This document shows positions 1 to 37,484 of a DNA stretch of 37,484 bases, piece after piece; the stretch's first letter is position 1, and each line of letters begins with the position of its first letter. The notes below the pieces were generated by a model that was not told where the DNA came from, made no database searches, and saw nothing but the letters and a program-made list of their open reading frames with translations. The position numbers were made by a program, and so were the translations under genes. The DNA comes from Opitutales bacterium (lineage in GTDB: Bacteria > Verrucomicrobiota > Verrucomicrobiia > Opitutales > Oceanipulchritudinaceae). Where the stretch lies: assembly GCA_020831585.1 (NCBI GenBank), contig JAFIGE010000039.1, positions 1-37,484 of the forward strand. The letters are read 5' to 3'.

Positions 1-45
1 CAGCGCCCTCCTGGGGCATGTAAGGTAAGTGTTGATTAGTAGTGT

Positions 46-78
46 GGGTGGGGGGTTCCAGCCCCCCACCCTTTTTTT
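46..78 (+). terminator. Strong intrinsic terminator
   Basis: A perfect 10-bp GC-rich stem (46-55 with 62-71, a GGGTGGGGGG arm) closes a 6-nt loop and is followed by seven T residues (72-78). This is a textbook rho-independent terminator for + strand transcription. It would end a gene lying left of the window and insulates the accessory cluster that follows. Confidence 0.85.
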
Positions 79-185
79 GTGGTCAACCCAAAGCGAACCG
101 AGAGAGACGCTTGACGCTGGGGGCCGAAAAACAGGGGGAATGCCAGTTTTGTGCCAAGGCGATGTCAGCGGGAGATTTGGGTTGC

Positions 186-845
186 ATGAAAGTGTCAATC
201 CTTTTGACTTATGAGCGTATGTTAAGTCGTGAGATCATCCGCCGGGCTCTTATCCGGCTGGGGGAGAAAGCCAACGCCAATGGCATTCACTTGGACATTT
301 GCGTGTATGGTGGGTCTGCAATGTTGCTCGCGTACGACAACCGGGCGATGTCCAGGGATGTGGATGTAACCATTCATCCAACGAAGAAGGGACTGCAACT
401 CGCCCAAGAAGTCGGGGAGGACATGGGGTTGCACCTTGGCTGGTTTAACGATGATGTTAAGGCATACATCGCTGACAAAAGAGAAGGCAAACGTACCCTT
501 GCGGACTTGGACGAAATCCCCGGCGTGAAGATTCAGGTGGCGACAGCAGCATACCTGTTGGCGATGAAGGCCCTTGCTTGCAGGGAACCATTCCCAGGTC
601 AAAATGTGGATGCGGCCGATCTCCGGTTTCTTGTCAGGAAAATGGGTATCCGCACTCTGGCGGAAGTGGAAGAATGCGTTGACCGGTTCTACGACGACAG
701 GATTTTGTCGAAGGAAAATCAGGCCGCAGTAAGTCGAATTATTGAGGAGGTAGAAAATGAACGAAGAAAAGGCATGGGCGAGGCGTCCGGGAACGCTGGC
801 GGCAGTAGCGAAAGCAACGGAGGATCTGAAGGAGTTCGGCCTTAA
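186..845 (+). CDS. DUF6036-like nucleotidyltransferase (toxin-like)
   Basis: Predicted 219-aa protein of the nucleotidyltransferase-fold type often seen in toxin-antitoxin-like pairs (AbiEii/DUF6036 group). The signature hG[GS]x(9-13)Dh[DE]h is visible as YGGSA at residues 41-45 and RDVDV at 57-61, giving the two metal-binding aspartates. A GVKIQVATAAYLLAMKALA segment follows, as in family members where this helix packs behind the active site. The reading frame is open upstream to 42, but that part translates terminator DNA. ATG 186 has a GGGAGA about ten bases upstream, so I chose it; ATG 219 is an alternative. The 3' end overlaps the next gene by 89 bases, and the last 23 residues are a Gly/Ser-rich tail that exists only because of the overlap. 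The adjacent HTH gene is the expected partner. Enzymatic activity is inferred from the motif only. Confidence 0.7.
   Translation: MKVSILLTYERMLSREIIRRALIRLGEKANANGIHLDICVYGGSAMLLAYDNRAMSRDVDVTIHPTKKGLQLAQEVGEDMGLHLGWFNDDVKAYIADKREGKRTLADLDEIPGVKIQVATAAYLLAMKALACREPFPGQNVDAADLRFLVRKMGIRTLAEVEECVDRFYDDRILSKENQAAVSRIIEEVENERRKGMGEASGNAGGSSESNGGSEGVRP
744..750 (+). promoter_or_regulatory. Shine-Dalgarno that sets the partner gene start
   Basis: GAGGAGG six bases before ATG 757, lying inside the coding sequence of the nucleotidyltransferase. It supports the long 89-base overlap as real and suggests translational coupling of the pair. Confidence 0.7.
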
Positions 846-1392
846 CCTGCGGGATTGGCAGCATGAAGTGCGGGATAAATGGCGGGGGAAAATAGATTTT
901 GCCCGCAGAATCGAAGAGGAACCACGCTTGTTGAAAGGGCGCATTGTGTCGGGGGACCTTTGCGATGCCTACTTGGCCGCCTACGCCTTGTGGCTTGCAA
1001 AGAGGGTCGGCGTCAGCGGTCCATCATGGGCTGATCCCAGGAAACGGCGGATCAAAGAACCGTGGCTCTCCAGCGATAATCCTTCCTTGAGGGACCAATC
1101 TCCATCGGAATTCTCGCAGTTCAATCTGTTCACTTTTCCGGATGATTCCTTTATCCGGCGCAAAATTAACCGGCAGCGGTTGCCCCTTTCAAAGACGAAG
1201 GCGGCGACGGTTCGGAAAATGCTGGGGTTGACTCAAAAGCAGATAGCCCAACGGATCGGCGTGAGTCCCGCCACTTTTCGGAATTGGGAGTCGGCCCGGA
1301 TTATTCCGTCAGGGCCAGCGGACAAATTGCTGGATGGCATTCTGCGGGATCCGGATATTTTCAAAGGGGGGTCGGTCGTTTCCAAGTTCTAG
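757..1392 (+). CDS. HTH partner of the nucleotidyltransferase (antitoxin-like)
   Basis: Predicted 211-aa protein with two parts. Residues about 25-140 match the pattern of proteins that accompany DUF6036-type nucleotidyltransferases: DAYLAAYALWLA (70-81), a P-x-W-x-x-DPR element (89-95), EPW (101-103) and SPSEFSQFNLF (115-125). Residues about 147-200 form an Xre/HigA-like helix-turn-helix (LGLTQKQIAQRIGVSPATFR). In the relatives I recall, the DNA-binding domain is absent or N-terminal, so the C-terminal HTH looks like a domain rearrangement. The start is fixed by a strong Shine-Dalgarno inside the upstream gene, and the two frames overlap by 89 bases. The likely role is to bind DNA and neutralise or regulate the upstream nucleotidyltransferase; this is inferred from context. 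Confidence 0.65.
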   Translation: MNEEKAWARRPGTLAAVAKATEDLKEFGLNLRDWQHEVRDKWRGKIDFARRIEEEPRLLKGRIVSGDLCDAYLAAYALWLAKRVGVSGPSWADPRKRRIKEPWLSSDNPSLRDQSPSEFSQFNLFTFPDDSFIRRKINRQRLPLSKTKAATVRKMLGLTQKQIAQRIGVSPATFRNWESARIIPSGPADKLLDGILRDPDIFKGGSVVSKF

Positions 1393-1446
1393 GCTACGAA
1401 ATGCCCGAGACAATCTTCCGACTCTCCTCCAGGTTGCCATACACTT

Positions 1447-1509
1447 ATGAGCAAAAGAAAGCGGTTGGCCAACGCAGTTGAAGAAATCAAAGCGGAGCAC
1501 CGAAAATGA
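1447..1509 (+). CDS. Possible 20-aa leader peptide overlapping an antitoxin gene
   Basis: A short Lys/Arg-rich reading frame of 20 codons begins at ATG 1447 and ends in TGA 1507-1509, overlapping the next ATG (1506) by the ATGA arrangement typical of coupled genes. There is no clear Shine-Dalgarno and no similarity that I recognise. It could be a coupling leader, the last remnant of a lost upstream toxin gene, or chance. Confidence 0.2.
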   Translation: MSKRKRLANAVEEIKAEHRK

Positions 1510-1829
1510 AAAGCACAGACATCCAGTTTAACGCAGAAGACCTTTTGATCGCGGTCGAAGATGTGCGGGACCACGTGGCCGGAAAGCGCAAAGTGACCTT
1601 GCGCACGACACAAGTAAGGCTGCCCGATCCAGCCCCGGAGATGAGCCCGGAAGAAATCGTTGCCGCCAGGGAGTCGCTGAACTTGAGCCAGACCGTTTTT
1701 GCCCGCTTGCTGAACGTGCCAACGGTGACTGCCGTAAGTTGGGAAAAAGGCCGCCGCAAGCCATCGGGAGCAGCCTTGAGGCTCTTGCAAGTCGCGCGAA
1801 AGCACCCGGAAGCCATCCTTGAAGCTTGA
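1506..1829 (+). CDS. NadS/HigA-like HTH antitoxin, toxin partner missing
   Basis: Predicted 107-aa antitoxin of the NadS/HigA class (partners of RelE/HigB-type toxins). The N-terminal half holds a short regulatory region (KVTLRTTQVRLP at 39-50). The C-terminal half is an Xre-family HTH: IVAARESLNLSQTVFARLLN, then a WEKGRRKPSGAALRLL tail, which is the family signature. The usual neighbour, a RelE-like toxin of about 100-120 aa immediately upstream, is absent; only a 113-base gap with a 20-codon frame separates it from the preceding gene. The start is ATG 1506, whose A is shared with the stop of that mini-frame. It may act as a solitary repressor or an anti-addiction antitoxin. Confidence 0.75.
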   Translation: MKSTDIQFNAEDLLIAVEDVRDHVAGKRKVTLRTTQVRLPDPAPEMSPEEIVAARESLNLSQTVFARLLNVPTVTAVSWEKGRRKPSGAALRLLQVARKHPEAILEA

Positions 1830-1886
1830 TGGGGAGCAACTGAGCAATTCGGGTGCGGCCAGGAGGCGGATTTCAAGCTTGCCGCC

Positions 1887-3071
1887 GTGAATATGCATGT
1901 AATTTTAGCCTACATGACGGAAATTGCACGCGCCCTGCGTCTTCCGAAGGCCACATTGTTTTTGTGGGGACCGCGCCAGACGGGGAAAACGACTTTGCTC
2001 AAGACGCAGTTCCCGGATGCGCATCGGATTGATTTACTGCGCACCGATGAACAAATGCGCTACCAGGTGGAACCACACCGGTTGCGGGAGGAATGCCGCG
2101 CCCTGCCGCCGGAGCGGATCGTGGTAATCGACGAAATCCAAAAAGTCCCGCAACTGCTCGATGAGGTGCATTACCTGATGCAGGAAGAGCGGCGCACATT
2201 CGTTCTCTGTGGCTCAAGCGCGCGCAAAGTGCGCCGGTCCCACGCCAATCTGCTGGGCGGGCGGGCGCTGCGCTTTGAGTTGTTGGGACTGAGCGCCCGT
2301 GAGCTGGGTGGGCACTTTTCACTTGAGCGGATGCTCAATCACGGTCCCCTGCCTCCGCACTACCTTGCGGAATCTCCGCGTGCGTTGCAGCGCGCCTACG
2401 TGGACACCTACCTCAAGGAGGAGATCTTGGAGGAAGGGTTGACGCGCAACCTTCCGTCATTTGCCGATTTCCTCCGCGCCGCCGCCATTGGCGATACCGA
2501 GGTGACGAACTTTTCCAACGTCGCGCGCGAGTGCGGCGTGGCCTCCAGCACGGTGCGGGACCATTACGACATCCTCGTGGACACGCTCATCGGTGCCTTT
2601 ATCCCGGCCTACACGAAGCGGGCGAAGCGCCGGGTGACTCAAGCCCCAAAGTTTTATTTCCGCGATGTCGGGGTGGTCAATTATCTCGCCCGCCGGGGCC
2701 GGCTGGAGGCGGGTGGCGAGATCTTTGGCAAGGCCTTTGAAAACTGGGTCTTCCACGAGCTTTCGGTGCATGCGCGCTACACGGAGGCGTGGTATCCCAT
2801 CACTTACTGGCGGCTCTCTTCAGGCATCGAGGTCGATTTTGTTCTGGGCGATGGCGAGGTGGCGATTGAAGTCAAAAGTTCCTCACGGGTGCATACCCGC
2901 GCGACGCGGCATTTGCTGGAATTCCGCAAGGAGCATCCCGGCGTGAAAGAACTGATTCTCGTCTGCGGCGAGGATAAACCGCGCCGCACCGAAGAAGGGG
3001 TGTGGATTCTCCCCTATGCGGTGTTCCTTGAACGCCTGTGGTCAGGAGAACTGCCCGTCCCGCAAGGCTGA
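1887..3071 (+). CDS. AAA_14/DUF4143 ATPase
   Basis: Predicted 394-aa ATPase of the AAA_14 plus DUF4143 family. Walker A is GPRQTGKTT (28-36) and Walker B is RIVVIDEIQKV (77-87), followed by a sensor-like LCGSSARKVRR. The C-terminal DUF4143 part (about 190-390) includes a helix-turn-helix-like stretch (VARECGVASSTVRDHYDIL) and a nuclease-like EVDFVLGDGEVAIEVKSS segment, where the E-x-K pair resembles a PD-(D/E)xK core. Such ATPases are common and scattered on mobile islands, and their role is not settled. The GTG start at 1887 gives the longest form; an AGGAGG at 1861-1866 is about 20 bases away, too far to be decisive. ATG 1893 and ATG 1914 are alternatives. It lies between two antitoxin genes. 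Confidence 0.85.
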   Translation: MNMHVILAYMTEIARALRLPKATLFLWGPRQTGKTTLLKTQFPDAHRIDLLRTDEQMRYQVEPHRLREECRALPPERIVVIDEIQKVPQLLDEVHYLMQEERRTFVLCGSSARKVRRSHANLLGGRALRFELLGLSARELGGHFSLERMLNHGPLPPHYLAESPRALQRAYVDTYLKEEILEEGLTRNLPSFADFLRAAAIGDTEVTNFSNVARECGVASSTVRDHYDILVDTLIGAFIPAYTKRAKRRVTQAPKFYFRDVGVVNYLARRGRLEAGGEIFGKAFENWVFHELSVHARYTEAWYPITYWRLSSGIEVDFVLGDGEVAIEVKSSSRVHTRATRHLLEFRKEHPGVKELILVCGEDKPRRTEEGVWILPYAVFLERLWSGELPVPQG

Positions 3072-3123
3072 GGCAATTGCCGATTACTTCGCTTTCTTCC
3101 GGAGCCGCTCGACGAAAGAACCC

Positions 3124-3501
3124 ATGAAAAAGACAGCACGAAATCTCCACTTCCCTCATCCCGGCGAAATCCTCCGCACCGAGTTTCTCGATGAGATGAA
3201 GCTGACCCAGTATCGGCTCGCGGTCGACACGGGTATTCCGCGCAGTCGTATCACCCCCATTGTAACCGGTCGCCGTTCGATCACGCCGGACACGGCCTTG
3301 CGCCTGGCCCGCTATTTTGGGAACAGCCCCGATTTCTGGCTCGGTCTGCAAAAGGAATATGACCTTCGCCGCGCCCGTGAAGAGCTTGGCGAAACCGCCT
3401 ATTTATTGCGCAGCCCTGCCAACGCAAAGCGTCTCATTGACTCCATTGAAGCGGCCGAGAGTGGAAATCTCATTAAACAGAAAATCGACCTTGGCCAATG
3501 A
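3124..3501 (+). CDS. higA: HigA-type antitoxin, toxin partner missing
   Basis: Predicted 125-aa HigA-family (VapI-like) antitoxin. The hallmark HPGEILRTEFLDEMKLTQYRLA opens the domain, followed by IPRSRITPIVTGRRSITPDTALRLARYFGNSPDFWLGLQ, which is diagnostic. A HigB (RelE-like) toxin normally precedes it, but the upstream neighbour is the DUF4143 ATPase, ending 52 bases before, and no HigB-like frame is seen on either side. ATG 3124 is chosen because the conserved domain begins about ten residues later; the open frame extends further upstream but there overlaps the ATPase gene. It is slightly longer than usual (about 95-105 aa), with a basic C-terminal tail. It may be an orphan repressor. Confidence 0.85.
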   Translation: MKKTARNLHFPHPGEILRTEFLDEMKLTQYRLAVDTGIPRSRITPIVTGRRSITPDTALRLARYFGNSPDFWLGLQKEYDLRRAREELGETAYLLRSPANAKRLIDSIEAAESGNLIKQKIDLGQ

Positions 3502-3584
3502 ACACGGAATGATATTTATGCAGATGCGATACCACTACAAGTAAACAGGTCGATGGAGGCGCTGGCATAAAACATTTTAAGTAA

Positions 3585-3615
3585 TCGCTTATCCTTGCAA
3601 AACCTGGATAAGCGA
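3585..3615. promoter_or_regulatory. Candidate HipB operator
   Basis: A perfect 10-bp inverted repeat (TCGCTTATCC at 3585-3594, GGATAAGCGA at 3606-3615) with an 11-base spacer lies 17 bases before hipB. The inner half-sites read TATCC-N11-GGATA. The operators described for E. coli HipB are TATCC-N8-GGATA, so the half-site is identical and the spacing is three bases longer. Autoregulation of hipBA through this site is inferred. Confidence 0.6.
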
Positions 3616-3623
3616 CCATAAAT
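3595..3623 (+). promoter_or_regulatory. Weak candidate promoter for hipBA
   Basis: TTGCAA (3595-3600) and ATAAAT (3618-3623) are separated by 17 bases. The -35 lies inside the spacer of the inverted repeat and the -10 just beyond it, so a bound repressor would cover it. The -10 match is poor (three of six). If used, transcription would start almost at ATG 3632 and give a nearly leaderless message. Confidence 0.25.
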
Positions 3624-3631
3624 AAACGGTT

Positions 3632-3925
3632 ATGGAGTTAGTGACGGTTCACGATATTCGGCGGGACCTGGCCCGTGCGGTAAGGGAGGAACGCCTGCGC
3701 GGGAACATTACACAGAAGGATCTGGCCCAACATGCCCAAGTCGGGGAACTGACCGTGCGGCGGCTGGAAAGCGGCCACGGGATCTCCCTGGACAACTTCT
3801 TGCGGATCGCTCTGGCCTTGGGGTCGGAGCCGACAGCGGCGGACCTGCTGCCGAGACGGGCACCGCAAAGCCTGAAAGATGTGCAACCGGTCGCCCGGAC
3901 CCGTGCGCGCAAACGTACCACCTGA
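3632..3925 (+). CDS. hipB: HipB-like antitoxin/repressor
   Basis: Predicted 97-aa Xre-family repressor. Residues 10-64 carry the HTH: LARAVREERLRGNITQKDL, then AQVGELTVRRLESGHGISLDNFLRIALALGS, the usual HipB layout with the LE-x-G signature. A basic tail ends in RARKRTT. The stop is five bases before hipA, the classic hipBA order and spacing. The start is ATG 3632; no Shine-Dalgarno is visible, consistent with a leaderless message. The perfect inverted repeat just upstream is the probable binding site. Expected role: bind and inhibit HipA and repress the operon with it. Confidence 0.85.
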   Translation: MELVTVHDIRRDLARAVREERLRGNITQKDLAQHAQVGELTVRRLESGHGISLDNFLRIALALGSEPTAADLLPRRAPQSLKDVQPVARTRARKRTT

Positions 3926-3930
3926 GCGCG

Positions 3931-5211
3931 ATGCAAAAGCGGATTGAGTCGTTGGAGGCATGGTATCACCAGCCGGATGGAGAGCGGGCCCTGCTGGGCA
4001 GAATGGGCATCTCCGGCAGGGGGCGGATCGCCCTGGAGGTGGCCGATGCCGGTTTGCTGCGGGCACTTTCCCCAGTGGTTATGGCAAGGCTGGCGGGGCC
4101 GGTGGTCTATCCCTCCCACGACGAGGCCCAGGCAAAGACTTTTCAAGGACTGTTCGGATTGTTTGCCGATAGCCTGCCCGATACATTTGGGCTCGATGTT
4201 GTGCGGACGAAGCTTCGGGAGCGCGGATTTGCCACCGGCCCGCTCGAAATCCTCGCCTATCTCGGCGAATGGGGCCGGGGCGCGATCAGCTATGAGCCGT
4301 CGTTTGGTTCCGGCGGGCAATCCGGGGCGGTGGACATCGCGGAATTGTTCGATGCGACGCTGCGCGTGCAGGACGGCGATAGCCTCGATCTGAGCGATCC
4401 GTTTGCCAAGGCGATGGGAACCGCCGGAGGAACGCGGCCCAAAGCCTTTGTTGTCATGGAGGCGCACGGCGGATTCAGGACGCTGCGGGCCATGGATAGC
4501 GGCCTTGGCGAAGGTGAGAGCGCGTGGATGGTGAAATTCGACTGCACGGGGCATTTCCGGGGGCAAATCGACCATGAGACGCGGATTGAGGCGGCTTACC
4601 TTCATGCGGCTTCTGAGGCCGGTATCCGCGTGCCCGAATCCCGGGGTTTGGAAGCCGGGGACCGGTTCCACCTCGCCACCCGGCGCTTTGACCGCACAGG
4701 GGCCGGTCATCCACTGCACATGCACACCCTTTGGGGGTTGGCGCAGGCCCCGTCCGGTTCGGACCGGGCGAGCTATGACACCTTTGCCAGAGCAGCGGCC
4801 CGGCTCACCAATGATCTGTCCATGGCTGAACAGGTCTTGCGCCGGTTGGCCTTCAATGTCCTCACCGGCAATATGGACGATCATCCGAAGCAACATGCTT
4901 TCCTCTACGATGGACGGGCGTGGTCGCTGGCACCTGCCTATGACCTCACCTTCAGCGAACGCTTCTCCGGCCATTCCATGCCGGTTCTCGGCTCCGTGCG
5001 CCCCGACAGGGAAACTCTGCTGGCCTTCGCCAGGGAAACCGATGTGCGCCATCCCGGCCCGGTCTTGGATCAGGTCATTGAGGCGGGGCGGGCATTGGAA
5101 CGGCAATATCTGGTTCAATACGGCGTTCCGCAAAGGTTGCGCCAAGCTATCAGCGCCCGCATTCAACAGACCGTCGAGGCGTGGGCCGCAGGGCCGTCTA
5201 TCCGTCCTTAG
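3931..5211 (+). CDS. hipA: HipA-like serine/threonine kinase toxin
   Basis: Predicted 426-aa HipA-family kinase (the E. coli protein phosphorylates glutamyl-tRNA synthetase and causes dormancy). Visible elements: LFADSLPD (77-84) in the N-terminal subdomain, the glycine-rich phosphate loop GTAGGTRPK (163-171), the ATP-binding lysine in WMVKF (K202), RRFDR (251-255), the catalytic loop GNMDDHPKQ (313-321) with D316 as the expected base, and the metal-binding APAYDLTF (335-341, D338). The residue matching the metal-chelating Asn of the E. coli loop is Gln321 here, a conservative but unusual change. It follows hipB by five bases. The size is normal for the family. The target is unknown. Confidence 0.9.
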   Translation: MQKRIESLEAWYHQPDGERALLGRMGISGRGRIALEVADAGLLRALSPVVMARLAGPVVYPSHDEAQAKTFQGLFGLFADSLPDTFGLDVVRTKLRERGFATGPLEILAYLGEWGRGAISYEPSFGSGGQSGAVDIAELFDATLRVQDGDSLDLSDPFAKAMGTAGGTRPKAFVVMEAHGGFRTLRAMDSGLGEGESAWMVKFDCTGHFRGQIDHETRIEAAYLHAASEAGIRVPESRGLEAGDRFHLATRRFDRTGAGHPLHMHTLWGLAQAPSGSDRASYDTFARAAARLTNDLSMAEQVLRRLAFNVLTGNMDDHPKQHAFLYDGRAWSLAPAYDLTFSERFSGHSMPVLGSVRPDRETLLAFARETDVRHPGPVLDQVIEAGRALERQYLVQYGVPQRLRQAISARIQQTVEAWAAGPSIRP

Positions 5212-5256
5212 CAGGCGTGTCGCAGACTCCTGCTGCCGTCCCCACAGGCCTTCCCC

Positions 5257-6015
5257 TCAATGGCGAAAGCGGGACAACTCCACCGTCCGAAAATCCCCGT
5301 CCTCCAATAATACCGCCCGGCGCGGCCCACCGCCGTGGGCGTCGCAGGTATCGATGCAGAGGTTGATCGTGCCCACCGTTTGAATTTGCCGGATCCTCCG
5401 CGCCGGTGTGTGGCCGAAGATTTGGGAGACGCCAGGAATAGGCGCAAACTCGTTTTCGAAATCACACCAGAGCAGTCCCCCGGTCGATTGATCGCCCCCA
5501 CGGGCGAAGCCCGACCGCCAGATCCAGTGCTTGGGCCATCCATCTGACTTTTCCAGATCGGCCCACGCACGGGCAATTTCCCGATCCAGCCACACCGGCA
5601 AGGCTTCGATGGCGAAGCTCTCGGGCACGCACCGGTGAGAAAGCCCTGCGTGCGTTAGAAGGATCTTCTTATCGAGCCAGTGGGCCAGCCGGGCGACCTG
5701 TTTGAATGCCTCCACGTCCAGGGTCTCCCCGAAGGCCAATGCCTTCTCGACGGTATACCCGGGGCAGGTGATTTGGCCCGGGTAGAGATAGGGAAGATCA
5801 TGGTTCCCGAGAAGGAATGTATAACGCGGGTTGTCCAACCGAGCCTGGAGCCACGCGCCCATCCGGGCCGCATCGACGGGATCGTCGCCGAAATGGTCGA
5901 GGTAGTCGCCGAGGAACACGATGCGGTCGGGTTGGACCCGGTTGATGAGTGCTTCAACCGGAGCAAGGCGCTTGGGGCTGTGCAGGTCGCCGATGATGAG
6001 GATGCTGTCACTCAT
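5257..6015 (-). CDS. Calcineurin-like metallophosphoesterase
   Basis: Predicted 252-aa cytosolic metallophosphoesterase (PPP/ApaH-like superfamily). All core motifs are present in order: IIGDLHS (7-13), FLGDYLDHF (34-42), LLGNHDLP (68-75), LLTHAGLSH (119-127) and IFGHTPARR near residue 201. These supply the di-metal centre residues. The substrate cannot be read from sequence; relatives include diadenosine tetraphosphatases and protein phosphatases. It is convergent with hipA (45-base gap) and stands alone. ATG 6015 is the natural start. Confidence 0.85.
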   Translation of the reverse strand: MSDSILIIGDLHSPKRLAPVEALINRVQPDRIVFLGDYLDHFGDDPVDAARMGAWLQARLDNPRYTFLLGNHDLPYLYPGQITCPGYTVEKALAFGETLDVEAFKQVARLAHWLDKKILLTHAGLSHRCVPESFAIEALPVWLDREIARAWADLEKSDGWPKHWIWRSGFARGGDQSTGGLLWCDFENEFAPIPGVSQIFGHTPARRIRQIQTVGTINLCIDTCDAHGGGPRRAVLLEDGDFRTVELSRFRH

Positions 6016-6432
6016 TGGAAAGGTGAAGGCCGAGTGCTTCTCAGATTCTCTGATAATGGACGTTGACCCTGTGGGTGGATGAGTGGGTTACCCACTGCGG
6101 ACAACCCCCACCCTACCTCCCACACAAAGCTGCCGTGTGAGAAGGGTCAAGTTGGGTATGGGCTGGAAGGGAAGGATAAAAATCCGGAGACGACCACGGC
6201 TCCGGTATCAAGGGTCATCCCTGCTGCCGGCATCGAGTCGATGCAGAGGTCGTCGACGAATCGACGGCTAGCGGGTGTTTCAGGGGTGGTCATCACCGCC
6301 AGCGCTCCAAAGCCCGGAGGGGGCTTTTAACAACCCATTTAAATACATGAATTATAGCAACTTACGATCTACCCAAAGCTTGCATCACACTGAGTTCATA
6401 CAAAACCAGGATGCGAAGATCAATCGAACTTC
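6016..6432. other. Gene-free interval between phosphoesterase and integrase
   Basis: No convincing gene in 417 bases. It holds a perfect 7-1-7 palindrome (AGTGGGT/ACCCACT, 6082-6096), a terminator-like hairpin at 6309-6328 and an AT-rich stretch (6325-6430). I looked for a tRNA end or core repeat that could be the integrase attachment site and found none. Confidence 0.5.
6309..6328 (+). terminator. Terminator-like hairpin
   Basis: AAAGCCC (6309-6315), a 5-base loop and GGGCTTT (6321-6327), with one further T. The T run is mostly part of the stem, so it is weak. No intact + strand gene precedes it, so it may be the relic of a lost gene. Confidence 0.35.
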
Positions 6433-7638
6433 TCATGCGGTCTTAAGAGGACCGGAGGGAAGAATGGCGAACCAGGCTTCGGCAACTTCTTTCGGCATCG
6501 GTCGCCGGTAATGCCGATGGATCTGCCGGGGAGAATTTCCGGCCTCCGAGGCAACCCGTGCCGGATCACCCGTTAGCGCACACCGGGCACTGATCCAGGC
6601 ATGGCGGAAACCATTTTCCGGCGTTGCGATTCCCGCCGTTCGCGCGATGTCGCGAATGCGGTCCATGGCGAGATTTCGCGCGATGGCCTCCCCCTCGCGC
6701 GGGCTGGCCCGCAACCAGGAAAGCGCCGTCGGGTGAAGACTGATGAAGCGGTTCTTTACGGTTCGTCGCTTCGCACCCGTGACGTTGAGATGCCCCGCTT
6801 CCAGATCGATATCGCGCCATAGCTGCTCGTGGACTTCTGCCCGGCGCATACCGCACCAGGCGGCCAAGGCCAAGGGTGCAAGATAGTTTGGGTGGTCCTG
6901 CTCCATCAAGCGGGCAATTCGCTCAAGATCAGCGGGAGTGAAGAGCCCGATATCTCCTTCCGTTTCCTGCATCGCTTCGGTCAGCTCAGCCTCGGTCGGG
7001 CCATTCCTTGAAAGGAAACCCTGACGCGCGCACCATCGAAAGAGGGCAACGATGTTCCGGCGGTAGGTATTGTGGGTTCCCGGGGCGGAAAATTTCTCCA
7101 TCCACCTTTGCAGAATGCCTGCACGGATCGAGTTCAAGGGCTGACTTCCGAAATCACGGCAGAACACGGTGAGGCAGTTGCGGTAGGTTGCCTTAACATC
7201 GACACCACGGGCCGTTTTTGCTGCCAGAAATCGCTCCACAGCTTCGGTCACTGTCACGGATTGAACTAATGGATGCACACTCTGCCAAGCAGCCGCCGCT
7301 TCCAACAGATGCCCTCCGGTGAGCGTCACGGCGCGTTTCCATTCATGGAGCGCCGCAATCACTCCGGTTTCACCGGCAACATCGCGCGCTGCGGCCAACT
7401 CGTCCAAGTCCGCCGTGCTCGCATGCACCTCCGTCGCGGCACGCCCCCGGTCGACCATATCCACCATCCGTCTTGCCTCATCCTTTGCCCTTTCAATCGT
7501 TGTGAATTGGCGGGTCACGCGGCGACCCCCGTAATGGATGGAAACCGTGAAGCAATGCCCCTGCTTTGTCTGGCTTTTTCGCACCTTGTAGATGTTCGCA
7601 GTGGTGCTGCCTGCCTTAACTTTTATCGGATATGCCAT
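6433..7638 (-). CDS. Tyrosine recombinase/integrase, Asn-substituted type
   Basis: Predicted 401-aa phage-type integrase. An N-terminal SAM-like/core-binding region (about 125-215) precedes the catalytic domain. Visible catalytic positions: Arg in WCGMRRAEV (R265 or R266), Arg in NGFRHAW (R345), and the nucleophile Tyr in HRHYRR (Y377). Both canonical histidines are Asn: the HxxR box reads N342-G-F-R, and the LGHS box reads A-G-N368-S. I recall the same 'GNSP' form in many verrucomicrobial integrases, so this is probably an active subfamily rather than decay. ATG 7638 is the start. The enzyme lies beside the toxin-antitoxin cluster and probably brought it in, though no attachment site was found. 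Confidence 0.85.
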   Translation of the reverse strand: MAYPIKVKAGSTTANIYKVRKSQTKQGHCFTVSIHYGGRRVTRQFTTIERAKDEARRMVDMVDRGRAATEVHASTADLDELAAARDVAGETGVIAALHEWKRAVTLTGGHLLEAAAAWQSVHPLVQSVTVTEAVERFLAAKTARGVDVKATYRNCLTVFCRDFGSQPLNSIRAGILQRWMEKFSAPGTHNTYRRNIVALFRWCARQGFLSRNGPTEAELTEAMQETEGDIGLFTPADLERIARLMEQDHPNYLAPLALAAWCGMRRAEVHEQLWRDIDLEAGHLNVTGAKRRTVKNRFISLHPTALSWLRASPREGEAIARNLAMDRIRDIARTAGIATPENGFRHAWISARCALTGDPARVASEAGNSPRQIHRHYRRPMPKEVAEAWFAILPSGPLKTA

Positions 7639-7654
7639 AACACAGAAATAACAC
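7637..7654. repeat. Direct repeat over the integrase start
   Basis: ATAACAC occurs at 7637-7643 and again at 7648-7654 (11-base step, one helical turn), spanning the integrase start codon on the reverse strand. It could be a binding site for the integrase or a regulator; this is speculative. Confidence 0.3.
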
Positions 7655-7790
7655 GAATAAGTGTGCTAACCTATCCCGAAGAGCACGCAAGCCTAATTAC
7701 CCAAAAACCTTAAATTCATTGCTTTGAGGGCTTTATGGACATTTGCGCAAGTCCCCCCCTGAGCACCACTTTCCCTCGCCGTGAGGCGAC

Positions 7791-7940
7791 TGCCCGGTAG
7801 TCGACCTGTCTTCAGCGGTCGACCCGAAGCGGAGGCGAGCGGGCTGACCCTCGCGCGCCCGCTTCGTCGCCCGGAGCGCGGAAGTTCGCAGACGGCTCTC
7901 CGTCGCCGTCCGGCGATGAATCGGCCGGACTACTTGGCTT
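7791..7940 (+). repeat. REP/BIME-like repeat, copy A
   Basis: First of two tandem units with a 165-bp period. It contains GTAG (7797-7800) directly before hairpin 2 (TCGACC 7801-7806, 10-base loop, GGTCGA 7817-7822). It ends with hairpin 1 (TCCGGC 7909-7914, loop GATGAATCG, GCCGGA 7924-7929) followed by CTAC (7930-7933), which is GTAG on the other strand. GTAG beside a hairpin foot is the hallmark of REP elements bound by RAYT transposases. Confidence 0.75.
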
Positions 7941-7955
7941 CGCCGGAATGCAGGC

Positions 7956-8105
7956 TGCCGGGTAGTCGACCTGTCTTCAGCGGTCGACCCGGAGCGGTCG
8001 CGCGCGGGCGGACCTTTGCGCGCCGGCTTCGTCGCCCGGAGCGCGGATGTTCGCGGGCGGCTCTCCGTCGCCGTCCGGCGATGAATCAGCCGGACTCCTT
8101 GGCTT
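7956..8105 (+). repeat. REP/BIME-like repeat, copy B
   Basis: Second tandem unit, offset exactly 165 bases from copy A and closely similar to it. GTAG is at 7962-7965, hairpin 2 at 7966-7987, and hairpin 1 at 8074-8094 with loop GATGAATCA. Hairpin 1 is followed by CTCC (8095-8098), which is GGAG on the other strand, a known REP tetranucleotide variant. The rest of the gap up to the transporter gene at 8326 shows no gene; a chance frame runs through the repeats. Confidence 0.75.
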
Positions 8106-8325
8106 TGATCTACCCCGACGACATCGGCCGGGGAAGGATCCAGCGGATTTCAACTCTTCGGAGGCTAGGGCAGGTGTTTCATCCGAGCTTCACCCGTCAG
8201 GAGAAGGGTGAACGGGAAAACAAAGGCCAAAATCCCGCAGGCAGAGAAACAGGTTCCGCACCTGGTCGGCTGGAAGCGTTTGCCGGACCCCCGCAACTTG
8301 CTTTCGTTTCAATCCTCCCCGACCT

Positions 8326-10086
8326 GTGAAAGAGCCCCCCGCCAGTCCCCCACCCGCTTCCCCGCCGCCTCCGGGCGGAAAGGGATCGCATCGGGAGTTG
8401 CGTCCCGAGGAAGACGCCCCGCTGAAAGAGATTCTGCTCTACGCTTTCGGGAACATCGAAGGTGCCCTCGCCAACGGCTTCTACGGGCTCATGAACTCTC
8501 TCATGATCGTGGCGCTGGGGATGAACCCGCTCGTGATGGGCTTTATCCTCAGCATCAAGACGCTCTGGGACGGCATCACCGATCCGATCATGGCACACGT
8601 GACGGACCGCACGCGCACACGCTGGGGTCGCCGCCGCCCGTTCATTCTCGTCGGCGGGCTCTCACGGGTGGTCCTGCTGGTGCTCATTTTCCTCTTCTTT
8701 CCGCAGAGTTCGACGGTCAAGACGAACGCGGAACTGGTGGCAGAGCGGGACGCCCGCGAAACGCCCGCTGCGACAGCTCCCGCCGCCACGGCCCCCACAG
8801 ACTCCGAAGGTCTGCCCGAGGATGGCATGACGGAGGCCTTCGAGGAAGCGGCGGAGGCCCCGCCCGCTCCACTCGTTGGCATGCCGCGCCCTCCGCGCCC
8901 GAGCCTCTGGCAGAATTTGCGAAACGGTGTGGGCGAGTTCCTCTCCAACGAAGATCCCTACCACCGCACCGTGGCGATCTATGTGCTCGTGGCCTGTCTC
9001 CTCTTCACCACCCTCACGACGGTTCAGTCCGTGCCCTACTGGGCCCTGGGGATTGAGCTGTGCCCGTCCTACGACGGGCGCACCCGCGTGGTCACCTACC
9101 GCTCCTTTATCGACAAAACGATGGCGGCGGTGGCCCCGTGGATCCTGCCTTTCTGCTTCCTGCCGATTTTCTTCAATGTCATCGAGGGACTGCTCTGGTA
9201 TTCCATTATCGTGGTGGCGATTGGTGGCCCCTCCACCATTCTCATGGTCCTCTATACGCAGGAGCGCATGATGAAATCGATCGCCAAGCCGGGCGACGGG
9301 CCGGGGCTGCTCCGGTCGATGTGGCAGACGGGCAAAAACATCCACTTTCTGAAAATCCTTTTTCTTTTTCAGTTCATCAGCATCACGAACGGTGTTTTCG
9401 CCCAGTTCATGCTTTTCCTGAATATTTACTGGGTCTTTGGCGGCGACGCCCTTGCCGGTTCGGTCATGAGCGGATGGGTGGGAACTCTCGGCGTAGTTGT
9501 ATCCATTCTTGCCCTACCGCTTGTCAACTGGAGCTGCCGTAAGCTGCAAAAGCACCGCGCCCTCCGCTACGCGATCATCTGGATGAGTTTCGGCTCGGCG
9601 GCCAAGTGGTTTATCTTCACGCCGGAGAACCCTTACTGGCAGCTCGCCCTGCCCTTCTTCTTCTCCATCGGGATCAGCGCGGTGTTCACCATCCTTCCCA
9701 CGATGATGGCCGACGTAACGGACATCGATGAACTCCGCCATGGGGTGCGCCGCGAGGGGATGTTTGGGGCCGTCATGGCCTTCCTCATGAAACTCACGGG
9801 GGCCTTCCAGCCGCTCCTTGCCGGTGCCATGCTCGTTGTGTCGGGCTTCGATGTGACGCTGGGAGCGAACCAGACCGAGGAAACGATCCACTCCATGCGC
9901 ATCCTCTTCTCTTTTGTCCCCGCCGGGCTCCTTCTGCTCGCCATCGTTGCCCTCTGGCGCTACCCGCTCACCCGCGAGCGCATGGAGGAAGTGAAAGCCC
10001 AGCTTCTCGTCGCCCGCGCCCGCCGCGCCGCCGAGAAGGAGGCTGCTGAATTGTCCAATGATCCGACCCCATCCCCTGCCACCTGA
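8326..10086 (+). CDS. GPH-family sugar:cation symporter (MFS)
   Basis: Predicted 586-aa inner-membrane transporter of the glycoside-pentoside-hexuronide family. The family signature DPIMAHVTDRTRTRWGRRRPF (86-106, loop 2-3) is clear. About twelve hydrophobic helices follow, including one with the MADVTDIDELR element of the second half. Two features are unusual: a Pro-rich N-terminus (residues 4-16) and a soluble insertion of about 70 residues (130-198) rich in Ala, Pro, Glu and Asp between helices 4 and 5. No ATG lies before the conserved part, so GTG 8326 is taken as the start; no clear Shine-Dalgarno. It overlaps the next gene by 29 bases, so the two are co-translated. It probably imports the sugar released by the downstream hydrolase. 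Confidence 0.85.
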   Translation: MKEPPASPPPASPPPPGGKGSHRELRPEEDAPLKEILLYAFGNIEGALANGFYGLMNSLMIVALGMNPLVMGFILSIKTLWDGITDPIMAHVTDRTRTRWGRRRPFILVGGLSRVVLLVLIFLFFPQSSTVKTNAELVAERDARETPAATAPAATAPTDSEGLPEDGMTEAFEEAAEAPPAPLVGMPRPPRPSLWQNLRNGVGEFLSNEDPYHRTVAIYVLVACLLFTTLTTVQSVPYWALGIELCPSYDGRTRVVTYRSFIDKTMAAVAPWILPFCFLPIFFNVIEGLLWYSIIVVAIGGPSTILMVLYTQERMMKSIAKPGDGPGLLRSMWQTGKNIHFLKILFLFQFISITNGVFAQFMLFLNIYWVFGGDALAGSVMSGWVGTLGVVVSILALPLVNWSCRKLQKHRALRYAIIWMSFGSAAKWFIFTPENPYWQLALPFFFSIGISAVFTILPTMMADVTDIDELRHGVRREGMFGAVMAFLMKLTGAFQPLLAGAMLVVSGFDVTLGANQTEETIHSMRILFSFVPAGLLLLAIVALWRYPLTRERMEEVKAQLLVARARRAAEKEAAELSNDPTPSPAT

Positions 10087-11410
10087 GGAGACCGTTGGCG
10101 GTCCGCTGCTGGTTCACCTCGACGGGGGCACCCCCGTCCCGGTGGTTCCGACCGCAAGCGGTTTCGCTGTGCTCCTCGATGCCTCCGGGCCCTACGCCCT
10201 CAACCTGACCTATCCGGACGGGTGGGACGGGGTGGTCGTGCGCCCGGCGAGGGTGGGTGCTTCCTTGGCGGAGGACGGCGCAACCCTGCGCATTTCGGTT
10301 CCGCGACCGGTTCCCGTCATGATCGAAACCCCGGGCAGACCGACCGTTTTTGTCCTCGCGGGACCGCCCGCAGGGGAACCGCCCGCGCCCGCCGGCGGCC
10401 AGCTTCTGCGCTTCGGGGCGGGCAAAGTGCAGGACGTGGGCACCCTCCAACTCCGCGACGGCGATGTCCTCTGGCTCGATGCCGGGGCGTGGGTGCGGGG
10501 TCACATCGTCGCCAGCAAAGCACGGGGTGTGCGCATCGGCGGGCGCGGGGTGCTCGATGGATCATGGAAAGCGCCCGGGGGCGTTCCCGCCCGCCCGGTC
10601 ATCCTCGACCACTGCCGGGATGTTTCGCTTGAGGGGATCACGCTTTTGCGCCCCCAGCACTGGATGGTCTCCATCGGAGCCTGCGAGGATGTGCGCGTCG
10701 AAGGCATCCGCCAGATCGGCGATGGGGCGAGCACCGACGGGATCGACATTGTCGGCTCCCGGCGGATCACCGTGCGCGGTTGTTTCTTGCGCAATGGCGA
10801 CGACAATATCGCCATCAAGGCGCTCGACATCCAGCGGCTCGCCAATCCCTGCCAGTTTTCGTTCGGCGAGTTCGACGGCGATTGGACGGGGCCGGTGGAG
10901 GATGTTCTCGTGGAGGGCTGCGCCTTCTACAATGACCGCGGGGGCACGGCCATGGAGATCGGTTACGAAACCCGCACCGACGACATCCGCAACATCGTCT
11001 TCCGCGACATCGATGTCATGGCGGTGCACCAATTCGGGAGTGTTTTTGGCATCCACAACGGGGACCGCGCCCGTGTGGAAAACGTTCTCTATGAGGATAT
11101 CCACGTCGAGCACCACTACGACAAACTGGTCGATTTCCGGGTCCTCCACTCGCGCTGGAACCGCGATGACCAGCGGGGCCGCATCCGGCATGTCGTCCTC
11201 CGGCGCATACGGGTGGCCCGCAGCATCTACAACGAAGGCTACACCGTGAGCCTCATCAGCGGGTATGATGAAAAGCACCCGGTTGAAGACATCGTCTTCG
11301 AGGACGTTCAGATGAACGGCCAAACCGTGACCTCCGCCGACGCCCTCGACCTCCATACGCGCCACGTCCGCGGAATCGTCTTTCGACATGCGGAAGGAAA
11401 AACAACATAA
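10058..11410 (+). CDS. GH28-like right-handed beta-helix glycosidase
   Basis: Predicted 450-aa parallel beta-helix protein related to polygalacturonases (GH28) and GH49-like enzymes. A beta-sandwich-like N-terminal domain (about 1-110) precedes the helix, which begins at LLRFGAGKVQDVGTLQLRDG and GVRIGGRGVLDGS. The acidic cluster typical of GH28 is present: STDGIDI (D227, D230) and NGDDNIAIK (D248, D249). The downstream GHG box is not seen, so the substrate may not be pectin. No signal peptide is visible, which suggests a cytoplasmic enzyme acting on an imported oligosaccharide, in keeping with the overlapping symporter gene. ATG 10058 has AAGGAGG about 15 bases upstream. The sulfatase follows after 11 bases. 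Confidence 0.8.
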   Translation: MIRPHPLPPEETVGGPLLVHLDGGTPVPVVPTASGFAVLLDASGPYALNLTYPDGWDGVVVRPARVGASLAEDGATLRISVPRPVPVMIETPGRPTVFVLAGPPAGEPPAPAGGQLLRFGAGKVQDVGTLQLRDGDVLWLDAGAWVRGHIVASKARGVRIGGRGVLDGSWKAPGGVPARPVILDHCRDVSLEGITLLRPQHWMVSIGACEDVRVEGIRQIGDGASTDGIDIVGSRRITVRGCFLRNGDDNIAIKALDIQRLANPCQFSFGEFDGDWTGPVEDVLVEGCAFYNDRGGTAMEIGYETRTDDIRNIVFRDIDVMAVHQFGSVFGIHNGDRARVENVLYEDIHVEHHYDKLVDFRVLHSRWNRDDQRGRIRHVVLRRIRVARSIYNEGYTVSLISGYDEKHPVEDIVFEDVQMNGQTVTSADALDLHTRHVRGIVFRHAEGKTT

Positions 11411-11421
11411 AGGCATCCCAC

Positions 11422-13239
11422 ATGACCCGCTCCCTCAAAGCCACCCTGCCGACGCTCGGCACCCTGACGGCCCTTTCGGTCGGCTGCGCGGAATCTCCCG
11501 AGGCATCGACCCCCGTCCCCCCGCCCAACATCGTTCTCATCCAGTGCGACGACCTCGGCTGGGATGACCTCGGCCTGCACGGCAACCCCCTCGTGGATAC
11601 GCCGCGTCTCGACGCGCTCGGCCGCAGCTCCGCCCGCTTCACCGACTTCACGGTGAACCCGGTCTGCGCGCCCTCCCGCGCCACCCTCCTCACCGGGCGT
11701 CACTTTCTGCGCACGGGCGTCTCCCACGTGCATGGCGGGAAGGATTTTCTGCACCTGAACGAACGCACCCTGGCGGAACACTTCCGCGCCGCCGGCTACG
11801 CCACCGGGATGTGGGGGAAATGGCACTCCGGCGTCACCGAAGGCTACCTCCCCTGGCAACGCGGTTTCGACGAGGCCTACATGATGCGCCTCTACCGCCA
11901 CCGCGCCACCTTCGGCCAGCTCAATGGAGAGGATGTCGAGCATGACGGGTGGGCCGATACGGTCATGGCCGACTACGCCATCGCCTTCATCCGCCGCCAC
12001 CGCGATCAACCCTTCTTCGCCTACCTGCCCACGATGACGCCGCACTCCCCGCACGATGCCCCGGAGCATTGGGTCGATCACTACCTCGAAAAAGGCCTCT
12101 CTCCGGAACTCTCCCGCCTCTGGGGCATGGTCTCTCACCTCGATGAGCAAATCGGCCGCATCCTCGATGAACTGGAGGCCCTCGGCCTGTCCGAAAACAC
12201 CATCGTCATCTTCAAGAGCGACAACGGCCCCGCGATCGACGGCAGCACCCTGAGCGACGAAGACCGGAGCCTGCGCAAAGTCAGCAACCTGCGCGGATGG
12301 AAGGGCGATCTCTATGAAAGCGGGGTCCGCTCCCCCCTCTTCATCCGCTGGCCCGGCAAGATCGCGCCGCGCGAGATCGAACGACCCACCGACCTCGCCG
12401 AACTCGCCCCCACCCTCCTCGATCTCGCCGGCATCACACCGGTGCCCGGCACCCCGCCCATGGACGGGCGGAGCTTCCGTTCCCTTCTGCAATCCGTTGA
12501 TAAGCCGGATGCCCGCCTGTTCTTCAACTACGCCCATCGCGGCTGGCTCACGAGCGGCCCGCCCTACTCCCTCAACGGCCTGCCCGGCGAATACCGCCCC
12601 CTCTCCCGCGCCGAGCGGGCCGCCCTCCCCTTCGAGGAACAGTCGCTCTCTGTGCGCCAGGGCACCCACAAACTCATTCTCAACCCCAACTTCCGCCCGG
12701 AAGGCGCCCCGCCCGAGATCGTCCTCATCGACCTCGCGACCGATCCCGGCGAGACCACGGACATCGGCGACCTCCATCCCGATATACGCGATTATCTCCT
12801 CGCCGCCATGCGCGCCTGGTGGGATCAAGTGCGAGAGGAGACCCACGCCTTCACCGCCCCCACCTTCCACCTCCGCAGCGGAGCCAACACCCTCCCCGCC
12901 CGCGCACCCTCCGCAGTCGAGGGAGCCGTCTTCAACATGGTCACCAGCCTGCGCGGCTGGCAGCAACCGGGCGACCGCGCGCGCTATCAACTGCACGCCC
13001 CGTCTCCCGGCCACGCCACCCTCACCCTGCGCTGGCGGAACGATCCCCCGCCCGGGAACCGCTGGATACTGCGCATACCGGAGACGGCGGCCTCCGCCGA
13101 AACCGATGGCCCCACACCTGTGAAACTCCCCCTGCCCTCCGGACCCTTTCTCCTCGAAATCGAGTTGATCGAGACAGATGGTGGCAACCTCCCCGATCTC
13201 CAAGCCATCCTCCTTGACTTCCAACCGGCGAACCCCTGA
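11422..13239 (+). CDS. Secreted (probably lipoprotein) type I sulfatase
   Basis: Predicted 605-aa arylsulfatase-family enzyme. The N-terminus is a signal sequence ending in LSVGC, so Cys22 is a probable lipidation site, though the lipobox is imperfect. Metal ligands are in CDDLGWDD (D43, D44). The formylglycine signature is CAPSRATLLTGR with Cys82 as the residue to be converted; the partner element GKWHSG and the metal-binding KSDNGP are also present. The C-terminal 150 residues (about 455-605) look like an added beta-rich domain. It needs a formylglycine-generating enzyme; none with an evident active site is in this window. As third gene of the transporter-glycosidase-sulfatase operon, it suggests a sulfated polysaccharide substrate. 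Confidence 0.9.
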   Translation: MTRSLKATLPTLGTLTALSVGCAESPEASTPVPPPNIVLIQCDDLGWDDLGLHGNPLVDTPRLDALGRSSARFTDFTVNPVCAPSRATLLTGRHFLRTGVSHVHGGKDFLHLNERTLAEHFRAAGYATGMWGKWHSGVTEGYLPWQRGFDEAYMMRLYRHRATFGQLNGEDVEHDGWADTVMADYAIAFIRRHRDQPFFAYLPTMTPHSPHDAPEHWVDHYLEKGLSPELSRLWGMVSHLDEQIGRILDELEALGLSENTIVIFKSDNGPAIDGSTLSDEDRSLRKVSNLRGWKGDLYESGVRSPLFIRWPGKIAPREIERPTDLAELAPTLLDLAGITPVPGTPPMDGRSFRSLLQSVDKPDARLFFNYAHRGWLTSGPPYSLNGLPGEYRPLSRAERAALPFEEQSLSVRQGTHKLILNPNFRPEGAPPEIVLIDLATDPGETTDIGDLHPDIRDYLLAAMRAWWDQVREETHAFTAPTFHLRSGANTLPARAPSAVEGAVFNMVTSLRGWQQPGDRARYQLHAPSPGHATLTLRWRNDPPPGNRWILRIPETAASAETDGPTPVKLPLPSGPFLLEIELIETDGGNLPDLQAILLDFQPANP

Positions 13240-13326
13240 ACCGCGCGGGGATCCTTAAAGCGATTCCCTCCCGGCAACCTCGACCTCCAAAACCGCCCCG
13301 CTGAAGCCCGCCCCAAGTGTAATGAC

Positions 13327-13344
13327 AAAGGTTGTCACCTTTTT
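13327..13344 (+). terminator. Probable terminator after the carbohydrate operon
   Basis: AAAGGT (13327-13332), a 4-base loop and ACCTTT (13337-13342), ending in a run of five T. An overlapping palindrome TGACAA/TTGTCA (13323-13337) uses the same bases. It sits 90 bases after the sulfatase stop and immediately beside the stop of the convergent RAYT gene. Confidence 0.45.
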
Positions 13345-14342
13345 CAGTGGCGTTTCGCGACGGTCGCAATCCTCGCAAAGTCAGCACCGCCGTCCTCCAC
13401 GAGCGGTTTGGGCTTCCTTCCCATTCGAAAGCCGAGCCAGCCATCGGCCGCACAGAAGCTTTCCACCCAAGCAACCGAACCCACCACCCAGCTCTCACTG
13501 AAGGCGCGGATCTTCGAGAGAAACCCGGATTCTTCCGCCAGCCGCGCTCGGGGGATCGCTTTCTCCTTCGTTTCACAGCCTGCCGCGCTCCTCTGGTCTC
13601 TCCGAAGAGGCCGCGTCCCCGGCCCCATCCGGCTGCACAACCGCGCACGGTAGCGCTCGTGCCATTTACTCGCCCAAGCCATCTTGCCCTCAATCCGGGC
13701 AATCCCCCGCCGCGCCGCCGAGCTACCCGCGCAAGCCTCTCCAAAACCACTGAAACCATAAGCACCCGCGTCCTCCACCAGACCCGCCCTCACCGGGTTT
13801 AAATCGATATACGCCGCCACCATCCTTTGCGCCGCCGTATCCGCCTCCACGATCACACTGCGGAAACGCTCCGCCCAGAAAGTCCCCACCGTTCCGTGCT
13901 TCTGATTATACCATAAAGTAAACCGCGTCTTCACCTCCCGCATGAAGACCGACACATCCCCCATCCGCGCCTTCAGCCGTCGGCGAATCCCCTCTGCCGA
14001 TTCTCCGTTCTTCTTCAGAATGACCGCCAGATCATCCGCATCCAGCCCCAGCGAAGCGCAACGCGTCGCTCCATAGAGCGCCCGAAAACGCCCCAACAGA
14101 CCCGCATCGTCGAGCTTTTCGGTCTCCTTCGGATCCAGCCGCACGAAAATGTGGAAGTGATTCGCCAAGAAGCAATAAGTCAGCACCTCCATCCCCGCGA
14201 AGGCCGCCTGCGAGCGCATGATTTGCCGCATCGCCTCCATCGCCTCCTCATCCATCAGCCGCCTCTTCTGCACGACCCGCGAAATAAGGTGGTGGCACGC
14301 CAGCCGTGGACACCGCAACCGCCTGCAAAACTTCCTTCTCAT
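13344..14342 (-). CDS. REP-associated tyrosine transposase (RAYT), copy 1
   Basis: Predicted 332-aa Y1-transposase-domain protein of the IS200/IS605-related RAYT family. The HUH metal-binding motif is ANHFHIFV (59-66). The following conserved block reads TRFTLWYNQKHGTVGTFW, then ERFRSVIVE and AAYIDLNPVRAGLV, the signature of this family. In E. coli-type RAYTs the nucleophile Tyr stands where Phe is found here (TRF); the nearest Tyr is four residues on (WYN). The C-terminal extension (about 275-315: FLSKIRAFSESWVVGS) is present, so the gene looks full length. ATG 14342 is the start. A near-identical gene in opposite orientation begins at 36968. Confidence 0.9.
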   Translation of the reverse strand: MRRKFCRRLRCPRLACHHLISRVVQKRRLMDEEAMEAMRQIMRSQAAFAGMEVLTYCFLANHFHIFVRLDPKETEKLDDAGLLGRFRALYGATRCASLGLDADDLAVILKKNGESAEGIRRRLKARMGDVSVFMREVKTRFTLWYNQKHGTVGTFWAERFRSVIVEADTAAQRMVAAYIDLNPVRAGLVEDAGAYGFSGFGEACAGSSAARRGIARIEGKMAWASKWHERYRARLCSRMGPGTRPLRRDQRSAAGCETKEKAIPRARLAEESGFLSKIRAFSESWVVGSVAWVESFCAADGWLGFRMGRKPKPLVEDGGADFARIATVAKRH

Positions 14343-14372
14343 TCAGGCCACTCAAACACCTGCCCAGCCTCT

Positions 14373-14407
14373 GTCAATGTTGCAATATTCAGAACATTAA
14401 AAAAGTT
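14373..14407 (-). repeat. Conserved palindromic box upstream of RAYT copy 1
   Basis: About 35 bases shared with the region upstream of RAYT copy 2 (36903-36938). Read on the reverse strand it runs AACTTTTTTAATG, then TTCTGAATATT, then CAACATTGAC. It carries the inverted elements AATGTT and AACATT. It could be the RAYT promoter/operator or the end of a mobile unit. Confidence 0.6.
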
Positions 14408-14838
14408 CCCGGTGCCAATTCAGTTGTGGATTCTGCTTTTACTCAAGGGGCCGCCGCACCTGACAAACTTCGTGATTACACCCGCAAGTTGCGGAAAAGC
14501 TCGACAGAAGGAGGCCGGGATGCGAATGTCGACTCCTAACCCCTTCCTGAAGATTTCTTTGGTCGTGAATACTCGAAACACCCTTTCCATAAGGCCGCCC
14601 GGCAAGCTCCGATTTTCGGACGCACCCGGTTCGCCCGGTGTTATCGAGTAACCTGCCGGTGAGTGCGTGGACACCCCGGCGGGGCACAGGATGACGCCGG
14701 GCGCTTGCCGCTTCTCCCCGGATTCATGGGGTTTGGCCTCCGCGCGTGTCCGCTCTCTTCCTCCCCTCCCCCAATGCCCGCGTGCCCCCCCTGACGGAAA
14801 GGATACGTTTTCTCCAACCCAATCATCCAAAGACAAGC
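14408..14838. other. Gene-free interval between RAYT copy 1 and rnk
   Basis: I see no gene of recognisable family here. Small GC-rich inverted repeats (for example CCCCGGCGGGG near 14674) are present but not distinctive. The promoter of the rnk-like gene must lie in the right part, without a clear -35/-10 pair. Confidence 0.4.
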
Positions 14839-15264
14839 ATGAAACCCATTTACATCACAGCAGAAGACTTCCAAGTCCTTACCCAACTCGTCGAAACGCG
14901 GCTTCGCCAGAGCGGAGCCAGGGCCCCGCGATCCCTCGAAAAACTCCATGCCGAGTTAAAGCGGGCTGTCATCCTCGACAGCAGCGCGCTTCCTCCGGAG
15001 GTGGTTTCGCTGCACTCCTTCGTCCGTCTGCGGGACTTGGAAACGGGTGAGGTGGAATCGTGGACCCTCACCCATCCCGATCAGGCTGATGCGGCAAAAG
15101 CGCGACTTTCCATCCTCGCTCCTGTCGGCACCGGTATCCTCGGTTTTTCCGAGGGCGACGAGGTTGACTGGGAGACCCCGGGCGGAGTCCGCCGCCTCAA
15201 GATTGAGGAAGTCGAACACCGGAAGCCGATCCAATCCGACGTCCTCACCTCGATCCTCGGTTGA
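14839..15264 (+). CDS. rnk: Rnk-like/GreA-C-terminal-domain protein
   Basis: Predicted 141-aa soluble protein matching the Rnk (regulator of nucleoside diphosphate kinase) layout: a short helical N-terminal region (PIYITAEDFQVLTQLVETR) and a GreA/GreB-type FKBP-like C-terminal domain (SLHSFVRLRDLETGEVESWTLTHPDQAD, then LSILAPVGTGILGFSEGDEVDWETPGG). The length fits the family (about 136 aa). Rnk-type proteins bind RNA polymerase in E. coli; that role is assumed here. The start at ATG 14839 is chosen from the conserved N-terminus; the open frame extends further upstream without similarity. It is monocistronic. A GGCCC hairpin follows its stop (15294-15326). Confidence 0.85.
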   Translation: MKPIYITAEDFQVLTQLVETRLRQSGARAPRSLEKLHAELKRAVILDSSALPPEVVSLHSFVRLRDLETGEVESWTLTHPDQADAAKARLSILAPVGTGILGFSEGDEVDWETPGGVRRLKIEEVEHRKPIQSDVLTSILG

Positions 15265-15293
15265 AAAAACGCAGGCGTCGATAAACGACAACA

Positions 15294-15326
15294 AGGCCCC
15301 GGCGTGATCCAACCTTCACCGGGCCT
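15294..15326. terminator. Possible bidirectional hairpin between convergent genes
   Basis: AGGCCC (15294-15299) pairs with GGGCCT (15321-15326) between the stops of rnk and the amidotransferase gene. No T tract follows on either strand, so function as a terminator is doubtful. Confidence 0.25.
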
Positions 15327-15393
15327 GCCCAAGGAAGAGCACACCGCTCAATCTATCTTCGGATGCTTGGAAGCGGACACCCGCTCCCGCGCA

Positions 15394-16095
15394 TCACGGG
15401 GCCTGTTTTTTGCCCTGTAAGTGCTCAAGCACTTCATCCATTAACCTGTTGGCCGTCGCATAGCGGTCTCTGGGGGCGGAGAGGATTTGCCCCTGGGATT
15501 GGATGTATTGCCCGTCAACGAGTTCACCCCGGCAATTTTCGACCAGTGCCCGAGCCGATAAAGGTGTCGTTTCCAAGTGAAACTGCAAACCGATTACCTT
15601 GTGGCCTATCGCGAAAGCCTGATTGGCGCAGCCTTCGCTCTTTGCGATGCGGAGGGCACCGTTGGGCAGGTGGAAGGTTTCGCCGTGCCAATGAAACACG
15701 TGTACCTTTTCCGGGAAGCGGAATACCTTGGGGTCATCCGCATTCACTGCTTCGATGGGAAACCATCCAATCTCTTTCACCGGGTTTGGGAAGACCGCGC
15801 CCCCCATTGCCTTGGCGATGAGCTGTGCGCCCAAACAAATGCCAAGAACGGCCTTGTCCTCTTCAATCACACGGCGAATAAATGCCGTCTCTCTGACCAG
15901 CCAGGGCTGTGCCCTTTCATCGTTCACACTCATCGGTCCACCCATGACAACGAGCAGATCGATGTCTTTGACCTCCGGCAAAACGCCGGCATCGAAAAAC
16001 CGGGTATACGATATGTCGTAACCCCTGTTTTCGAGCCAAGGCTCAATGCTGCCCAGGCCCTCAAACGGGACGTGCTGAAGATAGTGTGCTCGCAT
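15394..16095 (-). CDS. Class I glutamine amidotransferase-like protein
   Basis: Predicted 233-aa class I glutamine amidotransferase domain protein (GuaA-N-like, stand-alone). The nucleophile elbow is LGICLGAQLIA with Cys87; the second part of the triad is in GLQFHLETT (H173, E175). VVMGGPMSVND near residue 50 is the typical oxyanion loop. Stand-alone members are often annotated as GMP synthase-like or gamma-glutamyl-transferring proteins; the acceptor is unknown. The frame is open to 16266, but ATG 16095 has an AAGGCGG-like site before it and starts exactly at the conserved beta strand, so I chose it. Confidence 0.85.
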   Translation of the reverse strand: MRAHYLQHVPFEGLGSIEPWLENRGYDISYTRFFDAGVLPEVKDIDLLVVMGGPMSVNDERAQPWLVRETAFIRRVIEEDKAVLGICLGAQLIAKAMGGAVFPNPVKEIGWFPIEAVNADDPKVFRFPEKVHVFHWHGETFHLPNGALRIAKSEGCANQAFAIGHKVIGLQFHLETTPLSARALVENCRGELVDGQYIQSQGQILSAPRDRYATANRLMDEVLEHLQGKKQAP

Positions 16096-16285
16096 TTCCA
16101 ATCCGCCTTTCAAAAAAATGCCCGTTCGGTGGGGCGCTGCATCCGCTTCTGCCGAAAGTTCGATCCGGTTCAACGCCGGACGCAGCGCCGCATTCGGGAA
16201 AGTTTTCCTTTCCGATGGATTTGTCCATCTCTCTTTGCGCAAGCCCACAGAACCGGGGCCGTCCAAAAACGCCGTAACTCACCCT

Positions 16286-16948
16286 TCAGATGACGAGGCC
16301 GCGGTGGACGGCTTCGCGGGTGAGGGTGGCGCGGTCATGCGCGTCGAGTTTGGCCATGAGGTTGCGCGCGTGGGTCTTCACCGTGAGGGGACTGAGGCCG
16401 AGGGCGGCGGCGATCTCTTTATGCGCCCGACCACGGGCAAGATGGGCGAGGATTTCTTCCTCGCGGGGAGTGAGGGCGTGCTCGGTCCGGAGGGTCCCGT
16501 CCAGTTTCATTTTTTCGAGAAGGCGGCGGGCGGCGGGATTGTAAGCGAGTTCGCCGCGCGCGACCGCACGGATCGCGGCGAGGAGGGTATCGAGAGGATC
16601 GCGTTTATGAAGAAAACCGTGCACGCCGGCCTGCAGAGCGCGGAGGAGGGAGGTTTCGTCGGTCCTCGAAGTGAGCATGAGGATGCGGATGCGCGGATGT
16701 TGGCGAAAAACTTCCCGCGCGAAGACAGCCCCGTCGCCGGATGGAAGAACGAGGTCGGCGAGGAGAATATCGACCGGGCGGTTGCCTGCGAGCAGCAGGC
16801 GGGCTTCCGGCAGATCGCCCGCCTCCCCCGCGATCACAAAGTCGGGCTGCACGCGGAGCGCTTCGACGAGGAGTGTGCGCACAATCGTTTCGTCTTCCAG
16901 CAAGAGGATGCGGGCGGGCGAGGGGCGGGCTTCAGGGGCGGATTTCAT
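16286..16948 (-). CDS. NarL/FixJ-type response regulator
   Basis: Predicted 220-aa regulator. The receiver domain (about 13-130) shows the acidic pocket LLEDE (16-20), phospho-acceptor Asp65 in LLADLVLPSGDG, and the conserved Lys115 in FLHKRD. The C-terminal LuxR-type HTH (158-218) reads LTPREEEILAHLARGRAHKEIA, then LSPLTVKTHARNLMAKL. It overlaps the histidine kinase gene by 17 bases and is its evident partner, probably receiving phosphate through the kinase's Hpt domain. Target genes are unknown; it may control neighbouring functions or itself. Confidence 0.92.
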   Translation of the reverse strand: MKSAPEARPSPARILLLEDETIVRTLLVEALRVQPDFVIAGEAGDLPEARLLLAGNRPVDILLADLVLPSGDGAVFAREVFRQHPRIRILMLTSRTDETSLLRALQAGVHGFLHKRDPLDTLLAAIRAVARGELAYNPAARRLLEKMKLDGTLRTEHALTPREEEILAHLARGRAHKEIAAALGLSPLTVKTHARNLMAKLDAHDRATLTREAVHRGLVI

Positions 16949-19900
16949 GGCTCAGTCCCTGGGCATGGGCTTCGGCGCGGGTTTTGCCGTAGAGATGACG
17001 AAGGTTCTCCAACTCCCGCAGAAACGCGTCCGGCCGGTCGGGGCACCGGGCATCTTCTTCAAGGCGGCTGGCAGCTTCTTCGAGCGCACGGAGGCCATAG
17101 TGTGCGGCGATTCCGGAGACGCGGTGGAGCCTGCGGACGAGTGCCCTGGGCTCATCGGTGGCGAGGCTGGCTTGGAGACCGTTGAGAAGTCTGTCCAAAT
17201 CGGTGAGCGCGGTCGAGAGCAGTTCGCGCAAACGGGTTTCGGGAAGGACCGCACGGAGGCGTTGCCAGTGCTCTGTATCGACAAAGGAAATACGGTCCGC
17301 CGCCTCCACCGGAGCGATCGGAAATGGGATGGTTTCAACGGCTTCCCCGGTCCATCCGGTGGCGGTGGTCCGAAGCATTTCCATGAGATGCTCCGGGAGA
17401 AGGGGTTTGGGGAGAAATCCGTCGAAGGCGGCGCGGTGCCGCCCGGTGAGCTCGCGGGTGGCCGAGGCGGCGACGATTCGCAGGCGCTGAAAGCGTGGCT
17501 CCGCGCGCAGGGCGGCGGTGAGTTGCTCGCCATCCATTTCCGGCATGTGCAGATCTGTGATAACGAGATCGCACATTTCTTTGCGAAGGTATGCGAGGGC
17601 CTCCTGTCCGTTGGCTGCGCAGGCGGGGGCGTAGCCGAGTTGTTCAAGGAAAGCCTCGATCATGGCACGGCTTGCCGGATCGTCCTCCACGAGAAGAATC
17701 CGCAGAGGATGGCTCCGGGCGAAGTCGGCATGGATCGGTAGATCTGTTCCCGCATGGACGCGTTCGCGCCCAAGGAGGGCGGCGAGGAGGTCACCGGGAA
17801 GGGCGGGCAAGGGAAGCACGCGACCCGCTTCTGGTTGCGCTGCGGCCCCTTCGGCAAAGGCCCGGCGGTCGAGAAGTAGGGCCGGGTGGCACAGGCCCCC
17901 GCCATCGCCCAGAACGAACACACCGTTCTTCCGGGCTTCTTCGATACGGGCCCCCGCTTCCGTGAGGATGCGGTGGGTCCACGCGCGCAGGGCCGCATCG
18001 CCGAAGGCGAGATAGACGGGTGGAAGGCCTGCGGGAAGGACGGGGGCGTCATCGGCGTGTTTCCCGCAGACGAGGGGAAGGCGCAGGGTGAAGGTCGTCC
18101 CCACCCCAACCGTGCTCTCAACCGAGATTCCACCGCCCATGAGGCGGGCAAGTTGATCGCAAATCGTCAGCCCGAGACCGGTGCCGCCGTAGAGGGCCTC
18201 CGTGCGGGCGTCGCCCTGTTCAAAGGCCTCAAAAATGCGTTGGCACTGCTCCGGGGTCATGCCGGGGCCCGTATCGCGCACGCGAAACTCCCACAGGTCC
18301 GCCGACGGCTGGTTGACTTCGAGGAAAACATGGCCCGATGCAGTGAAGCGCACGGCGTTGCCCAGCAGGTTGATAAGGATCTGGCGCAGACGAAAGCCAT
18401 CTCCCGCCGGACGTGCGGGCAGACCGGGGGCCAGCCACGGCAAGAGCAGGAGGCCTTTGTTCGCGGCGGCCGGGGCGACACTGAGCAGGGCGGCGCGGAT
18501 TTCCTGATCCAGACGGAACGGGGCCTTCGCTACCCGCACCCTGCCCGCTTCGATTTTGGCGAGATCGAGCTGGTGACTAACGAGGGTGACGAGAGATTCG
18601 GAGGCAGTGCGGATGAGATCAAGGCAGGCTTTGCGGCGGGCTTCCGGGAGGTCTTCGCCAAGGAGACGGGCGCAGCCGTGGATGGCGTTGACGGGCGTCC
18701 GCAGTTCATGGCTCATGACGGAGAGAAAGCGTCCCTTGGCCTCGGAGGCGCGGCGGGCGGCCCCGGCCTGTTGGGCGGCTTCGTCGCGGCTGGCCGCGAG
18801 GGCGGTGTTGATGATCTCGAGTTCGCGGGTGTGGGTGCGCTCACGTTCGGCCGCCTCGCGCAGGCGATCCACCTCCATGGAGACCTGTTGCTTGCGGAGG
18901 GCTTCCTCCGATTGCTGGCGATGGAGATCGCGCTCGGCGGCGAGCGTTTGGCGCAAAAGATCCGCCGCCAGAGGGTGATCGCCCCGCGCTTGCGCCCATT
19001 CCGCGCGGGCTTCCAGGATCTGCACGATTTCGGGGCGAAGCGCCAGACGCTCGGCGACGGGAAAAACCCGCGCCATCGCCCCATCAGCTGCCTCCGCCGA
19101 ACCGCAGCGGTAGAGCAGCCGCGCGTATTCCATGACAGCCCCGACGTAAAGGCGTTCATCTTCGCCCGGTCCCGCCGCCAGGGCGGTCTCCAGGTCGGCA
19201 AGAAGCGCCCGCGCCCGCGCCTCCTTCCCGTTGTCGAAGCAGATGCGGGCCAAGGCCCCGGTGGCAAGGAAACGCTCGGCGGCGATTCCGGCCCGAAGGA
19301 AGACAGCAATGCTGCGTTCCAGAACGGCTTCGGCCTCCGCTGTTTGGCCCAATTCGAGATGAATCTCGTGCGTGTTGTAGAGGGCCGTCCCGAGGCCGCG
19401 GGCGTCCCCCACTTTTTCCGAGAGCGTCTCCGACTCCTTGAGATAGGCCAGCGCAGCGGCGGAGTCGCCAAGCAAACGCAGAAGCGCGGCAAGATTGGCG
19501 AGGAGAACGAGGACCGCCCCCTCGTGATCAATCCCCCGGAAAATCCGCAGGCCCTGCCGGTAGTGTTCGACGGCCTTCTCGTAGGCTCCGGTGGCTTGAA
19601 GGAGGTTTCCAAGGTTGTTGTGGCAGGCTCCCTCCTCGAAGAGAAGATTGTGAGCACGGGCAGTTTCCAGCGCTTCGAGGTAAAGAGCGAAGGCACCTGC
19701 GGAATCGCCCAGCTCTCCCTTCGAGGAGCCAAGAGAGCGAAGCACGCGGGCACAATCGGCCGCGCTGGCCTCGTCGGCGGCGGGGGGCAAATGGGGCCGG
19801 ACGCTCTCCAACAGCTCCACCGCCCGCTTGTTGCGCGAGAGGCGACTGGCCGCGAGGCCCGCGATCAGGGCCACCGCGCGCCCTTCAGGGGAATTGAGCG

Positions 19901-20039
19901 CCGGGGCGTTTCCGGCCAGCCACGCCTCCGTGTCCGTCCATACCTCCTGCGTATGCACCATCAGCCGATCGCGCCAACACACCAGCCGATCCGCGAGTTC
20001 GGCGGCGGCGGGATCGGCGGATGGTGGGGTGGACGGCAT
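16932..20039 (-). CDS. Cytosolic TPR hybrid histidine kinase (HisKA-HATPase-REC-Hpt)
   Basis: Predicted 1035-aa protein with no membrane segment. In order: TPR-like repeats (about 90-370, for example GACHNNLGNLLQATGAYEKA), a coiled coil (375-435), HisKA with SHELRTP (His444), HATPase with N box LLGNAVRF (558-565), G1 DTGPGM and G2 GGTGLGLTI, a receiver domain (LLVEDD at 782-787, acceptor Asp829 in ITDLHMPEMDG, Lys878), and an Hpt domain with His972 in RRLHRVSG. This predicts a full internal His-Asp-His relay passing to the adjacent regulator. The TPR sensor implies a protein or peptide ligand in the cytosol. ATG 20039 is chosen; an in-frame GTG at 20060 would add seven residues. Confidence 0.9.
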   Translation of the reverse strand: MPSTPPSADPAAAELADRLVCWRDRLMVHTQEVWTDTEAWLAGNAPALNSPEGRAVALIAGLAASRLSRNKRAVELLESVRPHLPPAADEASAADCARVLRSLGSSKGELGDSAGAFALYLEALETARAHNLLFEEGACHNNLGNLLQATGAYEKAVEHYRQGLRIFRGIDHEGAVLVLLANLAALLRLLGDSAAALAYLKESETLSEKVGDARGLGTALYNTHEIHLELGQTAEAEAVLERSIAVFLRAGIAAERFLATGALARICFDNGKEARARALLADLETALAAGPGEDERLYVGAVMEYARLLYRCGSAEAADGAMARVFPVAERLALRPEIVQILEARAEWAQARGDHPLAADLLRQTLAAERDLHRQQSEEALRKQQVSMEVDRLREAAERERTHTRELEIINTALAASRDEAAQQAGAARRASEAKGRFLSVMSHELRTPVNAIHGCARLLGEDLPEARRKACLDLIRTASESLVTLVSHQLDLAKIEAGRVRVAKAPFRLDQEIRAALLSVAPAAANKGLLLLPWLAPGLPARPAGDGFRLRQILINLLGNAVRFTASGHVFLEVNQPSADLWEFRVRDTGPGMTPEQCQRIFEAFEQGDARTEALYGGTGLGLTICDQLARLMGGGISVESTVGVGTTFTLRLPLVCGKHADDAPVLPAGLPPVYLAFGDAALRAWTHRILTEAGARIEEARKNGVFVLGDGGGLCHPALLLDRRAFAEGAAAQPEAGRVLPLPALPGDLLAALLGRERVHAGTDLPIHADFARSHPLRILLVEDDPASRAMIEAFLEQLGYAPACAANGQEALAYLRKEMCDLVITDLHMPEMDGEQLTAALRAEPRFQRLRIVAASATRELTGRHRAAFDGFLPKPLLPEHLMEMLRTTATGWTGEAVETIPFPIAPVEAADRISFVDTEHWQRLRAVLPETRLRELLSTALTDLDRLLNGLQASLATDEPRALVRRLHRVSGIAAHYGLRALEEAASRLEEDARCPDRPDAFLRELENLRHLYGKTRAEAHAQGLSHEIRP

Positions 20040-20202
20040 GGAGTAAACCAGTATCTCCACTCTTCAAAATGGGATCTCGTTGTCAACACGCCCAAAAACC
20101 ATTAGCGGGATAGCCAACCGGGGAGGGAGGGACACAAAACCATTGCGACGGTTCAAGGTTGAACGCCCATCGCAGTGGCGGCACCTCGATCTGCCCCGGT
20201 AA

Positions 20203-20220
20203 ATGTCTCAGGTGAGACAT
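20203..20220. repeat. Perfect 8-2-8 palindrome
   Basis: ATGTCTCA-GG-TGAGACAT, placed directly beside the stop codon of the truncated radical-SAM gene. It may be a transcription signal, a regulator site, or an insertion-sequence end remnant. I favour a scar because both neighbouring reading frames are truncated. Confidence 0.4.
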
Positions 20221-20817
20221 CTATTGGGGAGGGGGTGGCGGGAGAAGGACGGTGACGGGCTTGCGGCGGTTTTGGAGGGCGTCGATGTAAGCTTCGTAGT
20301 TGCGTTCGGCGGCGAGGGTGTAGGGGCCGAGGCGGCCGCCGGCGGCGGAACCGAAGGGGAGGATGTCGGCGTTGCGGCGGGCGCACCGGTTGTAGAGGGA
20401 GCGCTCGCGCGGGCTGCGCCGCCAGTGCCGGGGGGCGAAGGGCTCGAAGTCGAAGCGTTGGAGGGCGGCTTCGCCCTCGGCGAGAAGGACGGCTTGGGCG
20501 CTTTCGTCGGGAAAGGGCGGGAGCCGCCCGTTGGCAACGGCTTGTTCGAGGGGGGCTTCCGGAAAGCGGCGGAGGGCGTAAAGATCAAGGCCGTGCACGG
20601 GCGTTTCTTCGGCGAGGAAGCGGATGTCGTGGGCGACGCTGCCGGGCTCCTGGCCGGGGAGGCCGTAGATCAGGTCGACAATGACGACGGCCCCGTTTTC
20701 GCCGAGGTTGTGGAGGACGCGGGCGCTCCGCTGGTGCCGTGGAGGGACGCCTTTGCTGGTTCGGAAGCGCCGCCGGCCCCGGTTGCCCTGGTCAAACCAG
20801 CGCCCCGTCTTCGTCAC
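20221..20817 (-). pseudogene. C-terminal fragment of a HutW/HemN-like radical-SAM gene
   Basis: About 198 codons match the C-terminal half of HutW/HemN-type coproporphyrinogen oxidase-like enzymes: VVIVDLIYGLPGQ, GLDLYALRRFPEAPLEQAV, HWRRSPRERSLYN, and LPFGSAAGGRLGPY. The N-terminal half with the CxxxCxxC iron-sulfur motif is missing: upstream of about 20820 the frame continues without family similarity and soon meets a stop. A Pro-rich tail ends the frame. Read as a decayed gene of a haem-related radical-SAM protein. Confidence 0.7.
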
Positions 20818-20954
20818 CGTGACCTTCCGGCTCGAAGACCGGTGAAGCGATCACCTCAAGCCAGTTGGAGGGAGCGGCGACGACGCGGGAGGTGGCGAAG
20901 GAGCATGTGAACTCACCGCCACGGAATCCCTCCTGCGCTCCTTCGATGGGATGA

Positions 20955-21191
20955 ACCACCGGCCAGGAGGCTCTCCTCGGCCATGCCCTGCGCCGCCCCG
21001 GCGCGCGCTACACGGTGGAAGAACACCGGCGCAGTCACCGCGTGGCCTATGACACCGCCCGAAAGGATCTCCTGCGCCTGCACGAACTGGGCCTGCTGGA
21101 GATGCGTAAGTCCGGCAAAGCCTTTGTCTTCCGCGCGCCGCGCAATTTGGAGGAACGGCTGCGTTCGCTTGATCCTGTCGCGAATGCCTGA
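20955..21191 (+). pseudogene. C-terminal fragment of a Fic-family gene
   Basis: A frame bounded upstream by a stop at 20952 encodes about 78 residues matching the winged-helix tail of Fic proteins: [41 protein letters not shown] and [10 protein letters not shown]. The catalytic HPFxxGNGR-type domain is absent. It has no start codon in a sensible position. It lies convergent to and almost abutting the radical-SAM fragment, so the two ends were probably joined by a deletion or rearrangement. Confidence 0.6.
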
Positions 21192-21455
21192 GAGAACCCG
21201 CCTGCCCAGCCTTCGCAACGTTCGACACTGGAACAGCCTCTCCGCCAACGAAGGTGAGCGCGGTCGCGTTTACCTCGGAGGAGTTGCTCGCCACCCTCCA
21301 CTACGAGACCTCCTACGATCAGTATCAGGATACCGGAGAATGCGACCACGGCAAAGAATGAGGATCGCGAAAGGACCGATGCCAAAAGATCCGCCGGTCC
21401 GGCACTTTAAGCGGGGAGGCGTTCCGGCTCAGGCCCTCGCTCGGTCGGCGTCGGC
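21192..21455. other. Gene-free interval after the Fic fragment
   Basis: About 260 bases with only chance frames. One frame (ending at about 21362) gives an unmatched acidic tail. Nothing supportable was found. Confidence 0.35.
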
Positions 21456-24236
21456 TCAAGGCATGGAGAAACCCGTCGGCGCGAACTGAACTCTGAAAAA
21501 CCGGAAGGAATTTCCGGGGGCGACTTCCAAGCGCTCAAGAAGGAAGGGGCCATCCAAGTCATCAAAGGTTTCATCCACCCGTCGGATGAGGGCATCGGGC
21601 GGGAGGGTCGTCCAATGGATAAGATCGCTACTGCCCTCAATGACGGGGAGGTAATCCGGGGCCATCCGGTTCCAGGGTATTTCGAGCAAAATGCCCGTGC
21701 CCGCGCCGGAAGCGCTCTCGCCCTCACGGAAGATCCGGAATCCGCTGCGGGTGGCGTCCTCACCGAGAAGATATCGGGCGATGTTGGGTAGACCCTGGCC
21801 GGGGACGATTACGGCGGGACCGCTGATTTCCGGATCGAGGGCAGCGGACGTGTCGAACGTGCGGGCAACCCAGGCGGTATAAGTATCCAGTCCCGGGGGC
21901 AAGTCGACCGCTTCCCTCCTCACGAAGATGCGGTTCGCTGCCGCGTTCAAGCCCGTGCTCGCCGTGATCTCCGCGAGGTAGCCGCCATGGGTGGGCTCCG
22001 GCAGGGCCAACGAAAAGACCAATTGGCTCTCGCCTTCGGCAAGGAGCCGCTCCTCCCCGAATCCAAACACTTCGAAGGGTGCATACTCCACGCGGATGGG
22101 TTCACCCCCGGACGGGGCCGGGCGGTCAAAGACGAGGGTCACATCCACCACGCCCGGGCCGATGACAGCGGGTGCGGAAACGACGACCTCCTGCAGAATG
22201 GGTCGCGTGCTCGGCCCGAGGTCCACGATCGCGCTCCGCCCGATTCCCTCAAGGGCTGCTGTGAGGACGGCGCGGGCTTCGCGCGGGGTGCGCCGTGTCT
22301 CCACGGGAAAGGCGGCAAATTGTTGATTCCAGGGTATCATCACCGTGGAGGGAAACCCAAGTAAGCGGCTGAAGCTGGATAAGTGGATCGTTGTTTCCGA
22401 GGTCGCGAGCATGTTCAACTCCACCACGCCCACGGCCGTCTCTCCGGATGTGAGAACGCGCGGCTCCACGCGCAGAGCAGTGAGGACGGCACGCGGAGAG
22501 TCCCCTTCCGGAAAGACGCCCAGGTGTCGCGTGAGGGACTCGCTGCCCACCGATACCCTTATGGGCGCAACCTCTACGACGGAGACGGTCTGGCTCTGCA
22601 CGCTGAAAGTGGCCCCGGTCTCTCCCTGCGGAATAATGAGGGTGGCTGGCGCGGTGGCCGGGCCTTCGACCGCGATGGCCACCGCCTGCCCACCCAAGGG
22701 TGCGGGCGCGGAGATAAACACAGTTGCTGTGGAGATCTCTCCCCCAACAAGGCTGGCAGGGTTGAGGATGAGGTCAGCGAGGACCGGCACGTCCGGATCG
22801 GGCAGGATCGTGAGGCTCGCGCTCTGGCTCGCGCCCGAGTAGCCGTCCATGGCGTGGACGGTATGAACGGTGGACGCGCTCACAGCCCCCGTTGGAAAAA
22901 CAAAGATGCCCTGCGTTTGCCCCTTGTGCACCACTACGAAATCAGGCAACGCGGACAACTCGGGCGGATAGCCGTCGGCCATGAGGGAGATGAAGAGCAG
23001 GTCTCCGGCCGGTTGATCCAGCGTCACGAGGCCCGTTACGAAGCGACCGCCGACCACGGCGTGGGGCAGGAACTCCAATGCCTGGAGGGCGGGGACGCTT
23101 TCGCGCTCCACCGTGAGGAGCGCCGTCGCCCGACAGCCCGGATATGCGGTGCCCACTGCCTGAATCACCGTGGTGATGGCACGCCCTCCCCCGGGGATGC
23201 CGGCCGCGCTGACCTGCACCGGTTGCCTGACCTGCGTTTGTCCTTCGGGAATGACCACCACAGCGGGATCGAGCACCATTCCCGACACCACGGAAGACAG
23301 GGTAAAGGTTTGGCCGCCCGGCGGGGCGGGCTCCGGTATATTCAGAATGACCTGAAGCGTGCCCCCGTCGCCCACGAAGGCCGGCTGAAGTTGCACCCAT
23401 GGGCAGGCCGGGGCGGTTGTGGCCGGTGTGATCTCGTCAATCGCGTCGATCGTGAGAAGGAGCCCGTGCCCCGGACTCACGGTGTCACTGGGTGTGGTAA
23501 TGAGGATACCCGCCGAACCGAGATCATCGGAGGTGGTGTGGGTGGGATCATGGAGAAAGAGCCGCAGGAGGCTCTCTGTCTGGTTGGCCCCGGTGCCATC
23601 GGAAGTGGTCGGCAGGGAATTCACCAGGGGTTGCTCAAAGGGCGGAACCGCCGCCATCTGCACCTTGTTTATAAACGGATGCCGCTGCTCGTGATGGAAA
23701 AAAATCCGGATATCCCGGAACCCTGCGGGTTGATAAAGGAACATCGCTCCGGCGGCGAGGTCGTTGAGCATTCCGGGATACCCCGCGTCCCAGAGCACGG
23801 TGTTGTTGCGAAAGCTGCCCGGTCCGTTGCCGAGGGGATCGGGTATGTGGCTGGTCACGGTGAAATCGATGGCGGAGTAGTCACCGGTCCGCTGGCCGAC
23901 GAGGAGAATCGGCTCAAACCGGTCCACCACGCGCACATCCCCGTCAAAGGCCGTCATCCGCATACGCCGCTCCCGTGTGCTGTTGCCCACGAAGAGGCGC
24001 ACATCGATTCGCCGGATGGCACCGGGGAAGATGCCGGTATCGCGCCGCACGTCCCACGCATCAATCACTGAGTCATCGAAATGGAGGATGGTTTCATGGC
24101 GGTCACCCACCTGCCAATAGGGGTAGGAACTGTCCGCGACTTCGCCGGTGAAGCGAAGCGTTCTCATGGAGCCGGAAAGCGTGCCTTGGAGGAGAACCAG
24201 GCAAGCGAGGATGCGAAGGAGGACGGGAAGGTTCAT
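21456..24236 (-). CDS. Large secreted repeat protein, verrucomicrobial type
   Basis: Predicted 926-aa exported protein. The first 24 residues form a signal peptide (NLPVLLRILACLVLLQGTLS). Residues about 25-260 are a jellyroll/PEP-like N-terminal domain (for example FTGEVADSSYPYWQVGD). The middle holds several degenerate beta-sandwich repeats of about 90-100 residues, each with a 'VGG...V.L..PAP.GG..V.L' opening and an 'IPQGET...F.V' close (for example LVGGEISTATVFISAPAPLGGQ and LIIPQGETGATFSV). The end carries a module common in Verrucomicrobiota: GLPNIARYLLGED, then VIEGSSDLIHWTTL and FFRVQF. It is probably a surface or matrix protein; the ligand is unknown. ATG 24236 is chosen because it opens the signal peptide. 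Confidence 0.75.
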   Translation of the reverse strand: MNLPVLLRILACLVLLQGTLSGSMRTLRFTGEVADSSYPYWQVGDRHETILHFDDSVIDAWDVRRDTGIFPGAIRRIDVRLFVGNSTRERRMRMTAFDGDVRVVDRFEPILLVGQRTGDYSAIDFTVTSHIPDPLGNGPGSFRNNTVLWDAGYPGMLNDLAAGAMFLYQPAGFRDIRIFFHHEQRHPFINKVQMAAVPPFEQPLVNSLPTTSDGTGANQTESLLRLFLHDPTHTTSDDLGSAGILITTPSDTVSPGHGLLLTIDAIDEITPATTAPACPWVQLQPAFVGDGGTLQVILNIPEPAPPGGQTFTLSSVVSGMVLDPAVVVIPEGQTQVRQPVQVSAAGIPGGGRAITTVIQAVGTAYPGCRATALLTVERESVPALQALEFLPHAVVGGRFVTGLVTLDQPAGDLLFISLMADGYPPELSALPDFVVVHKGQTQGIFVFPTGAVSASTVHTVHAMDGYSGASQSASLTILPDPDVPVLADLILNPASLVGGEISTATVFISAPAPLGGQAVAIAVEGPATAPATLIIPQGETGATFSVQSQTVSVVEVAPIRVSVGSESLTRHLGVFPEGDSPRAVLTALRVEPRVLTSGETAVGVVELNMLATSETTIHLSSFSRLLGFPSTVMIPWNQQFAAFPVETRRTPREARAVLTAALEGIGRSAIVDLGPSTRPILQEVVVSAPAVIGPGVVDVTLVFDRPAPSGGEPIRVEYAPFEVFGFGEERLLAEGESQLVFSLALPEPTHGGYLAEITASTGLNAAANRIFVRREAVDLPPGLDTYTAWVARTFDTSAALDPEISGPAVIVPGQGLPNIARYLLGEDATRSGFRIFREGESASGAGTGILLEIPWNRMAPDYLPVIEGSSDLIHWTTLPPDALIRRVDETFDDLDGPFLLERLEVAPGNSFRFFRVQFAPTGFSMP

Positions 24237-24310
24237 GGAGGGGGATGATAGCGGTTGTGGCCATGAGATATCCATACTCCCGCGGGAGTAGAGGGACGGG
24301 ATAGCGGCGC

Positions 24311-24480
24311 GCCTCCGCCCCGGGCCGACCGCTGAAGGCAGATCGACTACGCAGCAGACAGCATCCTACCGAATGCAAAGTGGTCCGGCAAATTCATCGC
24401 CGGACCGCGCAGGAAAGGGGGCTGCGAACCTCCGCGCCTTGGGTGCCGCGGCAAACGCGCAAAGGTCTGTCCGCCCGCAC
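24311..24480 (-). repeat. REP/BIME-like repeat, copy C (inverted)
   Basis: A diverged third copy of the 165-bp unit, in reverse orientation. Hairpin 1 is GGTCCGGC/GCCGGACC (24382-24389 and 24399-24406), two base pairs longer than in A and B but with the same GATGAAT loop core on the reverse strand. GTAG on the reverse strand (24347-24350) precedes hairpin 2 (24325-24346), whose stem keeps pairing through G-T wobbles. The 24237-24546 gap that holds it has no gene. Confidence 0.7.
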
Positions 24481-24546
24481 ATCCGCTCCTCATCCGACCA
24501 CGGCAACTGCGGAATTCAGGTTGAAACCCGGCCCTAATCACCGGCC

Positions 24547-24714
24547 CTACCGCAAAAAGAGCACGCCAAGGATAAGGGGAAGAAGTATAAAAACCGCCGC
24601 CACAAGGAGAATCCAACGAACCGCCCGTTCAGCCTCTTGCCGCGTGGCTTCGTCCACCTCTTCGGAGGTTGAAGTAGGAGACTCGCGTTCCTCCCGGTCC
24701 AGCGGATTCATCAT
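24547..24714 (-). CDS. 55-aa single-span membrane protein
   Basis: A short protein: an acidic, charged N-terminal half (NPLDREERESPTSTSEEVDEA) followed by one hydrophobic segment (WILLVAAVFILLPLILGVLFL) ending in Arg. This predicts a C-terminal membrane anchor with the charged part cytosolic. It starts ten bases after the stop of the FGE-like gene, so the two are almost surely one operon. No family is recognised. Two ATGs (24714 and 24711) are equally possible. Confidence 0.6.
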   Translation of the reverse strand: MMNPLDREERESPTSTSEEVDEATRQEAERAVRWILLVAAVFILLPLILGVLFLR

Positions 24715-24724
24715 GCAAAAACCG

Positions 24725-26467
24725 TCAAGTCCGGGGTTCGACGACGAAGCGGAATCCAACGAAGCGATTGCGTTCAACCGGGCGCATGCTTTCGATGGGC
24801 AAGCGGTTGAGGCGGACGGTGTTATCACGCACGGAGCCCCCCACGACCTTCATTTCGCGGGGATCTTCCGGGGAAACGTCGGATGTCCATTCAGCCACGT
24901 TGCCGAGGAGATCGTAGAAACCATGGCGGTTGGACGGACGGGTCGCCACGGGCTGCACAATGCGGTCGGAGTTCAGGCTGTTCCAGGAAATCTCCTCGAT
25001 ACTCACCCCCCGTAAATCCCCCAGTGCCGTGGCAAACTCCGCTTCCGTCGGCAGGCGAACCGTGAAGCCCAGTATCCAACCCAGGCGCTTGCAAAACTCC
25101 CGCGCTTCCACGTGCGAAACCGACTCCACGGGCAGGTTGTCACCCCGCTGGGAGGCAGGCTGCGCGCCCATGATGCGGGCATAGAGGGCTTGGTTGACCT
25201 CGGCGTTGAGCATGCGGATGCCGCTCTCGTCGGGCAACTCAACCAGGCGCGCATAAACCGCATCCTGCAGGGACGCAAAATCATCGCGCATGAGGTTAAG
25301 GTAGCGCGCTTTGAGGAGGGTTTCTTCGGAGAAGTAGCGGCTGCGCGGAAAGGTTGCCTGGAGGTTGTAAATTTCCCGGAAGAAAATGGGGGCGGCGCTC
25401 GCGGCGCTGGCCGTGCGTCGGGCGCGGAGATCCACACCGATTTGCTGTTCGATGCTTTCGATGCGCTCGGCGAGGCCCGCACTGAGGGCGGTCTGCCGGA
25501 GGATCTCCATCTCTTCGAGGCGTTCGGAGCGGGCGAAGCGGCTTCCCCGGAAACGGTTGTTCAAATCGGATTGGAGTTCGCGGGCGCGCGTGAAGACTTC
25601 CGCCGCCGCCGGGAAATTGCGCTCAGCCATGTGTTCCTCACCCGCGCGGACAAGGGCGTCGATAGCATCAGCTTCAGCGGTGGCGCGGATATCCATCAGC
25701 TCGCGTTCGAGGCCCTGCAGGCGCGCGAGGCTGGCGAAGCGCGTGTCGCGGAAATCGTGATTGATGCGAAACTGGATCTCGATGGCCTCGGAGAGTATGC
25801 GCCGCGCGTCTTCACTGCGCCCCCCGCGGAAGGCGGCGCGGGCTTCGGCCACCCGCTCATCCACTTGGCGCTGCATCGGTTGGGCGCGCATGGCCACGCT
25901 CTCGTCGCGCAAACGCGAAAGCCGCGAGGTGCTGCGCTGATCACTCCGGGGGAAAGCGTGATTGAGGCGTTCCTGCATCTCCGTTGCTTCGGCCAGAAGG
26001 CGCGCCGCCTCTTCGGGGTCAGCGGCGCGAATGGCTGTGGCTTGCTCCTCCAACTCGCGTGAGCGGGCGGCAAGCAAGGCCCCTTCGTATTGATCGCGAT
26101 GGGTGAGGAGCCTTTCCAGACGGTCCGTCTCGAGAAACGGGGTCACCGGTCCCACGTAACGGCTGATGATTTGCCGCTGAAACTCAATCGCACGGCCGAG
26201 CCCCTCACGGGCCTCCGCCGTCATATCCCCGCTCTCGAGGGCAGCCAAGAACCGGGCTTCGAGACGATCCACGTCCTCCGCAAGCAGTTCCACATCGACC
26301 AAATCGCCGTCTCCGGCCTGCCGTTCAACAGCCCGCGGACCCAAAAGCGTGAGAAAATACAACACGCCCATAAAAAGAGCGATGACGACACCGACGATGA
26401 GAATAGACGCCCAATGGCGCGAAATCTCGGCGAGGAATCCACTTCTTGAAGATGACTTTCTGTTCAT
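24725..26467 (-). CDS. Membrane-anchored 67-residue-repeat protein with FGE-like domain
   Basis: Predicted 580-aa protein. Residues about 20-43 are one transmembrane helix (ASILIVGVVIALFMGVLYFL). Residues about 85-395 are helical/coiled-coil with an internal repeat of exactly 67 residues, at about 85, 152, 219 and 286, and a fifth, more diverged, near 360; each has an 'A-E-x-Q-x-x-h-N-x-x-F-R-x-S-R' core (for example EIQFRINHDFRDTRFA). Residues about 415-580 are an FGE-sulfatase (SUMF1-like) domain: LPVESVSHVEAREFCKRLG, RLPTEAEFATAL, GFYDLLGNVAEWTSD, VGGSVRDN and FVGFRFV. The catalytic cysteines of true formylglycine-generating enzymes are not seen. The TTC/ATG region allows an alternative start at 26530. 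It is divergent from tyrA. Confidence 0.75.
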   Translation of the reverse strand: MNRKSSSRSGFLAEISRHWASILIVGVVIALFMGVLYFLTLLGPRAVERQAGDGDLVDVELLAEDVDRLEARFLAALESGDMTAEAREGLGRAIEFQRQIISRYVGPVTPFLETDRLERLLTHRDQYEGALLAARSRELEEQATAIRAADPEEAARLLAEATEMQERLNHAFPRSDQRSTSRLSRLRDESVAMRAQPMQRQVDERVAEARAAFRGGRSEDARRILSEAIEIQFRINHDFRDTRFASLARLQGLERELMDIRATAEADAIDALVRAGEEHMAERNFPAAAEVFTRARELQSDLNNRFRGSRFARSERLEEMEILRQTALSAGLAERIESIEQQIGVDLRARRTASAASAAPIFFREIYNLQATFPRSRYFSEETLLKARYLNLMRDDFASLQDAVYARLVELPDESGIRMLNAEVNQALYARIMGAQPASQRGDNLPVESVSHVEAREFCKRLGWILGFTVRLPTEAEFATALGDLRGVSIEEISWNSLNSDRIVQPVATRPSNRHGFYDLLGNVAEWTSDVSPEDPREMKVVGGSVRDNTVRLNRLPIESMRPVERNRFVGFRFVVEPRT

Positions 26468-26617
26468 AAGCCTAACCAATTCGGAAAAATCCTTGTCTTG
26501 CGGAAGGAGGGAGCAAAGCTCACCTGGCATCGAGGATTTCTAAAAACAAGCAGCCAAGTAGGTGTCACCCGCGCGCTACCGACAAGCCTTAAACGTCTAT
26601 CCCCCCATCCGCCGAAC

Positions 26618-27466
26618 GTGCCCTCATCTTTCCATACTCTCACCATCCTCGCTCCCGGCCTTTTGGGAGCTTCTCTCGGCCAGGCCGCCCGCGCCCGTGG
26701 GCTCGCCCGGTCCATCCGCGTGTGGGCGCGTCGCGCGGAGGTGCGGCTGGCCTGTGCACAGAGCGATTGGTGCGACTCGGCTCACGCGGATGCACAGGAG
26801 GCGGCGGCGGGCGCGGACCTTGTCGTCGTTTGCACCCCGGTGGAGCACATCGTGCCCCTGGCGCGCGAGGTCTCACCGGTCTGCGCGGAGGGCGCGATCA
26901 TCACCGATGTCGGGAGCACAAAGAGCCGGATCTGCCGGGAGGCCGCCGCTGTCGGGGGGCGGGCCGTCTTTGTCGGCGCGCATCCCATGGCGGGCTCGGA
27001 GAAATCGGGGATGGAGCACGCCCGCGCCGACCTCTTTGAGAACCGCACCTGTATCGTCACTCCCCTACCCTCGACACCGCCCGCTCCGGTGGACCGCGTG
27101 GTGCGTTTTTGGGCGGATCTGGGCATGCGCGTAAAAACGGTTTCACCGGAAGAACACGACGAAATCGTGGCGCATGTGAGCCATCTGCCGCACTTGCTGG
27201 CCAGCATCCTCAGCGTGCAGTTGGCCGGGAAGGATCCCGAGTGGATGAGCTGCGCCGGCCAGGGTCTGCGCGACACCACCCGTATCGCAGCTGGGCACGC
27301 GGGCCTCTGGCGCTCCATTTGCGCGCAAAACCGCGAGGAAATCCTGCGGGCGATGGAGGGCTTTGAAGAAGAGTGGCAGCGCCTCCGGAGCGCTCTGCAC
27401 AACCAGCGCGACTTTGAACTGGAACGCCTCCTCGAACGGGGCAAGCGCTTCCGCGATTCCCTCTGA
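26618..27466 (+). CDS. tyrA: Prephenate/arogenate dehydrogenase
   Basis: Predicted 282-aa TyrA-type enzyme of tyrosine biosynthesis (oxidative decarboxylation of prephenate or arogenate). The Rossmann motif reads ILAPGLLGASLGQA, with the first Gly of GxGxxG replaced by Ala, a variant I recall in this group. Further signatures: ITDVGSTKSRI, the substrate-binding VGAHPMAGSEKSGMEHA, and HDEIVAHVSHLPHLLAS, whose histidines belong to the active site. GTG 26618 is taken as the start because it directly precedes the first beta strand; longer forms would overlap the divergent gene. It is followed after 21 bases by a symporter gene. Substrate choice (NAD/NADP, prephenate/arogenate) is not readable. 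Confidence 0.9.
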   Translation: MPSSFHTLTILAPGLLGASLGQAARARGLARSIRVWARRAEVRLACAQSDWCDSAHADAQEAAAGADLVVVCTPVEHIVPLAREVSPVCAEGAIITDVGSTKSRICREAAAVGGRAVFVGAHPMAGSEKSGMEHARADLFENRTCIVTPLPSTPPAPVDRVVRFWADLGMRVKTVSPEEHDEIVAHVSHLPHLLASILSVQLAGKDPEWMSCAGQGLRDTTRIAAGHAGLWRSICAQNREEILRAMEGFEEEWQRLRSALHNQRDFELERLLERGKRFRDSL

Positions 27467-27487
27467 GGGAAATCCCTCCCGCTCCGG

Positions 27488-29002
27488 ATGCCTCTCTTCG
27501 GCCCATTTGCCCTTGTCGATCTCCTCGTCCTGGGCCTCTATTTCGCCGCCATCGGCGGGATCGCCTGGCGCATGGGCAAACCCGAGCGGGACAGCGAGGA
27601 TTTCATTGTCGGCGGGCGGCAGGTGCCGTGGCCCGCCGTGCTCCTGAGCGTGATGGCCACGGAGATCAGCGCGGTCACCTTCCTCGCCGTCACGGGGACG
27701 GGTTTTGAGAGCAACCTCACCTATCTGCAATTCGGCATCGGGTCGATTGCCGGGCGTGTGGTTGTGGCGATCATCTTTTTGAGGGCCTACTACGCCACGC
27801 GCTGCCTCACGGTCTATGGCTACCTCGCTATCCGCTTCGGGGAGACGACCCGCTACACCGCGACGGGCGTCTTTCTCATCAGCCGGCTCGTCGCCGCCGC
27901 CATCCGCCTGTCCCTTGCCGCCATCGGTTTCCACGTTCTGCTCGATATCCCGTTTCTCTGGACCCTCGGGGCCTTCACGCTGGTGGCCATCGCCTACACC
28001 TCCTGGGGGGGCATCAAAGCGGTGATCTGGACAGATGTGGTGCAGGCGGTGGTTTTTATCGGGGGCGGGCTGGCCGCTTTCCTCTGGATTGGCGCGGAAA
28101 TCGGCTTCGGCAATATCTTCTCGACCGCCGGGGAATCCGACAAGCTGACCCTTCTGCGGCTGGCTCCCGAGGCCGGTGCCAGCCAGCCCTGGTGGAACGA
28201 CGCAGGGCTCTTCTACCTCGCCTTCGTCAATGGCTTCGTCATGATCATCGCCTCGCTCGGCACGGATCAGGATCTCACGCAACGGCTCCTCACCTGCAAG
28301 CGCGTGGGCGAGGCGCAGCGCAGTGTGATTTTGAGCGGAGTCTTTGGCATCCCCGTGGCGGCGCTCTTTCTCCTGGTGGGTCTGGCGATCTACGCGTATG
28401 CCCGCCTTCACCCGGAATGGCTGCTCCCGGTCAACGCCGAGGGGGTCGTGCAGAGCAGCCAGGTCTTTGCCGCTTTTATTCGCGATGTCCTTCCCGCCGG
28501 GCTGCGGGGATTGCTTGTCGCGGGCATCTTTGCCTCCGCCATGTCGAGCATCGACTCCGCCATGAGCGCCCTTGCCTCCTCCGCCATGAGCGACCTCTAC
28601 CGCCCGCTCATCCGCCGAAATGCCTCCGAACGGCACTACCTGGGGGTGGCCCGCATCGGCGTGGCCGTCTTTGGCATCCTTTTGCTGCTCATCGCCTGGA
28701 GCGTGCGCGATACGCCCAACTTCCTTTGGCTCGCCCTCGGCGTAGCGGGGATCCCCGCCGGCACCCTCCTCGGGATTTTTCTCCTCGGCCTCACCACCCG
28801 GCGCGGGAATGACCGCTGGAACCTCGCCGCCATGGCCAGCGGCCTGCTCCTTTCCACCATCCTCTTCACCGCCATCCGCATGGAATGGATCGGCCTCGCC
28901 TGGCCGTGGATCGTCATCATCGGGACCAGCTGGACCTTCGCCATCGGCTTCCTGGGAAAAGCACCGGCTGCTTGCGCCGAAACAGATTCGCCCCATTCCT
29001 GA
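27488..29002 (+). CDS. Sodium:solute symporter (SSS family)
   Basis: Predicted 504-aa inner-membrane protein with about 13 hydrophobic helices. SSS-family signatures: the first helix LVDLLVLGLYFAAIGGIAW, SEDFIVGGRQVPWPAVLLSVMATEISAVTFL, TSWGGIKAVIWTDVVQ, GTDQDLTQRLLTCK, and VAGIFASAMSSIDSAMSALAS, the conserved Na+-site helix 8. The solute (sugar, amino acid or sialic acid type) cannot be read. The gene sits between tyrA and an AttH-like gene (3-base gap), probably one transcript. ATG 27488 is used; no strong Shine-Dalgarno. Confidence 0.9.
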   Translation: MPLFGPFALVDLLVLGLYFAAIGGIAWRMGKPERDSEDFIVGGRQVPWPAVLLSVMATEISAVTFLAVTGTGFESNLTYLQFGIGSIAGRVVVAIIFLRAYYATRCLTVYGYLAIRFGETTRYTATGVFLISRLVAAAIRLSLAAIGFHVLLDIPFLWTLGAFTLVAIAYTSWGGIKAVIWTDVVQAVVFIGGGLAAFLWIGAEIGFGNIFSTAGESDKLTLLRLAPEAGASQPWWNDAGLFYLAFVNGFVMIIASLGTDQDLTQRLLTCKRVGEAQRSVILSGVFGIPVAALFLLVGLAIYAYARLHPEWLLPVNAEGVVQSSQVFAAFIRDVLPAGLRGLLVAGIFASAMSSIDSAMSALASSAMSDLYRPLIRRNASERHYLGVARIGVAVFGILLLLIAWSVRDTPNFLWLALGVAGIPAGTLLGIFLLGLTTRRGNDRWNLAAMASGLLLSTILFTAIRMEWIGLAWPWIVIIGTSWTFAIGFLGKAPAACAETDSPHS

Positions 29003-29005
29003 GGC

Positions 29006-30154
29006 ATGAGGCTTTCGGCAATTTGGATGGCGCTTGTCATCGGTGCGGTTTCCCCTTTGTCCGCCGAAGAAATTCCACGCTTTACGGATGAGGGTTTCCG
29101 GGTCCCCCAACCGGGCACGGTCCTGGAATTTCCCCGCGCCCATGCCAGCCACCCCGCCTACAAAATCGAGTGGTGGTATTTGACCGGCCATCTCTTTGCC
29201 GCAGAGGACCGCCGCTTCGGCTTTCAAGCGACTTTTTTCCGCGTCGGCGCGCGCCCGCCCGACCCCGCCGATACCGATCCCCCCGCGCCCGACGAAGCCT
29301 TCGGCGACAGCGAGACCCACCTCACCCATATGAGCCTGCTCGATGTGAGGGGCGACCGCTTCCTCCACCGCGAACGCCTCAACCGCGACGGTCACCGCGC
29401 CAGCGCCTCGACGAAGATCCTCGACGTGCGCAACGGTGACTGGCGGCTGCGCATGGTCGACCCCGGGCGGGAGCAAATGCACCTGCGTTTTTCCCTCGGA
29501 TCTGATGCCCGTATCGATCTCGCCCTGGAGCCGGTGAAGCCGCGTGTCATTTTCGGAGAAGACGGCACTTCGCGCAAAGGCTCCGCCCCAACCGCCCGCA
29601 GCTACTACATCACCTTTCCCCGCCTGGCCGTGACCGGAACCATCGATCTGGGCTCCGAAACCGTGCCCGTGCGCGGCGAAGCGTGGATGGATCACGAAAT
29701 TGCCAGCGAGCAACTCAGCGAGGACCTCGCCGGTTGGGACTGGACCGCCATCCACCTCCACGACGGACGCGAAGTCAAAGCCTACATCCTCCGCCGCCCC
29801 GACGGCACGCCCGACGAGTTTTCCTCCCTCATCTGGATCAGCCGCGACAACGAACTGACCTACATCGGTCCCGGGGGCTTCCGCTGGGAGGCCGACCGCA
29901 CGTGGCGCAGCCCGCGAACGGGCGCGGTCTACCCCATCGAACCCCGCATCACCACCACCGATCCCGAGACCGGGGAACCCGTGGTCTTCCAACTTCGCGC
30001 CCTGCGCGACGACCAGGAAATGAATACCCGCCTCGGCGGCCCCACCTACTGGGAAGGTGCCTGCGTGGTCTTCGACGCCTACGGACGCGAAATCGGCAAC
30101 GCCTACCTCGAACTCGTGGGTTACGCCGACGACGCCTCGGCAAGCTTGCGCTAA
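29006..30154 (+). CDS. Exported AttH/CrtC-like (lipocalin-like) protein
   Basis: Predicted 382-aa protein with a signal peptide (SAIWMALVIGAVSPLSAEE; probable cleavage at the SA/EE boundary). The mature part matches the AttH/CrtC-like hydrolase family: HPAYKIEWWYLTGHLFA, the central LTHMSLLDV, GEAWMDHEIAS, GWDWTAIHLHDG and GGPTYWEGACVV. The name-giving members are linked to ABC transporters (AttEFGH) or to carotenoid hydration; here there is no ABC partner, and the neighbour is a sodium symporter three bases upstream. The function is therefore open; a periplasmic binding or hydrolase role for a lipid-like ligand is possible. Confidence 0.8.
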   Translation: MRLSAIWMALVIGAVSPLSAEEIPRFTDEGFRVPQPGTVLEFPRAHASHPAYKIEWWYLTGHLFAAEDRRFGFQATFFRVGARPPDPADTDPPAPDEAFGDSETHLTHMSLLDVRGDRFLHRERLNRDGHRASASTKILDVRNGDWRLRMVDPGREQMHLRFSLGSDARIDLALEPVKPRVIFGEDGTSRKGSAPTARSYYITFPRLAVTGTIDLGSETVPVRGEAWMDHEIASEQLSEDLAGWDWTAIHLHDGREVKAYILRRPDGTPDEFSSLIWISRDNELTYIGPGGFRWEADRTWRSPRTGAVYPIEPRITTTDPETGEPVVFQLRALRDDQEMNTRLGGPTYWEGACVVFDAYGREIGNAYLELVGYADDASASLR

Positions 30155-30273
30155 GGCGTAACGTCCGCGCGCCCCACCGACTGTCGGGCGAAATCGGCGA
30201 AAACGCGTCGCCGGTTTGAATTGACCTGTTGCACGGGGAACGTGAACTCGCCCGAAATTCAATCAGGCACCCT

Positions 30274-31424
30274 ATGCACGTTCTACCCACGATCCTTGCT
30301 TCATTTTGCATAATGCTATGCCTTGGCGGGGTATATGCATGGAGTTTGTTTGTTCCCGGCTTGATTCGTGATTACGGGTTTTCGGCGGCCCGGACCCAAC
30401 TCGTCTTCGGTTTGATGATCGCGGTCTTTCCCGCAACCATGCTCTGGGTTGGGCGGATGCAAGACCGCCTTGAGCCGCGTTTTGCGGTATTGATCGCGGC
30501 GGCCCTCTTTAGCATCGGCTACGTTCTCTCCGGTCTTTCCGGAGGAAACTTTTTCCTCGTGCTCATAGGCATCGGTATCCTTGCCGGTATGGGCACCGGG
30601 TTCGGCTACCTTACCTCGCTCACCGTGCCCGTGCGCCTGATGCCCTCGCGCAAAGGTCTGCTCACGGGAATCGCCGCCGGAGGCTTCGGACTGGCGGCCG
30701 TTGTTCTGACATTTATCGTAGAAATGCTCCTCCAGCGGGGGTGGAGTGTGTTGCAGGTTTTTTTGTGGATCGGCCTTGTCTATGGCTCACTCGTCGGTGT
30801 GTTGGGTTTTCTGATACAGACGCCTCCGGTGCCGAGGGAGCCGCGTTTGCCCGTCCGCTTTGCCGAGCTTCGGACTTCTCCGGTTTTTCGGCTGCTGACC
30901 GCCGGCATCTTCTGCGGCACCTTTGCCGGCCTACTCGTCATTGGTAATCTCAAGACAATCGGTGCCCTTCAGGCATTGCCAATCACACCCTTGTGCTTGG
31001 AGTATCCATGTTTGCCTTTTCAAACTTTGCGGGACGCCTGGTCTGGGGATTTCTGAGTGATTTCCTCGGTGCAAGAGCGTGTCTTGCACTGGCCCTTTCC
31101 GTCCAAGGGGTGGGTATCGCGCTCCTCGCATGGCCGGGAATGGCGGGAGGTGCCTATCTCCTTCTCGCAGCGGTGGTGGGATTTGGCTTCGGAGGAAATT
31201 TTGTGTTGTTTGCCAAAGAGACTTCGCAGGCTTTTGGAGTCGAACGCCTCGCCAACATCTATCCATACGTCTTCATCGGTTACGCTCTCGCCGGCATCTT
31301 CGGCCCTCTCACCGGCGGCCTCCTTTACGATTTCACCGGAAACTATTTTGCCGGCATCATGGTGGCCGCCTTGATCAGCTTTGCCGGAGCCGCTCTCTTT
31401 GTGCGGAGAAAAACCGTGGACTGA
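30274..31424 (+). pseudogene. OFA-type MFS transporter split by a one-base frameshift
   Basis: Two frames together encode an MFS transporter of about 383 residues resembling oxalate/formate antiporters. The first frame (30274-31056) begins with the OFA signature GGVYAWSLFVPGLIRDYGF and runs through about seven helices to NLKTIGALQ. The second (to 31424) resumes with GIANHTLVLGVSMFAFSNFAGR and ends with the last helices. The switch is at 30971-30974, where CAGGCATT would read in frame as CAGGGCATT; loss of one G in a run explains it. This may be a true mutation, a phase-variable tract, or a sequencing error. Both halves are otherwise well preserved, so any loss is recent. Confidence 0.8.
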
Positions 31425-31457
31425 GGCCGCGGGATGAAGGGCCCACCGAAGAATCGG

Positions 31458-32303
31458 CTAAGCGAGAACCGAATCCACGGAGGCCGCGTAAAGCCGCCGA
31501 ACGAAACCCTCCTCCACCTTGGGAAGCTCTGTGAGAATGGACTGCGGACGCAACTCGAGTTCGATCAGCACATTCGCTGGCAACGTGTCAACCGCAGCGC
31601 GTGGACCGTTTTCCAGTTGCGCACGCCCCAGGAGGCGACCGAGGTGAAGCAACATGCTGTAGCGGCGCGATCCCGTGTGCAGCAAGGGGTGTTGCTGGAA
31701 ACGAATGGCGTTGGCGCAGACAGCCGGAAACGCCCAATCCTCCAGCGTTTGCTGTCCCACCTGGAGAAAGTCCGCGCGCACTTCCCTGCGCTCCGTCTGC
31801 ACCTGCAGGTGCACAGGGTTTAAGGGAATCCGCAAATGGGGCTTCACTTTCAAAACAAGGCGGTTGAGCGCAATCATGCCAATCTCGTGCAGCATACCAA
31901 TGGCATAGGCCCGCGTCGGATCGGCGTGCTGCATCTCCGCCAAAGCCCGCGTCCAGATAGCGGTGGCCAGCGCACGCGCGTAGAAAGCGTCCACCCGCAA
32001 TCCGTAAGCGTTCAATGGCTCATCGTTCACAAGCTCGGCAAAAAGACTGTCGGCCACGACCTGAACCACACGCTCCATGCCCCACAGAAGTGTCAATTCC
32101 CGCAAGGACCGGTTGCGCTCATGAAAGGCCCCGCCATGAACAACAGCCTGCCGCAACGCACTGCGGAGCGATGCATCGCCCCCCACCATCGTGGCCAAAA
32201 CCTCCGGACCCAGAGAGGAGGAACCGGTGACCTCAGCCAGCAAAGCTTGCAACAAGCGGGCCGACGGAGGGCATTCCTTGAAGCCTGCGCGCGCGAAACT
32301 CAT
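31458..32303 (-). CDS. HDOD-domain protein
   Basis: Predicted 281-aa soluble protein made of one HDOD domain. Clear elements: LLQALLAEVTGSS, a GDASLRSALRQAV stretch, SLRELTLLWGMERVVQVV, and AIGMLHEIGMIALNRLV, in which the HD-like pair is HE, as is common in this non-catalytic family. HDOD proteins act in regulation, stress response or competence; no output domain is attached here, so the partner must be separate. It lies downstream of murE, 117 bases away on the same strand, and may have its own promoter. Confidence 0.85.
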   Translation of the reverse strand: MSFARAGFKECPPSARLLQALLAEVTGSSSLGPEVLATMVGGDASLRSALRQAVVHGGAFHERNRSLRELTLLWGMERVVQVVADSLFAELVNDEPLNAYGLRVDAFYARALATAIWTRALAEMQHADPTRAYAIGMLHEIGMIALNRLVLKVKPHLRIPLNPVHLQVQTERREVRADFLQVGQQTLEDWAFPAVCANAIRFQQHPLLHTGSRRYSMLLHLGRLLGRAQLENGPRAAVDTLPANVLIELELRPQSILTELPKVEEGFVRRLYAASVDSVLA

Positions 32304-32420
32304 TTCCCGAGCAATAACGGCGTATCCGTTCCCTTAGTCAATTCAAGTCACTCTTTCACAGAGGCTTTAAGACAGATTTTACTCAGGAATAGGTGAAAAA
32401 CCTTTATTGATCAAGGCCCT

Positions 32421-33884
32421 TTACCCCCGCCCTTCGGATAGGATATCCTGATCGCTGAAAGGGAATTTCCGGGTGCCGATAATCTGATAAGTCTCATGCC
32501 CTTTACCGGCCACCACAAGAAGATCCCCCTCGCGTGCTTCCCCCATGGCCAGACGAATGGCGGTAGCCCGGTCCGCCTCCCGCACAGCCCGCGCGGGCTC
32601 ACGGAGGCCAGCGAGAATATCATCAATGATCGCTTCCGGGTCTTCCGTGCGGGGGTTGTCACTCGTCACCCAAACACGGTCGGCACCGTTTTCGGCAATC
32701 CGCGCCATGAGCGGACGCTTGCTCCGATCCCGGTCTCCGCCGCAGCCGAAAACGAGCAGAATGCGCCGGGGCGCGAGGTCCCGGCAGGTCCGTAGAAGAT
32801 TTTCCAGTCCACCGGGATTGTGCGCGTAATCGACGAGCCCCACCGCCCCGGAGTCCAGGGGGTGCGCCTCCATGCGTCCGGGCGGCGGCGTCCCTTCGCT
32901 CACAGCGGCCGCAACCGCCTCCAACGGGTGTCCGCGGGCACACCCCACCGCGATCGCCGCCAGCAGATTGTCGATTTGAAACCGGCCAACGAGGGCGGAA
33001 CGGACCGGTGCGCGGGCTCCGCGAAAGATAACCGTGAAAGCCGTCCCTCTCGCCGTAGCCTCCACCTCGGTGGCGACAAAATCAGCGGAAACAGCAGGCG
33101 TCGCGGCGAATCGCCAAACCGTCGCAGCGGTGCCAGCCACCATCTGATCAGCGGCCGCATCCATGGCGTTAATGATTGCCTTGGCCCCGGGTCGGAGTTC
33201 TGCGAAGAGGCGGGCCTTGGCGTTTCGGTAAGCCGCCATGTCACCATGAAAATCAAGGTGATCCTGGCTCAAGTTTGTGAAAACGGCCTGCGCAAAGTGC
33301 ACGCCGTGCACACGGTCGAGAGCGAGCGCATGGGACGAGACCTCCATCGCCAGCAAACCGCCGCCTTCGGAACGAAAGCGGGCCATTCGACGGAAATTTT
33401 CGTGCGCGAGATCCGTCGTGTAATCCATGGGTTCAATCTCTTCGCCGTTCACCCGAAAGCCCAGAGTACCCAGACTGCCGCCCCTTCCTTCCAAGCGACG
33501 GCCCACGGCGGCAATCAGGCCAACAATGGAGGATTTACCGTTCGTCCCCGTCACGCCGACCGGGCGCAGGTCCTCATCGGGCGCTCCATGAAGAAGCCGC
33601 GCCGCAGCGGCAAAAGCCCGCCGGGGGTTGGGCACGGCGAATCGGGAGATTTCCGGGCGACCCACCGCCTGCTCTACAAAAAAATCCGCCACAAGGCCCC
33701 CCGCCCCGGCAGAGATCGCGGCATCCATCCAGTCTTTCCCATCGACCCACTCGTTGTAGCGGAGAAACTCTTCGAAGGCAAAGAAGAGACTGCCCGGTCG
33801 AACTTCCTCCGGACGACAGGCAAGACCCGCAAAATCTCGTAACCGTTCGAGGGTCAAATCCGCCCCCAGGGATTGAGAGTGCAT
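32421..33884 (-). CDS. murE: UDP-MurNAc-tripeptide synthetase, meso-DAP type
   Basis: Predicted 487-aa Mur ligase adding meso-diaminopimelate to UDP-MurNAc-L-Ala-D-Glu. The ATP loop is VTGTNGKSS (111-119); the substrate helix includes AMEVSSHALALDRVHGV and TNLSQDHLDFHGD; the carbamylated lysine is in YRNAKARLF; and the C-terminal domain has DYAHNPGGLENLL, VFGCGGDRDRSKRP and TSDNPRTEDP. The DNPR box (409-412) indicates diaminopimelate rather than lysine specificity, so the organism has Gram-negative-type peptidoglycan. It is not in a dcw cluster but sits behind ynbE/ydbL-like genes. ATG 33884 is the start. Confidence 0.95.
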   Translation of the reverse strand: MHSQSLGADLTLERLRDFAGLACRPEEVRPGSLFFAFEEFLRYNEWVDGKDWMDAAISAGAGGLVADFFVEQAVGRPEISRFAVPNPRRAFAAAARLLHGAPDEDLRPVGVTGTNGKSSIVGLIAAVGRRLEGRGGSLGTLGFRVNGEEIEPMDYTTDLAHENFRRMARFRSEGGGLLAMEVSSHALALDRVHGVHFAQAVFTNLSQDHLDFHGDMAAYRNAKARLFAELRPGAKAIINAMDAAADQMVAGTAATVWRFAATPAVSADFVATEVEATARGTAFTVIFRGARAPVRSALVGRFQIDNLLAAIAVGCARGHPLEAVAAAVSEGTPPPGRMEAHPLDSGAVGLVDYAHNPGGLENLLRTCRDLAPRRILLVFGCGGDRDRSKRPLMARIAENGADRVWVTSDNPRTEDPEAIIDDILAGLREPARAVREADRATAIRLAMGEAREGDLLVVAGKGHETYQIIGTRKFPFSDQDILSEGRG

Positions 33885-33932
33885 CCGGAGACTGGCTAAA
33901 TCAAATCACGCTGATCACGGGCATTAGGGCTA

Positions 33933-34307
33933 TCAGGGCTGTCTCTGGTACCACTCACCCTCGGCATTTTGCAGCCAGACCCCCGGACGTGCCTGCCGGG
34001 CAATGCGCAAGGCCCGCTGCCGCCCCACTGCTTCGACAGTCTCGCCAGAGGCACGGGCCAGACGGGCATAAACCGCTCGGCGATCATTGTTTTCCGCCAC
34101 GAGGAGAGCCGCTGCCTCGGGGGACAGATCCACACGCGCGGAGAGGAAGCCGAGATTGTTCTCCCCCACCTTGCCAGCCATGCGCAGGGCATCCAAAGCC
34201 GGTATACGGTCGCGCATTCGATCTTGCGCGTTGTCGGCATAGACCGAAACCGCTCCGACGAAGAGAGTCAGCAGTGCGAGAAAGGAAAGGAGGCAATGAC
34301 TTTTCAT
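33933..34307 (-). CDS. ydbL: YdbL-like periplasmic protein (DUF1318)
   Basis: Predicted 124-aa exported protein. A signal peptide (SHCLLSFLALLTLFVGAVSVYA) is followed by the DUF1318 pattern: MRDRIPALDALRMAGKVGENNLGFLSAR, LVAENNDRRAVYARLARASG, VGRQRALRIARQARPGVWLQNAEGEWY. In E. coli ydbL is the last gene of ydbH-ynbE-ydbL, whose products bridge the envelope for phospholipid transport. Here it follows a ynbE-like gene by 11 bases, as expected, but the large ydbH is absent from this window. Confidence 0.85.
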   Translation of the reverse strand: MKSHCLLSFLALLTLFVGAVSVYADNAQDRMRDRIPALDALRMAGKVGENNLGFLSARVDLSPEAAALLVAENNDRRAVYARLARASGETVEAVGRQRALRIARQARPGVWLQNAEGEWYQRQP

Positions 34308-34318
34308 GATGCAAAGGA

Positions 34319-34531
34319 TTATTCTTCAATCCATTCTTCCAGCGGTTCGTAATCCATCGAAGCGGAAGCCCGGTCCAGATCAGCAAAAAATGAATCCAAG
34401 TCGCGCTGAATCCGATGGTTGATGGTCATTTCGATGTAGATCGGTTCGATCCGGATCGGTTCCACTTGCAGACGAACACATCCGCTTGCAAACGCCAGAA
34501 GAAGAGGGAGGCAGATTAAAGCGCGTCTCAT
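34319..34531 (-). CDS. ynbE: YnbE-like lipoprotein
   Basis: Predicted 70-aa lipoprotein. The signal sequence ends in LLLAFASGC (Cys18, lipobox F-A-S-G-C). It is followed by the short YnbE pattern CVRLQVEPIRIEPIYIEMTI, a beta-strand region repeated around 'EPI', then a helical acidic tail (DLDSFFADLDRASASMD) longer than in E. coli. YnbE stacks beta strands onto the C-terminus of YdbH in E. coli. The adjacent ydbL-like gene supports the identification. ATG 34531 is preferred because it gives a normal signal peptide; ATG 34540 is possible. Confidence 0.75.
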   Translation of the reverse strand: MRRALICLPLLLAFASGCVRLQVEPIRIEPIYIEMTINHRIQRDLDSFFADLDRASASMDYEPLEEWIEE

Positions 34532-34610
34532 TTTCACCATCTCAACACTTTGACCAACCGAAAGCAACCCCGTTCAAGAAACACCCGATTTGATGCAAAC
34601 CGGATAAACG

Positions 34611-35324
34611 TTAGGAAACAAAGACCGCCACCAATCCCACATTGTCCGGCGCACCCCGGGCCAGGACAGCGCGCATCAGCCGGATCACAGCGTCCCGGGC
34701 TGAAAGCGCATCGGTCAAATGGGCCTGCAACTCCAGACGCTGGCACACCTTTGTCAGCCCGTCCGTGGCAAACAAAAATCGGTCGCCCGTCCGGATCTGG
34801 ACCTTGAGAAGATCCAGATCCACCTCCTCCGATTCGCCCAGACAACGCGTAAGGGTGTGAAAAGAACGCTCATGAAGAGACTCATCGGGAACTGCCACCG
34901 GGCGCCCCTGGATCTCCGCAGCGACCGTGTGCTCCCGGGTGAGCCGCCGGAAATCCGTGCCGCGCAAAAGCATCGCACAGGAGTCGCCGGCATGGGCAAT
35001 GATCATCTGCTCCTCGGAAAGGCTGGCCAGTGTCAAGGTTGTGCCGACGCCCGTGGCCGGGTGCCGATGCCGCCCCTCCTCATATAATTGGCGGTTGGCC
35101 GCGCGAACCACCCAAGCCAGGTCACTGGCCTCGCCTGACGCATTGACTTCGCAATTATGCCGAATGAGATCGAGAGCCCGGCTGCTCGCAAACGCACCAT
35201 CCGGAAGACCGCCGATCCCATCGGCCACACCAAAAAGGCCCAATGCCTCCTCAGCGATGATGGCATCCTGATTACTGCTCCGGACCCGACCAATATGGGT
35301 GTCGCCAAAGGATTGAATTTTCAT
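34611..35324 (-). CDS. PP2C-type serine/threonine phosphatase
   Basis: Predicted 237-aa Stp1/PrpC-like phosphatase. PPM motifs in order: GRVRSSNQDA, FGVADGIGGLPDG, GVGTTLTLASL, IIAHAGDSCAMLLR, LFATDGLTK and APDNVGLVAVFV. Stand-alone bacterial PP2C enzymes usually oppose a PknB-type kinase; none lies in this window. The frame is open to 35579, but ATG 35324 starts just before the conserved core and was chosen. It is the first gene of a reverse-strand run (phosphatase, ynbE, ydbL, murE); the spacing (79 bases to ynbE) allows one transcript but does not prove it. Confidence 0.9.
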   Translation of the reverse strand: MKIQSFGDTHIGRVRSSNQDAIIAEEALGLFGVADGIGGLPDGAFASSRALDLIRHNCEVNASGEASDLAWVVRAANRQLYEEGRHRHPATGVGTTLTLASLSEEQMIIAHAGDSCAMLLRGTDFRRLTREHTVAAEIQGRPVAVPDESLHERSFHTLTRCLGESEEVDLDLLKVQIRTGDRFLFATDGLTKVCQRLELQAHLTDALSARDAVIRLMRAVLARGAPDNVGLVAVFVS

Positions 35325-35731
35325 ACCAAAATACCGACAAAGGGAAACAGCCAACGGGAGACTTACTATCGAAATCCACCGGGCCAGCCCCCCAGGGAGT
35401 ATAGAGAATACATGTAGAATCCTGACGAAAAAGTGAAGCAAAATCGCTCCTTGCTGGAGTACACGGACACGATTCCGTAACAAATAGCCGCCCTCCTTGC
35501 CAATCGCCCACCCGCGCCATGTGATTAAAAATGCGGCATCTGCCTCGGCGGCTAGTATGCGTCGGAGTTCCGCGTTCACGCAGTCCCGCTACCCGCCGCC
35601 CACGCACAACCGCCGCTCCGGGACCGGTAATAAGACGGAACTCCACCCCCCCCACTTTCAATCACGCCTCCACCCGAGCGAAAAGATCAAATGACATTGC
35701 CCGGAAGCCCACATCGGTTCAGATTTCCGCC
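35325..35731. other. Divergent intergenic region
   Basis: 407 bases between the phosphatase gene (reverse) and ald (forward). It must hold both promoters. Its right part (about 35550-35690) is C-rich; no clear -35/-10 pair, riboswitch or repeat was seen. Confidence 0.4.
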
Positions 35732-36847
35732 ATGAATGTTGCCGTAGTCAAAGAAGTGAAGGCGGATGAAAACCGCGTGGCCCTCATTCCCTCCGGTGTG
35801 GAGACTCTCCGCGACCGCGGGCACAGGGTGCTGGTGGAAGCCGGTGCCGGACTCGGCAGCGGTTTCTCCGATGAAGCCTACCGGGAAGCCGGGGCGGAGG
35901 TCGTCCCGGCGGCGGAGGAAGTCTGGGGAACCGCCGACCTTCTCCTCAAAGTAAAGGAGCCCCAATCGGAAGAATTCGAGTTCCTTCGGGAAGGGCTGAC
36001 GCTCTTCACCTATTTCCACTTCGCAGCTTCGGAAGCACTCACCCAAGCGGTCATGAAGAGTCGTTGTGTGGCCATCGCCTATGAAACGATTCGAGACGAA
36101 CGCGGCCAGCTCCCTCTTCTCACACCAATGAGCGAGGTCGCTGGACGTATGGCCATTCAGCAAGGTGCCAAATACCTCGAAAAGGCCCACGGCGGTCGGG
36201 GCATTCTTCTTGGCGGCGTGCCCGGGGTGCCTCCGGCTACAGTCGTGGTCGTCGGTGCGGGCGTCGTCGGCATGAATGCAACAAAGATGGCGGCAGGGCT
36301 GGGCAGCCTTGTCTACGTGCTCGATGTCAATCTGGAGCGCCTTCGCTACTACTCCGATGTTATGCCCCCTAACGTCATCACGATGATGTCGAACAAAGCC
36401 AACTTACGCCGCGCCCTCGCGGACGCGGATCTCGTCATCTCCAGTGTCCTCATTCCCGGCGGGAAGGCCCCCAAACTCATTACTCGCGAGATGCTTGCCC
36501 TCATGAAACCCGGTGCCGTGATCGTCGACGTGGCCATTGACCAGGGCGGCTCCACGGAGACCTCGCGCCCCACCACCCACCGCAACCCCATCTACGATGT
36601 CGACGGTATCGTGCATTATTGCGTGACCAACATGCCTGGAGCCATGCCGATGACGAGTACGCTCGCCCTGACAAATGCCACCCTTAACTACGCCGTGGCA
36701 ATAGCCGACGAAGGCTTTCAGACCGCTTTACAGCGCCATCCGTCGATCGCTGCGGGCGCCAACATCGTCTTGGGCCAAATCACTCACCGCGGCGTGGCCG
36801 CCGCCTTCAACCTTCCCTTTATGCCCGTCGAGGAGGTCTTGAAATAA
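35732..36847 (+). CDS. ald: Alanine dehydrogenase
   Basis: Predicted 371-aa NAD-dependent L-alanine dehydrogenase (alanine to pyruvate plus ammonia, reversible). Family signatures: VKEVKADENRVALIPSGVETL at the N-terminus, KVKEPQSEEFEFLREG, LFTYFHFAASEALTQ, PLLTPMSEVAGRMAIQQGA, the dinucleotide motif VVVGAGVVGMNATKMAAGLG (GxGxxG), and VDVAIDQGGSTETSRPTTH. The length is typical. ATG 35732 fits the conserved start; the frame is open upstream but low-complexity. It may supply alanine and amino nitrogen, or consume alanine released in cell-wall turnover; it is divergent from the phosphatase/murE group. Confidence 0.93.
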   Translation: MNVAVVKEVKADENRVALIPSGVETLRDRGHRVLVEAGAGLGSGFSDEAYREAGAEVVPAAEEVWGTADLLLKVKEPQSEEFEFLREGLTLFTYFHFAASEALTQAVMKSRCVAIAYETIRDERGQLPLLTPMSEVAGRMAIQQGAKYLEKAHGGRGILLGGVPGVPPATVVVVGAGVVGMNATKMAAGLGSLVYVLDVNLERLRYYSDVMPPNVITMMSNKANLRRALADADLVISSVLIPGGKAPKLITREMLALMKPGAVIVDVAIDQGGSTETSRPTTHRNPIYDVDGIVHYCVTNMPGAMPMTSTLALTNATLNYAVAIADEGFQTALQRHPSIAAGANIVLGQITHRGVAAAFNLPFMPVEEVLK

Positions 36848-36902
36848 ACGGCGCAAGCTCGGCTACTACGCGCCAACATCACGATCATCTTAGCTTAAGC
36901 CA

Positions 36903-36938
36903 AACTTTTTTAAATGTTCTGAACATTTCAACATTGAC
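36903..36938 (+). repeat. Conserved palindromic box upstream of RAYT copy 2
   Basis: About 36 bases matching the box before RAYT copy 1 (14373-14407 in reverse). It contains the palindrome AATGTT-CTG-AACATT and a third AACATT, starting 65 bases before ATG 36968. Apart from this box the two flanks differ. Confidence 0.6.
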
Positions 36939-36967
36939 CTTCATGGAAGTGTGTTTTGGATAACGAA

Positions 36968-37484
36968 ATGAGCAGAAAATTTTGCCGGAGATTACGCTAT
37001 CCACGATTGGCATGCCACCATCTTATTTCGAGGGTGGTGCAGAAAAGGCGTTTGATGGATGAGGAGGCGATGGAGGCCATGCGCCAGATTATGCGCTCGC
37101 AGGCGGCGTTTGCGGGGATGGAGGTGCTGACGTATTGCTTTATGGCGAATCACTTTCACATCTTCGTGCGGCTGGATCCGAAGGAGACGGAAAACCTCGA
37201 CGATGCGGGTCTGGTGGGGCGGTTTCGGGCGCTGTATGGTGGGACGCGCTGTGCTTCGCTGGGGATCGATGCGGATGATTTGGAGGTCATTCTGAGGAAA
37301 AAGGGAAGCTCCGCTGAGGGCATCCGCCGACGCCTGAAGGCGCGGATGGGGGAGGTGTCCGTTTTCATGCGGGAGGTGAAAACGCGCTTTACTCTGTGGT
37401 ACAACGAGAAGCACGGAACGGTGGGGACCTTCTGGGCGGAGCGTTTCCGCAGTGTGATCGTAGAGGCGGATAGCGAGGCGCAAA
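36968..37484 (+). CDS. RAYT transposase, copy 2 (cut by window end)
   Basis: The first 172 codons of a second RAYT, about nine in ten residues identical to copy 1 and more diverged at synonymous positions. The HUH motif ANHFHIFV is intact, as is TRFTLWYNEKHGTVGTFW, again with Phe at the usual nucleophile position. No frameshift is seen up to the window end; the C-terminal part lies outside. It is opposite in orientation to copy 1, about 22.6 kb away. Confidence 0.9.
   Translation, partial: MSRKFCRRLRYPRLACHHLISRVVQKRRLMDEEAMEAMRQIMRSQAAFAGMEVLTYCFMANHFHIFVRLDPKETENLDDAGLVGRFRALYGGTRCASLGIDADDLEVILRKKGSSAEGIRRRLKARMGEVSVFMREVKTRFTLWYNEKHGTVGTFWAERFRSVIVEADSEAQ

Follow-up and report, generated by a model that had tools for sequence, protein, structure and literature searches.

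A probable REPIN family with unequal GTAG-footed hairpins in Opitutales

REPINs are head-to-head dimers of REP sequences, in the shared vocabulary of BIMEs and REPINs. In the available part of PMC3733652 (Di Nocera et al. 2013), GTAG-tagged REP families have a GTAG foot, a 6-bp stem, unequal head-to-head dimers, a conserved spacer of 20 to 100 bp, and dimers reiterated in tandem, and Opitutus terrae is given as highly enriched in GTAG repeats. The repeat studied here, whose host belongs to the same order as O. terrae (Opitutales), is like these families in foot, stem length, unequal dimers, conserved spacer, and tandem reiteration, whereas its two REPs lie 84 to 88 bp apart and the head-to-head dimers of O. 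terrae GTAG-17 only 1 to 2 bp apart. With the Y and Z REPINs/BIMEs and RAYT REPtrons of Escherichia coli, as portrayed in the accessible portions of PMC6006769 and PMC8266576, it has in common that the two REPs are inverted and unequal, that a RAYT gene is surrounded by its own REPs (as seen in a sister genus), and that a genome can hold several RAYTs, every one of them with tagged hairpins of its own. It differs from them in that no cognate RAYT was found in its own genome, in the alternative foot GGAG, and in loops that are kept while the stems turn over. The kind of element is already known; this family, with its constant left and right ends, appears to be new when judged apart from the 24 consensus GTAG families of PMC3733652. 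The repeat adds a REPIN superfamily with many members to Opitutales, in which several stem variants surround two fixed loops and, in a sister genus, a RAYT is enclosed. With it, direct tests become possible of which part (foot, loop, or stem) is read by the enzyme and of a difference in role between the left and right REPs.

Anatomy of the tandem array

The window (the whole analyzed stretch of 37,484 nucleotides) is part of a genome of 5,281,376 bp, here labeled G000. A repeat search of the window aligned positions 7790 to 7940 with positions 7955 to 8105 as tandem copies at a spacing of 165 and 91% identity, and TRF returned 7790 to 8105 with a period of 165 and 1.9 copies, in agreement with the 165-bp tandem repeat of the preliminary description. 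Both units contain GTAG followed by a hairpin of TCGACC, loop TGTCTTCAGC, and GGTCGA (left REP) and, 84 bp away on the opposite strand, a hairpin of TCCGGC, a loop with GATTCATC, and GCCGGA (right REP), the foot of which on the minus strand is GTAG in copy A and GGAG in copy B (Table 1). Coordinates and folding thus bore out the two hairpins that had been described, including the CTAC and CTCC of copies A and B, and the stems do differ as had been claimed, though the left and right hairpins are built on the same frame of a foot, a 6-bp stem, a 9- to 10-nt loop with TTCA, and the complement. A rearranged third copy that had escaped the preliminary description was found at 24288 to 24517 on the minus strand. 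The array is flanked by a tyrosine-recombinase-like gene (6433 to 7638, minus strand), assigned on a Pfam match under the curated cut-off, and by an MFS transporter gene (8326 to 10086, plus strand).

Single-strand DNA folding, a check proposed in the preliminary description, drew both hairpins of the unit, and the folding energies of whole units were at most modestly below those of shuffled sequences (z scores of -0.7 to -2.7). An inverted-repeat search of positions 7400 to 8500 at default settings returned none; the hairpins came from folding and pattern matching instead. Rfam gave nothing at gathering scores in the whole window. A CRISPR-DR9 match in 7600 to 8400, seen in an Rfam search at an E value of ≤1, scored 17.5 bits, below the gathering score of 45, with E = 0.72, and was taken as chance.

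Table 1. Positions of the repeat copies, their parts, and the RAYT-like genes in the window
Feature	Positions	Strand	Description	Basis
Repeat unit A	7790..7954	+	165 bp; REPIN plus junction bases on either side	Repeat search, TRF, BLAST
Repeat unit B	7955..8105	+	Covers 151 of the 165 bp; identity with A, 91%	Repeat search, TRF, BLAST
Copy A left REP	7797..7823	+	GTAG foot, TCGACC/GGTCGA stem, loop TGTCTTCAGC	Pattern, folding
Copy A spacer	7824..7907	+	84 bp (84 to 88 bp in most other inspected copies)	Copy inspection
Copy A right REP	7908..7933	-	GTAG foot, TCCGGC/GCCGGA stem, loop CGATTCATC	Pattern, folding
Junction of tandem REPINs	7934..7961	+	28 bp (21 to 31 bp in most other inspected arrays)	Copy inspection
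Copy B left REP	7962..7988	+	GTAG foot	Pattern, copy inspection
Copy B right REP	8073..8098	-	GGAG foot	Copy inspection
Remnant of second tandem unit	24288..24350	-	Left REP beyond a 29-bp junction	Covariance model, copy inspection
Degenerate third copy	24380..24517	-	Part of spacer and right REP with GTGG foot	BLAST, covariance model
RAYT-like Y1_Tnp protein	13344..14342	-	332 aa; an inverted repeat at either end (13317-13337 and 14461-14482); no GTAG REPs on its flanks; unlikely to be the cognate transposase	Pfam, flank scans
Second RAYT-like gene	36938..37483	+	Same class; open frame cut by contig end	Pfam, class comparison

Copies of the repeat and conservation of its stems

At least 60 BLAST matches of the unit were found in G000 (40 of 97 first-look candidates scored). 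A covariance model built from 18 copies chosen by hand had at least 97 matches at an E value of ≤0.01, a number that is a lower bound because 150 of 5,355 first-look candidates were scored. These matches form 72 clusters, which are spread over 59 contigs. The left hairpin with up to three mismatches was matched 20 times and its reversed control not at all. The genome thus holds many further copies, a point on which the preliminary description had made its reading depend. Under a strict rule, 40 of the 83 model matches inspected (of 97) contain one left and one right hairpin, as two inverted REPs with their feet outside, one contains two right hairpins, and 42 are partial or decayed, with one recognizable hairpin, none, or a hairpin that lacks the loop motif. 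Array periods in G000 were 165, 160, 170, 152 to 185, 156, and 204 bp. Of the 72 clusters, 20 are no farther than 300 bp from the end of a contig, compared to 2.1 expected (three clusters on contigs of unknown length were scored as not near an end), so the arrays probably break the assembly.

Flanking open frames were chosen by script at 16 copies (of the 72 clusters), and 20 of these 31 frames, at 13 copies, were scanned. Pfam matches were obtained in 13 frames at 10 copies, including Hsp90, argininosuccinate synthase, BacA, and glycine dehydrogenase, and at least one recognized neighbor that does not overlap the repeat is present at 10 of the 13 scanned copies. At 7 of the 16 copies, a total of 10 open frames extend into the repeat; 8 of these frames had no Pfam match. 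The other two, one trypsin-like and one of the amidohydrolase type, are at one locus (L077) and reach the repeat by their ends, with the recognized domains outside.

Model matches were present in 4 of 55 related genomes, namely, G000, the sister-genus G002, G009, and G013; the last three correspond to the Opitutales metagenome-assembled genomes (MAGs) Super_Day6_Bin.11, CSSed165cm_301R1, and CSSed162cmA_196, respectively, and the CSSed MAGs presumably originate from soda-lake sediment. The pattern GTAG-N6-TGMTTYAKC was matched 74, 26, 20, and 36 times in these four genomes and at most three times in each of the other 51, with reversed controls of at most four per genome across the 55. In a sample of 387 genomes of the phylum, which includes G000 and G002 and leaves out G009 and G013, the other 385 genomes had at most six pattern matches each, and the controls had up to five. 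Further model matches were found on contigs of the MAGs LCM1.Bin39, coassembly_bin.52, and PBR18_bin56 and, weakly, GSL.Bin9. The genus JAIUMY01, the name of which is the accession prefix of PBR18_bin56, is placed in a soda-lake family of Opitutales in the available part of PMC13274419. Among the matches listed in a literature search, there was no paper on REPINs in these MAGs.

Covariation was assessed in 31 full-length copies out of the 60 matches, which BLAST had found by sequence alone; of two identical copies on contig C43, one was dropped, and the copy ends were set from hairpin inspection. Standard pairs occupied 96.1% of the pair cells. The covariation score of 0.105 exceeded those of all 500 shuffles (mean, 0.065) and of all slid versions (at most 0.027), and changes on both sides were seen in 4 of 18 pairs (7 of 500 shuffles were as high); further pair types were not above the shuffles in these 31 copies (123 of 500 as high). 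The left foot was GTAG in 25 of the 31 copies, and the right foot was GTAG in 24 and GGAG in 5. A model-independent pattern, in which the foot, the outer stem letters, and the loop were fixed and four inner stem positions per side were free, gave 51 sites in 48 stretches of genome contigs. In eight Opitutales/Verrucomicrobia MAGs, at least three of the four inner positions were complementary at 35 of 36 sites, for which the chance expectation is ~5%, although sites of one lineage are not independent because of their common descent. Seven fully complementary stem types occur among the sites of these MAGs. Outside the eight MAGs, 3 of 15 sites were complementary, of which two, from two Acinetobacter species, are identical in sequence. 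The stems are kept as pairs, not as letters, by compensatory change. Conservation of the stems and tetranucleotides, on which the preliminary description had likewise staked its reading, is seen in both the stem pairing and the GTAG/GGAG feet.

RAYT genes and the origin of the repeat

The repeat is very probably a tandemly duplicated REPIN, a non-autonomous element most likely mobilized by a RAYT-type enzyme. Its anatomy, copy number, stem covariation, feet, and restriction to one lineage, together with the RAYT enclosed in Super_Day6_Bin.11, support the REP/RAYT assignment made at first sight, as well as its REPIN-like part, since the element is a head-to-head dimer of unequal REPs with feet at both outer ends. 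From published TnpAREP work (the available part of PMC8266576) we infer that a RAYT, a TnpAREP-type HUH/tyrosine single-strand transposase, would recognize the foot and hairpin on single-stranded DNA and cleave it there. The same publications, together with the sister-genus locus, point to mobility by a RAYT that would cut and rejoin the DNA, so that REPINs would be moved or copied to new gene-adjacent sites. Tandem arrays could then enlarge by slippage, recombination, or repeated insertion.

On contig JAFIGH010000082.1 of Super_Day6_Bin.11 (locus L226, the same as L186), a canonical RAYT (1501 to 2070 in L226) lies between two elements of the superfamily: its stop codon TAG is within the GTAG of a downstream REPIN of the beta type (model E value, 1.5e-07), and a GTAG-CCGGGG-TGCTTCAGC hairpin is on its other side. 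Among 30 canonical RAYT loci, which are the best matches of one RAYT query, this is the only RAYT flanked by the superfamily. Tagged hairpins within 500 bp, generally with stems of their own, were found on both sides at 18 of the 30 loci and on any side at 25. The scan behind this count was tighter than the others, in which hairpins passed over by it at L227, at L235, and on one of the sides of L226 are visible. GGAG-footed hairpin families flank canonical RAYTs on both sides at L233, L237, L250, L251, L254, and L255; the foot consensus in the available part of PMC6006769 is GT[AG]G, and GGAG lies outside it.

G000 has four canonical RAYTs (on contigs C219, C76, C154, and C77), each with flanking hairpins of other families, and none of the four is flanked by the TCGACC/TCCGGC subfamily. 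Nearest in G000 to the L226 RAYT, at 36% identity, is the C219 RAYT; the GTAG repeat on its flanks is a different one, which was read by eye and missed by the automated scans. Similarly, the single canonical RAYT match of G009, where the repeats are present, is flanked by a different hairpin, and there was no model match at the three loci with canonical RAYT matches in G013 (L240, L247, and L254). A hairpin-grammar scan of RAYT loci gave 8 matches in 231,333 bases versus 2.4 in shuffles, with four at L032 and one at a known copy in L157. The L032 gene (C126; a 150-aa TnpA) was rejected as the cognate, its two-sided GGAG/GTAG-CGGCG hairpins being of another family and the model reaching only an E value of 0.03. 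The cognate RAYT of G000 may have been lost, may lie in an assembly gap, or may have been replaced in trans. The failure to find one is compatible with REPIN membership because REPtrons may be absent, as in many E. coli strains, according to the part of PMC3733652 that was available. Hairpin-flanked canonical RAYTs lie inside open frames of 1,212 to 1,640 aa at L236 (C154), L238 (C77), L229, L249, and L252, which could simply be a matter of GC-rich open frames.

Both genes of the window that had been called RAYTs encode Y1_Tnp proteins, and to that extent the claim of two RAYT genes stands. They are probably not the drivers of the repeat, because none of 58 frames of their class has tagged hairpins on both sides, compared to the 18 of 30 canonical RAYTs; nine have them on some side. 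These 58 frames are of at least 200 aa and come from the examined loci out of the 146 Y1_Tnp matches in G000 (5.28 Mb), the RAYT-like class with both window genes accounting for 65 of 70 examined loci. A right terminal inverted repeat was found in 13 of the 58 and both in 3. Mapping of the distance to RAYT genes, as proposed in the preliminary description, placed the repeats no nearer to Y1_Tnp matches than the expectation, since 3 of the 72 clusters were at most 1 kb away (4.0 expected) and 13 at most 5 kb away (19.9 expected). Proximity to RAYTs was rejected as support.

In its terminal inverted repeats of ~21 bp and its missing REPs, the 332-aa gene of the window is like the TIRYT genes, mostly of subclass 2.1, of PMC3733652 and PMC6006769, beside which no REPs were found according to the available parts of both sources. 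The likeness, which belongs to the neighboring genes and not to the repeat, is one of inverted repeats and missing REPs. According to what was available of PMC6006769, class 2 genes have a low copy number with the exception of subclass 2.3, whereas the Y1_Tnp matches in G000 number 146. A RAYT-like gene seems to have multiplied in the manner of an insertion sequence, because the copies of subgroup P0001 (22 aligned) begin at a common left boundary, TTTTTTAATGTTCTGAACATT, beyond which the DNA is mostly unrelated. In the 387-genome sample, with 11 scored per genome, Y1_Tnp first-look candidates numbered 195 in G000 and 89 in the next genome. Within one lineage, RAYTs with two-sided tagged hairpins can be told apart from RAYT-like genes without such two-sided hairpins, the latter multiplied in G000.

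Movement of the repeat in trans by these numerous RAYT-like proteins with terminal inverted repeats, two of which are encoded in the window, would agree with the coincidence of repeats and high Y1_Tnp counts in the four repeat-bearing genomes (at least 64, 49, 48, and 56, with up to 64 candidates scored per genome, versus at most 17 in the other 51), a co-occurrence that is statistically weak because the four genomes are one clade. It would also agree with right-REP pieces that start 35 to 57 bp past the stop codons of two such genes (L126 and L127, on G000 contigs C150 and C144), at L127 directly after the conserved right end of the gene, and with a whole repeat copy ~430 bp before a third (L157). 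Nevertheless, the lack of two-sided hairpins in the class, the lack of enrichment of repeats around Y1_Tnp matches, and the absence of REP-like sequences beside the subclass 2.1/TIRYT genes in the available part of PMC6006769 make this quite unlikely. We consider it unlikely, too, that the repeat is a structured RNA or DNA element used by the host (a terminator, an mRNA stabilizer, or a protein-binding site) and spread by ordinary duplication with no RAYT. Such a role, which could coexist with mobility, is suggested by the 13 recognized neighbors, of which 12 have an end no more than 90 bp from the repeat and 10 face it with their 3' ends. The restriction of model matches to one family, pattern counts close to the reversed controls in the rest of the phylum sample, the retained feet, and the enclosed RAYT of the sister genome tell against it.

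The start of the tyrosine-recombinase-like gene is ~150 bp from the array, as might be expected of an attachment or recombination site, but no integrase was present among the 20 neighboring frames at 13 other copies or among the 10 overlapping frames, and a reading of this kind is very unlikely. That the array is a coding tandem repeat is hardly credible: an open frame (7781 to 8329; 182 aa) runs through both copies and 165 is a multiple of 3, but the conservation sits in the hairpins, and the periods of other arrays (160, 170, 185, and 152 bp) are not multiples of 3. The REPIN reading is preferred here.

Stem subfamilies and fixed loops

Several stem variants were distinguished. The subfamily of the window, alpha, has left TCGACC and right TCCGGC stems, the beta subfamily (G000 contigs C170, C230, C191, and C113) has left CCGGGG/CCCCGG and right TCGGGC/GCCCGA stems, and another variant in G000 combines left CTGGGT with right TCGGGC. 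The loops are constant across the subfamilies, with CTTCAGC on the left and GATTCATC on the right, or near forms. In the loci examined, 56 distinct head-to-head pairs (identical copies removed) comprised 50 left-right, 3 left-left, and 3 right-right pairs, a count in which many loci had been fetched with a left-right model and two of the three left-left pairs (L228) are of another hairpin family.

Tentatively, the REPIN might be polar, with ends that are lastingly different (CTTCAGC on the left and GATTCATC on the right) and stems that may vary if they stay paired, and the transposase would then read foot and loop rather than stem letters and need one end of each kind; we regard this as possible but doubtful. 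If true, the two ends would be akin to the left and right termini of a transposon, and the prevalence of heterodimers in many families would be accounted for. In the available part of PMC3733652, prevailing heterodimers have no obvious explanation, and protection from removal is suggested.

At L226, L082, and L077 (position 1501 in each), the TAG that ends the adjoining frame is part of the GTAG of the REP, as though the insertion had brought the stop codon with it; at L082 and L077, this was read from the frame ends. Upstream of the sister-genus RAYT (~5690 to 5760 in L186), a right-REP-like hairpin seemed, by eye, to have DNA inserted in its loop.
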